Shown: positions 1 to 64,000 of the stretch, piece by piece
Layout of the letters: each line of letters starts with the position of its first letter
Numbering within the stretch: the stretch's first letter is position 1
NCBI GenBank assembly: GCA_945906795.1
Contig: CAMDRO010000001.1
Location: 1 to 64,000 of the forward strand
Direction of reading: 5' to 3'
From: Spirosoma fluviale
GTDB taxonomy: Bacteria > Bacteroidota > Bacteroidia > Cytophagales > Spirosomataceae
Length of the DNA: 64,000 nt
Position numbers and translations under genes: made by a program
Notes under the pieces: model-generated
Databases searched by the model: none
What the model was told of the DNA's origin: nothing
What the model saw: the letters and a program-made list of their open reading frames with translations, nothing else

Positions 1-61
1 TAGCAATGACACCCTCTAACATCGTGTCACTCATCTTGGGCATTCTTATAACTTGAGCCAT
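1..61 (-). CDS. Dihydrolipoamide acetyltransferase (E2) N-terminal lipoyl domain, partial (continues off the left edge)
   Basis: Minus-strand translation from ATG at 61: MAQVIRMPKMSDTMLEGVIA, typical of the start of pyruvate dehydrogenase E2 lipoyl domains. Confidence 0.85.
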   Translation of the reverse strand, partial: MAQVIRMPKMSDTMLEGVIA

Positions 62-134
62 CTTATTTATTTTGAATCTTAAAATTACGCTTTAAACGCT
101 TCTTTTAAAATTATTTATAAAAAAATTATTTGTC

Positions 135-1922
135 TTAATCTAATTTCAAAACAGCCATAAAGGCTTCCTGCGGAATTTCTACATTTCCTACCTGCCTCAT
201 TCTCTTTTTACCTTTCTTCTGTTTCTCGAGTAATTTGCGTTTTCTAGAAATATCACCTCCATAACATTTGGCTAATACATCTTTTCTTAATGCCTTGACT
301 GTTTCTCTGGCAATTATCTTTTGGCCTATAGCCGCTTGAATAGCTATCTCAAATTGCTGGCGGGGCAATAGTTCTCTTAATTTCTCACATAACCTTTTCC
401 CCCAATCATAGGCTTTGTCTCTGTGAACAATGGCGGATAAAGCATCCACTTTTTCCCCATTCAACATAATATCTAATTTAACCATTTCACCCGGTTCGTA
501 ACCTTTGTACTCATAGTCTAAAGATGCATACCCCCTAGAAATAGTTTTTAAACGATCAAAAAAGTCAAAAACAACTTCAGATAATGGCATGTCAAAGGTT
601 AATTCCACTCGGTCAGTCGTCAAATAAATTTGATTTTTTAATATGCCACGCTTATCCATACACAAACTCATGATGATTCCTGTGTATTCAGATTTAGTAA
701 TAATTTGCGCTTTGATATAGGGTTCTTCAATAATGTTGATCAGGTTGGGCTCCGGTAATTCGCTTGGCGCAGAAACCCACTCTGTTTCACCTGTTGTAGT
801 TAAAACTTTAAATTTAACCGAGGGAACCGTTGTAATAACGGTCATGTCAAACTCCCTCTCAAGTCTCTCCTGTACAATTTCCATATGTAACATACCCAAA
901 AATCCGCATCGAAAACCAAAACCTAATGCCATCGAAGTCTCTGGTTCCCACACTAAGGAAGCATCATTTAACTGGAGCTTTTCCATCGCATCCCTTAAAT
1001 CCTCGAATTCTGAGGTTTCAACTGGATAAATTCCAGCAAATACCATCGGTTTAACTTCTTCAAATCCTTGAATCGCTATTTTACATGGATTCGATACTTG
1101 GGTTATGGTATCACCCACTTTTACTTCCTTTGCTTCTTTAATACCCGAGATTAGGTATCCCACATCTCCGGTCTTAATGATTGATTTAGGTTCTTGCTCT
1201 AATCCTAAGGTGCCAATCTCATCCGCAAAATATTCCTTTCCTGTATTCAGGAATTTAACTCGATCCCCTTTCCTAATTTCTCCATTATACACTCTAAATA
1301 TAACTTCAATACCTCTATAGGAATTAAATGTAGAATCAAAAATAAGGGCTTGTAATGGCGCTTTTGGATCACCTTTTGGCGATGGAATTCTAGCAATGAC
1401 AGCATCTAAAATATTTTGTATTCCGATTCCTTCCTTTCCAGACGCGTGAATAATATCTTCTTTTTTACAACCTATTAAATCAATAATTTGGTCTGAAACA
1501 TCATCTGGCATCGCTCCAGGAAGATCAATTTTATTTAATACGGGTATAATTTCTAAATCGTGGTTAATGGCTAGGTATAAGTTGGAAATAGTTTGTGCCT
1601 CAATTCCTTGTGATGCATCCACAATTAACAAAGCCCCTTCGCATGCAGCTATGGATCTTGAAACTTCATAGGAAAAATCTACATGACCGGGTGTGTCAAT
1701 TAAATTTAACGTATAAATTTCACCGTCTTTCGGATATTGCATTTGAATCGCATGAGACTTGATGGTAATACCTCTTTCTCTTTCTAAATCCATGTCATCC
1801 AATAATTGATGCATCATATCCCTTTTTTGAACCGTATTGGTAAATTCAATTAACCGGTCTGCCAAAGTACTTTTACCATGATCAATGTGTGCGATGATGC
1901 AAAAATTTCGAAGGTTTTTCAT
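135..1922 (-). CDS. lepA: Elongation factor 4 (LepA GTPase)
   Basis: 595 aa; [29 protein letters not shown] and NKIDLP GTPase motifs, with a LepA C-terminus. Confidence 0.97.
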
Positions 1923-1970
1923 TAATATGGGTTAATATAATTTGTGTATTTAATTATAAAATGAATCTTT

Positions 1971-3260
1971 TTATGAATTCATGATGGTTTCAATTTCTTC
2001 CCAATGAATCGGAATATGATTCATCAAATTGACAGCTCCGTTGTCGGTGATCAGTAAATTATTTTCTAATCTAATTCCTAATCCTTCTTCTCGAATATAA
2101 ATTCCTGGTTCACAAGTTAAAACCATGCCAGGAGCAAATGGTTTATATTTATCCCAAACATCATGTACATCGATCCCTAAATGATGAGCCACTCCATGCA
2201 TGAAATATTTTTTAAATAATGGTTGGTTTTTATCCTGGTTTTCAACCTCCTTACGCGTAAATAAACCTAAATCAATCAGTTTACTTTCCATGTATTTTTC
2301 TACTTCCTTTTGATAATCAACCCAATAGGTTCCCGAAGTCATATGTTGGGTAGCAAAATTTAATACGTCATGCACCGCCTCATACACTTGCTTTTGTCTT
2401 TGTGTAAATCGACCATTTACAGGGATAGTTCTAGTCATGTCAGCATTATAATTGGCATAACAAGCTCCAACATCCAGTAATAACATGTCTCCATCTTTAC
2501 ATGCTAACGTGTTTTCAATATAATGTAAAACACAAGCATTGGAGCCAGAAGCTATAATAGGAGTATAGGCAAAGCCATTACTTCGATTTTTGATAAACTC
2601 ATGAATGAATTCCGCTTCAACTTCATACTCAAATACACCAGGTTTCGTGAATTTTAATATTCTTCTAAAGGCTTTCTCCGTAATATCAATGGCTTTTTGT
2701 AAGGCTTCTATTTCTATGCTTTCCTTTTGCATTCGGATAACATTCAATAAAGGAGCTAGCCTTTCGATCTTATGTAAGGGATATTTTTCCTTAATTTCTA
2801 AGTTTAATCGGTCATTTTGGGTTTCAACTTTTGAGGCATTTCGAATATGTTCATTATCGATTAAAAAGATCTGTTCTGCACTGTAAACGATGTTTTTAAG
2901 TATTGGCTCAAAATTACTAGTCCATTGAATATTTTTTATACCTGAAATATCAAAGGCTTCCTGTTTTGTAAATTTATAACCCTCCCAAATTTCAATGAGC
3001 TCTGAGGTTTCTTTGACAAAAGCCATTTCCTTATACTGTTCTTCAGGGGCATCTGGGTAAAGTACCAGTAATGTTTCTTCTTGGTCTAATCCTGTTAAAT
3101 AATACAAGTCAGAATTCTGTTTAAAACCCATCGTGCCATCTGCGTTGGTTGGCATAATATCATTCGAGCTAATGATTACTATAGACTTAGGAGGCAAAAG
3201 ATCAATTAATTTAGCCCTATTTTTTATAAATAATGTTGACGATAATTGTTCGTAGCGCAT
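1971..3260 (-). CDS. pepP: Xaa-Pro aminopeptidase (M24, aminopeptidase P type)
   Basis: 429 aa; LLDVGACYANYNADMTRTIPVNGRFT, HGVAHHLGIDVHD and EPGIYI metal-site motifs. Confidence 0.92.
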   Translation of the reverse strand: MRYEQLSSTLFIKNRAKLIDLLPPKSIVIISSNDIMPTNADGTMGFKQNSDLYYLTGLDQEETLLVLYPDAPEEQYKEMAFVKETSELIEIWEGYKFTKQEAFDISGIKNIQWTSNFEPILKNIVYSAEQIFLIDNEHIRNASKVETQNDRLNLEIKEKYPLHKIERLAPLLNVIRMQKESIEIEALQKAIDITEKAFRRILKFTKPGVFEYEVEAEFIHEFIKNRSNGFAYTPIIASGSNACVLHYIENTLACKDGDMLLLDVGACYANYNADMTRTIPVNGRFTQRQKQVYEAVHDVLNFATQHMTSGTYWVDYQKEVEKYMESKLIDLGLFTRKEVENQDKNQPLFKKYFMHGVAHHLGIDVHDVWDKYKPFAPGMVLTCEPGIYIREEGLGIRLENNLLITDNGAVNLMNHIPIHWEEIETIMNS

Positions 3261-3261
3261 A

Positions 3262-4026
3262 CTATTTTTTACATAAATATATGATTTCTTCTAATGGTAA
3301 TGCCATTTTTTTTGCTTCAGATAGGCCAATTTTTTCAACCATATTAATTTCTTCCACTTGAAATCCTGATTTTTTTAATTGGTTTCCATAATCTCTCCCA
3401 TAAATTCGTAGATGATCATCTTGCAAAAAATGCTTTTCTCGTTCTTTGGGATTGGTTATGCTGGCATCCTCATAGGTCGTTTCTAGGTCATATCTTTGTG
3501 GACTTTGGCAAAGAGCAAATCCGTCTTTTTTAAGCACACGCCTTATTTCTTGCATGCATTGTACGTCATCTTGTACATGTTCCAAAACATGATTGCAAAA
3601 TACTACATCGAATGTGTTGTCTTCAATAGGTATATGATGAAGATCCATTTTAACCTTTGCTAAAGGAGATTCAATATCAGCTGTAATATAATTTTCACCT
3701 AAATATTTTTCAAATCTTTCTATAAAGCAATATTCAGGAGCCAAATGTAATACTTTAGGTTTGCTAGTGTAAAAATTGGTCTCAATTTTTAAAAATAAAT
3801 GCATTAATCTATGCCTTTCTAAACTTAAACATGATGGGCACAAAGCATTTTCCCTAGGAAACATTCTACCATAGGGCAAAAACTTACTAAAAGATTTATG
3901 GCAAATTGGGCAATGAACTTGATCGCCTCGTAAAACCAAACTATATAGCTTGATTAATTTATGAGCAAATAATTGAATGAATTTTCGTGGGATATTTCTT
4001 AAAACCCAACTAATTAAGTATTTCAT
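3262..4026 (-). CDS. Class I SAM-dependent methyltransferase with N-terminal Cys-rich (CPIC...CPSC) segment
   Basis: 254 aa; VVFCNHVLEHVQDDVQCMQEIRRVLKKDG methyltransferase-11-like motif; two CxxC pairs. Confidence 0.8.
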   Translation of the reverse strand: MKYLISWVLRNIPRKFIQLFAHKLIKLYSLVLRGDQVHCPICHKSFSKFLPYGRMFPRENALCPSCLSLERHRLMHLFLKIETNFYTSKPKVLHLAPEYCFIERFEKYLGENYITADIESPLAKVKMDLHHIPIEDNTFDVVFCNHVLEHVQDDVQCMQEIRRVLKKDGFALCQSPQRYDLETTYEDASITNPKEREKHFLQDDHLRIYGRDYGNQLKKSGFQVEEINMVEKIGLSEAKKMALPLEEIIYLCKK

Positions 4027-4037
4027 ATAACAAAAAA

Positions 4038-4069
4038 AAGGAAGGTTTTTCGATAAAAAAACCTTCCTT
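4038..4069 (-). terminator. Intrinsic terminator downstream of the DUF1080 gene
   Basis: 13-bp inverted repeat AAGGAAGGTTTTT / AAAAACCTTCCTT, followed on the minus strand by a U-rich tract. Confidence 0.75.
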
Positions 4070-4089
4070 AATTAAAATTTAGATCTTTT

Positions 4090-4851
4090 TTACATTTCTC
4101 GAATCCATATATTTCGAAAACTTACTTGATTACCATGATCCTGTAAGCTTATTGGTCCGGGTCCATGTACTGGGTTTTTGGGTTGGCCTATATACTCCGT
4201 TGTTCCTTGGATTTTAGTGTGATTTTGAACAACAACCCCATTATGAATAACGGTTACATAAGCTGGCGTGTCAATTCCTCCATTGATCGTAAATTTAGGA
4301 GCTGTATAAATTATATCATACGTGTTCCATTCTCCCATCTTAGAAGTGACATTGACTAATGGCGCGCTTTGCTTATAAATACTTCCAGCTTGTCCATTGC
4401 GATAAGTTCTGTTCTGATATGAATTCATTACTTGAACTTCATACATTCCTTGCATGAAAACACCACTATTTCCCTTTCCTTGACTTTTTTTAGTATCAGG
4501 TTCCATAGGTGATCTCCATTCAATATGTAATTGATAGTTTTCAAATTTTTGCTTGGTCGAGATATTACCTGTTTTGCCAACCACCGTCAATGACTTTTCT
4601 GATGGATCTACCTTCCACAAAGCAGGGGAACCATCTTTTGCTGATTCCCAATTATTTAAATCTTTTCCTTCAAATAAGATGATCGCATCCGAAGGAGTTA
4701 TTCCAGGTGTAATTACCTTTACTTCTGGATCCCAATATTCAGTGATTTCAGGATTTGTTGGATTAACAACTGCGTGCCTATGATCTTGCGCATTAACTTT
4801 AAACACTAAAGTAAAAACCGCAATGGCCAAAATTGATAATGATTTTTTCAT
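4090..4851 (-). CDS. Secreted DUF1080 (3-keto-disaccharide hydrolase-like) protein
   Basis: 253 aa; signal peptide; IILFEGKDLNNWES, GNSGVFMQGMYEVQVMNS and VSFRNIWIREM typical of the DUF1080 family. Confidence 0.85.
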   Translation of the reverse strand: MKKSLSILAIAVFTLVFKVNAQDHRHAVVNPTNPEITEYWDPEVKVITPGITPSDAIILFEGKDLNNWESAKDGSPALWKVDPSEKSLTVVGKTGNISTKQKFENYQLHIEWRSPMEPDTKKSQGKGNSGVFMQGMYEVQVMNSYQNRTYRNGQAGSIYKQSAPLVNVTSKMGEWNTYDIIYTAPKFTINGGIDTPAYVTVIHNGVVVQNHTKIQGTTEYIGQPKNPVHGPGPISLQDHGNQVSFRNIWIREM

Positions 4852-4876
4852 ATTTTTATAGGTTTTAGATAAAAAA

Positions 4877-4896
4877 AAACCGGTAAAAACCGGTTT
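4877..4896 (-). terminator. Intrinsic terminator downstream of the 47-aa small ORF
   Basis: AAACCGGT-AAAA-ACCGGTTT stem-loop; A9 on the plus strand gives a U-tract on the minus strand. Confidence 0.75.
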
Positions 4897-4915
4897 AAAT
4901 ATAAAGATATAAAAA

Positions 4916-5059
4916 TTACTTATTAAAAGTAGCTTTGATTTCTTCTACATCTACCAATTTGATAATTGGTCTACGTTTTAAAATTTTGATAGCGGCTACC
5001 TTATTGTTTGCTACTGCCTTATTTCTTCTGTCTTTACGTTTTAATCTTGTTACAGCCAT
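4916..5059 (-). CDS. Small basic protein, 47 aa (not in the supplied ORF track)
   Basis: Read from sequence: MAVTRLKRKDRRNKAVANNKVAAIKILKRRPIIKLVDVEEIKATFNK; ATG start, TAA stop and a terminator directly downstream. Confidence 0.75.
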   Translation of the reverse strand: MAVTRLKRKDRRNKAVANNKVAAIKILKRRPIIKLVDVEEIKATFNK

Positions 5060-5128
5060 GTCTTTAAAATTTGGTATGCAAAAATAGCTATTCTAGGTTA
5101 TTTATCAAAAATATTACGCATAATTAAT

Positions 5129-5136
5129 TAATTTTG
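5129..5136 (+). promoter_or_regulatory. Candidate Bacteroidota -7 element upstream of hisS
   Basis: TAATTTTG matches TAnnTTTG just before the hisS start; no clear -33 TTG seen. Confidence 0.35.
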
Positions 5137-5146
5137 TTTTTTATAT

Positions 5147-6496
5147 ATGATGCAAAAGCCAAGCAACGCAAGAGGAACTAGAGATTTTGGGCCAAAAGAA
5201 ATGGTCAAAAGGAATTATGTTTTTTCAATAATCAAAAAACATTTTGAACGATTTGGTTTTCAAAATATTGAAACTCCATCGATAGAAAATTTAGCCACTT
5301 TAATGGGTAAATATGGCGATGAAGGTGATCAGTTACTTTTTAAAATTTTAAATTCGGGTGATTTTCTAAAAGATATTTCCTCAAATGATCTAACATCTGG
5401 GTATAAAATTCTTTCACAAAAGATTGTTGAAAAGGGTTTAAGATATGATCTAACGGTACCTTTTGCTCGTTTTGTTTCCATGAACAGAAGTGAATTACCA
5501 TTTCCATTTAAACGATATCAAATACAACCTGTTTGGCGAGCAGATAGGCCTCAAAAAGGTCGATATAGAGAATTTTATCAATGCGATGCCGATATTATTG
5601 GATCAGATTCTTTAGTCAATGAAGCGGAATTAATTTCTCTATTTCAAGCTATTTTTTCGGAATTAAACTTAAACGTCCAATTATTAATTAATTCCAGAAA
5701 AGTATTAACAGGATTGGTTGATGCGTTAGGGATGATCGATAAGTTTACTTCATTTGCAATCGCCTTAGATAAATTAGATAAAGTAGGTTGGGATATTGTT
5801 AAAAACGAATTATCTGAACAAGGATTTGAAATTGAAAAACTTAATATATTAAAAGGTATCCTTGAGTTTGAAGGATCGAATGATCAAAAAATTGCAAATT
5901 TAAAATCATTTTTAACTGATTCTGAGATTGGCTTAGCCGGATTAAAAGAAATAGAGGACGTTCTTTCCTTTTCTGCAGACCAAACTAATATTAATTTTGA
6001 CGTCAAATTAGCACGGGGATTGTCCTATTACACGGGACTTATTTTTGAAGGTAAAGCAGTAGATCTTGCCTTTGGAAGTATCGTTGGCGGTGGGCGTTAT
6101 GATAATTTAACGAGTTCATTTGGTTTACCGAACATGTCAGGCGTTGGAATATCTTTTGGTATTGAAAGGATCATTGACGTCATGGACACTTTGGAATTAT
6201 TACCTGCGGTTGATTCTAGTGCTTGCAAAGTTTTGTTCACTTATTTTGATCCTAAAGGCCAAATAAAATGTTTAAGTTTAGCAAATTCATTGCGTGCTAA
6301 TGGAATTTCATGTGAGGTTTACCCAGACATAACGAAAATCAAAAAATCATTTGAATACGCAGATAAAAAAGGTATTAAGTTTGTCGCTGTAATCGGCTCT
6401 GAAGAAATTAAATCAGGTTTAATTTCGCTTAAGGATATGATTAATGGAAGCCAAGAAGAACTTTCTTTGCTTCAATTAACGGAAAAGTTATCTTAA
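5147..6496 (+). CDS. hisS: Histidine--tRNA ligase
   Basis: 449 aa; [43 protein letters not shown] and GGGRYDNL motifs. Confidence 0.96.
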
Positions 6497-8142
6497 GACC
6501 TCCACGCTTTAAATTTGTTGATTAACCCATTGGTCGAGCTATCATGAGAATTGATTATTTGATCGCTTTCTAATTCGGGTAATATGGAATTGGCTAATTG
6601 CTTTCCTAATTCTACTCCCCATTGATCATAACTGAATATATTCCAAATAATTCCTTGTACAAATATCTTATGCTCGTACATAGCAATTAATGAGCCTAAA
6701 GTTTTAGGCGTAATTTGTTTTACAAGGATGGAGTTGGTTGGCCTGTTGCCCTCAAAAACTTTGAATGGGCTAAGTTTATTTATTTGATCAATGGATAAAC
6801 CTGCTTTTTGTAACTCCAAATCCACTTCGTCTTTTGTTTTTCCATTCATTAACGCCTCCGTTTGAGCGAAAAAATTAGACATTAATAAAGTGTGGTGATT
6901 CCCAATTTTATTGTGTGTATTGGCTGGGGCAATGAAATCAGCAGGGATCAATTGGGTTCCCTGGTGTATTAATTGATAAAACGCATGTTGGCCATTTGTT
7001 CCCGGTTCACCCCAAATTACAGGACCTGTAGGATAGCTAACTCGATTTCCATTACGGTCGACCGATTTGCCATTTGATTCCATATCTCCTTGTTGGAAAT
7101 AAGCAGCAAAACGATGCATATATTGATCATATGGCAAAATAGCATGCGTATTGGCATTAAAGAATTGAGTATACCAAACTCCTAATAAGGCTAATATAAC
7201 GGGAATATTAGTTTCATAAGCCTCATTCGCGAAATGTACGTCCATCTCATTAGCCCCTAATAACAAGAGCTCAAAATTTTCAAATCCAATACTTAATGCA
7301 ATCGACAGTCCAATCGCAGACCACAGTGAGTAACGTCCACCGACCCAATCCCAAAATACAAACATATTTTGAGCGTCAATACCAAACTTTTCGACTTCGT
7401 TTTTATTGGTCGACATCGCCACAAAATGCTTAGAAACATACTCCATTTCTTTTGCATCAGCTAAAAACCAATTTCTTGCAGAAAAGGCATTCGCCATCGT
7501 TTCTTGCGTGGTAAATGTCTTTGAAGCAATTAAAAATAAAGTCGTTTCTGGGTCTAGTTTTTTTAATGTTTCTGATATATGTGTTCCATCTACGTTACTT
7601 ACAAAATGTATATTTAAATGATTCTTATATGCTTTCAACGCTTCTGTGACCATCACTGGGCCTAAATCTGAGCCGCCTATTCCAATATTAACTACATCGG
7701 TAATGGACTGGCCCGTATAGCCTTTCCATTGACCTTGAATAACTTGGTCACAAAAAGTCTTCATTTGGTTTTTTACCAATTGAATATCGAGCATGATATT
7801 TTTACCGCCAATGATAATTTCAGAATTTTTTTTAGCTCTTAAGGCTGTATGTAGAACAGATCTGTTTTCTGTAACATTGATAATATCACCTGAAAATTGA
7901 GCATTAATGGCTGATTTTAAACCGGTTTGATGGGCTAATTCAATCAAATTGTTGAATGCTTGTCGGTCCAATAAGTTTTTAGAATAATCGAAAAATAGAT
8001 CGTTAAACTCTAGACTGAATTCGTTTTGTCTTTGTTCGTTTGCATCAAATAAGCTTTTGATGCTCGACTTCTTAAGCCGATTAAAGTCATTTTTTAAATT
8101 AGTAAAGGCTAGCGTTTCAGTAAAATCTTGGTTGGTAAGCAT
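6493..8142 (-). CDS. pgi: Glucose-6-phosphate isomerase
   Basis: 549 aa; [47 protein letters not shown] and [18 protein letters not shown] motifs. Confidence 0.97.
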
Positions 8143-8264
8143 AATAAAATGATTGTTTTTAACAGATAGGCGAAATTAAGGAATTTTAATGGATTGAATA
8201 CATAAAAAAAAGGCGAAGGACATTTTAGCCAAATTCTCCTTTTAAATATTAGAATTTATTTAGA

Positions 8265-8900
8265 TTATAAATTCGGTTGAGGTGTTTTTCTCAAATATGG
8301 TTTAATACTTGTAAATCCCTTTGGAAATTTGGTCACAGCATCAGCATCTGATACAGCAGGGATAATAATAACATCTTCTCCATGGACCCAATCTGCCGGC
8401 GTTGCCACTTGGTAATTAGCCGTTAATTGCAATGAGTCAATCACACGTAATATTTCTGTGAAATTTCTTCCTGTAGAAGCGGGATAGGTTAATGTTAATT
8501 TTATTTTTTTATCTGGCCCTATGATAAAGACGGATCTTACCGTTGCTTTTTCAGAAGCATTTGGGTGGATCATATCGTAAAGCAATGCTACTGTTTTTTC
8601 AGGATCTGCAATAATTGGGAAATTCATTTGTACTGAATTAACCTCCTCAATATCAGGTACCCATTTGTTATGAGATTCTAGAGAATCCACAGAAATAGCT
8701 ATGGCTTTTACGCCTCTTTTAGTAAATTCTCCGTTAAGAAAGGCAGTTTTCCCTAATTCAGTCGTACATACAGGCGTAAAATCAGCAGGGTGACTGAAAA
8801 ATAATGCCCATGAATCTCCGATCCATTCATGGAAGGATATGTGCCCTAAAGTTGATTCCGCTTGGAAATCGGGTGCGATGTCACCTAAACGTAAGCTCAT
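8265..8900 (-). CDS. Peroxiredoxin (1-Cys / Prx6-like)
   Basis: 211 aa; HPADFTPVCTTELG active-site motif and Prx6-like C-terminal extension. Confidence 0.92.
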   Translation of the reverse strand: MSLRLGDIAPDFQAESTLGHISFHEWIGDSWALFFSHPADFTPVCTTELGKTAFLNGEFTKRGVKAIAISVDSLESHNKWVPDIEEVNSVQMNFPIIADPEKTVALLYDMIHPNASEKATVRSVFIIGPDKKIKLTLTYPASTGRNFTEILRVIDSLQLTANYQVATPADWVHGEDVIIIPAVSDADAVTKFPKGFTSIKPYLRKTPQPNL

Positions 8901-8961
8901 ATTGATTTTGTATAAATGTATATTTTTTCTCTACCAAATTTATAGACTTTTATCTAAATAA

Positions 8962-8990
8962 AAAAGCAATCCTAAAATAGGATTGCTTTT
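8962..8990 (-). terminator. Intrinsic terminator of the tRNA-like RNA gene
   Basis: 13-bp perfect stem AAAAGCAATCCTA / TAGGATTGCTTTT with 3-nt loop and U-tract on the minus strand. It lies between the RNA (ends 9024) and the peroxiredoxin start (8900). Confidence 0.85.
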
Positions 8991-9023
8991 AACATTACAC
9001 TTCATCAACAAACTAAAAACGAA

Positions 9024-9169
9024 TGGCTGTAGGAGAAGGATTCGAACCTCCAAGATGTGGTTAGCCACGACACAGAACTAACTTAGTGGTCAACCCGTTA
9101 TGCCGCGTTTATCCCAGAATCACCACCCCCGAGACAGGAGGGCACGTCTGCCAATTTCATCACCCTACA
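9024..9169 (-). ncRNA. tRNA-like RNA with a 74-nt insert in the variable region (apparent anticodon GUC, encoded CCA)
   Basis: Minus strand: acceptor UGUAGGG/UCCUACA; D-arm AUG-AAAUUGGCAGA-CGU; anticodon arm CCCUC-CUGUCUC-GGGGG; T-arm GGAGG-UUCGAAU-CCUUC; G discriminator; genome-encoded CCA. An intrinsic terminator follows. Confidence 0.8.
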
Positions 9170-9180
9170 ATAAAATTAAC

Positions 9181-9188
9181 TACCTTTG
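9181..9188 (+). promoter_or_regulatory. Candidate Bacteroidota -7 element for the Lrp-family gene
   Basis: TACCTTTG is an exact match to TAnnTTTG, in the divergent spacer between the tRNA-like RNA and the regulator. Confidence 0.35.
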
Positions 9189-9303
9189 TAATTAATATGT
9201 TAACAAATATAATGTGCTAAAGTATAAATTCAAAATTATTTAATGAAATTGTCTTTTTTTTATAAATATTTCAACAAATACACCATTTAATTTTAATTTA
9301 TTC

Positions 9304-9768
9304 ATGGATCGTAAGCAAGAACTTGACCCACTTGATTTTAAAATATTGAAAATTTTAGTATCAGATGCTAATTTGCCTTTTACCGAAATAGGTAATCGGC
9401 TAGAGGTATCAGGCGGTACTGTTCATGTACGTATGAAAAAAATGCAAACCTTAGGTATCGTTAAAGGTTCTCAATTACTGATCGATTACTCTAAGATAGG
9501 TTGGGATATATGTGCTTTTCTTGGCATTTATTTAGATAAAAGCAGTTTGTATGCTGATGTGGCTAAACAACTAGAAGAAATACCCGAAGTGGTTAATATT
9601 CATTATACGACTGGGATTTATTCTATATTTGCTAAAATTATATGTAGAGATACACAGCACCTCAGAGAAGTTTTACATGATAAAATTCAAAAAGTTAATG
9701 GTATCCAAAGGACTGAAACATTTATTTCCTTAGAAGAAAGTTTGATCAGAAATACACCATTATTTTAG
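9304..9768 (+). CDS. Lrp/AsnC family transcriptional regulator
   Basis: 154 aa; LDFKILKILVSDANLPFTEIGNRLEVSGGTVHVRMKKM winged HTH plus RAM-like domain. Confidence 0.92.
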   Translation: MDRKQELDPLDFKILKILVSDANLPFTEIGNRLEVSGGTVHVRMKKMQTLGIVKGSQLLIDYSKIGWDICAFLGIYLDKSSLYADVAKQLEEIPEVVNIHYTTGIYSIFAKIICRDTQHLREVLHDKIQKVNGIQRTETFISLEESLIRNTPLF

Positions 9769-9819
9769 TTTATTTATATCCATTCTAAACTATTGGCAAA
9801 ATCTTTAAAATTCATTTTG

Positions 9820-9827
9820 TAATTTTG
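9820..9827 (+). promoter_or_regulatory. Candidate -7 element upstream of sufB
   Basis: TAATTTTG matches TAnnTTTG; TTGG lies upstream with about 24 nt spacing. Confidence 0.4.
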
Positions 9828-9852
9828 CGTTATAAAGATGTATTCAATTATT

Positions 9853-11301
9853 ATGGCAGAGAAAGTAGACGATATTTTACAGGAAGTTACAAGTTCAGAT
9901 TATAAATATGGCTTCGAATCTTTTTTTGAAACGGACGAAGCACCCATAGGTTTGGATGAATCCACTATTCATTTTATCTCAGAGAAAAAAAATGAACCGG
10001 ATTGGCTTTTAAATTGGCGTTTAGCCGCTTTTAGGCATTGGAAAACGTTAGAAGAACCCACTTGGGCTAATGTAAAATATACGCCAACTGAGTATCAATC
10101 ACTAAAATATTATTCAGCTCCTGTTCAAAAAAAGAAATTGGATTCCTTGGATGAAATAGACCCTGAACTTAGAAGAACTTTTGAAAAATTAGGTATTAGT
10201 TTAGATGAGCAAAAAAGATTATCTAATGTAGCTGTGGATGCGGTCATTGATTCAGTATCTGTAGCAACTACTTTTAAAGAAACATTATCTGAAAAAGGTG
10301 TTATTTTTTGTTCGATTTCTGAAGCGGTTAAAGAACATCCTGAATTAATCAAAAAATACTTAGGGAGTGTTGTGCCCGTTAAAGACAATTATTTTGCTGC
10401 TTTAAATTCTGCTGTTTTTTCTGACGGATCATTTTGTTACATTCCTAAAGGTGTTCGTTGTCCGATGGAATTGTCCACCTATTTTAGAATAAATGCTTCA
10501 GGAACTGGTCAGTTTGAACGAACTTTAATTGTAGCTGAAGATGATTCATATGTAAGTTATTTGGAAGGATGTACTGCTCCTATGCGTGATGAAAACCAAT
10601 TGCATGCTGCAGTTGTAGAGATATTTGTTCATTCAGGTGCCGAGGTTAAATATTCAACCGTTCAAAATTGGTATCCAGGAGATAAAGAAGGAAAAGGGGG
10701 TATTTATAATTTTGTGACTAAAAGAGGGATTTGTGATGGTGCTCATTCCAAATTATCTTGGACTCAGGTTGAAACAGGTTCGGCTGTTACTTGGAAATAT
10801 CCTTCAGTAGTATTAAAAGGTGATTATTCCATTGGTGAATTTTATTCAGTCGCCGTGACTAACAATTATCAACAAGCCGATACGGGGACCAAAATGATTC
10901 ATTTAGGTAAGAATTCAAAATCTAGAATTGTATCTAAAGGAATTTCTGCCGGTTTTTCTCAAAACTCATATCGGGGTCTAGTTCATGTTTCGAAAAGAGC
11001 CGATAATGCCAAAAACTTTAGCCAATGCGATTCTTTGCTATTAGGTGATAAATGTGGGGCTCATACATTCCCTTACCTTGAAGTTAAAAATCCAACGGCC
11101 TCAGTAGAACACGAAGCTACAACCTCTAAAATAGGTGAAGATCAGATATTTTATTGTAATCAAAGGGGTTTGTCTACGGAAACTGCCATTGCTTTAATCG
11201 TCAATGGATATGCGAAAGAAGTTTTAAACCAACTCCCCATGGAGTTTGCTGTTGAAGCACAGAAATTATTAGCTATTTCTTTAGAAGGATCAGTGGGGTA
11301 A
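9853..11301 (+). CDS. sufB: Fe-S cluster assembly protein SufB
   Basis: [31 protein letters not shown] and [24 protein letters not shown] motifs. The track start is 9838; MAEKVDDIL at 9853 is preferred. Confidence 0.95.
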
Positions 11302-12165
11302 TTTTATTCCACCTGTATGCAAGGCTACTAATTTAGAATTTTTTGGGAAGTAATTGTTTTCAATTAAATCATATAGCCCATAAAACATTCTTCCCGTATA
11401 AGTGGGTTCGATCATGATACTATGTTTTTTTAAAAAAGTATCACAAAATTTATTTAATACATCAGCGTCTTTGGCGTATTTGCCAAAAATGTAATTTCCG
11501 TTAATTTCCAATAAATTTTCTAAGTCATATTCCTGGCAATTGTTTTCTATTTCAGCTTTGTTATTTAAGGTTTGTATTCCTATGGTTTTTATTTTAGAAT
11601 ATTTACAAATTCCTATGGCAGTGGTACCAGTTCCAACCGGAGTAACGATGTAGTCAGCCTTAATTTGATTATTTAATTCAGTGACTAAGCCTTTTAATCC
11701 TAATACTCCTATATTTGAAAATCCGCCTTCTGGAATAAGCATTGTGTTTTTGCTGGTTAATTCTTTTGGAATTATTTTTTTTCGGTATGATTCCCTGTCT
11801 AGAAAATATAAATCCATTCCCCAGTCGGCCATTTGCTTTAAATAAGGATTGCTATTTATGGACAGCTCATTTCCTCGAATAATACCTGCCGTTTTTAAAT
11901 TAAAATGAAAGCCAACAAAAGCTAACGCATATAAATGATTTGAAAAGGCTCCTCCAAAACTTATTATGGAATTAGGTTCATTATTTTGGGCAAAATCAAT
12001 ATATTCCTTTAATTTGCGCCATTTATTGCCAGTAATAATCGGGTGTATTAAGTCGTCTCTTTTGACAAATACGTGTATATTTTTTTCCTTCCATTCATCT
12101 TCAAATATTTCTTGAATGGGAGATGGTAGTTGTAAATGTTTTAATATAAATTCAGAAATGTCCAT
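11290..12165 (-). CDS. 1-aminocyclopropane-1-carboxylate deaminase / D-cysteine desulfhydrase family (PLP)
   Basis: LPSPIQEIF...[38 protein letters not shown] and [16 protein letters not shown]. The track start at 12234 looks over-extended; MDISEF at 12165 is preferred. Confidence 0.85.
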
Positions 12166-13186
12166 TGACGAAGAATTAGATCCAATTGAATCCGAAGATG
12201 ACTTATTTGAGCATTTTAATTTTGTTGTTGACAAAGGTCAACAATTACTTAGAATAGATAAATATTTACAACTTAAAATTTCTAATTCTAGTCGCTCAAA
12301 AATTCAATTGGGTATTGATGCCGGCTCTGTTAAAGTAAATGGTGGTGTCATTAAAGCTAATTACCGAGTTAAGCCCCTAGATTCTATATCTGTTTCCTTT
12401 TCACAGCCACCGCGAGACAAAGATTTATATGCTGAAAATATTCCTATTACCATTATTTACGAAGATGATGATGTTTTGCTAGTGGATAAGGCGGCTGGTA
12501 TGGTCGTTCATCCTGCACATGGAAATTGGTCTGGAACCTTAGTAAATGCTTTATTGTATCATTGCCAACAACTTCCAGGTAAACAAGAAATTAGGCCAGG
12601 ATTGGTTCACCGAATCGATAAAGATACTTCAGGTATTCTTATCGTTGCCAAATCTGAATTTGCTATGACGTACTTAGCCAAACAATTTTTCGATCATACC
12701 ATTCAAAGAACATATTACGCGATTTGTTGGGGTGTTCCTAAACTTACAAGTGGAACCTTAAGAGGAAAAATAGCTCGAAATCCAAAAGATCGAAAAGTTA
12801 TGGCTATATTTCCAGAAGAAAATGAGGATGGAAAATTAGCTATATCACATTATGAAGTTGTCGAATCTTTTGGTTTTTGTTCGCTCCTTAAATTTCAGCT
12901 AGAAACGGGTCGAACTCATCAAATCCGTGCTCATGCGTTGTCTATGGGACATCCATTAATTTCGGATAGTTCCTATGGAGGCGATAAAATTAGGTATATG
13001 AGTCACATGGCTAATTTTAAATCATTTGTAGAAAATATGTTTCAAACATGTTCTAGGCAAGCTTTACATGCTTATTCATTAGGTTTTGAGCATCCTATAT
13101 CTAAAGAATGGATTTTTTTCGAAAGAAAATTTCCAAGGGATATGGAAGACTTATTGACTAAATTAAGAAATGCAACGAATGGATAA
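12158..13186 (+). CDS. rluD: RluD-family large-subunit rRNA pseudouridine synthase
   Basis: S4 domain plus VHRIDKDTSGILIVAKSE, GRTHQIRAHALSMGHPLISDSSYGG. Start taken at 12158 (MSIDEELD) rather than 12116. Confidence 0.92.
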   Translation: MSIDEELDPIESEDDLFEHFNFVVDKGQQLLRIDKYLQLKISNSSRSKIQLGIDAGSVKVNGGVIKANYRVKPLDSISVSFSQPPRDKDLYAENIPITIIYEDDDVLLVDKAAGMVVHPAHGNWSGTLVNALLYHCQQLPGKQEIRPGLVHRIDKDTSGILIVAKSEFAMTYLAKQFFDHTIQRTYYAICWGVPKLTSGTLRGKIARNPKDRKVMAIFPEENEDGKLAISHYEVVESFGFCSLLKFQLETGRTHQIRAHALSMGHPLISDSSYGGDKIRYMSHMANFKSFVENMFQTCSRQALHAYSLGFEHPISKEWIFFERKFPRDMEDLLTKLRNATNG

Positions 13187-13631
13187 AATAACCTTGCGCA
13201 AAGCAGAATCATTCGATATTCCTTTGGTTTTTTCTTTGGTTAAAGAATTAGCACTTTTTGAGCGCGCCCCTGAAGAAGTTACAGCGACTATAGAGGATTA
13301 TGAAATAAATGGTTTTTTAGATAAGCCATTATTTGATGCTTTTTTATTGTTCGAAAATGATCAATTGGCTGGTTTTGCTCTTTGGTATTTCCGCTTTTCC
13401 ACTTGGAAGGGGAAGAGATTATATCTCGAAGATTTATTTGTTAAGAGCGAATTTAGGTCTAAAGGTTATGGTAAACTACTCATGGATGCCACCATTGCGG
13501 AAGCCAAAGCAACAAATTCTAAAGGACTTATGTGGCAAGTTTTGGATTGGAATAGGCCTGCAATAGATTTCTATAAAAAGTATGGAGCTAGATTTGACTC
13601 TGGGTGGATCAATGTGCACATCGATTTATAG
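13179..13631 (+). CDS. GNAT family N-acetyltransferase
   Basis: LYLEDLFVKSEFRSKGYGKLLM acetyl-CoA-binding motif; W-N-R-x-A-I-D-F-Y-K-K-Y-G. Confidence 0.9.
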   Translation: MDKITLRKAESFDIPLVFSLVKELALFERAPEEVTATIEDYEINGFLDKPLFDAFLLFENDQLAGFALWYFRFSTWKGKRLYLEDLFVKSEFRSKGYGKLLMDATIAEAKATNSKGLMWQVLDWNRPAIDFYKKYGARFDSGWINVHIDL

Positions 13632-13668
13632 ATTCAAATAAATAATTTGGCTTTATTAAAGTTCTTGT

Positions 13669-14838
13669 TCAATATATTTTAATCTTATTTGGATTATTTT
13701 GTTCACTCAATTTGAATTTAGATAGCATGCTGGCCAATAATCCTAGTATAACTAATAAGTATAAGGCTTTATTTAAGCCCCAGTAATCGGATAAGTAGCC
13801 AATAAACACTGGGCCAACAAGGAATCCGACATAGGCTATAGTAGAAACGCTTGCGATTGCGACTGATGGAGATATATTTTTTGATCTTCCGGCTTCAGAA
13901 TATATGATGGGTATTATGGTCGATATACCTACTCCTGCGATCAAACATCCTACGATCATGATGTATTCGTTTGTGGTCATTAGGGTGATGCTTAATCCAA
14001 GACTAATCAGTATTCCATTCAAGGTTAATATGTTTTTTATAGAAAACAATTTGGCTATATAATCGCCCAATGACCTGCCTATAACCATAGATAAAGCAAA
14101 TGAAGTAAAACCAATGGTAGTTGGAAATGTTGATATTAAGTTTGATTCTTTAAAGTATAAAGTTATCCAATCGGCCATAGCACCTTCACACAACATTCCA
14201 CAGAATGCAATAAATGATAAAGTAAATAAGTGAGGACCTAAATCAAAAAATGATTTGCTTTTCTCTTCTGGATTTCCACCGATTTTTTTAAAATAATCAG
14301 GTAATAAATTTGACCAAAAGAAGGGTATGAATAAAAGATTGAGTCCTCCTATAATGAATAAATGATTAAAACTGGAAACTTTATAATTTAAAATTATTCC
14401 TCCACCCAAAGCCCCCAACATTAATCCAAGAGAAAAAAGAGCATGAAAACTTGACATAATGACCTTATTCATCCTCTTTTCTAATGTTACTACTTGAGTG
14501 TTCATGGCAATATTTAAGATATCTCCAGCCATTCCAAACAAAAATAGTCCAATAAATAACCCGAATGAGTTGGGTGAATATCCTAAGATGGGTAAAATAA
14601 ATATGTACATAACAACTGCCACTAGGCATATCCATTTTGACTCATATTTCGTGATTAACCAACCGGCTAAAGGCAAGGATATGAGTGATCCAATGGGTAA
14701 ACCCATTAAAATAGTACCTAATTCAGAATCATTTAAATGTAATTTTTCTTTAAAATCTGGGATTCTTGTAGCCCAACTTGCGAAATTAATTCCACACAGG
14801 AAAAATAGCAAACTGATGGATGCTCTGTTTTTATTCAT
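13669..14838 (-). CDS. MFS transporter
   Basis: 389 aa, about 12 hydrophobic segments; NFASWATRIPDFKEKLHLNDSELGTILMGLPIGSL. Confidence 0.85.
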   Translation of the reverse strand: MNKNRASISLLFFLCGINFASWATRIPDFKEKLHLNDSELGTILMGLPIGSLISLPLAGWLITKYESKWICLVAVVMYIFILPILGYSPNSFGLFIGLFLFGMAGDILNIAMNTQVVTLEKRMNKVIMSSFHALFSLGLMLGALGGGIILNYKVSSFNHLFIIGGLNLLFIPFFWSNLLPDYFKKIGGNPEEKSKSFFDLGPHLFTLSFIAFCGMLCEGAMADWITLYFKESNLISTFPTTIGFTSFALSMVIGRSLGDYIAKLFSIKNILTLNGILISLGLSITLMTTNEYIMIVGCLIAGVGISTIIPIIYSEAGRSKNISPSVAIASVSTIAYVGFLVGPVFIGYLSDYWGLNKALYLLVILGLLASMLSKFKLSEQNNPNKIKIY

Positions 14839-14848
14839 TTAAAAATAA

Positions 14849-15373
14849 TTATAATAAAAGATTGGCAACGGCATCCCAAGTATCTACGCGTTGGTATTCA
14901 TTAATATGCAAGTTGTGTGGAGCTGTAAATAGGAGAGGAGTTCCATTAAAGGTTTTTAAATTATTCTCATGATCGTCGATCAAATAATCTGCCTGTATCA
15001 TGTATTTATGTCCGCAAAAAACAATGTGAGTCCATGATATGAATGGAAAGTGTTGTTTCATCCAACTCAATTTTTCTTTTAAAGATTCAGGAAATTCAGT
15101 GGCTGCGGAGACAATAAAGATTTCGTAGCATTCACTCAGTTTTTGAACGATCTGTACGGCTTTGTTTTTAACGGGGACATCTAAGAAAAAACCGGGTTGC
15201 CAAAGGAATGAATTATTGGCTAAATAATCTTTAAGAAATCGTTCTCGCGCCAGACTATCTGACATTAATTCTTCGTAGGAATAATTTTTATCTAATAGGC
15301 TGTTGATGGTATGAATGATTTTGACAGTTGTATCTGCCAAAACATCATCCATATCTATTGCAATTCTCTTCAT
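14849..15373 (-). CDS. 5'(3')-deoxyribonucleotidase family (HAD)
   Basis: MKRIAIDMDDVLADTT, FLDVPVKNKAVQIVQKLSECYEIFIVSAA, DYLIDDHENNLKTF. The track start at 15397 lies inside the groEL terminator, so 15373 is preferred. Confidence 0.85.
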   Translation of the reverse strand: MKRIAIDMDDVLADTTVKIIHTINSLLDKNYSYEELMSDSLARERFLKDYLANNSFLWQPGFFLDVPVKNKAVQIVQKLSECYEIFIVSAATEFPESLKEKLSWMKQHFPFISWTHIVFCGHKYMIQADYLIDDHENNLKTFNGTPLLFTAPHNLHINEYQRVDTWDAVANLLL

Positions 15374-15385
15374 ATGGTACATAAA

Positions 15386-15411
15386 AAAACTCCCCAAATA
15401 TGGGGAGTTTT
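15386..15411 (-). terminator. Intrinsic terminator downstream of groEL
   Basis: 11-bp stem AAAACTCCCCA-AATA-TGGGGAGTTTT with U-tract on the minus strand. Confidence 0.85.
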
Positions 15412-15432
15412 AAACTAACAATGAAATTATAT

Positions 15433-17064
15433 TTACATCATGCCGCCCATTCCACCACCACCTGGTGCATGGCTATGCGCAGGTTCGTTGGCTGGTTTAT
15501 CAGCAATGACACATTCCGTCGTCAATAAAAGTCCAGCAATGGATGCTGCATTTTCTAATGCCAAACGTGTTACTTTTGTAGGATCGATAATACCTGCAGC
15601 GATCATATTTTCATATTTATCCTCACGTGCATTGTATCCAAAATCATCTTTACCTGCACGAACTGCATTAACAACTACGGATGCTTCTCCTCCAGCATTT
15701 GCAACAATAGTACGTAATGGAGATTCTACCGCTTGACGGATAATATTTATTCCAGTTAATTGGTCTTCATTTTCGCCTTTTAATTTATCTAGAGAGCCTA
15801 TCGCACGAATAAATGCTACTCCACCACCAGCTACAATACCTTCTTCAACTGCAGCTCGTGTGGCATGCAATGCGTCATCTACACGATCTTTTTTCTCTTT
15901 CATTTCGATCTCTGTAGCGGCTCCTATATATAAAATAGCCACGCCACCTGATAATTTAGCTAAGCGCTCTTGTAATTTTTCACGATCATAATCAGATGTA
16001 GTATTCTCTATTTGAGACTTAATTTGATTTACGCGATTGTTAATATCATCTTTTGAACCAGAACCATTTACAATAGTCGTATTATCTTTGTCTATTATGA
16101 TTTTATCTGCTTGTCCCAAATATTCAACAGTTGCATTTTCAAGCTTAAAACCTCTTTCCTCTGCAATTACAGTTCCACCAGTTAAAATAGCGATATCTTC
16201 TAGCATGGCTTTCCTACGATCACCAAATCCCGGTGCCTTAACAGCTGCAACCTTCAGTGCCCCACGAATTTTATTAACTACTAAAGTTGCTAATGCCTCA
16301 CCATCAACATCTTCTGAAATGATTAATAAAGGACGTCCAGTTTGAGCTACTACTTCTAATACAGGTAGTAATTCTTTCATTGATGAAACTTTTTTCTCAG
16401 AAATTAAGATAAATGGTTTCTCTAACTCAACTTCCATTTTGTCCGTGTTGGTTACGAAATAGGCAGATAAATAACCTCTGTCAAATTGCATTCCTTCCAC
16501 AGTTTTAACTTCTGTTTCTGTTCCTCTTGCCTCTTCTACAGTAATAACACCTTCACGACCTACTTTATCCATAGCCGATGAAATCATTTTACCAATTTCA
16601 GAATCATTATTGGCTGAGATCGTAGCTACTTGAGCTATTTCATTTGATGTCGTAATAGGACGAGATTGTTTTTTCAAGTCTTTGACGATTGCTTCAACTG
16701 CTTTTTCTATTCCTCTTTTAAGGTCCATAGGATTTGCACCAGCAGCAACATTTTTTGAACCTATCGTGTAAATTGATTGTGCTAAAACAGTTGCAGTTGT
16801 TGTACCATCACCTGCTTGATCGGCAGTTTTAGAAGCAACTTCTTTAACCAATTGAGCACCCATGTTCTCAACAGCATCTTCTAATTCAATTTCTTTTGCT
16901 ACAGTTACACCATCTTTGGTGATTTGAGGTGAACCAAATTTTTTGTCAATAATAACATTACGACCTTTAGGTCCTAATGTAACTTTAACAGCATTAGCAA
17001 GGGTATCAACCCCTCTTTTTAATTTCTCGCGAGCCTCGCTGTCAAAAAATAATTCCTTAGCCAT
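15433..17064 (-). CDS. groEL: Chaperonin GroEL (60 kDa)
   Basis: 543 aa; [34 protein letters not shown] and C-terminal GGMGGMM. Confidence 0.99.
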
Positions 17065-17103
17065 GTGATTAATTCTTTATTTGTGATTTTTAAATAATTT
17101 GAT

Positions 17104-17382
17104 TTACAAAACGGCGAAAATGTCTGATTCTCGCATGATTAAATAATCTTTCCCCTCTATTGTGATTTCAGTTCCAGAGTATTTGCCATACAATACATCA
17201 TCACCTACTTTTACAGTAATTGGCTCATCTTTTTTTCCTTTGCCAACTGCCACTACGATACCTTTTTGTGGTTTTTCTTTTGCGGTATCTGGAATGATAA
17301 TTCCAAATGCAGTTTTTTCTTCAGCTGCAGCCGGTTCAACAATAACCCTGTCTGCTAAGGGCTTAATAGTTAACTTTGACAT
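17104..17382 (-). CDS. groES: Co-chaperonin GroES
   Basis: 92 aa; [44 protein letters not shown]. Confidence 0.98.
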
Positions 17383-17492
17383 GTTTTATGAATTTAGGTT
17401 TTTAAACATATAATAAACTCTTTAAATAAAGAATTCTGGCTTCATGTATCAACATGTATGCCATTGAATAATAACTGAAAAATTGTCAGTAA

Positions 17493-17813
17493 TTATTTGT
17501 TCATTGGTTTTGGTGCAGGTGCCGTTGGAATAGTTTTTCCAGCAGCCTTTTCTACATTAACTGATTGTACAGTATCCGGTGAATTGGAGGAGATTGTAAA
17601 ATTTGTTAATAAAACGAGCACTAAAATGGTAATTGAAAAGCCCCAGGTTAATTGTTCAACCAAATCCCCCGTTTTCTGTACACCAAACATTTGAGTAGCT
17701 CCAGTTGGATTGAATTCTCCATTTATACCTCCTCCTTTTGGATTTTGAACCAAAATAAGGATGATTAATAAGGCTGAGAATATGACAATAAGTGAAATTA
17801 ATAAAGTAAACAT
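17493..17813 (-). CDS. secG: Preprotein translocase subunit SecG
   Basis: 106 aa; LLIILILVQNPKGGGINGEF...TGDLVEQLTWGFSITILVLVLLTNF. Confidence 0.92.
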   Translation of the reverse strand: MFTLLISLIVIFSALLIILILVQNPKGGGINGEFNPTGATQMFGVQKTGDLVEQLTWGFSITILVLVLLTNFTISSNSPDTVQSVNVEKAAGKTIPTAPAPKPMNK

Positions 17814-17819
17814 GATTTT

Positions 17820-18374
17820 TTAATTATTTATTTTAAAAGCTATTTCTGAAATTCGAGATGCAAAGTAAAGCCTTTTTTCAGGTTTAGCCAAACTTAATTT
17901 TTCATATACTTTGATTGCTAAATCATATTTACCTTGTTTTTCCAATATGATCGCATAAGATTCTGTAGTTGGAGCTTGATATGTAACTTCGGAAAAGTCT
18001 ATTTCCTCATTTAATTCGCTTTCATTTGAACTCTTTTTGATTTTAGTTATTGTGGGCATTTTCAATAAAAATTCCTCTATTAACTGGGTTTGAATATTGT
18101 TTGTGCTATCTATTTTGATATTAAATTCAAATGGATTTTCTATTTCTACTGATTCAATATCATGAATAGACTTAAAATAATTTAATCGGGAATTGGATTT
18201 AAGCGCAATTTTCCTTTGTTGCTTTATCTGGTTTTTTTCATTCCAATGTAACAAATAAAAAAAAGGATACCTTTCCTTATCAGCTTTGAAAACATCTATT
18301 TCAGCCCGATTTGTTCGATCAAATCGATGAAGTAAAAACCATAATTTTTGAGCTTTTTCTAAATTCATCACCAA
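17820..18374 (-). CDS. Hypothetical protein with C-terminal TPR-like repeat
   Basis: 184 aa; ESYAIILEKQGKYDLAIKVYEKLSLAKPEKRLYFASRI. Confidence 0.7.
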   Translation of the reverse strand: MVMNLEKAQKLWFLLHRFDRTNRAEIDVFKADKERYPFFYLLHWNEKNQIKQQRKIALKSNSRLNYFKSIHDIESVEIENPFEFNIKIDSTNNIQTQLIEEFLLKMPTITKIKKSSNESELNEEIDFSEVTYQAPTTESYAIILEKQGKYDLAIKVYEKLSLAKPEKRLYFASRISEIAFKINN

Positions 18375-18877
18375 TCTCCAGCTATTTTATTGAAAAGATC
18401 TAAAATAATTTGGTCCACTAATTTAGGAATAAGATTTTTTTCAACCTGAGTTAACGTTTGGTTTTGTGGAAAATCTTGGTAAAAACTGAATTCTTGGTCA
18501 AAGTTTTTAGTTTCATCTAATCGGTTCACTAATGAAAATTGTATTTTTAAAGTCAATCTATTTAAACCTGCTTTGTCATCCGATGTGGGGGCTTGCGGAG
18601 TCATTTCATACCCAGTTATCGTTCCTTCAAGTAATAAGTCAGGATTTTGATTGATAATTTTTAATGTAGTATTTCTTTGAAAGTACTCTTTTACTTTTTC
18701 ATTAATGGTTAAACCCATGTTTGTGGGACCTCCAGCAGTCTCCATTCGAATATTATTAATTTGGATCGTTTTTAAATCTTGCGATATACTAGCTCCCTTA
18801 AAGCTGTAGCACGAACTAAGGAAAATCGAGCTCAGTAAACAGATGAAAATTTTATTACACATTATCCTCAAGGTCAT
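18368..18877 (-). CDS. lptE: LptE-like LPS assembly lipoprotein
   Basis: 169 aa; lipobox-like FLSSCYSF, LptE-type layout, in the conserved neighbourhood with secG. Confidence 0.75.
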   Translation of the reverse strand: MTLRIMCNKIFICLLSSIFLSSCYSFKGASISQDLKTIQINNIRMETAGGPTNMGLTINEKVKEYFQRNTTLKIINQNPDLLLEGTITGYEMTPQAPTSDDKAGLNRLTLKIQFSLVNRLDETKNFDQEFSFYQDFPQNQTLTQVEKNLIPKLVDQIILDLFNKIAGDW

Positions 18878-20153
18878 ATTGTTTTATTTTACGATATAAG
18901 GTTCTTTCTGATATACCTAAATCTTTAGCCGCATATTTACGTTTATTCTTATTTTTCTTTAATGCCCTAATGATGATTTCTTTTTCTTGTTTTTCTAATG
19001 AAAGCGTTACATCTGATGTACTAATTATTTCTTCAAATTGCGCATCTTCTGATTCTGATATTAAACTGTCAGAGTTGATATTAATGTGAGTAGCATGATC
19101 ATTTTGATGTGTTGGTAATGCTTTGTTCCTTGTATTTTCATCTCCATTTTCTTTGATATCTTCAAAAATGGACATGTTTTCTGAAAGAATGTCATATGCA
19201 TTTGAATTTCCACTTTCGATCAATTTAAGCAATATCTTTTTTAATTCAGTTACATCTTTTTTGAGGTCAAAAAGAATTTTATATAAAATTTCTCTTTCAT
19301 TGATGCCATCTGAATTTTGAAAATAGTCACTCTTGACAACAGACGAATTTAATTTGGGTTCATTGAAGTCTAAGTAATATTGTAATCTTTCTTCGTCAAC
19401 AATGCGATCTCCAATTTCTAAAACAGAAATTTGTTCAGCTAGGTTTTTCAATTGGCGTATATTACCTGGAAAACGTTGTTTTTGAAGTAAATTTTTTGCT
19501 TCATTTGTTAACGTAATCGGCTTAACTCGATGAGATTCGGAAAAGTCTGTAGTAAACTTTCTAAATAATAATTCAATATCGCCACCTCTTTCTCTTAACG
19601 GAGGTACATAAATGGGAACCGTGCTTAATCGATAATATAAATCTTCTCTGAATTTCCCTTTCTCGATCGCATTTTGAAGATTAAGGTTTGTGGCAGCCAC
19701 GACGCGGGTATTTGTTCTTTGAACTTTCGAAGATCCAACTCTTAGAAATTCTCCATTTTCTAAAACGCGAAGTAATCTAGCTTGCGTGCCTAGTGGCATT
19801 TCGGCTATCTCATCAAGAAAAATAGTACCCCCATCTGTTACTTCAAAATATCCTTTTCGGGCTTCTATAGCTCCTGTAAACGATCCTTTTTCATGGCCAA
19901 ATAACTCTGAGTCTATTGTCCCTTCTGGTATAGCTCCACAATTGACTGCAATAAACTGCCCATGTTTTCTTTTTGATAATGAATGTATTATTTTAGAAAA
20001 AGACTCTTTACCTGAGCCACTTTCCCCGGTAATTAATACAGTCATATCAGTAGGAGCCACTTGTTCGGCAATTGATATGGCTCGAATTAACAATGGAGAA
20101 TTTCCAATGATTCCAAAACGGGCTTTAATGCTCGCTAAATGACTATTTTCCAT
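18855..20153 (-). CDS. Sigma-54-dependent transcriptional activator (AAA+ plus Fis-type HTH, no receiver domain)
   Basis: 432 aa; GESGSGKESFSKIIH Walker A, GSFTGA loop, GGTIFLDEIAEMP Walker B, C-terminal YAAKDLGISERTLYRKIKQY. Confidence 0.95.
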   Translation of the reverse strand: MENSHLASIKARFGIIGNSPLLIRAISIAEQVAPTDMTVLITGESGSGKESFSKIIHSLSKRKHGQFIAVNCGAIPEGTIDSELFGHEKGSFTGAIEARKGYFEVTDGGTIFLDEIAEMPLGTQARLLRVLENGEFLRVGSSKVQRTNTRVVAATNLNLQNAIEKGKFREDLYYRLSTVPIYVPPLRERGGDIELLFRKFTTDFSESHRVKPITLTNEAKNLLQKQRFPGNIRQLKNLAEQISVLEIGDRIVDEERLQYYLDFNEPKLNSSVVKSDYFQNSDGINEREILYKILFDLKKDVTELKKILLKLIESGNSNAYDILSENMSIFEDIKENGDENTRNKALPTHQNDHATHININSDSLISESEDAQFEEIISTSDVTLSLEKQEKEIIIRALKKNKNKRKYAAKDLGISERTLYRKIKQYDLEDNV

Positions 20154-20157
20154 CTGA

Positions 20158-21579
20158 TTAAGATTCTATTTCACCAATTAAAGTTCCTGTAGTGCAATGT
20201 GTTATCCTTACATTGACATATTCCCCTTTTTGTTCTTTGACTTTTTTAAATACGACGACTTTTCCAGAATCGCACTTTCCAACATGATGCAAATTTGATT
20301 TTTTGGAATCTCCTTCTATTAAAACATGTTGGATTGTGCCAACCAATAAATTATTTTTAATTCCTGAGTGCAATCGCTGCTTGGCAATAATTTCAGATAA
20401 TCTTCGCTGTTTAATGGATTCTTCAACGTCATCTTGATATTTTTTTTCTGCAGGCGTCCCCGGTCTTTCAGAATAGGTAAACATGTACCCAAAGTCATAT
20501 ATCACATGATCCATTAGACTTAAGGTATCTTGATGATCTGTTTCATTTTCTGTACAAAACCCTGCAATCATATCGTGTGATATTCCACAATCTAGCCCCA
20601 AAATCGTACGAATTGAATTAATTCGGTCTATATACCATTCTCTAGTATAAGTACGATTCATTAATTTCAATATTCGATTGCTTCCACTTTGAGCTGGTAA
20701 ATGTATGTTTTTGCAAATATTTGGATATTTCGACATGATAATTAATACTTCATCAGTAATATCCTTGGGATGCGATGTCGAAAATCTGACTCTTAACATT
20801 GGATTTATTAGGGCGACCTGCTCCAATAGACTTGCAAAATTGACTAATGCATCGTTTTCTTCAGATTTGTATTTATATGAATCAACATTTTGACCCAATA
20901 GCGTTACTTCTCTATATCCTTGATTAAAAAGCGATTGGCTTTCATGCAAAATAGAAGCGGTATCCCTTGATCTTTCTCTCCCTCGAGTAAATGGTACGAC
21001 ACAAAATGAACACATATTATCACAGCCACGCATGATGCTGACAAAGGCCGTTACTCCATTTGAATGTAATCTTACAGGTTCTATATCACCATAAGTTTCT
21101 TCTTTTGACAAGAATACATTAATTGCTTTTTCTTCAAATTCTAATTTTGAGAGCAAATTTGGAATATCTCGATATGAATCAGGGCCTGCTACTAAATCAA
21201 CTAACTTTTCTTCTTCAATTAATTTAATCTTTAATCTTTCGGCCATACAACCCAATATTCCAATCTTTAATGAAGGATTTTTTCTTTTTAAATCAGAGAA
21301 TCCTTTTAGCCTATTTCTTATTTTTAATTCTGCATTATCTCTAATTGCACAGGTGTTTAATAAAATGGCATCTGCCTCATTAATATTTGAAGTTGTACCG
21401 TACCCATGATCTATCAATATAGCTGTTACTACCTCCGAATCAGCAAAATTCATTTGGCATCCGTAACTTTCTAAGTACACTTTTTTTTGAAATTCTGCAC
21501 CCAAGACTTTCTTTGAAATTCTAGGAATATCTAAATTTAATTTTTCTTCAACAGATAGTACTTTTAATTCTTGCATCAA
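20158..21579 (-). CDS. miaB: tRNA-2-methylthio-N6-dimethylallyladenosine synthase MiaB
   Basis: 473 aa; [40 protein letters not shown] radical-SAM CxxxCxxC. Confidence 0.96.
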
Positions 21580-21626
21580 TCAGGGATGATATTTTTTGCA
21601 AATTTATGACATTTTGGCAGATAAAA

Positions 21627-22280
21627 CTAAATTCGCTTTTCAGAATTTAAATAAATTATTTGATCAGATTGTTTCGTTAGATTTTCATTGTGAGTCACCA
21701 TAATGATACATTGTTTCCAATCTTCTTTTAACTCTAAAAACAAATCATACAAGTTGACAGCATTTTTATTATCCAAATTGCCAGTTGGCTCATCAGCTAA
21801 CAATATTCTTGGTTGATTAATTAAAGCCCTCGCTACAGCGATTCTTTGCTGTTCCCCTCCAGATAATTGATTTGGATATTTTTTGATTAAATCACTGATG
21901 GAAAGTTTATTAATTATTTTATCGAATAATTCTAATTGTGAAATATTCATCGATTTTTCACGAATAAGCAGTGGCATTTTGATATTTTCCTCGCAGGTGA
22001 ATTCTCCCAATAAGTTGTGAAATTGAAATACAAATCCAAGTTTTTTGTTACGAAATTCAATCAATTCTTTTTCTTTTAAATTTGTACATGCTGCGTTATC
22101 TAAAAGTATGCTACCTGAATCTGCCGGATTTAATAGCCCAATAATTTGCAATAGAGTGCTTTTTCCTGATCCCGAGGGACCTAAAATAGAAACTAATTCT
22201 TTTTCTTTTACCTGAAATGAAATATCATTTAGGATCAATTGGTCTCCGTAGGATTTTGAAATATTTTTTAATTCCAACAT
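21627..22280 (-). CDS. ABC transporter ATP-binding protein (LolD/MacB type)
   Basis: 217 aa; GPSGSGKSTLLQIIG, LSGGEQQRIAVARALINQPRILLADEPTGNLD. Confidence 0.93.
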   Translation of the reverse strand: MLELKNISKSYGDQLILNDISFQVKEKELVSILGPSGSGKSTLLQIIGLLNPADSGSILLDNAACTNLKEKELIEFRNKKLGFVFQFHNLLGEFTCEENIKMPLLIREKSMNISQLELFDKIINKLSISDLIKKYPNQLSGGEQQRIAVARALINQPRILLADEPTGNLDNKNAVNLYDLFLELKEDWKQCIIMVTHNENLTKQSDQIIYLNSEKRI

Positions 22281-22377
22281 TTTTTTGTCTTATTTTTAGA
22301 ATATTGAATAGAATGTTCTACAATTTAAAAGTTTGGCAAATAAATAGTAATTTCACGAAATAAAAATTTTATAATTA

Positions 22378-23568
22378 ATGAATATTCACGAATACCAAGC
22401 AAAAGAAATATTAAAAGGTTACGGAGTAAAGATACAAGAAGGAGTTGTTATTGATCATGTATCAGACGTCATTTCAGCAGCTGAAACTCTTAAAGCTCAA
22501 ACAGGAACAGGTTGGTTTGTCGTTAAAGCTCAAATTCATGCAGGCGGGAGAGGTAAAGGAGGAGGAGTTAAATTAGCAAAAAACGTAGACGAATTAAAAG
22601 AAAGAGTTTCTCAAATTTTGGGAATGCAATTAATTACGCATCAAACGGGCCCTGAGGGGAAGTTAGTTAATAAGGTTTTGATCAGTGAAGATGTGTATTA
22701 CCCTGGTGAGTCTGAAACAAAGGAATATTACTTATCGATTCTTTTAGATCGTGGTCGTGCTTGTAATGTGATTATGGCTAGTACGGAAGGTGGAATGGAT
22801 ATTGAAGAAGTGGCAGAGCATTCACCAGAGAAAATTATAAAAGAATGGATTGACCCTAGAGTAGGACTTCAAGATTTTCAAGCTCGTAAAGTTGCCTTTT
22901 TATTAGGTCTTAGCGGTCAAGCGTTTAAAGAAATGGTTAAATTCATTCATTGTTTATACAATGCCTACGTAGATACTGATTCGTCTATGTTTGAAATAAA
23001 TCCAGTTTTAAAAACATCTGACAATAAAATATTAGCAGTGGATGCTAAGGTTAATTTAGATGATAACGCCCTTTATCGCCATAAAGATTTGGCTATTTTG
23101 CGTGATATTTCGGAAGAGGATCCATTGGAAGTAGAAGCCTCTGAAAATGATTTAAATTATGTCAAATTAGATGGTAATGTGGGCTGCATGGTTAATGGAG
23201 CTGGTTTAGCGATGGCGACTATGGATATAATCAAATTATCCGGTGGTGAACCTGCTAACTTTTTAGACGTGGGGGGTGGAGCTAATGCAAAAACTGTTGA
23301 AGCTGGTTTTCGAATCATACTTCAAGATCCTAATGTAAAAGCAATCCTGATTAATATTTTTGGTGGAATTGTTCGTTGCGATCGCGTGGCTAATGGTGTG
23401 GTTGAGGCTTATAAAAATATAGGAGAAATCAATGTGCCTATAATTGTTCGCTTACAAGGTACAAATGCAGAGGAAGGTGCTGACATTATTAATAATTCTG
23501 GACTTAAAGTTTTTTCTGCCGTCTTACTTAAAGATGCCGCTAAACTAGTTTCTGAAATATTAAAATAG
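22378..23568 (+). CDS. sucC: Succinyl-CoA synthetase beta subunit
   Basis: 396 aa; MNIHEYQAKEILKGYGV, KAQIHAGGRGKGGGVKLA, INIFGGIVRCDRVANG. Confidence 0.97.
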   Translation: MNIHEYQAKEILKGYGVKIQEGVVIDHVSDVISAAETLKAQTGTGWFVVKAQIHAGGRGKGGGVKLAKNVDELKERVSQILGMQLITHQTGPEGKLVNKVLISEDVYYPGESETKEYYLSILLDRGRACNVIMASTEGGMDIEEVAEHSPEKIIKEWIDPRVGLQDFQARKVAFLLGLSGQAFKEMVKFIHCLYNAYVDTDSSMFEINPVLKTSDNKILAVDAKVNLDDNALYRHKDLAILRDISEEDPLEVEASENDLNYVKLDGNVGCMVNGAGLAMATMDIIKLSGGEPANFLDVGGGANAKTVEAGFRIILQDPNVKAILINIFGGIVRCDRVANGVVEAYKNIGEINVPIIVRLQGTNAEEGADIINNSGLKVFSAVLLKDAAKLVSEILK

Positions 23569-23571
23569 GGT

Positions 23572-24180
23572 ATGAAAATTATTTGTGTAGGTAGAAATTA
23601 TGTGGATCATATTAAGGAGTTGTCGAATGACAAACCTACTGATCCTGTCATTTTTATTAAGCCCGACACAGCTTTGTTGGAAGATTCAAAATTTTATTAC
23701 CCGTCTTTTTCTAATGATATTCACTATGAATTGGAATTAGTTTTTAAAATTGGCAAAGTTGGAAAAAATATTGAAGCTAAATTTGCACATAAATACATTG
23801 ATTCTTATGGTTTAGGAATTGATTTTACGGCAAGAGATTTGCAATCTAAATTAAAGGAAAAAGGCTTGCCTTGGGAAAAGTCTAAGGCATTTAATGGATC
23901 TGCTTTTATTAGTAAAATGTTGCCATTCCAACCAGCTATTATAGAAAATGATATTGAATTTCATTTAAATCTTAATGAGCAATTAGTTCAAGCTGGTAAA
24001 TCCTCTTTAATGATTTGGAATGTATTTGAGCTTATCGAAGATATTTCTACCTATTTTACATTAAAAACAGGCGATTTTATTTTTACAGGAACACCCGCCG
24101 GTGTTGGACCCGTTCAAAGGGGTGATTTATTATCTGGATTTTTAGAAAATGAAAAACTTTTTGATTTAACAATAGCATGA
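23572..24180 (+). CDS. Fumarylacetoacetate hydrolase family protein
   Basis: 202 aa; ICVGRNYVDHIKEL, IHYELELVFKIGKVGKNI, GDFIFTGTPAGVGPVQRGD. Confidence 0.93.
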   Translation: MKIICVGRNYVDHIKELSNDKPTDPVIFIKPDTALLEDSKFYYPSFSNDIHYELELVFKIGKVGKNIEAKFAHKYIDSYGLGIDFTARDLQSKLKEKGLPWEKSKAFNGSAFISKMLPFQPAIIENDIEFHLNLNEQLVQAGKSSLMIWNVFELIEDISTYFTLKTGDFIFTGTPAGVGPVQRGDLLSGFLENEKLFDLTIA

Positions 24181-24623
24181 AGTTAAAAATTGGAGATTTA
24201 GCACCTGAGTTTAAAGTTGAAGATTCTGACGGCCAATTAATTGATTTATCAAAATTAATAGGCTCTAAAGTGGTCTTGTACTTTTACCCCAAAGATGATA
24301 CGCCTGGTTGTACCGCTCAGGCTTGCAATTTAAATGAAAACCTATCCCATTTACAAGCTAATGGGTTTGTAGTGATTGGAGTTAGTGCAGATTCAAATAA
24401 AGCACATGATAAGTTTAAAAAGAAGTATAAATTAAATTTTTCGCTGCTATCTGATCCGAATCATGATATTTTAAAAGCGTATGGCGTTTGGGTTGAGAAA
24501 TCTATGTATGGTAAGTCGTATATGGGAATTGCTAGAACCACATTTTTGATTGACGAAAAGGGCTTGATTTTTAATATTATTGAAAAAGTGGATACTAAAA
24601 ATCATACAACTCAAATCCACTAA
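24177..24623 (+). CDS. bcp: Thioredoxin-dependent thiol peroxidase (BCP/PrxQ)
   Basis: 148 aa; VVLYFYPKDDTPGCTAQACNLNENL. Confidence 0.95.
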   Translation: MKLKIGDLAPEFKVEDSDGQLIDLSKLIGSKVVLYFYPKDDTPGCTAQACNLNENLSHLQANGFVVIGVSADSNKAHDKFKKKYKLNFSLLSDPNHDILKAYGVWVEKSMYGKSYMGIARTTFLIDEKGLIFNIIEKVDTKNHTTQIH

Positions 24624-24629
24624 TTTATT

Positions 24630-25490
24630 ATGCAAACTCAAGAATTAATATCGATCGCATCTCAAGTTAGAAGAGATATTTTAAGAATGGTTCACGGTTG
24701 TCAATCAGGACATCCGGGTGGATCATTAGGATGTACGGATTTATTGGTTGGATTATATTTTGATGCCATGAATCTTGCATTAGATTCCACAAATAACCAG
24801 GTTGTTTTTAATATGTCTGCCATGAATGAGGATGTTTTTTTTCTTTCAAATGGTCATATATCCCCTGTATTATATTCTGTTTTAGCTCGAAGAGGATATT
24901 TCCCAATTAATGAGCTTTCTACTTTTCGTAAGATTAATTCAAGATTACAAGGACATCCTACTCCCCACGAACATTTAGAAGGCATTAGAATTGCGTCAGG
25001 TTCATTGGGCCAAGGATTAAGTGTCGCGATAGGTGTGGCCCAAGCTAAAAAACTCAATAAGGATTCTTCTGTTGTATACTGCCTGATGGGTGATGGCGAA
25101 CAGAATGAAGGTCAAGTTTGGGAGGCAGCTATGTATGCCCCACATCATAAAGTAGATAATTTAATTGCTTTTATTGATGCTAATGGTCAACAGATTGACG
25201 GTCCAACAGAAAAAATCATGAATAATCGTGATTTACAAATGAAATATGAGGCTTTTGGATGGAAGGTTTTGCATGTAGATGGCAATGATATGGCTGAATT
25301 ACAATTATGCCTTGCAAATGCCAAAAAGACGTTAGGAAATGATATCCCTATCATGATATTAATGAAGACTGAAATGGGTGCTGGAGTTGATTTTATGATG
25401 GGTTCAAATAAATGGCATGGCGTAGCGCCTAATGACCAACAATTAGAAGAAGCATTAAGTCAATTATCTGAAACTTTAGGAGATTATTAA
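24630..25490 (+). CDS. Transketolase N-terminal subunit
   Basis: 286 aa; CQSGHPGGSLGCTDLLVGLYF, GSLGQGLSVAIGVA, MGDGEQNEGQVWEAAM. Confidence 0.95.
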   Translation: MQTQELISIASQVRRDILRMVHGCQSGHPGGSLGCTDLLVGLYFDAMNLALDSTNNQVVFNMSAMNEDVFFLSNGHISPVLYSVLARRGYFPINELSTFRKINSRLQGHPTPHEHLEGIRIASGSLGQGLSVAIGVAQAKKLNKDSSVVYCLMGDGEQNEGQVWEAAMYAPHHKVDNLIAFIDANGQQIDGPTEKIMNNRDLQMKYEAFGWKVLHVDGNDMAELQLCLANAKKTLGNDIPIMILMKTEMGAGVDFMMGSNKWHGVAPNDQQLEEALSQLSETLGDY

Positions 25491-25499
25491 TAGATTATT

Positions 25500-26453
25500 A
25501 TGTCGATATATACTTACGAAACAAAAAAAGATACTCGTTCGGGCTTTGGAGCTGGTATGGAATACTTGAGTCTTACCAATCCTAAAGTTGTGGCATTATG
25601 TGCAGATCTAATTGGCTCTCTTAAATTAGAGCCTTTTATTAAAAACTGTCCAGAACGATTTTTTCAAACAGGAATCGCCGAAGCAAATATGATCGGTATT
25701 GCCGCTGGTTTATCAATTGGGGGATATATTCCTTTTGCGACTACATTTGCAAATTTTGGCACAGGAAGAGTTTATGATCAAATTCGTCAATCAGTCGCTT
25801 ATTCAGGTAAAAATGTTAAAATAGCTTGTTCTCACGCGGGTTTGACGTTAGGAGAGGATGGAGCTACTCACCAAATTTTGGAAGATATTGGCTTAATGAA
25901 AATGTTGCCTGGTATGGTGGTTATTAATCCTTGTGATTATAATCAAACTAAAGCCGCAACTATAGCGGTTGCTAATTATAACGGTCCGGTATATTTGAGA
26001 TTTGGTCGACCCGTAGTTCCAGTTTTTACGCCTGATAATCAAGAATTTATGATAGGTAAGGCAATTAATTTAATTGAAGGATCGGACGTTAGTATTTTTG
26101 CAACAGGTCATTTGGTTTGGGAATCGATCCTTGCTGCCGATATTTTAAAGGAAAAAGGTATTCATGCTGAAGTGATCAATATTCATACCATTAAGCCATT
26201 GGACACTCAGGCTATTTGGGAATCAGTTAGTAAAACTAGATGTGTGGTTTCTGCTGAGGAACACCAAATTAATGGCGGATTAGGTGATTCCATAGCTCAA
26301 TATTTAGCTACTTCTATGCCATTGCCTCAAGAATTTGTGGGTGTAAATGATTCTTTCGGAGAATCTGGTAAACCAGCTGATTTAATGGATAAATATGGTT
26401 TAAATGCTGCTTCTATAGTAGAGAAAGCCTTGAAAGCTATTTCAAGAAAGTAA
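25500..26453 (+). CDS. Transketolase C-terminal subunit
   Basis: 317 aa; FFQTGIAEANMIGIAAGLSIGGYIPFATTFANF, SHAGLTLGEDGATHQILEDIGLM. Confidence 0.95.
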   Translation: MSIYTYETKKDTRSGFGAGMEYLSLTNPKVVALCADLIGSLKLEPFIKNCPERFFQTGIAEANMIGIAAGLSIGGYIPFATTFANFGTGRVYDQIRQSVAYSGKNVKIACSHAGLTLGEDGATHQILEDIGLMKMLPGMVVINPCDYNQTKAATIAVANYNGPVYLRFGRPVVPVFTPDNQEFMIGKAINLIEGSDVSIFATGHLVWESILAADILKEKGIHAEVINIHTIKPLDTQAIWESVSKTRCVVSAEEHQINGGLGDSIAQYLATSMPLPQEFVGVNDSFGESGKPADLMDKYGLNAASIVEKALKAISRK

Positions 26454-26459
26454 TTTTCT

Positions 26460-28751
26460 TTAAAATGGATAGCCAATACCAATGTTGAATTCGAATGGAT
26501 TATCTGATGTATTTAATGAAATCTGATTTAATACCCATTTTTCATTTTTCGGTTTGGCAGGATTGATTACCTTCGCAGACATATCTAGCCTTAAAATAAA
26601 ATAGTTAAAATCCCAACGTAGTCCAAATCCAGTTCCTACAGCAATTTGTTCTATAAATGAGTCTAATTTAAAATTAGATAATGGTGAATTTGGATAATTT
26701 ATGCCCCATATATTACCTGCATCTATAAAAAAAGCCCCATTAATATCACCTATGAATTTTAAGATTTTAAATCTATATTCCAGGGAAGATTCGATCAAAA
26801 CACTACCAGGCTGTTCGATTAAATTGGAGTCAGTATTGCGCGAGCCTGGTCCAAGTCTTCGAGGTTTCCACGCCCTAAGCGAACTGGGACCACCTATAAA
26901 GAAGTTTTTTTCATATGGCAATTGAAAATCGTTTTCTTCTCCATAGGCATAGGCAATTCCTCCAATAAATTTATAAGCTAATTGAGATTTCCTTTTTTGA
27001 CCTAAAAATAAATACCTTCTATAATCCACATTCATTCTTAAAAAACGGTAAAACTGAATCGTTTCTTTATTTCCTAACAAGTCCTCAACAAATTTTAATT
27101 TCTTTTCTCCGAATAGGTTTAATGTGGTCCCCCCTGATTCTAAGCCAATTACAAATGATTTACCTTCAATTAATTGATTTGATGGAAAGAATGTTCGGTA
27201 GGTATAAAGGAAGTTGATACTTGATACAAAACTGGGGTTAAAGCTTCTAAATAAGTTATTTCCTTTTGTTCTAAGGTCATCTAAATAATTTGTAAATAAT
27301 TTAGACGTTTCTGTATTGGGATAATTTGTATTAATAATATTTAAATCAAATAATGATAATTGGAAAAATTCATAAGGTGATTTTTTCCAAAGATACCTTT
27401 GAAGTATTTTGAAATTGGTCCTTATATATTCTGGTCTATCTATATAATCATAACCAAATCCTAATTGAGTTTTGGCTCCATAAAAATAACCTAGTTTCTT
27501 AGTGAATTTTTCAGGTAAAAATAACGTTGGGAAATTGGCAGTAGCTCCTAAATTGATTTCTAAATTCTTTCTAGTTAAATCTGTATTTATAAATCCAGCT
27601 TGTGCTTCAAATCCCAATCGAGCCGAAAAATCTAAATAATCTAATTCAGTAAATACGCGCCTTATTTTTAATGAATTATATAAGAAAGGGCCCGGTATTC
27701 CTCTAAATGCACTTCCACCTAATTCAGAAGAAATATTGTATTTATCGTTTCTTGTTAATTCTATTTTAGGATATAGTCTAGTAGAATTGGTGTCGTACTG
27801 AATAGAAACAGATTTAAATTGATCGGTCTCGTATATATTTTGAAGACTATGTGTCGTTTTGTCAATTGAAAATAAATCGCCCTCGTGAATAGAAATTAAT
27901 CGTTTCAATTGCGGCGTAATCGTTGATGTTTTATTTATTGACGATTCTGATTGTTCACTAACAACATTGTATTCCCTGAAATCAATGGGGCCAAATCTAA
28001 ATAATCGATCATAAGCCAGATTAGTAACGGATGCTTTAGTATTTGGGATTTGATAAATTAAGCTTATATTTTTTAAGCTTGTGTCTTTAAGGTCATTAAT
28101 TTTTATTCCTACAAAATCGGGTGAGAAATTAAAATATCCAAGATTTTTAAAATGATTTGAAAGATTATCTTTTTCATTTTTCAATAGATCTAGGTCTAAA
28201 TTCGAGTATTTGTGGAGTAAACTATAATGATTGATATAGTTTTTTAATTCTTTTTCGATCACCGTATTATTGGCAACAATAGAATCTTCTTTGGTAAATA
28301 CACTTTCAGGGCCTTCGGCTACTTCGATATTTATGTTGACTAATTTATTTTCTTCACCTAATGTGTCAATCGAATATGAAATTTTTGTTTTTAAAAAGCC
28401 TTTATTACGGTAAAATTTTAATAACGCTACTTGATTGTTTTCAATGATTGATGGATTGAAGGCTATCGGTTTTCGATTAAAAAATTTAAAGAATTTTTTA
28501 ATCGAAACCGTTGAATCATTTGTTTTTCTTTTATCCCTTAGGTAAGAACTGTATTTAACTGATAAATAATTTAGGTTGCTTTCTTTTAAACCCGCTATAT
28601 TTGATTTTATTTCATCTAATTTGATTTTTTTGGGTCCTTGTAATTTAATTTCATTGACTGTGGTGTAGGGAATACGATAATTTTTATACCCAGAACAAGA
28701 TGTTACAAGGAATAGTATAATTGAACAGAATATTAATTGAGCAATTTTCAA
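26460..28751 (-). CDS. TamA-like lipoprotein (TamL), BamA/TamA superfamily outer-membrane protein
   Basis: 763 aa; lipobox LFLVTSCSG after an N-terminal hydrophobic segment; POTRA-like repeats; C-terminal barrel with FFIGGPSSLRAWKPRRLGPGS. TTG start codon. Confidence 0.85.
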   Translation of the reverse strand: MKIAQLIFCSIILFLVTSCSGYKNYRIPYTTVNEIKLQGPKKIKLDEIKSNIAGLKESNLNYLSVKYSSYLRDKRKTNDSTVSIKKFFKFFNRKPIAFNPSIIENNQVALLKFYRNKGFLKTKISYSIDTLGEENKLVNINIEVAEGPESVFTKEDSIVANNTVIEKELKNYINHYSLLHKYSNLDLDLLKNEKDNLSNHFKNLGYFNFSPDFVGIKINDLKDTSLKNISLIYQIPNTKASVTNLAYDRLFRFGPIDFREYNVVSEQSESSINKTSTITPQLKRLISIHEGDLFSIDKTTHSLQNIYETDQFKSVSIQYDTNSTRLYPKIELTRNDKYNISSELGGSAFRGIPGPFLYNSLKIRRVFTELDYLDFSARLGFEAQAGFINTDLTRKNLEINLGATANFPTLFLPEKFTKKLGYFYGAKTQLGFGYDYIDRPEYIRTNFKILQRYLWKKSPYEFFQLSLFDLNIINTNYPNTETSKLFTNYLDDLRTKGNNLFRSFNPSFVSSINFLYTYRTFFPSNQLIEGKSFVIGLESGGTTLNLFGEKKLKFVEDLLGNKETIQFYRFLRMNVDYRRYLFLGQKRKSQLAYKFIGGIAYAYGEENDFQLPYEKNFFIGGPSSLRAWKPRRLGPGSRNTDSNLIEQPGSVLIESSLEYRFKILKFIGDINGAFFIDAGNIWGINYPNSPLSNFKLDSFIEQIAVGTGFGLRWDFNYFILRLDMSAKVINPAKPKNEKWVLNQISLNTSDNPFEFNIGIGYPF

Positions 28752-29495
28752 ATGACGTTATCTAATAATCAAATAAAGTTAATCAATTACCTACATTCAA
28801 AAAAAGGGAGAATAGATAATAATCTTTTTCTAGTAGAAGGAGAGAAGGGAATGCGGGAATTATTAGATTCATCTTTCAAAATTGAATTTATTGTTTTGAA
28901 TACTAAAGAAATTAATTCAAATCTAAACTTTGGTGAGATCCCTGTATACTTTGAATCTGAAAGTAATGTAATTAAATATTCGAGTTTGACAACAAATGAA
29001 TATGGATTTGCGATTGTACAATCACAAAAATTCGACCAAAATGACTTTGTTTTTACTAGCGGATATACTGTCGTACTTGATGGTATTCGAGATCCTGGGA
29101 ATTTGGGTACTATTCTTAGAATTTGTGACTGGTATGGAATTAGCCAACTAGTTTGTTCTTTGGATACTACAGAGTTTTATAATCCCAAGGTTATTTCCGC
29201 TTCCATGGGATCTTTTCATCGCATTAAGTTTTTGTATTTGGACGCTTCTGCATTTTTAGACCAATTTCATGGAATTCCAATAATTGGAGCAACTTTGGAT
29301 GGTAAAAATGTGCATGAATATATATTTCCTTCGAATGCCTTTATCATATTTGGAAATGAATCTGAAGGAATTCGAAGTCAAGTAAAACACGCATTGACAG
29401 ATCAAGTTAAAATACCAAGTTGGGGAATGGCTGAATCCTTAAATGTGGCTATTTCTGCAGGAATTATACTTGATAATATAAAAAGACAAAATTAA
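28752..29495 (+). CDS. TrmH/SpoU family RNA 2'-O-methyltransferase
   Basis: DGIRDPGNLGTILRICDWYGI, NESEGIRSQV, IPSWGMAESLNVAISAGIIL. ATG at 28752 preferred over the TTG at 28737 in the track. Confidence 0.93.
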   Translation: MTLSNNQIKLINYLHSKKGRIDNNLFLVEGEKGMRELLDSSFKIEFIVLNTKEINSNLNFGEIPVYFESESNVIKYSSLTTNEYGFAIVQSQKFDQNDFVFTSGYTVVLDGIRDPGNLGTILRICDWYGISQLVCSLDTTEFYNPKVISASMGSFHRIKFLYLDASAFLDQFHGIPIIGATLDGKNVHEYIFPSNAFIIFGNESEGIRSQVKHALTDQVKIPSWGMAESLNVAISAGIILDNIKRQN

Positions 29496-30223
29496 TCCGT
29501 TTCCTTTCTTAGGTATTTCTCAATAAAATAGTGAGCTAAGTAGAGCAAGGGTGTAAAAAGTATGGCTACAAAAAATTTATAAAAATAATTATTTAGAGAT
29601 ACATTCATCCATTGACTTATGGTCCAATTTCCAAAAGCATAAAATGCAATTCCGATGACTAAAAAGCTGTCAATTAGTTGTGAGATAAGAGTTGACCCAG
29701 TGGCTCTTAACCAAATGTGCCTATTTCCTGTTGAGTTTTTTATTTTTTGAAATACGGTAGCATCTATAATTTGACTTATTAAAAAAGCCGTAAGTGAACC
29801 TATTATGATCCCTAAGCCCTGTCTGAAAATACGACTAAAAGCTTCATTTATATTTATCCCTTTATTAACTTCGATCCAAAAGTCGGCTGGAACCAATAAT
29901 GTAGCTGTATAGATTACTAAAAAAGCAAAAGCAATAAAGAAGGCCGTGGTATATGAGATAAATTTGACACCTGATTTCCCATAATAATCATTGATTATAT
30001 CAGAGGTTATAAAGACTAATGGCCAATTTAAAGCTCCAGCTGTTTGATTTAAATCCCATTTATCACCCCAAAATGTCATCATCTGTAGTGGAGCAAACCC
30101 TAAGGATTTTTCGATACTTACTATTTTTACCCCAATAATTTCTGCAATGATTGCATTAGTAAGAAAAATTCCAAAAAGAAAAATAAATAACTTTTGTTTT
30201 CTTGAAAATTGGATGAATGTCAT
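29492..30223 (-). CDS. Queuosine precursor transporter (YhhQ/QPTR family)
   Basis: 243 aa; NAIIAEIIGVKIV, WPLVFITSDIINDYYG, IIDATVFQKIK, STLISQLIDSFLVIG. Confidence 0.9.
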   Translation of the reverse strand: MTFIQFSRKQKLFIFLFGIFLTNAIIAEIIGVKIVSIEKSLGFAPLQMMTFWGDKWDLNQTAGALNWPLVFITSDIINDYYGKSGVKFISYTTAFFIAFAFLVIYTATLLVPADFWIEVNKGININEAFSRIFRQGLGIIIGSLTAFLISQIIDATVFQKIKNSTGNRHIWLRATGSTLISQLIDSFLVIGIAFYAFGNWTISQWMNVSLNNYFYKFFVAILFTPLLYLAHYFIEKYLRKETD

Positions 30224-31434
30224 CTTCTATAATTATCAAAATGAATCGCAATTTTATTTAAAGCGATGGTCAGTTGTTCCACATGAGGTAAAAAAACAAT
30301 TCTAAAGTAATTGTTCGAGGTAAAATTAAAACCTCTGCCTCCTACTACTAGAATTTTTTGTTCTTCCAACAATGACATGACAAAATGATTGTCATCTTCA
30401 AAGGTAAATTGTGTCAAGTCGATTTTTGGAAATAAATAGAGGGCTCCTTTAGGTTTGACGCAACTAACTCCTGGAATTGAATTAAGTTTTTCATAGGCTA
30501 AATTCATTTGCCGGTATAATCTGCCATTAGGTTGGTTAACTAAATCATCTATTGATTGATAGCCTCCCAATGCAGTTTGTATCCCATATTGCGTAATAAC
30601 ATTGGCACATAATCGAGTGCTAAACAGGAAATTTAAGCCCTCTATATAGGATTTCGCTTTGTGTTTAGCTCCTGTTAAAATCATCCAACCTCCTCTAAAT
30701 CCTGCTGCACGATAATTTTTTGACAAACCACCCATGGTCACAATTAAAATGTCATCACTTAAGCCAGAAGCAGAATGATGAACGCTATCATCATAAATTA
30801 TTTTATCATATATTTCATCTGAAAATAAGATGAGTTTATGTTTTTCAGCCATTTTCACAATACCATCAACAATTTGCTTAGAATAGACAGCTCCTGTTGG
30901 ATTATTTGGATTTATTAGAACGAGTGCTCTTGTTTTTGGAGTGATTTTAGATTCAATATCTACCAAATTTGGATTCCACTCATCTTCTTCCGTACATTCA
31001 TAATGTACGGCATTTCCCCCAGCCAGTCCTACAACTGTCGTCCAAAGAGGATAATCTGGAGAAGGAATTAATACCTCATCATCTGTATTTAATAAAGCCA
31101 TCATGACTAAAGAGATTAATTCACTGACTCCATTGCCTATATATATGTCTTCAATTAATATATTTTTTACTCCTCTATTTTGATAATATTGCATGACCGC
31201 CTTTCTGGCAGCAAATAATCCTCTAGAATCTACATAACCTTGCGCATTTCGTATATTTACAATGATATCATGTACAATTTCATCTGGAGTTTCAAATCCG
31301 AAAGTAGCAGGATTTCCAATATTTAATGATGTAATTTTATAACCTTGATTCTGAAGAATTAAAGCTTTTTCATAGACAGGTCCTCTAATTTCATATTTTA
31401 GATTATCTAATCGTTTACTTTTATGAATTTCCAT
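30220..31434 (-). CDS. Aminotransferase class I/II (AlaA-like alanine aminotransferase)
   Basis: 404 aa; LNIGNPATFGFETPDEI, LINPNNPTGAVYSKQIV, GGLSKNYRAAGFRGGW. Confidence 0.92.
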   Translation of the reverse strand: MEIHKSKRLDNLKYEIRGPVYEKALILQNQGYKITSLNIGNPATFGFETPDEIVHDIIVNIRNAQGYVDSRGLFAARKAVMQYYQNRGVKNILIEDIYIGNGVSELISLVMMALLNTDDEVLIPSPDYPLWTTVVGLAGGNAVHYECTEEDEWNPNLVDIESKITPKTRALVLINPNNPTGAVYSKQIVDGIVKMAEKHKLILFSDEIYDKIIYDDSVHHSASGLSDDILIVTMGGLSKNYRAAGFRGGWMILTGAKHKAKSYIEGLNFLFSTRLCANVITQYGIQTALGGYQSIDDLVNQPNGRLYRQMNLAYEKLNSIPGVSCVKPKGALYLFPKIDLTQFTFEDDNHFVMSLLEEQKILVVGGRGFNFTSNNYFRIVFLPHVEQLTIALNKIAIHFDNYRR

Positions 31435-31498
31435 GCTTAAATTTATAAACTCAAGTAAAAGTACTAATTATGTTTTAATTTGTTTAAAGGCTAATTGA

Positions 31499-32167
31499 AT
31501 GAATTTTTTAAAGTTCTTATTTCTGGGCAATTTTTTATTTATAACTTTTTACGCATTTATATTAATTCGGTATTATATTTTATCTTCTAGATTATTTATT
31601 TTATCCGGTCTGCTTTTTTTTAAATTTTTATTACGTCTGTTAATTTTCAACACTTTTCTCTATTTTATATTTAACCTAGATATTATTCCAATTAATAGTT
31701 CTAATAAACATGTAAAGCAGATCTTAGTAGTTTGTAAGGATTTTAAACCTAATGGAATGAATGATACTCAAATTAATTTGATAACAAATATCGTGCAAAA
31801 GAGTGAGCCTGATCTACTTTATTCTTTGTCTGTTTTTAATCCTCTTACAGACTCTTTAGGAGTTCTTATACCTCAAACAAACAATAAGGTGTTTCTTAAT
31901 TTTATCAATCATATAGATTTTAAAAAAACTCGCCCTATTTATAACATAAAATTTATTCCTAGTAATTTTTCAACGATAAAGCTCAAAGGAGAAATAATCT
32001 TTGTTAAAAGCCAAAATGAATTACTAGAATTTGAAACAAGTAAAGATAATTTTTTATCGATTGGAGAAAATTGGTTCTCAATTAATCAATTAAGCATATA
32101 TTTATTAATTTTGTTATTATTTTTATTAGTTGTTGATACCTCTTTTAAGTTTCAAGTTTTAAAATAA
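31499..32167 (+). CDS. Hypothetical membrane protein (two N-terminal TM segments, soluble alpha/beta-like segment, C-terminal TM); possibly a degenerate BatA/BatB-like protein
   Basis: 222 aa; layout seen directly. No canonical DxSxS MIDAS motif, so family assignment is tentative. Confidence 0.7.
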   Translation: MNFLKFLFLGNFLFITFYAFILIRYYILSSRLFILSGLLFFKFLLRLLIFNTFLYFIFNLDIIPINSSNKHVKQILVVCKDFKPNGMNDTQINLITNIVQKSEPDLLYSLSVFNPLTDSLGVLIPQTNNKVFLNFINHIDFKKTRPIYNIKFIPSNFSTIKLKGEIIFVKSQNELLEFETSKDNFLSIGENWFSINQLSIYLLILLLFLLVVDTSFKFQVLK

Positions 32168-32173
32168 ATTATA

Positions 32174-32695
32174 TTGTTTTCGACCTTTTTTTATATTTTA
32201 ATATTATTCTACCAGAATTTATGTGCTGGGTTGGGCTATAGTTTTAATAGCGAAGTAAATAATGTCAACTTATCTATTTTGTCGAAAGATTATAATAGAG
32301 CTTTTTCCTTACTTAATTTGATTGAAAAAAAGCATATTTTTAAAAATGAAAGTATTTACAAAACGAAGGTGTTTTTGTCAATTAAACGACCTTCCACTTT
32401 TATTAATTCTAATTTGAAATCTTCTGATGATTATATATTTAAAAGTTTAATTCTTAGTCAAAATAATAATCCGGAAAGTTCCAAATTGATACTTAGAGAA
32501 GGTTTGAAATTATATCCAGAAAAAGATACATTGACTAAATTATATGAATTGTTTTCATTTATTTCTGAAAATAAAGTAAAGAATTCGAATGTTATAGTGG
32601 ATGAAAACAGGGTTGTGAATAAAACATTTACCACAAAGGACTCTAAATTGATGCTAGATTTATTACGAAAAAATGAAAAGTTTCTACCTTATTAA
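32174..32695 (+). CDS. Hypothetical secreted TPR/BatC-like protein (TTG start)
   Basis: 173 aa; N-terminal signal-like segment, then helical repeat-like sequence (NVNLSILSKDYNRAFSLLNLIEKK). Immediately follows the previous ORF. Confidence 0.65.
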   Translation: MFSTFFYILILFYQNLCAGLGYSFNSEVNNVNLSILSKDYNRAFSLLNLIEKKHIFKNESIYKTKVFLSIKRPSTFINSNLKSSDDYIFKSLILSQNNNPESSKLILREGLKLYPEKDTLTKLYELFSFISENKVKNSNVIVDENRVVNKTFTTKDSKLMLDLLRKNEKFLPY

Positions 32696-32706
32696 TTAAA
32701 AATTAA

Positions 32707-33636
32707 ATGTCAAAAGAGTACAAATTTGTAAATCAAACGTCCTTCTATCGTGGTAAGGTTCGTGATGTATATGGTATTGGTGATCATTTATTAATGATTA
32801 CTTCCGATCGTATTTCTGCTTTTGATGTGGTATTGCCCCGATTAATTCCATTCAAGGGCCAAGTTTTAAACCAAATTGCCAGCTATTTTTTACAGGCTAC
32901 TCGAGATATCGTACCTAATTGGCTGATTTCTACGCCAGATGCTAATGCATCATATGGTTTTAAATGTATTCCCATTCCCATTGAAATGGTTATAAGAAAT
33001 TATATGGTAGGACATCTTTGGAGAGAATATTCATCAGGTAAAAGAGTGGTTTGTGGCGTGGTTTTGCCAGATGGGTTAAAAGAAAATCAGGTTTTGCCTT
33101 CACCCATCATTACGCCCACTACAAAAGCGCATGAAGGACATGATCAAGATATTTCTTTAGATGAAATAGTTAAGCAAAATATTGTATCAGAAGGCCTTTT
33201 GGGACAATTGATCGAAAAAACTCATTTGCTTTTTAAAAGAGGCCAACAAATGGCTTTGGATAAAAACCTTATTTTAGTTGATACTAAATATGAATTCGGA
33301 TTATATGACAATAACATCATGCTGATGGATGAAATTCATACACCAGATTCGTCTCGTTATTTTTATTTAGAACCTTATGAAGATTTATTCTCTAAAGGTT
33401 TGCCTCAAAAACAATTATCTAAAGAATTTGTCAGAGAATGGTTGATTAAAAATAATTTTCAAGGTAAAGAGGGCCAACAAATTCCTTTATTGACCAATGA
33501 ATTTATCCAGGAAATTTCTGACAGGTATATTCTTTTATATACAGAAATTACTGGATTAGCATTCCAAAAAGAAGATCAAAACGATATACACAATCGAATT
33601 TTTAATAATGTAAATTTATTTTTAAGTCATGTCTAG
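32707..33636 (+). CDS. purC: Phosphoribosylaminoimidazole-succinocarboxamide synthase
   Basis: 309 aa; YRGKVRDVYGIGDHLLMITSDRISAFDVVLP, LVDTKYEFGL, DEIHTPDSSRYF. Confidence 0.97.
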   Translation: MSKEYKFVNQTSFYRGKVRDVYGIGDHLLMITSDRISAFDVVLPRLIPFKGQVLNQIASYFLQATRDIVPNWLISTPDANASYGFKCIPIPIEMVIRNYMVGHLWREYSSGKRVVCGVVLPDGLKENQVLPSPIITPTTKAHEGHDQDISLDEIVKQNIVSEGLLGQLIEKTHLLFKRGQQMALDKNLILVDTKYEFGLYDNNIMLMDEIHTPDSSRYFYLEPYEDLFSKGLPQKQLSKEFVREWLIKNNFQGKEGQQIPLLTNEFIQEISDRYILLYTEITGLAFQKEDQNDIHNRIFNNVNLFLSHV

Positions 33637-34066
33637 TCATCCATTTTATAGTTTAGAGCAAAATGAAAGTTATGCAATCATTACTTGGAATGAAATTAGC
33701 TTAACTCAAACTAATGTAGAAGAACTTGAGTTAGCCATACGTCATTTATTCAAAAAGGAATTTGCTAATATGATTTTGAATGTAAACGATGTAACAGAAA
33801 TAGATGGTTTTGGAGTTAGCTGCATACGAAAGGGCACCAAAATTTGCACTAATGAAATGGGCTTATTTGCAGTAGTCACCCAAAATGAAGAAATTCAAGA
33901 CCGTTTAGACTTAGCTAAAATCGAAGACTTTACCTTATTAAATACAATTAAAGATGCTGTAGACGCTATTTATTTAAATGATTTAGAAAATGATTTTCAA
34001 GATTCCGATGATGAGGAGCAGGAATTTGAAGGTGGTTTTTCAGAAAGTGAATCAGACGATTATTAA
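33629..34066 (+). CDS. STAS-domain (anti-sigma factor antagonist-like) protein with acidic C-terminal tail
   Basis: 145 aa; NMILNVNDVTEIDGFGVSCIRKGTKICTNEMGLFAVV; tail NDFQDSDDEEQEFEGGFSESESDDY. Confidence 0.8.
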   Translation: MSSHPFYSLEQNESYAIITWNEISLTQTNVEELELAIRHLFKKEFANMILNVNDVTEIDGFGVSCIRKGTKICTNEMGLFAVVTQNEEIQDRLDLAKIEDFTLLNTIKDAVDAIYLNDLENDFQDSDDEEQEFEGGFSESESDDY

Positions 34067-34267
34067 TAAATAGGATTCTTAGAAGATTATTTATTCTTCA
34101 TTTTTGATATTTGATTCGCAGAAGAATATTTTGTTAATATTGATATAGGCCAAATTAATTTTTGATTAAATTTGATATGCGTGTAATTAATATTTTAAAC
34201 TTTAGTAGTTACCTATTTTTTACAATTGGTTTTATTTTTTTATTTATAGGAATAATTATATTTTATT

Positions 34268-37200
34268 ATGGAGACTACGGGAGCTGGACAAGGATTGTAT
34301 CGTAAAGAATTTGAGCATGATGCTTGTGGTATAGGTTTTGTCGCCAGCTTAAAAGGAATCAAATCACATAGAATTGTTCAAGATGCCATAAAAATGTTGA
34401 TTCGAATGGATCATCGAGGAGCTTGTGGATGTGATCCCAACTCAGGAGATGGTGCAGGAGTGTTAATTCAAATACCTCATGAATTTTTCTTGGAAGAATC
34501 GCGTAAATTAAAGTTTTCATTGCCTTCGCTTGGAAATTACGGTGTTGGAATGGCTTTTTTTCCTAAAAATGATACATTGATTAATGAATGTAAAGAGGTA
34601 ATCGAGCGTAAAGCCAAAAAGTTAGGATTGTCTATTTTAGGTTATCGTTTGGTGCCAGTAAACAACAATGAAATTTTAGGTGCCGATTCAGGTGATTCTG
34701 AACCCAATATATACCAAATATTTATTGACAAACCTGTTACTTGTAAGACTGAAATAGAATTTGAACGTAAGCTTTATGTATTTAGGCAATATGTATCAAA
34801 TTTATTGAATGAAACAATTCGTGGCCTGGAAAATAAATTTTATTTTGCTTCCATGTCATGTCGGACCATTATTTATAAAGGCATGTTAACAACCATGCAG
34901 GTCCCAGGATATTTTATTGATTTGTTTCAAGACAATTTCACGTCGGCTTTAGCCATTGTGCATTCTCGTTTCTCAACAAATACTTTTCCGGAATGGAAGT
35001 TGGCCCAACCTTTTCGCTTCATAGCGCATAATGGTGAAATAAATACGGTTAAAGGCAATTCATCTTGGATGCAAGCGCAATCAGCTTTGTTTTCTAGTCA
35101 ATATTTTTCGCAAGAGGAATTAGATATGATTTTACCTATTTGTAATCTAGGACAATCTGATTCAGCAATTTTAGATAATGCGATTGAAATGTTATATCTA
35201 AGTGGTCGGTCTTTGCCTCATGTTATGATGATGCTTATTCCTGAAGCTTGGGATGGAAATGAATCCATGGAATCTTACAAGAAAGATTTTTATGAATACC
35301 ATGCAGCTATGATGGAACCTTGGGATGGTCCTGCAAGTATTTCATTTACGGATGGAAAGCTCATTGGCGCCACCTTAGATAGGAACGGTTTAAGACCTTC
35401 AAGATTTTGGGTTACGAGTGACGATCATGTTATTATGGCATCTGAGGCCGGTGTATTGGACTTAGACCCCTCTACAATTGTTTCCAAGGGTCGTTTGCAA
35501 CCAGGTAAAATGTTTGTAGTCGATATGGAGCAGGGGCGCATTGTTCCAGATGATGAACTTAAAGAAGTTATTTGCCAACAACAACCTTATGGCCAGTGGT
35601 TGCGTGAAAACAAAATTCGTGTAGAAGATTTACCTGAAGCAGGGAGTGAATATAGACAGCCAAAATCGAATGAAGTTATTTCGAGGCAGCAGATTTTTGG
35701 TTTTACAACGGAGGACATTCGGATTGTATTAACTCAAATGGCTGAAACGGGTAAGGAAGCATTAGGCTCAATGGGAATTGACACGCCATTAGCTGTTTTG
35801 TCTGATAAAGCGCAACATATTTCTAGTTATTTTAAACAACTATTTGCCCAAGTAACCAATCCGCCAATTGATCCAATACGTGAGAGAATGGTTATGTCAT
35901 TATTGACTGACATTGGAGGATTATCTAATTTGCTAGAAGAAAGTCCAAGCCATTGTAAACAAATAGAAATACAACAGCCTGTTTTGCGCAATAAGGAAGT
36001 TGAGAAAATTCGCTGGATTGATCACGAAAAATTTCAGACAAAGTCAATTCACATGACTTTTAGAGCATCCAATGAATCCGGTGTGCTTAAAAAAGCGTTG
36101 GATAGGATCTGTCACTATGCAGAAGATGCTGTAGATGATGGCTACTCAATTATTCTTCTTACCGATCGAGGCATTGATTCATCTCATGCTCCTATACCTT
36201 CTTTATTAGCTTTAGGCGCCGTGCATAATCATTTAATTAGGGTTAAGAAACGCGCAAAAGTAGGTATTATATTGGAAGCTGGAGATGTGTGGGAAACACA
36301 TCATTTTGCTACTTTAATTGGTTATGGAGCTTCTGCTGTTAATCCTTATATGGCTTTTGAGACTATAAAGTCAATGAAGGAGAACAAATTAGTCGATGCC
36401 AATTTGTCCTATGAAAAATTAGAGTATAATTATATAAAAGCGGTTAATGGTGAGTTATTGAAGATTTTTTCAAAAATGGGTATTTCCACTTTACAGTCCT
36501 ATCAAGGAGCCCAAATTTTTGAGATTTTAGGTTTAGATCATTCCGTAGTTAATATGTATTTTACGGGTTCTATTTCTCGTATTGAAGGAGTAGACTTAGA
36601 TACATTGGCTAAAGAAGCATTAATTAAACACGAATCGGGTTATGAAGTTTTAAAATCAATCAATCCCAAATTAGAGGTAGGAGGAATTTATCAATGGAAG
36701 CAAAGAGGAGAGGAGCATTTATTTAATCCTCATACTATTCATCTGTTACAACAGGCGACTAAGTTAAATGACTATTCAGTTTTTAAAAAATACTCCCAAC
36801 TAATTGATGATCAAGTAAATAAAGCAATTACGTTAAGGGGTTTGTTGAAATTTAAAAGTTCTCAATCCATTTCAATTAATGAAGTAGAGCCTGTTGAAGG
36901 TATTTTAAAACGTTTTGCCACGGGGGCCATGTCTTTTGGTTCCATTTCTTATGAGGCTCACACTACGTTGGCCATCGCTATGAATCGAATTGGGGGTAAA
37001 TCCAATACAGGTGAGGGGGGAGAAGATCCAATAAGGTTTAAAAAATTGCCAAATGGTGATTCGATGAATTCTAGTATTAAACAAGTGGCATCAGGTAGAT
37101 TTGGGGTTACTATGAATTATTTGACGAATGCGACTGAGTTACAAATAAAAATGGCTCAGGGAGCAAAACCTGGTGAAGGTGGACAATTACCTGGTTATAA

Positions 37201-38842
37201 GATAGATGATTGGATTGGTAAAACGAGGCATTCCACACCTGGTGTTGGTTTAATATCTCCTCCTCCGCATCATGATATTTATTCCATTGAAGATTTAGCT
37301 CAATTGATTTTTGATTTAAAAAATGCGAATAGAGAAGCTAGGATTTCTGTCAAATTAGTTTCTGAGGCAGGGGTGGGTACTATTGCAGCTGGTGTGGCGA
37401 AAGCTCATGCGGATCATATATTAATTTCAGGTTATGATGGTGGAACTGGAGCGTCACCTTTGTCCTCAATACGCCACGCTGGTTTACCTTGGGAATTAGG
37501 TTTAGCAGAGACACATCAGACTTTAGTAAAAAATAAATTACGTGGCCGGGTAACAATACAAACTGATGGTCAAATTAAAACCGGTCGAGATATAGCTATT
37601 GCTGCTTTGTTAGGAGCAGAAGAATTTGGGGTGGCAACGGCTGCATTAGTTACGGCGGGTTGTATTATGATGAGAAAATGTCATCTAAACACATGTCCGG
37701 TAGGTGTTGCTACTCAAAATCCTGATTTAAGAGCATTGTATACTGGAAATCCAGATCATGTCGTGCATTTATTTTATTTTTTAGCGGAGGAATTACGTGA
37801 AATTATGGCTGAATTGGGTTTCAGAAAAATTAATGATATGGTGGGTCGAGTAGATCTTTTAGAGATGCGAGATGTTTCTTCACATTGGAAATATAAAAAC
37901 CTTGATCTTTCTCCTATTTTATCATATGGTAATCTTGATCCTTCTGTAGCTGTATATAAATCCGAAGAGCAAGATCATGGAATGGAAGATCAGTTGGATT
38001 GGAAATTATTAGACTTAGCAAAAGATTCTTTACTTAATCAAAAAGAAACGTATGCAGAACTACCTATTATAAATGTTAATCGTACAGTCGGTACGATTAT
38101 ATCCAATGAAATAACTAAAAAATACGGAGAAAAGGGGTTAAAATCAGATCTAATTCATTTCAAGTTTAGTGGAACAGCAGGTCAGTCTTTTGGGGCTTTT
38201 TCTGTTAAGGGATTAAAGTTAGAAATTGAAGGTGATTCAAATGATTATATTGGAAAAGGGATGTGTGGATCAACGATCATAGCTTATCCTTTTAGAAATT
38301 CAACCTTTGTAGCATCAGAAAATTCCATTGTAGGAAATGTTTCTTTTTATGGAGCTACTTCTGGAGAAGCGTATTTAGCTGGAATGGCAGGTGAACGCTT
38401 TTGTGTAAGGAATTCAGGGGCTAAAATAGTCGTTGAAGGGATTGGAGATCATGGCTGTGAATATATGACAGGAGGTATTGTTATTATATTAGGAAAAATA
38501 GGTCGTAATTTTGGTGCTGGAATGTCAGGTGGAGTGGCATATGTCCTGGATGAAAAAAATGATTTTGAGTCTAAGGTTAATCGTGAAATGGTTGAAATAA
38601 CGGATTTAAGTCAAGAAGATAAAGTAATTATCAGAATGTTTTTACAAAAACATATTGAATTCACTCATTCAATTAAAGGTAAATTAGTATTAGATAATTT
38701 CGATTCCATTTCGAATCAATTTAAAAAAGTTATGCCAACGGATTATCGAAATGCTTTATCTGTAAGAAAATTAAGTATTACGGATGTGATGAATGATAAA
38801 AATAGGGTTTATACAGATATTCAAATAGAATTAAAAAAATAG
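34268..38842 (+). CDS. gltB: Glutamate synthase (NADPH) large subunit
   Basis: 1524 aa; EFEHDACGIGFVASLKG, NTGEGGEDP, LISGYDGGTGASPLSSIRHAGLPWELGLAE, CGSTIIAYP. Confidence 0.98.
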   Translation: METTGAGQGLYRKEFEHDACGIGFVASLKGIKSHRIVQDAIKMLIRMDHRGACGCDPNSGDGAGVLIQIPHEFFLEESRKLKFSLPSLGNYGVGMAFFPKNDTLINECKEVIERKAKKLGLSILGYRLVPVNNNEILGADSGDSEPNIYQIFIDKPVTCKTEIEFERKLYVFRQYVSNLLNETIRGLENKFYFASMSCRTIIYKGMLTTMQVPGYFIDLFQDNFTSALAIVHSRFSTNTFPEWKLAQPFRFIAHNGEINTVKGNSSWMQAQSALFSSQYFSQEELDMILPICNLGQSDSAILDNAIEMLYLSGRSLPHVMMMLIPEAWDGNESMESYKKDFYEYHAAMMEPWDGPASISFTDGKLIGATLDRNGLRPSRFWVTSDDHVIMASEAGVLDLDPSTIVSKGRLQPGKMFVVDMEQGRIVPDDELKEVICQQQPYGQWLRENKIRVEDLPEAGSEYRQPKSNEVISRQQIFGFTTEDIRIVLTQMAETGKEALGSMGIDTPLAVLSDKAQHISSYFKQLFAQVTNPPIDPIRERMVMSLLTDIGGLSNLLEESPSHCKQIEIQQPVLRNKEVEKIRWIDHEKFQTKSIHMTFRASNESGVLKKALDRICHYAEDAVDDGYSIILLTDRGIDSSHAPIPSLLALGAVHNHLIRVKKRAKVGIILEAGDVWETHHFATLIGYGASAVNPYMAFETIKSMKENKLVDANLSYEKLEYNYIKAVNGELLKIFSKMGISTLQSYQGAQIFEILGLDHSVVNMYFTGSISRIEGVDLDTLAKEALIKHESGYEVLKSINPKLEVGGIYQWKQRGEEHLFNPHTIHLLQQATKLNDYSVFKKYSQLIDDQVNKAITLRGLLKFKSSQSISINEVEPVEGILKRFATGAMSFGSISYEAHTTLAIAMNRIGGKSNTGEGGEDPIRFKKLPNGDSMNSSIKQVASGRFGVTMNYLTNATELQIKMAQGAKPGEGGQLPGYKIDDWIGKTRHSTPGVGLISPPPHHDIYSIEDLAQLIFDLKNANREARISVKLVSEAGVGTIAAGVAKAHADHILISGYDGGTGASPLSSIRHAGLPWELGLAETHQTLVKNKLRGRVTIQTDGQIKTGRDIAIAALLGAEEFGVATAALVTAGCIMMRKCHLNTCPVGVATQNPDLRALYTGNPDHVVHLFYFLAEELREIMAELGFRKINDMVGRVDLLEMRDVSSHWKYKNLDLSPILSYGNLDPSVAVYKSEEQDHGMEDQLDWKLLDLAKDSLLNQKETYAELPIINVNRTVGTIISNEITKKYGEKGLKSDLIHFKFSGTAGQSFGAFSVKGLKLEIEGDSNDYIGKGMCGSTIIAYPFRNSTFVASENSIVGNVSFYGATSGEAYLAGMAGERFCVRNSGAKIVVEGIGDHGCEYMTGGIVIILGKIGRNFGAGMSGGVAYVLDEKNDFESKVNREMVEITDLSQEDKVIIRMFLQKHIEFTHSIKGKLVLDNFDSISNQFKKVMPTDYRNALSVRKLSITDVMNDKNRVYTDIQIELKK

Positions 38843-38847
38843 AGGAA

Positions 38848-40344
38848 ATGGGCAAGCCAACAGGATTTTTAGAAGTGGATAGAAAAGTTGCTACCAAAAG
38901 GCCAATTAGTGACAGGATTAATGATTATTTAGAAATTGAATTAATTCCTACTCCTTTAGAAACAATAGAACAAGCAAGTAGGTGTATGGATTGTGGAACG
39001 CCATTTTGTCATAATGGTTGTCCTTTGGGGAATATAATTCCTGAATTTAATGATGCTGTTTATGAAGAAAATTGGAAATATGCATATGAAATTCTAGCTA
39101 GTACCAATAATTTCCCGGAATTTACTGGACGGATTTGTCCAGCACCGTGTGAATCATCTTGCGTATTAGGTATCAATAAACCTGCGGTCGCCATTGAATT
39201 AATTGAAAAATCAATTATAGAAAAGGCTTTTTCAGAAGGCTGGGTTCAACCTCAGGTTCCAGCTAAGCGTACGGGGAAGAATATTGCTATCATTGGTTCA
39301 GGTCCTGCTGGATTAGCAGCAGCTAGCCAATTGAATAAAGCAGGTCATAGTGTAAAAGTTTATGAACGCGCAGATCAAATTGGTGGATTGTTGCGCTATG
39401 GAATACCTGATTTTAAATTGGATAAAAATATTGTTACAAGACGAGTTGATCTGATGGTAAAGGAAGGCATTATGTTTGAAACGAATGTTCAAATCGGATC
39501 AGAAATAAAATTGTCTAAATTACTATCAGATTTTGATGCTATTTTGATCGCAACGGGTTCTACTACTCCGCGTGTTATTCAATCTAAGGGGAATGATGCT
39601 ATAGGCATTTACCCCGCAATGGAATTTTTATCTCAACAAAATAAACGCGTTGCGAATATTTCTCTTTTACATAATCATAAAGGCGAACCTTACGTTGTTT
39701 CAGATATTTTAGCAAATGGCAAAAATGTAGTTGTCATAGGTGGTGGTGATACGGGTTCAGATTGTGTTGGAACTTCTAATCGGCATAAGGCAAAATCAAT
39801 CACTCAAATAGAAGTTATGCCAAAGCCTTCATCTGAGAGGTCTGATAATACGCCATGGCCTAATTGGCCTAATATGTTAAGGACGTCCACCTCACATGAT
39901 GAAGGTGTAGATCGGTTGTGGTCAATTTCCTTGGAAGAATTTATCAAAGATGAGAATGGTCAATTGAAAGGTTTATATATCGGTGATATTGTATATGAAG
40001 TTCGAGATGGAAAGATGATCAATAAAGTTATTAATCATAGAGAAATACCATGTGAGTTAGCTTTAGTTGCTGCTGGATTTTTACATACTGATCATGGTCA
40101 TTTAATCAAAGAGTTAACTTCGCTAGAAGTATCGCTAGACGAATGTGGTAATATTAAAGCTGATTCTACGTTTCAAACAAGTCAAGATAAAATTTTTGTA
40201 GCTGGTGATGCTCGTCGAGGACAATCTTTGGTTGTATGGGGTATTTCGGAAGGTAGAGAAGCAGCTAGAAATATGGATTCTTTTTTGATGGGCCATACTA
40301 TATTAGAAGGTAAAGCAGTTTCAACTTTTGATTTGGCAAAATAA
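38848..40344 (+). CDS. gltD: Glutamate synthase small subunit
   Basis: 498 aa; RCMDCGTPFCHNGCPLGNIIPEF, GSGPAGLAAASQLNKAGHSVKVYERAD. Confidence 0.98.
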   Translation: MGKPTGFLEVDRKVATKRPISDRINDYLEIELIPTPLETIEQASRCMDCGTPFCHNGCPLGNIIPEFNDAVYEENWKYAYEILASTNNFPEFTGRICPAPCESSCVLGINKPAVAIELIEKSIIEKAFSEGWVQPQVPAKRTGKNIAIIGSGPAGLAAASQLNKAGHSVKVYERADQIGGLLRYGIPDFKLDKNIVTRRVDLMVKEGIMFETNVQIGSEIKLSKLLSDFDAILIATGSTTPRVIQSKGNDAIGIYPAMEFLSQQNKRVANISLLHNHKGEPYVVSDILANGKNVVVIGGGDTGSDCVGTSNRHKAKSITQIEVMPKPSSERSDNTPWPNWPNMLRTSTSHDEGVDRLWSISLEEFIKDENGQLKGLYIGDIVYEVRDGKMINKVINHREIPCELALVAAGFLHTDHGHLIKELTSLEVSLDECGNIKADSTFQTSQDKIFVAGDARRGQSLVVWGISEGREAARNMDSFLMGHTILEGKAVSTFDLAK

Positions 40345-40379
40345 TTGGTATTAGGTTATAGAAATATAAATATTTTTCT

Positions 40380-40387
40380 TATTTTTG
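40380..40387 (+). promoter_or_regulatory. Candidate -7 element for the tRNA cluster
   Basis: TATTTTTG is an exact TAnnTTTG match about 18 nt before tRNA-Ser. Confidence 0.45.
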
Positions 40388-40404
40388 TGCTCTCTTAAAG
40401 GCTA

Positions 40405-40491
40405 GGAGAGATGCCTGAGAGGCCGAAAGGAACAGTTTGCTAAACTGTCGTACTGGCAACGGTACCGAGGGTTCGAATCCCTCTCTCTCCG
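40405..40491 (+). tRNA. tRNA-Ser (anticodon GCU)
   Basis: GGAGAGA/TCTCTCC acceptor, loop TTGCTAA, class II variable arm, GGTTCGAATCC T-arm; CCA not encoded. Confidence 0.95.
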
Positions 40492-40502
40492 CACAAATTT
40501 TT

Positions 40503-40576
40503 CGGGGTGTAGCGTAGCCCGGTATCGCGCTTGGTTTGGGACCAAGAGGTCGTAGGTTCGAATCCTGCCACCCCGA
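40503..40576 (+). tRNA. tRNA-Pro (anticodon UGG)
   Basis: CGGGGTG/CACCCCG acceptor, CTTGG-TTTGGGA-CCAAG anticodon arm; CCA not encoded. Confidence 0.95.
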
Positions 40577-40579
40577 CTT

Positions 40580-40624
40580 AGTCAATTTATTTAGGAGTGT
40601 TAATCACATTTAAATAAATTGACT
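40580..40624 (+). terminator. Long AT-rich hairpin between tRNA-Pro and tRNA-Arg (terminator or processing structure)
   Basis: 14-bp perfect inverted repeat AGTCAATTTATTTA / TAAATAAATTGACT, 17-nt loop, then TTTTA. Confidence 0.6.
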
Positions 40625-40635
40625 TTTTATTTATT

Positions 40636-40709
<74 letters not shown>

Positions 40710-40771
40710 CTTCAAATAATTTTTTTCAGCTATTTTATTCTTCTTGAAGAATAAATATAAAATTATAAGTA

Positions 40772-42055
40772 GTGTCTTGGAAAAAGTTTCTTTTATCGAT
40801 TAATAGCATTGGAATTTTATTACTATGGATGGGGCCTCCTCTCATTTATTTTATTAAGTCTTTGGTTATGCCGAATGTGGCTGGGTTTATATTTACTGGT
40901 TCGTTTTATGGACTTGGTATTTTAATGATGCTGATTTCCGTGAATAACAAATCAGGTTTCTTACCTAATTTGCATTTGTTGCTATTTGGCGGAATATTTT
41001 TTCTTATTTCACAGCTCTATTTATTTTTGTATAATTTTGAAAGGCAGAGTTTTTCTTTAGATTGTTCTAGTTTACTATTAATTTTATTATTTTTTTTTTA
41101 TTTGTTAAAAACTGATAATGAAATAAAAGAAATATTACCCTTTTGGATTTTTATTTTTACGCTAATTGTTAATTTATGTTTGTTATTTTCAATTTATAAT
41201 AATCCGCTTTATTCTTTTGGTGTTAGAGCTACAGTTCAATTTGGTTCTAATGATTTTACAGGTAATCCTTATGTTTATGCGAAAAATGGATTTGCTGGTT
41301 TTATTATTTCAATTTTAATCATAAAATTTAGAAATATTCCTAATAAATTCATCTCTAATTTTTTTACTCAATTTTTTTCACATGTTAATTTATGGTTAAG
41401 CGTAATAGTTATTTTTCTTACTCAGACTCGGTCAATATTTTTGTCTTTTGCCCTAATTTTAATACCACTTTTGTTTTTTTCTAAAAACAATAAATTAACA
41501 TTATCCCCAAAAGTTAATTACCCATCATATTTATTTTATTTTATTTTACTAATCGTATTTTTAATTATTAATGAAAAGTTTTTTATTTTAGATGTCATTT
41601 CTAATGTTTTATCACATTCTAATGAAATGTTTCTTAGTGCTATAAAAACAGCATTTTCAATGGGTAAAGTTTCTCAGGATGCCTCAGCAATGACCCGAGT
41701 ATTTACTTTAGAACATTTAATTAAAATAATTCAACAAAGTCCTGAAATTTTGTTATTTGGAGGAGGATATAGATTTCTATATTTGGATATTCCATTTCTT
41801 GAGGTATTAATTGATTTTGGCGTTTTAAGTTTTGTTATTTATATAGTTTTTAGCTTTTACATAATCAAATTTGCAATAAGGTCTATTTTTTCATATAATA
41901 TATTTCAGATATTCCTTGGGTTTATGGCTTTTCAGTTATTTATAGCCTCCTTTACAAGTGGCAGGCCTTTAGATTTTTCATTTTGGTCTTCGTATCTTAT
42001 TTTTATTCGATTTTTTGAAAATGATTTGTCTATTTTCAAATTGAAAACGGACTGA
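40772..42055 (+). CDS. O-antigen polymerase/ligase-like multi-TM protein (GTG start)
   Basis: 427 aa, many TM segments; location in a polysaccharide cluster; central FLTQTRSIFLSFALILIPLL. Confidence 0.75.
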   Translation: MSWKKFLLSINSIGILLLWMGPPLIYFIKSLVMPNVAGFIFTGSFYGLGILMMLISVNNKSGFLPNLHLLLFGGIFFLISQLYLFLYNFERQSFSLDCSSLLLILLFFFYLLKTDNEIKEILPFWIFIFTLIVNLCLLFSIYNNPLYSFGVRATVQFGSNDFTGNPYVYAKNGFAGFIISILIIKFRNIPNKFISNFFTQFFSHVNLWLSVIVIFLTQTRSIFLSFALILIPLLFFSKNNKLTLSPKVNYPSYLFYFILLIVFLIINEKFFILDVISNVLSHSNEMFLSAIKTAFSMGKVSQDASAMTRVFTLEHLIKIIQQSPEILLFGGGYRFLYLDIPFLEVLIDFGVLSFVIYIVFSFYIIKFAIRSIFSYNIFQIFLGFMAFQLFIASFTSGRPLDFSFWSSYLIFIRFFENDLSIFKLKTD

Positions 42056-42057
42056 TT

Positions 42058-43191
42058 ATGAAAATTTTAATTTTACATAATCAACTTTGGAGTCAATATA
42101 AATCTATTGTATTTGAAAAAATTAATAATTTTTGCATCCAAAATGGTGACGAATTATTAGTATTGCAAACAAGTATTTGTGAAAAATCACGTAAGAGTTT
42201 AATGGATTTCGATATAAATAATTTTAATTATAGCTATAAATTCGCCCTATTAAATAATAAATATTTAGAATCCACTAATTCATTTGTTACAACTTTTAAA
42301 TGGCTTAAGCATATATATCAGTATAAACCAGAAGTGGTTAATTTAACCGGTTATTCAGAACCTGGTACTTTATTTATTCTTATGATTTGTAGATTTTTAA
42401 AAATAAAAACAATCATAACTAATGAATCTGTCTACCATAAACAATCAGAAATTTTCGATATTTTATATAGTATAAAAAAAGCATATAAAGTTTTAATTTT
42501 TTATTTGACAGATTATTTTTTTAGTTATGGTTTGAATTCTAATGATTTTTTGTTTCGTCATAAAGTTGACAAAGTCAAAATTCTTTCATTTTTAAACTCA
42601 TTCGATTCCGAAAGGCTTGATCGGCTATCTATAATTAATTATAATCAATACGATAAATATTTCCTTTTTGTTGGACGAATTTCTTCTGAGAAAAACATAG
42701 AATTTTTAATTCAATTAGCTATAAATTTAAAAAATATTAATTCGGAAATTAAAATCAAAATAGTTGGTGATGGTCCCGAATTTGATAAATTTAATTCTGA
42801 AATTAGCATGAAAAATTTGACTAATATTCAGTTAATAGGGAGTGTTAAATGGGATAATTTGGGTGAATATTATTCTAAATCTTTAGGCTTGATTTTGCCA
42901 TCATACTTTGAACCTTGGGGAATGGTTGCGAATGAAGCTTTTTTCTATAATGTTCCTGTTATATGTTCTAAGTTTTGTGGTTGTGCAAATGATTTAGTAA
43001 TCAATGATTTTAATGGAATTGTTTTACAAGATTTTTCCTTATCTCTGCCGGATATTGATCTTACTTTTTTTATAAATTATTATTTAAATTTAAGAGCTCA
43101 ATTTATTTCCCATATTAAGTCAACTAATCATATTTTTGAACCAAATAGACTAAGTAGTGAGCAGTATCTGTCATTTAAAAAGGTAGTATGA
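42058..43191 (+). CDS. Glycosyltransferase (GT4/GT-B like)
   Basis: 377 aa; FLFVGRISSEKNIEFLIQLA, IKIVGDGPEFDKF, GLILPSYFEPWGMVANEAFFYNVPVI. Confidence 0.9.
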   Translation: MKILILHNQLWSQYKSIVFEKINNFCIQNGDELLVLQTSICEKSRKSLMDFDINNFNYSYKFALLNNKYLESTNSFVTTFKWLKHIYQYKPEVVNLTGYSEPGTLFILMICRFLKIKTIITNESVYHKQSEIFDILYSIKKAYKVLIFYLTDYFFSYGLNSNDFLFRHKVDKVKILSFLNSFDSERLDRLSIINYNQYDKYFLFVGRISSEKNIEFLIQLAINLKNINSEIKIKIVGDGPEFDKFNSEISMKNLTNIQLIGSVKWDNLGEYYSKSLGLILPSYFEPWGMVANEAFFYNVPVICSKFCGCANDLVINDFNGIVLQDFSLSLPDIDLTFFINYYLNLRAQFISHIKSTNHIFEPNRLSSEQYLSFKKVV

Positions 43192-44363
43192 TAGTTAACC
43201 AAAAGTTTAAAATACTTCATATTTGCTCATATTCCTGGGAGATTGGAGGTCCACCTAGTGTTATCTTTAATCTATCTAATTCTTTTAAGAGCCTTGTAGA
43301 TGCTGATATTACGTCGACAATAGCTTCTGATCATTCATTATATTCAAATTATCCTGGCCAAAGAATTTTTGTTTTTAAAAAGTCTTTACTGTCTCAAATC
43401 ATTCCTGATTTTTCCATTAAATCTTTTTTTTGGTTTAAAAAATATGCATACCGATATGATTTTGTTGTTGTTCATGGTCTATGGAATTTTGGTTCTATAT
43501 TGGCATTATTTTTAAATAAGAGAACGAGGTTAATCTTAACAATACATGGTTTTTTAGATCCGTATGTTTTTAAAAGGTCAATATTTAAAAAAAGTTTGTA
43601 TTGGTTTATTTTTCAAAAATATTGTTTTAAAAAAGCTGCGATCATACATGCAATAAGTTCCCAAGAAGAAATTTTATTAAAAAATATATTTCCTCAATTT
43701 AAAAACAAAATTAAGTTTATACCTAATGGGATTCAGGATCCAATTTCAAAGAATTCTCTAATTATCCCCAGTGAAAATTTTAAAAAATCAATTGATGTTT
43801 TTTTATCTGATTCAGAATATACATTTTTATACTTAGGCCGAATTAACAAAAAGAAAGGTATTGATTTGATTTTTGAAGCTTTTTTTTCCTTAGTTAAAAA
43901 ATATAGTTCTAACAACATTAAATTGATTATTGCCGGGCCAATAGATAACTATCAAATAGCGTTTGAAGAACTAAAAAACAGATTTAGACATTCAAATATT
44001 TTAGTTTTACCTTCTGTGATTTCTGAAGAAAAAACATATTTATTTAGTCAAGTTGATTCTTTTTTGCTTCCTTCTCATTCGGAAGGTTTTTCTATAGCTG
44101 CCTTAGAAGCAATTTCTTACGGAAAAGCTTGTATTTTTAGTAAAAATATTGGTTTTAGTGATGAGGCTTTAAAAGACAATGCAGCTCTTATATGTGATTT
44201 AAATATAAAATCTTTAGAAGAAAAAATGTCTCTTTTAATAAATAATATAGATTTAAACATTTTATTAAAAAAAAATAGTCGTAGTTTTTTTTTAGAGAAT
44301 TATCAAATAGATGATATTGCTAATAGATATTACAAGGAAATTATTTTAAGTGATGTTAAATAA
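43188..44363 (+). CDS. Glycosyltransferase (GT4/GT-B like)
   Basis: 391 aa; FLYLGRINKKKGIDLIFEAF, LIIAGPIDNY, SFLLPSHSEGFSIAALEAISYGKACI. Confidence 0.92.
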   Translation: MIVNQKFKILHICSYSWEIGGPPSVIFNLSNSFKSLVDADITSTIASDHSLYSNYPGQRIFVFKKSLLSQIIPDFSIKSFFWFKKYAYRYDFVVVHGLWNFGSILALFLNKRTRLILTIHGFLDPYVFKRSIFKKSLYWFIFQKYCFKKAAIIHAISSQEEILLKNIFPQFKNKIKFIPNGIQDPISKNSLIIPSENFKKSIDVFLSDSEYTFLYLGRINKKKGIDLIFEAFFSLVKKYSSNNIKLIIAGPIDNYQIAFEELKNRFRHSNILVLPSVISEEKTYLFSQVDSFLLPSHSEGFSIAALEAISYGKACIFSKNIGFSDEALKDNAALICDLNIKSLEEKMSLLINNIDLNILLKKNSRSFFLENYQIDDIANRYYKEIILSDVK

Positions 44364-45249
44364 TAATATAGGTGTTATCTTATTGGTTTATAATGAAGAA
44401 ATTCATCTAAAACGTTGTTTAGATAATTTACTTTTACTCACGTCTAATATTTATGTGATAGACTCTTTTTCAACTGATAAAACACTTGATATTTTAAATG
44501 AATATGATATTAAATTTATTCAAAATAGATTCATAAATCATTCTAATCAGCTTAATTTTGCTATAAATAGTTTTCCTTTTTATACAAATTATATTTTACG
44601 AGTAGACTGTGATGAGATATTGTCCATTGAATTGATCAATGAGATTAAAACTTCTAAATTGTTAGATATTAATTCTAAATGGTCAGGATTTTATATTAAG
44701 CGTAAAGTAAAATTTTTAAACAAAATATTAAATTATGGCAATATTAACCCTGTATGGTTGCTTCGATTATGGAAAAGGGGAAAGGGGATTTGCGATGATA
44801 AGTTGATGGACGAAAAAATTATTGTTACTGATGAAAAAACGGCAAGATTGCAAAATATTATCATCGACTATAATTTAAATAATTTGACTTGGTGGACAAA
44901 TAAGCATAATAATTACTCAAATCGTGAAGCTTTAGAAATTTTAAAATTCAAACATTTAGACTATATTAATTCTTTTAGAGGCGATTATTATTCAATTGAT
45001 TATTTTATTTATATTTTAAAATTTTTTTATAATAAAGCTCCTATTTTTTTTAGGTCATTCTTATTATTTTTTTATTCTTATTTTTTGAAACTTGGGGTAT
45101 TGGATGGAGTCCCTGGATTTATTTGGAATGTATTACAAGTCTTTTGGTATCGTTATTTAGTTGATGTGAAAGTTTATGAATTTGAACGCTTGCATGATTT
45201 CAATAAGGAAAATATTAAAGTAGAATTAAATAAAATAGATGGGAAATAA
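44350..45249 (+). CDS. Glycosyltransferase family 2
   Basis: 299 aa; GVILLVYNEEIHLKRCLDNLL, VIDSFSTDKTLDIL, YILRVDCDEILSIE. Confidence 0.92.
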   Translation: MMLNNNIGVILLVYNEEIHLKRCLDNLLLLTSNIYVIDSFSTDKTLDILNEYDIKFIQNRFINHSNQLNFAINSFPFYTNYILRVDCDEILSIELINEIKTSKLLDINSKWSGFYIKRKVKFLNKILNYGNINPVWLLRLWKRGKGICDDKLMDEKIIVTDEKTARLQNIIIDYNLNNLTWWTNKHNNYSNREALEILKFKHLDYINSFRGDYYSIDYFIYILKFFYNKAPIFFRSFLLFFYSYFLKLGVLDGVPGFIWNVLQVFWYRYLVDVKVYEFERLHDFNKENIKVELNKIDGK

Positions 45250-45796
45250 AGTAATTGATTTTGATAACTTTAAAGATGAAGTTTCTCCTGGAATTTTCCA
45301 AAAAATTCGGTACGCTTTTTGGTTATTAATTTCCAATATTTTTTTCTTAACAAATATCCCTTATCCTAACAATTTTAAAGTACTTATTCTCAAATTTTTT
45401 GGAGGTAAAATTGGCGATAAAGTTGTCATTAAACCATGGGTTAAAATAAAGTTTCCTTGGATGTTAACCTTAGGTAATGCAGTTTGGTTAGGTGAATCTG
45501 TTTGGATTGACAATATTTCTGAAGTTAACATAGGAAATAATGTGTGCATATCACAAGGTGCTTTATTAATTACCGGAAATCATAATTATTCAAGTGAATA
45601 TTTTGAACTAATCTCCAAACCAATAACAATTGAAGAAGGGGTTTGGGTTTGCGCTAAATCTATTGTAGTAGGAGGAATAACTATTCACTCACATGCCATT
45701 TTGGCTATTCATTCAATGGCATTAGAAGATTTAAAATCATATTCAATTTATCGTGGTAATCCCGCAGTTCATATTAAAAATCGTATTATAAAATGA
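45239..45796 (+). CDS. WcaF-like left-handed beta-helix acetyltransferase
   Basis: 185 aa; hexapeptide-type IGNNVCISQGALLITGNHNYSS...GVWVCAKSIVVGGITIHSHAILA. Confidence 0.9.
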   Translation: MGNKVIDFDNFKDEVSPGIFQKIRYAFWLLISNIFFLTNIPYPNNFKVLILKFFGGKIGDKVVIKPWVKIKFPWMLTLGNAVWLGESVWIDNISEVNIGNNVCISQGALLITGNHNYSSEYFELISKPITIEEGVWVCAKSIVVGGITIHSHAILAIHSMALEDLKSYSIYRGNPAVHIKNRIIK

Positions 45797-46971
45797 AACA
45801 ATTTATATCGTTATTTAGTCAAGTAGAGTTTCAAATTGTTATATCATTTATTGTTTCAATGGTAATTACAATTACTGCGATACCCGTCATTATTAATATT
45901 TCAAAGTTAAAAGATTTAATGGCAGAAATAGATATTCGGAGTTCTCATGAAGAATTAACTCCTACCTTAGGTGGTGTCGCTATTTTTGCTGCTACCTTAA
46001 TTAGTTATTTTTTGTGGAAAATTCCTTCTGAGGGTAATGAAATTCATTTAGCTGTTTCTTCTTTAATCATTTTGTTTTTTTTAGGAATAAAAGATGATAT
46101 ATTAATTCTGTCTCCCCAAAAGAAGATTTTAATTCAAATTGCTGCTTCTTTATTATTAATTACACTGGGTGATTTGAGAATCACTAATTTATATGGACTT
46201 CTAGGATATAATTCAATTTCATATTTACCAGGTGTTGTATTAACTACTTTTATATTTATTGTTTTAACTAATGCTGTCAATTTAATTGATGGGATTGATG
46301 GCTTAGCTGGATCTTTTGGATTTTTAGCATCTATTTGTTTTGCTATTCTTTTTTATAAACTTAGTTTATATGCTTATGTGATTTTATCAGTATCTCTTGG
46401 TGGTTCGTTGCTTGGTTTTTTAAGATATAATTTTTCAATAAAAAATAAAATATTCATGGGTGATACCGGTTCTTTAATTTTAGGTTTTCTCATTTCTTTT
46501 TTTTCTATAAAATATATTACAATCAATAGTTCATATGCATATGATTCAAGGTTAGAAAATGACGCGCCTTTGATCGTAATGGTTATATTAATATTGCCCT
46601 TATTTGATACATTAAGAATGTTTTCACTTCGATTATTTTCAGGTAAATCTCCATTTAAAGGTGATAGAAATCATTTCCATCATATTTTATTGGATCGAGG
46701 ATTGAGTCATTGGAATTCGACTATTATTTTTTTAGTTTTTAATTTATTAGCTATTTACTTTTATAGTGAATTTTCTGACCAATTTTCAAACAATATGAAT
46801 TTTATTCTATATTTTTTATTTTTCATCTTATATTGTTTAGTAGCTTATTTTTTATCTAGAAATATTTCTAAAGTAAATGGGGTCAACTCTCAATATACTA
46901 AAATAAATAAATTGAAGCGATTGGAATTAGCAGAAGAGAAAAAAGCAAATTTAAATAATCAGAATAATTAA
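45793..46971 (+). CDS. Polyprenyl-phosphate HexNAc-1-phosphate transferase (WecA/TagO/MraY family)
   Basis: 392 aa; TPTLGGVAIF, GIKDDI, NAVNLIDGIDGLAGSFGF, MGDTGSLILGF, GDRNHFHHILLDRG. Confidence 0.93.
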   Translation: MKQFISLFSQVEFQIVISFIVSMVITITAIPVIINISKLKDLMAEIDIRSSHEELTPTLGGVAIFAATLISYFLWKIPSEGNEIHLAVSSLIILFFLGIKDDILILSPQKKILIQIAASLLLITLGDLRITNLYGLLGYNSISYLPGVVLTTFIFIVLTNAVNLIDGIDGLAGSFGFLASICFAILFYKLSLYAYVILSVSLGGSLLGFLRYNFSIKNKIFMGDTGSLILGFLISFFSIKYITINSSYAYDSRLENDAPLIVMVILILPLFDTLRMFSLRLFSGKSPFKGDRNHFHHILLDRGLSHWNSTIIFLVFNLLAIYFYSEFSDQFSNNMNFILYFLFFILYCLVAYFLSRNISKVNGVNSQYTKINKLKRLELAEEKKANLNNQNN

Positions 46972-46994
46972 CTGATTTCTATTTAGTTATTTTA

Positions 46995-48095
46995 TTGAAT
47001 AATAGCCTTTTATTTATGAATGAACTTATCACATTAAGAAATAAAATTGATGAAATAGATGATTCTATTTTAGAATTATTGAAAAAACGGATGGATATTG
47101 TCGATTTAGTTGGCCAATTAAAACGAAATAACAATACTGTTATATACCATCCTGACCGTGAAAAAGAAATCATTGAACGGTTGATTAGTCACGATCTTGG
47201 AAAATTGACAAAATCTGCCGTCGAAGCAATTTATTTAGAAATATTTGGTGTTTCTCGTAATCTTGAATTGCCAGAATTAATTTCATACTTAGGGCCTGAA
47301 GGTAGTTTTACTCATCAAGCAGCCGAAAATCGGTTTGGTGCTATTGCAGAATATGTTTCATTGCCCAACATTAAATCTGTTTTTGAATCCGTAGAAACAG
47401 GTAGAGTAAAATATGGTATTGTACCCATTGAAAATAATCAAGAAGGCATGGTGAAAGAAACCATGGATTTATTAAATGAAAAGAACCTTTTCATCATTGC
47501 AGAAATCATCATTCCTGTTAATTTTTGTATTGCAACAAAAGTTAATCATTTTAATGATATTACTAAAATATATTCAAAAGACATAGCATTCAATCAATGT
47601 AAAGGATTCTTGAATGATTATTTTGGAAGTAAGCAAGTAGATTTTTTCACTCAATTAGAATCCACTTCCCAAGCTGCTAAATTGGCCAGTGAAGAAAATG
47701 GAGCAGCAGCCTTATGTTCTCATATTGCAGCAAAAATTTATAATGTCCCTATACTATTTGATAACATTCAAGATAATGAGTCTAATCAAACTAGGTTTTA
47801 TATTCTTTCCAAAGTTGATAATCTTAAATTGTCTAAAAAGGATAAAACTACGCTTGCAGTTAAATTAAAAAATGATGATAAGCCTGGGGCTTTATTGGGG
47901 CTTTTACAAGATTTTGAATCCTATGGAGTCAATTTGTTGAAAATTGAATCAAGGCCATTCAAAGACACCAAAGATTTTAAGTTTTGGTTCTTTATTGACA
48001 TAGAAGGGAATATACTTGAGGATCCAATAAAAGAGGTTATTTTAAAGAGGGGAGATGAAATTAAGTTTCTAGGTAGTTATTTGCAAACTATTTAG
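46995..48095 (+). CDS. pheA: Bifunctional chorismate mutase / prephenate dehydratase
   Basis: 366 aa; N-terminal CM helix LRNKIDEIDDSILELLKKRMDIV; YLGPEGSFTHQAAE; C-terminal ACT LLKIESRPFKDTKDFKFWFFIDIEG. Confidence 0.94.
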   Translation: MNNSLLFMNELITLRNKIDEIDDSILELLKKRMDIVDLVGQLKRNNNTVIYHPDREKEIIERLISHDLGKLTKSAVEAIYLEIFGVSRNLELPELISYLGPEGSFTHQAAENRFGAIAEYVSLPNIKSVFESVETGRVKYGIVPIENNQEGMVKETMDLLNEKNLFIIAEIIIPVNFCIATKVNHFNDITKIYSKDIAFNQCKGFLNDYFGSKQVDFFTQLESTSQAAKLASEENGAAALCSHIAAKIYNVPILFDNIQDNESNQTRFYILSKVDNLKLSKKDKTTLAVKLKNDDKPGALLGLLQDFESYGVNLLKIESRPFKDTKDFKFWFFIDIEGNILEDPIKEVILKRGDEIKFLGSYLQTI

Positions 48096-49004
48096 CTTAC
48101 GAACAATTTCTATATCTTTAGTAATTTGATCAATTAAATCTTGAATTTTATTGAATTTGATTTCATTTCTAATCCTATCATAAAAAATTATAGATATATT
48201 TTGACCATACACAGATTGATTATAGTCTAATATGTGTGTTTCTATGGATATCGTACTTGACTTTTGAACACTTGGTTTAGTTCCTATATTAGTAATACTT
48301 ACATGTTCTTTGTCTTTGATTTTTGTTATGGTATAATAAACTCCATTTTTAGGAATAATTTTCTCAAGACTGTTATATGCAATATTGGCTGTAGGAAAGC
48401 CTAATTTTCTTCCTAATTGCATACCTTTAACTACTTTACCACTAATCGTAAATGTATGTCCTAGTAATTTGTTTGCATTAATGATATCTCCATTTAGTAT
48501 TGCTTCTTTTATTCTAGTTGAACTAATTGTTTTCTTATCTTCTTTTGATGCTATAATCAATTCGGCTTTTATATCTTTAAAGTTTTCATTTATATACTCA
48601 TACGTACCCTCTCTATTTTTGCCAAAATGATTATCATATCCAAAAACAATATAATTTACTTTAAATACTGAAATAAGAATTTCGTTAATAAATCTAGATA
48701 GAATTAAATTAGCTATATATTCATTGAATTCTACAACAAATAAATAGTCTAATTCGGTTTTTTTAAATAATTCTATTTTTTCTTTACTATTAGTAATTTG
48801 AAGATCTATGATATCTTTTGAAAAATAGGAAGCAGGTGAATTTGAAAAAGTTATAATAATTGATTTTATTTTTTTTTCTTTTGCAATTGCAATTACTCGA
48901 TTTATGACTGAAGAATGTCCCACATGAACTCCATCAAACATGCCGACTGATACTACAGAATTTTTAATAGTACTTATATTTTTAAAACTTCTATATAACT
49001 TCAT
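48069..49004 (-). CDS. ribF: Bifunctional riboflavin kinase/FAD synthetase
   Basis: 311 aa; VSVGMFDGVHVGHSSVI, GYDNHFGKNREG, GKVVKGMQLGRKLGFPTANI. Confidence 0.94.
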   Translation of the reverse strand: MKLYRSFKNISTIKNSVVSVGMFDGVHVGHSSVINRVIAIAKEKKIKSIIITFSNSPASYFSKDIIDLQITNSKEKIELFKKTELDYLFVVEFNEYIANLILSRFINEILISVFKVNYIVFGYDNHFGKNREGTYEYINENFKDIKAELIIASKEDKKTISSTRIKEAILNGDIINANKLLGHTFTISGKVVKGMQLGRKLGFPTANIAYNSLEKIIPKNGVYYTITKIKDKEHVSITNIGTKPSVQKSSTISIETHILDYNQSVYGQNISIIFYDRIRNEIKFNKIQDLIDQITKDIEIVRKLNSLQITT

Positions 49005-49674
49005 GATTTTCTACTTTGAAATTTTCAATTGACATCGAATTTTCAACTGAATATTCACCTATTTGAGTTCTTATAAGTGAATTTAAATATGCGCCTGAAT
49101 TTAGCTTCTGTCCAAAATCTCTGACAATGCTCCTTATATAAGTACCTTTAGTACAAGCTATTTTAAATTTTACTTCTGGCATGGCTATTTCCAATATATC
49201 AAATGTATACACATTGATTTCTCGCCATTTTATTTGTAATTCAGCCTCCTTTATACCTGCTCTGGCATGTTTATATAGTCTTTCTCCATTTAATTTGACA
49301 GCTGAATATATGGGTGGTAGTTGTTGAGAATACCCAATAAAAGAACTTGCACAAGTTAAGATGTTTTCTATGGTTATATGAGCTATTGGATATTCTTGAT
49401 CTACTTCAGTTTCTAAATCGATGGATGGTGTTGTTTTCCCTAATATGAATGACCCTTCATAGGTTTTAGGTAATTCTTGAAAGTAATCTATCTTTTTTGT
49501 GTATTTACCCACACACAAAATTAACAAACCAGTGGCTAGGGGATCCAAGGTTCCAGCATGTCCAATTTTTTTGAATTGGCCTAGATTTTTTAATTTTTTG
49601 ACTACATCAAATGAAGTCCAAAATTTTGGTTTATTTATCAGATAAAATTTATCTTCAACAGGTGCTATTTCCAA
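48991..49674 (-). CDS. truB: tRNA pseudouridine(55) synthase
   Basis: 227 aa; INKPKFWTSFDVVKKLK, KIGHAGTLDPLATGLLILCVGKYTK. Confidence 0.96.
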   Translation of the reverse strand: MEIAPVEDKFYLINKPKFWTSFDVVKKLKNLGQFKKIGHAGTLDPLATGLLILCVGKYTKKIDYFQELPKTYEGSFILGKTTPSIDLETEVDQEYPIAHITIENILTCASSFIGYSQQLPPIYSAVKLNGERLYKHARAGIKEAELQIKWREINVYTFDILEIAMPEVKFKIACTKGTYIRSIVRDFGQKLNSGAYLNSLIRTQIGEYSVENSMSIENFKVENHEVI

Positions 49675-50450
49675 GATAAATATATAATTAAACTGATTCC
49701 GATGATAACTCTATAATATCCAAAATACTTAAATCCGTATCTATGAACAATAGCCACCATCCATTTAATAGTGAACAATGCAACAATAAAACTAATTACA
49801 TAGCCTAAGTATAATTGATAAGAATATTTGCCAAATAAGTACTCATTAACATGATCTTTATAATCTAATATTTTTTTAGCATTTGCTCCTAAAATTGTTG
49901 GTATACCGAGCAAAAATGAATATTCAATGGCTGATTTTGAAGTTAATCCACTTAATCGGCCCCCTATAATGGTGGCGCCAGATCTTGATACTCCTGGAAT
50001 CATCGCTAAGCATTGATATAGTCCAATTTTAAATGATTGCAAATAGGTAATTTTAATAATTTCATGGTCACTTGCACTTTCCTTTACCCAATCTTCAAAT
50101 TTAATCAAAACAACTCCTCCTATAATCCAAGATATAGCAATAAACCAATATCCTTCAAATATAGATTCCATCAAGTCATCTAATAATAAACCAAAAATAA
50201 TAGCAGGAATGAAAGACGTAATTAAATATAGGTAAATGTTTATTCCGGAAATTAATCTTTTATAATAAAGAATTGGAACTGCACTAATCGCACCTAATTG
50301 TATAAATATGATAAAAAAATTTAAAAATTCAGAAGAATTTATGCTTAATAAATACCTGCCCATTATTAAATGTGCTGTAGATGAAATTGGCAAAAATTCT
50401 GTAATTCCTTCTGTAATCCCTAAAATAATGGTCTGAAATGTTTCTAACAT
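49665..50450 (-). CDS. uppP: Undecaprenyl-diphosphatase (BacA/UppP)
   Basis: 261 aa; GITEGITEFLPISSTAHLIM, PGVSRSGATIIGGRLSGL. Confidence 0.95.
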   Translation of the reverse strand: MLETFQTIILGITEGITEFLPISSTAHLIMGRYLLSINSSEFLNFFIIFIQLGAISAVPILYYKRLISGINIYLYLITSFIPAIIFGLLLDDLMESIFEGYWFIAISWIIGGVVLIKFEDWVKESASDHEIIKITYLQSFKIGLYQCLAMIPGVSRSGATIIGGRLSGLTSKSAIEYSFLLGIPTILGANAKKILDYKDHVNEYLFGKYSYQLYLGYVISFIVALFTIKWMVAIVHRYGFKYFGYYRVIIGISLIIYLSWK

Positions 50451-50656
50451 TATTTTTTGAAATTAAATAAAGAATAAATAGGTATAAATACGCCAATGAG
50501 TACAATTATAGGGCCTAACGTAATACCTAACAAACCAAATCCAAAGGGTTCCTTATCTAAAGTCATGATGAATAATCCAATGACCATAATGATAATACCT
50601 GTGATTAATATATAGATACGTTTTGAATCTAATGGGAATTTTCTTGATTTTTCCAT
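50450..50656 (-). CDS. DUF3098-like small membrane protein
   Basis: 68 aa, two TM segments, between ftsX and uppP in the typical Bacteroidota order. Confidence 0.75.
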   Translation of the reverse strand: MEKSRKFPLDSKRIYILITGIIIMVIGLFIMTLDKEPFGFGLLGITLGPIIVLIGVFIPIYSLFNFKK

Positions 50657-50658
50657 GG

Positions 50659-51543
50659 CTAAATTAGATTTGAAATACTAGTTTTCAATTTTGAATTAAG
50701 TGAAAAGTTGGTGGCTATTAAACTAAATAAACAACAAAATAAGGTGCATATGACAAATGAAAGAATTTGCATATTATTTTCTTCAATCATCCCTTTTAGC
50801 TCAGGAATTGAATTTGAAAAATAATAGATTAAAACGTAAGCCATTAGGGCACCTATGGTACCACCAATTATTCCTTGCATTAACGATGCAATTAAATATG
50901 GCTTTCTGATGTAATTGTTAGTAGAACCTAATAATTGCATGGATTTAATTAAAATGCGGTTAGCATGAATATTAATTTTAACAAAATTGGATATTTGTAA
51001 GTAAACAAACACACATACACTAAATAAAATGAAAAATAAAAAATATGAAATTTGATTTATTTTTTTTATCAATGTTGATACGTATCTATTGGGAAATGTT
51101 ACTTCATACACTCCATCGATTTTTGAAAGATTCTTTGAAAGTATATTAAATTCAGTTTCATTTTTAAATTCATCGATTATGCCGATAATCAATAAATTTT
51201 TAAATGGGTTATTGTCTCCAAGTAAATCTTCGAAATCTTCATTATTTTTTAAACTAAATTCATTAGCTGTTTTATTTTTACTTTTAAATTCGATGTCTGA
51301 TTTACCATTTATTTTATTTAAATAGGGCATTTTTTGGAATTGTAAAACAAGCGTTTTTATCTGATTGATATCTAAGGAATCTTCTAAATAAATAAACATT
51401 TTCATTTGAGAAGTAATGTCATTTTTCCATTTTGAGGCACCAAGAATTAACTGAAAAAATAAACTTATAATAAAAGCTAAACTAGCAATTGATATTATGA
51501 GTGTGGAGTTTTTCCTAATTGTTTTTTGTTTATTTGATTTCAT
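50659..51543 (-). CDS. ftsX: Cell division protein FtsX-like permease
   Basis: 294 aa; FtsX topology and extracellular domain; FPNRYVSTLIKKINQISYFLFF; ANRILIKSMQLLGSTNNYIRKPYLIASLMQGIIGG. Confidence 0.88.
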   Translation of the reverse strand: MKSNKQKTIRKNSTLIISIASLAFIISLFFQLILGASKWKNDITSQMKMFIYLEDSLDINQIKTLVLQFQKMPYLNKINGKSDIEFKSKNKTANEFSLKNNEDFEDLLGDNNPFKNLLIIGIIDEFKNETEFNILSKNLSKIDGVYEVTFPNRYVSTLIKKINQISYFLFFILFSVCVFVYLQISNFVKINIHANRILIKSMQLLGSTNNYIRKPYLIASLMQGIIGGTIGALMAYVLIYYFSNSIPELKGMIEENNMQILSFVICTLFCCLFSLIATNFSLNSKLKTSISNLI

Positions 51544-52117
51544 TTGTATTTTTTAATCTAGAAATGTCATCTCTTAGTTTTGCAGCCAGCTCATAATTTT
51601 CATTTATTAAGGCTTCAGCCATTAGTTTATTTAAATCGTCGTAATTTAAAGTTGTTTTTGTCTCTTTAATTTTATGCTGGTCACTGGGTTCGATATTTAT
51701 TTGTGTTTCGTGAATAGATAATGTTTCCAGTAAATTTGAATCAATTTTTATAGGAACTTTTGATCTTAACGAAATAGCCACAGCATCAGAAGGCCTCGAA
51801 TCAATATCCATATATTTATTTTTGACAATGACTGTAATTATTGCATAGAAAATACCATCTACAAACTTTGTTATTGTTATAGAGTCTATCTTTATCGATA
51901 AACCATTTAACATATTTACAAATAGGTCATGCGTTAACGGCCTACTAGGTTTGATACCTTCCATTTCAATAATAATGGCTTGGGCCTCATTATAACCGAT
52001 AACGATTGGAAATTTAAGATTAGAATTTACTTTTGACTCAAGTAAAAGAATAAAAGAACTTGATCCAGCGCTGCTTGGAAGTAAGTTTGCAATAATTAAA
52101 TGGTGAATATTTTCCAA
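51530..52117 (-). CDS. Bifunctional nuclease (DUF151) domain plus C-terminal UVR motif
   Basis: 195 aa; FPIVIGYNEAQAIIIEMEGIKPSRPLTHDLF, DSRPSDAVAISLRSKVPI, LNKLMAEALINENYELAAKLRDDI. Confidence 0.9.
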   Translation of the reverse strand: MENIHHLIIANLLPSSAGSSSFILLLESKVNSNLKFPIVIGYNEAQAIIIEMEGIKPSRPLTHDLFVNMLNGLSIKIDSITITKFVDGIFYAIITVIVKNKYMDIDSRPSDAVAISLRSKVPIKIDSNLLETLSIHETQINIEPSDQHKIKETKTTLNYDDLNKLMAEALINENYELAAKLRDDISRLKNTNEIK

Positions 52118-52157
52118 TTGTTAAATAAAACCTAAATGTACGAAAAATGGCCTAAAT

Positions 52158-53126
52158 TTAAACCTCATCAAATAGTTTTGTTAACTCTGGAACTATTTCA
52201 AACAAATCACCTAATATAACATAATCAGCATTTTTAGTAAATGGAGCCTCAGGATCATTGTTTATAACTACTATAGTCCCTGATCCATTAACACCTGCTA
52301 AATGCTGTATCGCACCGGATATTCCACATGCAATATAGAGTTTTGGATTTATTTTTATTCCAGTTTGTCCGACATGTTCATGATGTGGTCTCCAGTTTAA
52401 ATCAGATACAGGTTTTGAACATGCAGTAGCAGCCTTAATTTTTTTAGCTAAATTTAGGATTATATCCCAATTTTCAGGGTCTTTTAACCCTCTGCCTGCG
52501 CCAACTACAATTTCTGCCTCAGATAATTGTATTTCACTTTGTATCGTCGATTCTCCTATAATTTTACTAGTTGAAATATTGATTGAAACTATATTTTCAA
52601 TTTTAATTTCCTTGAAAACTAATTGATCATCTGATACTAAGTCTCCAGTAAATCCTTTTGGAAAAATTGCAATACACGGACCATTCGTTCCGTTCATTTT
52701 TGCTATAGCCTTACCAGAAAATATTGATTTAGAAAAATAAAATAATCCATCTTCCACTTGTAACGATTTTATATTAGCAATTAAATTGTAATTTAAAATC
52801 ATCGCTAGCTTAGCGCATATTAAATCATTTGTTGTTGATTTAGAGCAAAATACATGACTGATATTATTATTCTTTACATGTAATACTATTTTTTCTAAAC
52901 AGTCATTGGTTGAAAAATGAATATTATTATTCATTGTAAAACTAGTAATAGATTCTGATTTTGTGGTTGTTGTGATGGAGCAACTTTTTATGTCTTGAAA
53001 AGTGTATAAATAAATCTGAAAATTCGAGTCCTTTTCAACTATACTATTTGCAAAGTTTAATAACGATTTTGAATTTTTAGTTAACTCATTTTGCTTAAAA
53101 TCTAAAAAAACGGCTAATTTTTTCAT
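52158..53126 (-). CDS. etfA: Electron transfer flavoprotein alpha subunit
   Basis: 322 aa; VVGAGRGLKDPENWDIILNLAKKIKAATACSKPVSD, HEHVGQTGIKINPKLYIACGISGAIQHLAG. Confidence 0.95.
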   Translation of the reverse strand: MKKLAVFLDFKQNELTKNSKSLLNFANSIVEKDSNFQIYLYTFQDIKSCSITTTTKSESITSFTMNNNIHFSTNDCLEKIVLHVKNNNISHVFCSKSTTNDLICAKLAMILNYNLIANIKSLQVEDGLFYFSKSIFSGKAIAKMNGTNGPCIAIFPKGFTGDLVSDDQLVFKEIKIENIVSINISTSKIIGESTIQSEIQLSEAEIVVGAGRGLKDPENWDIILNLAKKIKAATACSKPVSDLNWRPHHEHVGQTGIKINPKLYIACGISGAIQHLAGVNGSGTIVVINNDPEAPFTKNADYVILGDLFEIVPELTKLFDEV

Positions 53127-53127
53127 A

Positions 53128-53868
53128 TTAATTAAATTGGATATCTTTCTTTAATGCTTGAATTAAAACATTTAAATTTTCCTTTGGAATAATTATTTGC
53201 TTTCTATTAGTTTCATTTACTATTTCTTGATTTATTTCAAGATTTGACTCATTATATTTCATTTCTAACATCGTTAATTCTTTAGTTCTAGCTGTCATAA
53301 TTCCTCGCATGGAAGGAATTTTCCACTCGGCTATAGGTTCTTGACATCCCAAAACGGCTGGTAGTTGACATTGTATCGTTGATTTACCTGAATCGGTTTC
53401 AATTTGTAGTTCAAGACCTTCATCAATCACATCTAGTTGCATTACAGGAGAAAAATGATTGTAATTTAAACCAGATGCTACTAGCCCATGAATCATTCCG
53501 CTATTATAATCTATAGCCTCTTTCCCCATTAAAATTAAATCAAAATGATTTTCTTTTACGTAGTTAACTATTTCGTTTGCTATTTGAATGGAGCTTGTTG
53601 GTTCTCCATTTATTCTGATTGCATAATCTGCTCCCAATGCTAAACATTTTCTAATTAAAGGTTCAGATTTGTCTAGGCCTACATGAAAAACGGCAACTTC
53701 AACATTAGCCATTGAATCTTTTATTTCAATTGCCCTAGATAAAGCGTAATCATCATATGGACCTACGATAAATGTCAAATCATCCTTCTTTACAAAATTA
53801 TCTGATGCTTCTTTTGTAATTTTAGAAGTTGTATCGGGTACTATGGAGATGCATACTAAAATTTTCAT
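53128..53868 (-). CDS. etfB: Electron transfer flavoprotein beta subunit
   Basis: 246 aa; DDYALSRAIEIKD, LILMGKEAIDYNSGMIHGLVAS, IPSMRGIMTARTKEL. Confidence 0.95.
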   Translation of the reverse strand: MKILVCISIVPDTTSKITKEASDNFVKKDDLTFIVGPYDDYALSRAIEIKDSMANVEVAVFHVGLDKSEPLIRKCLALGADYAIRINGEPTSSIQIANEIVNYVKENHFDLILMGKEAIDYNSGMIHGLVASGLNYNHFSPVMQLDVIDEGLELQIETDSGKSTIQCQLPAVLGCQEPIAEWKIPSMRGIMTARTKELTMLEMKYNESNLEINQEIVNETNRKQIIIPKENLNVLIQALKKDIQFN

Positions 53869-53917
53869 AATTTTTATTTGTTATGCAAGCATACTATATT
53901 TTTTTAATTTATACAAA

Positions 53918-54229
53918 ATGAATCGAAAAGAATTTATTATTTCTGAGTTGATAAATAATTCCCAGGATCCTTTTAATCTTTATTTACTTGCTCTAGAATA
54001 TTTAAAGGAAAATAATAGGAGGGAAGCTATTTTAAAATTTAACACTATATATGAAACCTCGCCCAATTATTTGCCTTTATACTACATATATGCTTTAAAT
54101 TTAATTGAAATGAAAAATTTTGAAACTGCAAAATTAATAATTAAAAAGGGCATCGAATTAGCAATACTAATAAAGAAAGAAAAAGTTAAAAATGAATTAG
54201 AACAATTATTTGAATTGTATTTTGATTAA
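53918..54229 (+). CDS. Small TPR-type protein
   Basis: About 103 aa from ATG 53918: [64 protein letters not shown]. The track start at 53843 overlaps the etfB start and looks over-extended. Confidence 0.75.
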
Positions 54230-56109
54230 GAATACATGATTTCTTCTAAATCTTTTTCGATGATTAAATTCTCAATGATAAATTTCTGTCTTTCAGGGGT
54301 ATTTTTTCCCATGTAATAATTTAGTAATTGCTGGATTGTAAAATCTTTAGCTAAAATAACAGGATCTAATTTTATGTTTTCGCCTATAAAATTCCCAAAC
54401 TCGTCAGGAGATATTTCCCCAAGGCCCTTAAATCTTGTTATTTCAGGCTTTGGTCCTAATTTTTCAATTGCGTTTCTACGTTCTTCTTCATTATAACAAT
54501 AAAGAGTTTCCTTTTTATTTCGTACGCGAAATAGTGGAGTCTCTAATATATAGATGTGACCGTTACGTACTAAATCTGGAAAAAATTGCAAAAAGAAGGT
54601 AAGAATTAATAATCTGATGTGCATTCCATCCACATCAGCATCGGTAGCAATGACAATTTTGTTATATCTTAAATTATCTAATGAATCTTCAATATCTAAT
54701 GCATGTTGCAATAAATTAAACTCTTCATTTTCATAAACTATTTTTTTAGTAAGGCCAAAACTATTTAAAGGTTTACCCCGTAGACTAAAAACAGCCTGTA
54801 ATTGAACATCTCGTGACTTTGTAATACTTCCACTAGCTGAATCTCCTTCCGTTATAAATAAAATTGTATCATGTTTTGATTCTGACTTTTCATCTGAAAA
54901 ATGAATTCGACAATCTCTAAGTTTTTTATTATGCAGATTCGCTTTTTTTGCTCGCTCATTGGCCAATTTTTTTATTCCAGCAATATCTTTTCTTTCTCTT
55001 TCAGATTGTAATATTCTTTTTAATATGGCATCTGCCGTAGTGGGATTTTTATGCAAAAAATTATCTAATTCATTTTTTATAAAATCTCCTATAAATGATC
55101 TGATTGATGTAGAATTTGAATCAGGCGATATGGTCGTGGATCCAAGCTTAGTTTTTGTCTGTGATTCAAAAACGGGTTCCTGCACTCTTATGGCAATTGC
55201 ACCCACAATACTCGCTCGAATATCTGATGGATCAAATTCTTTTTTATAAAACTCTCTGCATGTTTTTACAAGTGCTTCTCTAAACGAAGATAAATGGGTT
55301 CCCCCTTGTGTTGTATTTTGTCCATTGACAAATGAATAATATTCTTCTCCATATTGATTGTTATGTGTTATGGCTAATTCTATATCATTGCCTTTTAAAT
55401 GTATGATTGGATAGCGGTTTTCATCGGAATTTGTTTTTTTATTAAGTAAATCCAATAATCCATTTTGAGAGAAATATTTTTCTCCATTAAAATTTATGGT
55501 TAGTCCTGCATTTAAATAGGCGTAATTCCAAAATAGGGAATCAAGATATTGCGGAATAAAATGGTAATTTTTGAATATACTATTATCAGGCTCAAAAATT
55601 ACATGGGTGCCACTTTTAGAATTAGAAGTGTCAATTCCATTTGATTCACTTGTAAGTTCTCCTTTTGAAAATTCTGCCCATTTAGTCGATCCATCACGAT
55701 AAGATTGCACCTTAAAATATTGCGATAAAGCATTGGTTGCTTTAGTACCAACCCCATTTAATCCTACTGATTTTTGAAAAGCTCCTGAATCATATTTTCC
55801 ACCAGTATTGATTTTTGATACACAATCAATGACTTTGCCCAAAGGTATTCCTCTCCCAAAATCACGTATCTCCACTTTATGATCTGAAATTTTAACTTCA
55901 ATTGATTTGCCGTTGCCCATCATGTGTTCATCAATTGAATTATCCATAATTTCCTTTACTAACACGTAAATTCCATCATCAACGGAAGAGCCATCACCTA
56001 ATTTTCCGATATACATACCGGGTCTTAAACGTATATGTTCTTTCCAGTCTAATGACCTTATACTATCATCATTATAAACTACTTTTGGGGTTTCTTCTAT
56101 TTCTTTCAC
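54226..56109 (-). CDS. parE: DNA topoisomerase IV subunit B (GyrB/ParE family)
   Basis: 627 aa; [75 protein letters not shown]. Confidence 0.93.
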
Positions 56110-56185
56110 TGCGTAAAAATTACTTACTATTTGTTTCTGTATTTTAATAATTAGTATAAAATTAAAGAATTATGAGCTTTTTTTA

Positions 56186-56193
56186 TAATTTTG
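56186..56193 (+). promoter_or_regulatory. Candidate -7 element upstream of the SLBB export gene
   Basis: TAATTTTG matches TAnnTTTG 30 nt before the ATG; no clear -33. Confidence 0.35.
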
Positions 56194-56222
56194 TTATCTT
56201 GAAATAATTTAATTTTACATTT

Positions 56223-58886
56223 ATGAAATTACGAATATTTTTCTTAGGCTTGTTGCTTTTAATTAATTCAAATCTAATATTTTCTCAGGCTTTCCCTCTT
56301 GGTCCTCAAATTCCCAATGTATTAAGATCGGGATATACAAATAGTATTGCGCCTCAACAACCAACCTCCACAAAAAGATCTTATTTGTCTTCTAATAATC
56401 AAAAATTGTATAATGACAGTATTATAACGACTAGAACATCTAATTATAACCTGAATAACAGCGAGGTCGATACGGCTATAATAAGTTTAAGGAAAAAGAT
56501 TTTTGGTTTTTCTATTTTTAATAATAAAGTAGGAGTTTTTGAACCCAATTTGAAAATAGCTACACCTAAATCATATGTTATTGGTCCTGATGATGAATTA
56601 ATTGTTGATATAAATGGATATTCAGAGGAACATTATACTTTAAATGTTAGTCCGGATGGATTTGTTAAAATTAATAGAATAGGCAATATTTATGTTTCTG
56701 GACTTACCATTGAAGAGGCTAAAAATAGAATTATTAAAAAATTATCTCAAATATATGTTGGTCTAAGGTTAAATAGCAATAATTCAAGTACTAGGACACT
56801 TTCCGCTTCTATTTCTTTAGGAAATATTAGAACAGTAAGTGTTACTGTTCAAGGTGAAGTTATGTTTCCGGGTACGTACTCGGTGCCAAGTTTAGCAAGA
56901 GTTATGAATGTGTTGTATTTAGCCGGTGGTCCAAATGAGAAAGGTACTTTTCGGGAAATTCAAGTTATACGTAATAAAAAAGTTTTTGCTACCGTTGACT
57001 TATATGATTTATTGACATCTGGAATTCAAAAAAATGACATTAATATTCAGGACCAAGATATTATTAAAGTTGGCGTATATAAGAGTCGTGTTGAATTAAG
57101 AGGTAAAATTAAAAGAGAAGGTTTGTTTGAAGTTTTGGCACATGAGAATTTTGATTATGTGCTTAATGAATTCGGTGGTGGATTTACAGAAAATGCATTT
57201 AAAGAATTAATAAAAATTAAAAGGTTTACCAATCGAGACTTAAAATTAATAGATTTGAATGCAGAATTTTTTAATTCTTTTCACCCAAATTCTGGTGATG
57301 TGTTTCAAGCAGAATCAATAGATGAAAATCATTATGAAAATAAAGTATCCATCTTTGGAGAAGTTTTTAGGCCAGGAGATTTTTCTTTAGAATCCAGTTC
57401 CACACTACTAAAATTAATAGCGAGAGCCGGAGGTTTAAGAGAAAATTCCTTTTTAGAAAGAGGTGTAATTCAAAGGATTAATTCAGATTTATCAGCTGAT
57501 AATCTGTCATTTAATTTGAAAGATATTATTAATAAAAGATCACCGGATTTAATTTTAAAGCGCGAGGATCAAGTGACTATATTTTCAATTTTAGACTTAA
57601 AAGAGAAATATACGGTGACCATACACGGTGAAATAAATTTAAAAACATTAAAAAAAGCATCAAAAGTAAATAGTGATATTAATAATAATTCATCTAAACT
57701 TGGTATTTCAGAAGATGAACCAAATAGTAAGGAAAATAACCTAAATCAACAAAACAGAAATAATCGATTGGGTAACTCTAATGATAATATCGACAAAAAT
57801 ATATCAAATTTAATAGATGATGAGGGTTATAATATTTTATCGAGTGAAATTTCCGATGAGTTTAAATCTTCTGAAAAAAGTAACGCCTTAATTAATCGAC
57901 AAGTTAAACTGACTCTTCCTTATGCTGATCATATGACTGTTGAGGACGTAATTTTAAAAGCAGGTGGACTTCGTGAATCTGCAGCTACAGGTTATGTAGA
58001 AATTGTTAGGCGAAAGAAAAATATTGGTTTGGATAATCCAAGTTTAATCAATTCACAAATAGCAGAAATTATTAAATTTGGAATTAGTAATAATTTACAA
58101 TTAGATAATACGGCATCTAAATTTGAATTATCTCCATTTGATGAGATTTTTATAAGAACTTCCCCTAATTATGAATTACAACAATTTGTAACTGTTCAAG
58201 GACAAGTAGTTTTTCCAGGAGTATTTGGTTTAGAGCGGAAAGATGAACGTTTAAGTGACATTATTAATAGAGCAGGAGGGTTTAATACCCAAGCCTTTTC
58301 TGAAGGAGCTAAATTAATAAGAAAGAATCATTTAACTGAAATGGGGAAACTTTTACAAATTGAAAATTTTAATGAAAAACAAAATTCTTTTTCAAATGTA
58401 GATCGAGAATTTAATAATACCAATAAAGAAAATGTATTAATCGAGAAAATTGGTATTGATTTAATTTCGGCTATGAAAAATCCTGGTGGTCCAGATGATT
58501 TATTTTTAATAGCTGATGATATTATAGACATTCCCAAAGAACCCCAAACAGTAAAAGTTACAGGTGATGTTTTATATCCTAACAGTGTTAAATTTTCATT
58601 TAATAACACATTTAAAGATTATATTAATAGTTCAGGAGGATTTAAAAAATCTGCAGCCAGAAAATTGTCTTATGTTATTTATTTGAATGGCTCTGTAAAG
58701 CGTGTTAAGTCGTTTGGATTTATTAGATTTTATCCTAAGATTCAAAAAGGTTCTGAAATTATAATTCCAAAAGTAATAAATAATATTACGACAAGTCAAA
58801 ATATAGCAAATATTGTAGGGTTTGTTTCAACAACTATAACTAGTTTAATCGGAATAGTATTATTAATTAATTCAACTACGAAATAA
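56223..58886 (+). CDS. Polysaccharide export outer-membrane protein with multiple SLBB domains (Wza-like OPX)
   Basis: 887 aa; signal peptide; YVIGPDDELIVDINGYSEEHYTLNVSPDGFVKI; repeated VxGEVxxPGxYxL-type SLBB units. Confidence 0.93.
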   Translation: MKLRIFFLGLLLLINSNLIFSQAFPLGPQIPNVLRSGYTNSIAPQQPTSTKRSYLSSNNQKLYNDSIITTRTSNYNLNNSEVDTAIISLRKKIFGFSIFNNKVGVFEPNLKIATPKSYVIGPDDELIVDINGYSEEHYTLNVSPDGFVKINRIGNIYVSGLTIEEAKNRIIKKLSQIYVGLRLNSNNSSTRTLSASISLGNIRTVSVTVQGEVMFPGTYSVPSLARVMNVLYLAGGPNEKGTFREIQVIRNKKVFATVDLYDLLTSGIQKNDINIQDQDIIKVGVYKSRVELRGKIKREGLFEVLAHENFDYVLNEFGGGFTENAFKELIKIKRFTNRDLKLIDLNAEFFNSFHPNSGDVFQAESIDENHYENKVSIFGEVFRPGDFSLESSSTLLKLIARAGGLRENSFLERGVIQRINSDLSADNLSFNLKDIINKRSPDLILKREDQVTIFSILDLKEKYTVTIHGEINLKTLKKASKVNSDINNNSSKLGISEDEPNSKENNLNQQNRNNRLGNSNDNIDKNISNLIDDEGYNILSSEISDEFKSSEKSNALINRQVKLTLPYADHMTVEDVILKAGGLRESAATGYVEIVRRKKNIGLDNPSLINSQIAEIIKFGISNNLQLDNTASKFELSPFDEIFIRTSPNYELQQFVTVQGQVVFPGVFGLERKDERLSDIINRAGGFNTQAFSEGAKLIRKNHLTEMGKLLQIENFNEKQNSFSNVDREFNNTNKENVLIEKIGIDLISAMKNPGGPDDLFLIADDIIDIPKEPQTVKVTGDVLYPNSVKFSFNNTFKDYINSSGGFKKSAARKLSYVIYLNGSVKRVKSFGFIRFYPKIQKGSEIIIPKVINNITTSQNIANIVGFVSTTITSLIGIVLLINSTTK

Positions 58887-58889
58887 TTT

Positions 58890-59948
58890 ATGTTAAACGA
58901 AGATCAATTTTCATTTAAAAAGGTATTATTTTCTATTTTTTTAATCATTCCATTTTTAAAAATAAATAAATATTTTATATTAATTGGTTGCTGTGTCGGC
59001 ATTTCAATAGGTTTATATTTTGATATAGAAAATAATAAAAGTACTTTATATAAAAGTGAAATTATTTTTATCATGGATAGTGAAGCATCCAATTCCGGAG
59101 GAGCGCTAAGTGATTTAGTAGGATCATTGGGTTTGTCTAGCAGCCTTGGAGCGAGTAATACTTTATTTAGTGGTGAGAATTTCAAAGAATTGCTAAAAAC
59201 AAAAATAATTTATCGCAAAGCGTTGCTTAAAAAAGTTTTATGGAATGGCAAAGAAGATATATTTGCTAATGTATTTTTAAAAAAATCAAGAATAAATGAA
59301 TTCGAATGGAGCAAAAAGTCCAGAGATTTTTATATCCACAGATTTAAATCGTCAGATTTGAATGATTTAAATTTAAATGATAAAAATATATTAGATCAGA
59401 TATATTTACATTTGAGAGAAAAGACAATTGTAAGCACAGTGAATCAAAAATCAAGTTTTTTGACATTAAGTGTAGAAACTCGAAATGATACACTTTCTTA
59501 TATTTGGTCGAAGTTATATTTAAAAACGGTTACTGATTTTTATATTGACACTAAAACTAAAAAATCTAAAGAGGTTCTTAATTTAATGACGAGTAGAGTT
59601 GATTCTTTAAGAACAGCATTATATTATACCCAAGGGAAATTAGCGAATTTTCAAGATCAAAATCAGCAAATTATTTTTCAAAGAGCAAGAATGATAGCGG
59701 ACCGTTTACAAATGAATTCAACTCAATTGCAGGCTATGTATTTAGAATCCGTAAGAATTTTAGATAATTTAAAGTTCTCTCTAGTAAAAGAATCTCCTTT
59801 ATTAAATATTATTTCAGATACTGAATTACCACTAAAACCTTCACCAAAGTCTAATGGCCTAATACCAGTATTAGGTGCTATATTGGGATTTTTCTTTTCA
59901 TGTATTATTATATATTTAATAAACCTGTATAAAGAATTTAATTCTTAA
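58890..59948 (+). CDS. Chain-length determinant (Wzz-type polysaccharide co-polymerase, no kinase domain)
   Basis: 352 aa; N- and C-terminal TM, coiled-coil middle, C-terminal ELPLKPSPKSNGLIPVLGAILGFFFSCIIIYLINLYKE. Confidence 0.88.
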   Translation: MLNEDQFSFKKVLFSIFLIIPFLKINKYFILIGCCVGISIGLYFDIENNKSTLYKSEIIFIMDSEASNSGGALSDLVGSLGLSSSLGASNTLFSGENFKELLKTKIIYRKALLKKVLWNGKEDIFANVFLKKSRINEFEWSKKSRDFYIHRFKSSDLNDLNLNDKNILDQIYLHLREKTIVSTVNQKSSFLTLSVETRNDTLSYIWSKLYLKTVTDFYIDTKTKKSKEVLNLMTSRVDSLRTALYYTQGKLANFQDQNQQIIFQRARMIADRLQMNSTQLQAMYLESVRILDNLKFSLVKESPLLNIISDTELPLKPSPKSNGLIPVLGAILGFFFSCIIIYLINLYKEFNS

Positions 59949-59951
59949 ATA

Positions 59952-60755
59952 ATGGCATTTTTAAATATTTTTAATTTTCGATTTTTAAATAGTTTAGAAC
60001 TTTTTTTGATATTATCTAAACGAGATATAAGCGTTAGGTTTAAGCAAACAGCTTTAGGAATGATTTGGGCAATTATTAGGCCTATAACAACCATGCTTGT
60101 ATTTTTATTTGCTTATAAAAATTTAACCAATATCTCTAATATTTCAGGTTATCCCATTCAAATTGTAATATACTCGGGTATTTTGTTTTGGAACTTATTT
60201 GCGAATAGTTTCCAATCTGTTAGCAATTCAATATTGTTAAGTAGTAATTTAATATCTAAAGTATATTTTCCAAGAATGATTATATTATTTTCATCCATTG
60301 CAGTCTCTTTAATTGATTTTCTTTTCGGACTTTTTGTTTATTTTATTCTAGCCTTTTATTTTAATATTAATATTTCTTATAATCTATTTCTATTACCGGT
60401 AGTTGTAGTAATTATATTATTTATCAGCATAGGTTTAGGAGCTATTTTTGCATCTTTTTCTGTTAAAAAAAGAGATCTTTTACAATTAATTCCCATTATT
60501 GTTCAATATGGTTTTTTTGTTACCCCCATTGTTTATACGTCATTAGAATTTTATCTAAAACCTTGGTTTAAAATTTATACGTTTATTAATCCTTTGGTAG
60601 GTTTAGTAGAATTTTTCAGGTTTACATTAATTAGAGGTTATCACGTGCTTTCATTTAATGAAATACTAATTTCCATTTTTTCTTCTATATCAATTTTTAT
60701 ATTGGGTTTATTAGTATTCCATTTTAAAAAGGACACTTTTGTTGATTATTTATAA
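59952..60755 (+). CDS. Polysaccharide ABC exporter permease (Wzm/KpsM-like)
   Basis: 267 aa; KRDISVRFKQTALGMIWAIIRPITTMLVFLF, SVKKRDLLQLIPIIVQYGFFVTPIVY. Confidence 0.93.
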   Translation: MAFLNIFNFRFLNSLELFLILSKRDISVRFKQTALGMIWAIIRPITTMLVFLFAYKNLTNISNISGYPIQIVIYSGILFWNLFANSFQSVSNSILLSSNLISKVYFPRMIILFSSIAVSLIDFLFGLFVYFILAFYFNINISYNLFLLPVVVVIILFISIGLGAIFASFSVKKRDLLQLIPIIVQYGFFVTPIVYTSLEFYLKPWFKIYTFINPLVGLVEFFRFTLIRGYHVLSFNEILISIFSSISIFILGLLVFHFKKDTFVDYL

Positions 60756-61975
60756 TGACTAGTATTGTTTCAGTTACTTCAGTTTCGAAAAAATATCAAC
60801 TCCCTTTAACAAAAAAAGAGGTATCTGAATCTTTTTTCAACAAAATATTTAATAGAATAAAGTTTGAAGAATATTGGGCGGTCAAAGATGTTTCATTTAC
60901 TTTAAACAAGGGTGATAAATTGGGGATAATTGGTAATAATGGAGCGGGTAAATCTACATTACTGAAAATTTTAAGTAAAATAACCAAGCCAACAACAGGT
61001 AAGGTTGACATTCAAGGTAAGGTGGCTAGTTTGTTAGAAGTGGGTACTGGTTTTCACCCAGAACTATCGGGTCGAGATAATATTTACTTGAATGGGGCAA
61101 TTTTAGGAATGAGTAAAAAACAGATTACCCAACAATTCGATGAGATTGTAGAATTTGCTGGGGATCAAATTATTAAATTCCTTGATACTCCAGTTAAACG
61201 TTATTCTTCGGGTATGTATGTAAGGTTAGGTTTTGCTATTTCGGCACATCTTGACCCAGATATTTTAATCGTAGATGAAGTTCTTGCCGTTGGTGATGCA
61301 GATTTTCAAAAGAAATCTTTAGGTAAGATGAAAGAAGTCGCATCTAAAGATAAAACCATACTATTTGTGAGTCATAATTTAACTGCAGTGGCTAATTTAT
61401 GTAATAAAACATTGCATTTAGAAAAAGGTTATGTCAAGCAATTTGGTGAAACGGGGGAAGTATTAAATAACTATTTATCTGCAATGCAGAATAATTTGTT
61501 GGAGCAAAGCTTTGATCATATTAATTTAGCTCCTGGCAATGACTTAGTTAAACTTAAATATGCAAAGTTAACTCCGACATTATTTGGTAATCAATTAATA
61601 GCTGATGTAAGAAGTTCATTAAAAATAGATATTGAATTTTGGAATTTATTAGATAATCAAAATTTAAATATTAGTTTGCACATTTTTGCAAGCACAGGCG
61701 AATGCATATTTAATGTTGGAACCTTACCGAAAATATTAGATAAAGGTGTGGTACAGGCTAGTTTAACTATACCTGGATATTTCTTAAATGATGGCAACTA
61801 TCTAGTTTCATTTATGGTTGTTAAAGATAAATCAATAGTTCTATTTAATTTTGAAGAAGTGTTTAATTTTGAAATAGCTGATTATAGGGAAGAAACTACT
61901 TGGTATGGCAAGTGGCCGGGTTATGTTCGTCCCCAATTCGATTTTCCAATTCAACAAGTTTCTCAAATATTATAA
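60755..61975 (+). CDS. Polysaccharide ABC exporter ATPase with C-terminal Wzt-like domain
   Basis: 406 aa; GNNGAGKSTLLKILSKITKPTTGKVDIQGKVASLLEVGTGFHPELSGRDN, YSSGMYVRLGFAISAHLDPDILIVDEVLAVGD; about 150-aa C-terminal extension. Confidence 0.94.
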   Translation: MTSIVSVTSVSKKYQLPLTKKEVSESFFNKIFNRIKFEEYWAVKDVSFTLNKGDKLGIIGNNGAGKSTLLKILSKITKPTTGKVDIQGKVASLLEVGTGFHPELSGRDNIYLNGAILGMSKKQITQQFDEIVEFAGDQIIKFLDTPVKRYSSGMYVRLGFAISAHLDPDILIVDEVLAVGDADFQKKSLGKMKEVASKDKTILFVSHNLTAVANLCNKTLHLEKGYVKQFGETGEVLNNYLSAMQNNLLEQSFDHINLAPGNDLVKLKYAKLTPTLFGNQLIADVRSSLKIDIEFWNLLDNQNLNISLHIFASTGECIFNVGTLPKILDKGVVQASLTIPGYFLNDGNYLVSFMVVKDKSIVLFNFEEVFNFEIADYREETTWYGKWPGYVRPQFDFPIQQVSQIL

Positions 61976-63045
61976 TGTTACATGTAACTAAATCTTTTTT
62001 GCCTGATTTAAAAGAATATGTAAAATATTTAGAGAAAATTTGGGGTACTCATCATTTAACTAATGATGGACCTTTTGTTAAGGAATTAGAATATAAATTA
62101 GGTGAGTTTCTTGAAGTAGAGAATTTTATTTTTGTTTCAAATGGTACAATAGCATTACAATTAGCTATCAAAGCTTTAGGGTTAAGTGGAAATATATTAA
62201 CTACACCATTTTCTTATTGTGCTACTACTAATGTTTTAATTTGGGAAGGTTGTACTCCCATATTTGTTGACATAGATCCCGTTTCATTAACCGTTAATTC
62301 GGCACAAATTAAATCTACTGCACAACTAAATTCAATATCAGGCATTCTTACCACGCATGTCTATGGTAATTGTGGCGATCTTGAAAAACAAGAATTACTT
62401 TCCGAAGAAATGGGAATTCCTTTGATTTATGATGGGGCTCATGCCTTTGGTGTAAAATATAAGGGTAAATCGATTTTCAATTATGGTACTGTGAGTACTT
62501 GTAGTTTTCATGCAACTAAAGTATTTCACACCATTGAGGGCGGTGCGGTCATGACCAATGACCATAAGCTAGCAGATAAAATTCGAGGTATTAGAAGTTT
62601 TGGACATAAAAATGATGATTATTTTGACATTGGCATCAATGGCAAAAATTCGGAATTTCACGCAGCAATGGGATTAGTTAATTTTGATCATTTTTCAAAA
62701 ATAAAAAAACACAGAGAAGGAGCTAGTTTACTTTACGATTCTTTATTAAAAGAACCTATTATTAAGTACTTATACAATACAGAATTAGATAGAAATTACA
62801 GCTATTATCCCATCATTTTCACGTCAGAAGAGATCTTATTACATGTCACAGAAAAACTTCATGTTAATCAAATTTATCCAAGACGTTATTTTTATCCTTC
62901 ATTAAATAACTTGCCTACAGTATCAGGAAATGTGTGCATTAATTCCGAAGATATATCTAGACGTATTTTATGTTTACCATTATCAGCGGACATAACAGAG
63001 CATGATATTATAAAAATATCATCCATTATAATGAGTTCACTTTAA
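61975..63045 (+). CDS. DegT/DnrJ/EryC1/StrS aminotransferase
   Basis: NDGPFVKELEYKLGEFLEVENFIFVSNGTIALQLAIKALG, DGAHAFGVKYKGKS, SFHATKVFHTIEGGAV. Start at ATG 61975 (TAATG overlap with the ATPase), not 61900. Confidence 0.95.
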   Translation: MLHVTKSFLPDLKEYVKYLEKIWGTHHLTNDGPFVKELEYKLGEFLEVENFIFVSNGTIALQLAIKALGLSGNILTTPFSYCATTNVLIWEGCTPIFVDIDPVSLTVNSAQIKSTAQLNSISGILTTHVYGNCGDLEKQELLSEEMGIPLIYDGAHAFGVKYKGKSIFNYGTVSTCSFHATKVFHTIEGGAVMTNDHKLADKIRGIRSFGHKNDDYFDIGINGKNSEFHAAMGLVNFDHFSKIKKHREGASLLYDSLLKEPIIKYLYNTELDRNYSYYPIIFTSEEILLHVTEKLHVNQIYPRRYFYPSLNNLPTVSGNVCINSEDISRRILCLPLSADITEHDIIKISSIIMSSL

Positions 63046-63055
63046 TTGAATCTCG

Positions 63056-64000
63056 ATGTACTTATTAATTTTTATTTCTTTTATCTTACTGAATTATAAA
63101 ATTTCTTCAAAAGTTTCTAATAAATCATTTGAGGAGATTATGATTTTGGGTTTTTTATTTTATTCATCTAGTATTATACTTACAGGCTATTTATTATCAG
63201 AATTTCATTTTTGGAACTCTAGAATTCTTTGGTCAATAATTCCTTTTTTCTTCTCCTATTTTTTATACATTTTATTTAATAAAAAGATATTCCATTCGGA
63301 TGTCATGAATAAATCTGCTTTTAAAATAACAGGTAGTACGATTCAATCCATACATTTAGAATTTTCTAAAATGGATTTATTTGAAAGAATTATCTTCTCG
63401 ATTCTTTTTTGGACCATTAGTATTCTTACCATAACCCAAGTTTATTTAATTTTCAATAGTCCGCCCAATGAATGGGATAGTATGACTGGGCATTTAAATC
63501 GTATTTTGTATTTTTTAAATCAGGGAACCACTGAACACTTTATAGGTACTAACTTTAATATTGACACTTACCCGAAAAGCTTTTGTTCGATTCAGGTATA
63601 TCCATTTTTAATGGGCGGATACAATGAGCATTTCTTTAAACTACCTAATTTTGGTTCTTTTTGGTTGATTTGCTTTGGTACGTATGGTATTTTAAAACAA
63701 ATGGGAGCTTCTTATAAATCGAGGTTATTGGGTAGTTTAATTGTCTTTTTGTCGCCGAACATAATTATGCAATCTATATTAACAGATACCGATATAGTTT
63801 TGGGAGCATATTTAGTTAGCATAATTTACCTCGTATTAGCTTTTAAAAATACTCAGAGACTTATATATGTGTATTTTTTAGGACTAGCTTTTGGATTAGC
63901 ATTAAGTCATAAAATAACTTTTGTATTTTCATTTTTACCTCTTTTAATTATTTACTTATATTCATTTTATTATAAAGCTGATAATAAACTTGGGTACAAA
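63056..64000 (+). CDS. Multi-TM membrane protein, possibly GT-C type glycosyltransferase, partial (continues off the right edge)
   Basis: Translation from ATG 63056: MYLLIFISFILLNYKISSK...FNSPPNEWDSMTGHLNRILYFLNQGTTEHFIGTNFNIDTYPKS... no stop before 64000; absent from the ORF track. Confidence 0.8.
   Translation, partial: MYLLIFISFILLNYKISSKVSNKSFEEIMILGFLFYSSSIILTGYLLSEFHFWNSRILWSIIPFFFSYFLYILFNKKIFHSDVMNKSAFKITGSTIQSIHLEFSKMDLFERIIFSILFWTISILTITQVYLIFNSPPNEWDSMTGHLNRILYFLNQGTTEHFIGTNFNIDTYPKSFCSIQVYPFLMGGYNEHFFKLPNFGSFWLICFGTYGILKQMGASYKSRLLGSLIVFLSPNIIMQSILTDTDIVLGAYLVSIIYLVLAFKNTQRLIYVYFLGLAFGLALSHKITFVFSFLPLLIIYLYSFYYKADNKLGYK

Follow-up and report, generated by a model that had tools for sequence, protein, structure and literature searches.

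A tRNA-like RNA with an oversized variable arm is encoded on the minus strand of the Spirosoma fluviale window, the whole stretch of 64,000 nucleotides that was analysed, and it belongs to a real structured RNA family that is not listed in Rfam 15. As delimited by its sequence and by alignments, the body of the RNA covers 143 nt from U1 to the discriminator G73 (positions 9027–9169). The fold of the family, its conservation, its synteny and its carriage by phages are established computationally. This conserved RNA, which occurs in most sampled genomes of an environmental bacterial order and beside the tRNA and tmRNA genes of large phages, is missing from Rfam 15, and its long form is not called by ARAGORN.

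The explanation favoured here, with somewhat less than even confidence, is a tRNA-processed, Asp-type, non-decoding tRNA mimic that works with AsnC. Put more broadly, and held just as tentatively, the family may be a new class of non-decoding tRNA mimics with a structured arm domain, forming an AsnC-linked amino-acid signalling or carrier system of Cytophagales and their relatives that was taken over by phages, and acting as an aminoacylated regulatory RNA outside translation. We infer processing, CCA addition, aspartylation, control by AsnC and a role in the following manner. A free-standing small RNA gene would give a product that is processed like a tRNA; this type of processing is suggested because the elbow, the T-loop and the tRNA-type 3' end are intact. 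The body would be derived from tRNA-Leu; its anticodon loop and its discriminator would have changed to those of the Asp type, position 37 would have turned into a pyrimidine, and the variable arm would have expanded into a structured domain. Transcription would proceed away from the AsnC regulator and most likely under its control. AspRS may bind or charge the RNA, which could then act, in connection with the supply of Asp and Asn, as a charging-state signal, a sponge or an Asp carrier. The bacterial locus would often also give rise to a conserved tail RNA, either within one transcript or on a neighbouring one. Phages would have only the tRNA-like part, placed in tRNA arrays, and would use it to sustain or block the host function. 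The family offers a testable case of a tRNA apparently out of decoding, with synthetase identity elements kept and a gene-order link to an amino-acid regulator. Its charging status and the amino acid attached would show directly whether bacteria use an aminoacyl-RNA as a regulator or carrier.

Cloverleaf and covariation

All parts of the RNA lie on the minus strand. The acceptor stem is composed of UGUAGGG (9163–9169) and UCCUACA (9028–9034), followed by the discriminator G73 at 9027. The D-arm (9144–9160) is tRNA-Leu-like, with a 3-bp stem and conserved GG and AG in its loop. The anticodon-like arm (9126–9142) has a 5-bp stem with compensatory changes and the loop CUGUCUC (9131–9137), which is of the Asp type apart from a pyrimidine at position 37. 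It is followed by the elaborated variable arm of 74 nt (9052–9125) and by the T-arm (9035–9051) with the canonical loop UUCGAAU. A preceding sequence-only reading had given the minus-strand sequence from 9169 to 9024, a 74-nt variable region and an encoded GCCA, all of which match letter for letter.

The RNA is present in one copy in its own genome. Three ordinary tRNAs at 40405–40710 are the sole ARAGORN calls in the 64-kb window, and the stretch 9024–9169 is not called. Searches of Rfam 15 yielded no match at gathering thresholds and only weak, unrelated matches at E ≤ 10, in agreement with the initial view that the RNA is neither a tmRNA nor a member of any known family. A resemblance to tmRNA (SsrA) exists in that a tRNA-like domain lies within a longer RNA and that large phages carry both beside tRNAs. 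However, the RNA lacks a tag reading frame, has a full anticodon arm and carries its insert in the variable loop, and neither the ssrA covariance model nor any other Rfam tmRNA model matches it.

As the single-sequence fold is unremarkable (z = −0.42) and hence uninformative, the case for a structured RNA is comparative. In an alignment of 17 sequences, 99.1% of cells are paired, against 52–64% with the partners slid, and two-sided changes occur in 13 of 25 pairs (0/500 shuffles). Among 115 distinct sequences, 97.7% of the proposed pairs form, against 53–61% when slid, and two-sided compensatory changes are found in 21 of 28 pairs, a value reached by none of 500 shuffles. The four tRNA arms drawn in the sequence-only reading are real, and the covariation that it had asked for is present in both alignments.

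For a position-by-position view, 227 unique members were dissected. The cloverleaf with stems of 7, 5 and 5 bp and the elbow (G18 G19 and U54-A58) are found in the family. The acceptor pairs U1-A72, G2-C71 and U3-A70 are nearly invariant among the unique members, pairs 4–7 covary, and the discriminator is G in 226/227. The encoded CCA that had been pointed out is indeed present in this RNA, but is not a family trait (22/227); the conserved 3' end is G73-C74. C74 was considered as a special feature and rejected, as ordinary tRNAs of the same genome also encode it. In two loci, L069 and L074, the T-stem contains a 2-nt UU bulge, which is unusual for a tRNA.

The closest known relatives are class II tRNAs, especially tRNA-Leu, with which the family shares the 7-bp acceptor stem, the 3-bp D stem, the Leu-like D-loop, the 5-bp anticodon and T stems and the presence of a variable arm. 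tRNA-Leu genes are also the strongest off-family matches of the covariance model. The family differs from tRNA-Leu by G73 instead of A73, by U1-A72, by the Asp-like loop and by the pyrimidine at position 37. The variable arm of class II tRNAs usually comprises roughly 10–25 nt, whereas in almost every member of the family the arm spans about 40–130 nt and has a conserved internal loop. Unusual arm geometry is also known from natural non-canonical tRNAs such as allo-tRNAs. In these, however, the length of the acceptor/T or D parts is altered, and they act in suppression or decoding; in the present family, by contrast, canonical stems are combined with an elaborated variable arm. A term search of a review on non-canonical tRNAs gave no mention of Bacteroid- (PMC7609411).

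Anticodon-like loop, identity elements and phage copies

The loop CUGUCUC occurs in 213 of the 227 unique members, with CGGUCUC in nine, CUUUCUC in two, and CUAUCUC, CUAUCCC and CUCUCUC in one each, a tally biased by the retrieval of named and viral loci with a pattern containing the common loop. The parser required C32, U35, C36 and C38 and left positions 33, 34 and 37 free; the invariant loop columns are also seen in the 17-row alignment A1, which was made without the parser filter. Position 37 is a pyrimidine in 227/227 members and position 33 is G in nine. G34 is present in 222/227, the exceptions being two U34, one C34 and two A34, and most members have the anticodon GUC or AUC. In contrast, U33 is found in 176/177 and a purine at position 37 in 174/177 of the ordinary tRNAs called in these loci; of the three exceptions at position 37, two are phage members of the tRNA-like family and one is a questionable call. 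Because position 37 is always a pyrimidine, unlike in the ordinary tRNAs of the same genomes, the tRNA-like RNA probably does not decode. Complementarity of CUGUCUC to 23S rRNA, at a site that we take to be near A2602, was considered and set aside, since about one 7-mer match of this kind in five is to be expected from chance in an RNA of 23S size.

An ordinary tRNA-Asp with the loop CTGTCAC is encoded in the same genome. Compared with tRNA-Asp (GUC), the loop of the tRNA-like RNA is one base off (CUGUCUC versus CUGUCAC), and G73, G2-C71, U35, C36 and C38 are shared and conserved across the family. In contrast, the Asp elements G1-C72 and G10 are replaced by U1-A72 and A10, the body is of class II, position 37 is U or C, and the ordinary genes are separate. 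The bacterial Asp identity set consists of G73, G10, G34, U35, C36 and C38, with G1-C72 and G2-C71 strictly conserved; G73 is an antideterminant for LeuRS, and tRNA-Ser identity depends on C72 plus a large variable arm (PMC9976931). Leu identity is therefore excluded by G73, which takes the place of the A73 of tRNA-Leu in 226/227 members, and Ser identity is disfavoured by A72 (PMC9976931). As a partial Asp set is kept, Leu excluded and Ser disfavoured, aspartylation is the best guess: the RNA is probably charged with Asp, a prediction from identity elements rather than a result.

The tRNA-like RNA is carried by 57 viral contigs of IMG/VR. A BLAST search of annotated phages returned one huge phage, the 636-kb LR756504.1, with a match at 76% identity, and a short partial match in MT835737.1. 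Other tRNA genes lie in the fetched stretch of 29/57 viral contigs, although a few of these calls may stem from the 90-nt member and the gene next to it; tmRNA is present in five contigs. This 90-nt form, found in some phages, has a plain 21-nt class II arm in place of the elaborated one and is called tRNA-Asp(GTC) by ARAGORN. Three phages (L288, L294, L310) encode a separate ordinary tRNA-Asp as well. Terminase and portal genes are among the neighbours of phage copies; at L263, L269 and L281, a few kilobases at most separate the RNA from a gene for the large terminase subunit (phrog_6681). At L258, L271, L288 and L294, the RNA closely follows a tRNA-Ser(UGA) gene.

The strongest rival to the non-decoding mimic is a specialised translating tRNA, namely an isoacceptor of tRNA-Asp, of class II and with an enlarged arm, that would be used under certain conditions and be carried by phages in aid of their translation. 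The intact elbow and T-loop, the GUC or AUC anticodon of most members, the ARAGORN assignment of the 90-nt form and the location in phage tRNA arrays with tmRNA agree with such a function. It is nevertheless judged rather unlikely, given the pyrimidine at position 37 in every member, G33 in nine and U34 or C34 in three, and the coexistence of ordinary tRNA-Asp. Furthermore, some descendants have no anticodon arm yet keep the acceptor and T-arm, and the RNA is missing from many genomes in which no replacement was seen.

Genomic locus, downstream tail and distribution

Upstream of the RNA, on the minus strand, a promoter element TATATTTG of the Bacteroidota TAnnTTTG type is located at 9204–9211, with a TTG at 9231–9233, 19 nt further upstream. 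Across the family, TAnnTTTG was detected at −60 to −15 in 78/186 loci, compared with 5.9 expected. A rho-independent terminator-like hairpin with a U-run is found on the same strand at 8958–8990; terminators occur in 50/184 loci versus 3 in shuffles.

The conserved neighbour, divergent on the plus strand (9304–9768), encodes an AsnC/Lrp-family regulator. The protein matches Pfam PF13404 and PF01037, i.e., an AsnC-type HTH plus a RAM ligand domain, and its best NCBIfam model is AsnC with 159 bits, under the cut-off of 227. An AsnC ortholog is the first upstream gene and divergent in 107/156 loci with an assessable neighbour. These 107 neighbours span 23 AsnC groups at 80% identity, and the downstream genes vary by genus. 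Among 69 genomes with clear RNA status, from which G268 was left out as it has a divergent member, the ortholog is present in 31/32 RNA-bearing genomes versus 11/37 without the RNA (Fisher p = 3e-9, the lineages not being independent). AsnC does not always need the tRNA-like RNA, since some genomes keep AsnC with the tRNA-like part lost or reduced. In phages, and at some bacterial loci, the RNA does not adjoin an AsnC gene.

Downstream of the RNA, a conserved 25-nt tail UUUUUAGUUUGUUGAUGAAGUGUAA (8995–9019, minus strand) precedes the terminator and is present in a single copy in the genome. All 95 tail occurrences in 1.95 Mb of loci belong to the locus of the tRNA-like RNA: 91 follow a parsed member on its own strand at a distance of no more than 500 nt, and the remaining four are attributed to entries that are duplicates or escaped parsing. 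The tail, or one related to it, accompanies 116/203 bacterial locus-strands and 0/58 viral ones. Its distance from the RNA is 1–174 nt, with 90–174 nt in several genera, in some of which it is located behind a terminator-like hairpin. These distances and intervening hairpins suggest that the tail can be a separate gene, and it may be a separate small RNA gene without an Rfam entry. A peptide function of the tail was rejected, as the reading frame after ATG is, by eye, not conserved between genera.

The tail could also reverse the roles of the two parts: the tRNA-like element would be a mere processing signal, excised by RNase P and RNase Z to free the tail RNA as the real regulator. Conservation of the tail across genera, its occurrence only beside the tRNA-like RNA, and two genomes (G062, G276) with a tail-like sequence but, by eye, without the tRNA-like part speak for this. 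It is considered unlikely, because the phage copies have no tail, because the tail lies far off and partly behind a terminator-like hairpin in several genera, and because a conserved loop or arm motif would be needless. Known tRNA-linked small RNAs include the 3' external-transcribed-spacer RNA of E. coli tRNA-Leu and the tRNA-miRNA transcripts of herpesviruses. They show the same order of a tRNA-like element followed by a regulatory RNA. In the present family, however, the tRNA-like part is itself non-canonical, and phages have it on its own.

By blastn, the RNA was found in 44/59 related genomes and 13/22 genera. A covariance model built from 17 members gave strong matches in most of 244 sampled Cytophagales genomes, the split into strong and weak being read from the scores. 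The weaker matches (E of about 1e-9 to 1e-17) seem to represent ordinary tRNAs, as those checked are tRNA-Leu. With a limit of E<1e-18, the RNA was detected in 22 genomes of a phylum-wide sample of 199; these include members of families f23, f24 and f27, which do not belong to the order. Named carriers are Aquirufa, Spirosoma, Dyadobacter, Cyclobacterium, Algoriphagus, Belliella, Emticicia, Runella, Flammeovirga and Thermoflexibacter, in addition to many Saprospiraceae MAGs. Many genomes lack the RNA, with no replacement seen. In family f21 (genomes of 0.7–2.7 Mb), which we take to be endosymbionts, the RNA is present in 0/19 sampled members, and both AsnC and the RNA are absent from all nine tested for AsnC. 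Plasmid searches yielded no match, and no earlier description was found in a literature search of openly accessible journal articles. Tandem arrays of two to five RNA gene copies about 200 nt apart were observed at L225, L099, L108, L174, L075, L065 and L068; arm divergence differs between the copies, and the loop is identical within each array.

Reduced forms also occur. In genomes that lack a recognisable member, AsnC-divergent sites hold a divergent copy with a degenerate T-loop and A73 (50 bits) in G268, a weak model match in G263, and in G245, by eye, a comparable acceptor/T-arm remnant. In G102 (L330), an apparent acceptor/T-arm minihelix (UGUAAGU ... ACUUGCA-G-C, by eye) is found, with the tail kept. 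In family f13, at L327 (G268), L334 (G245), L335 (G263) and L128, the AsnC-divergent RNA is remodelled and followed by two hairpins repeating ATCTGGGTGGGT; the T-loop or anticodon arm is degenerate in the first three.

The distribution bears on another explanation: as a decoy or a substitute, the look-alike would absorb or resist cleavage by enzymes that attack tRNAs, for instance anticodon nucleases and toxins. Its presence in hosts and phages, its absence from all 19 sampled f21 members and a loop that is tRNA-like but non-decoding are in line with this idea, which ranks behind the processing signal and is also improbable. A simple decoy would not be expected to show so little variation at its acceptor end or a conserved synteny with AsnC, the loop sequence bears no sign of an arms race, and no linked nuclease was found among the neighbour genes.

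The variable arm

The variable arm is mostly 40–110 nt long (range about 40–130), and 21 nt in two unique phage sequences. Its layout consists of a 4-bp stem V1, mostly a 4-nt 5' bulge, a 3-bp stem V2, an internal loop and a distal hairpin. In the S. fluviale RNA, V1 pairs GGUG (9121–9124) with CAUC (9054–9057), and V2 pairs UGG (9114–9116) with CCA (9058–9060). The internal loop has GAUAAA (9108–9113), in other members also close variants, opposite the unpaired CUAA (9061–9064). The distal hairpin region V3 (9065–9107) varies between members and contains GGGUUGACCAC here; across the family, the distal region comprises 8–84 nt, often with GG(G/A)U(U/A)GACCAC. All four V1 pairs form in 206/206 parsed arms. 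For V2, 560/618 pairs form (shuffle mean 386, maximum 411) with the best-pairing register picked per sequence, which inflates this number somewhat; the fairer fixed-column figure is 87.3% paired in 115 rows, with two-sided changes in all three pairs.

The pairings first proposed for the insert (UGGU/ACCA, GUUAG/CUAAC and a GUGG-CUAA-CCAC hairpin) did not hold, as they are not conserved helices: CUAA is unpaired, and CCA pairs with UGG. A pseudoknot between the anticodon loop and GGGAU of the insert was likewise rejected, since the loop is constant while its partner varies (GGAAU, GGCAU, GGUAU).

The sequence-only reading had also offered an intervening sequence that is spliced out to leave a tRNA of about 72 nt. 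The 74 nt do form one block, but the arm belongs to the fold: V1 and V2 covary across the block, the distal hairpin varies freely, the phage version has a 21-nt arm instead, and no group I or other intron family in Rfam 15 matches, which makes splicing very improbable. A decaying tRNA pseudogene, for which the missing ARAGORN call might speak, is refuted by conservation with compensatory changes in many families within the order and in some beyond it. Of the three options initially listed, a new class of tRNA-derived RNA fits best; that account did not include the AsnC gene, the tail downstream, the copies in phages or the Asp-like character of the loop.

Two variations of the arm were observed. 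In a phage group (L258, L271, L288, L294, L305, L306), the internal loop is GAAAUAG facing UGAA. At L122 and L141, an extra palindromic insertion of the CCCGATAGCTATCGGG type is located in the bulge between V1 and V2.
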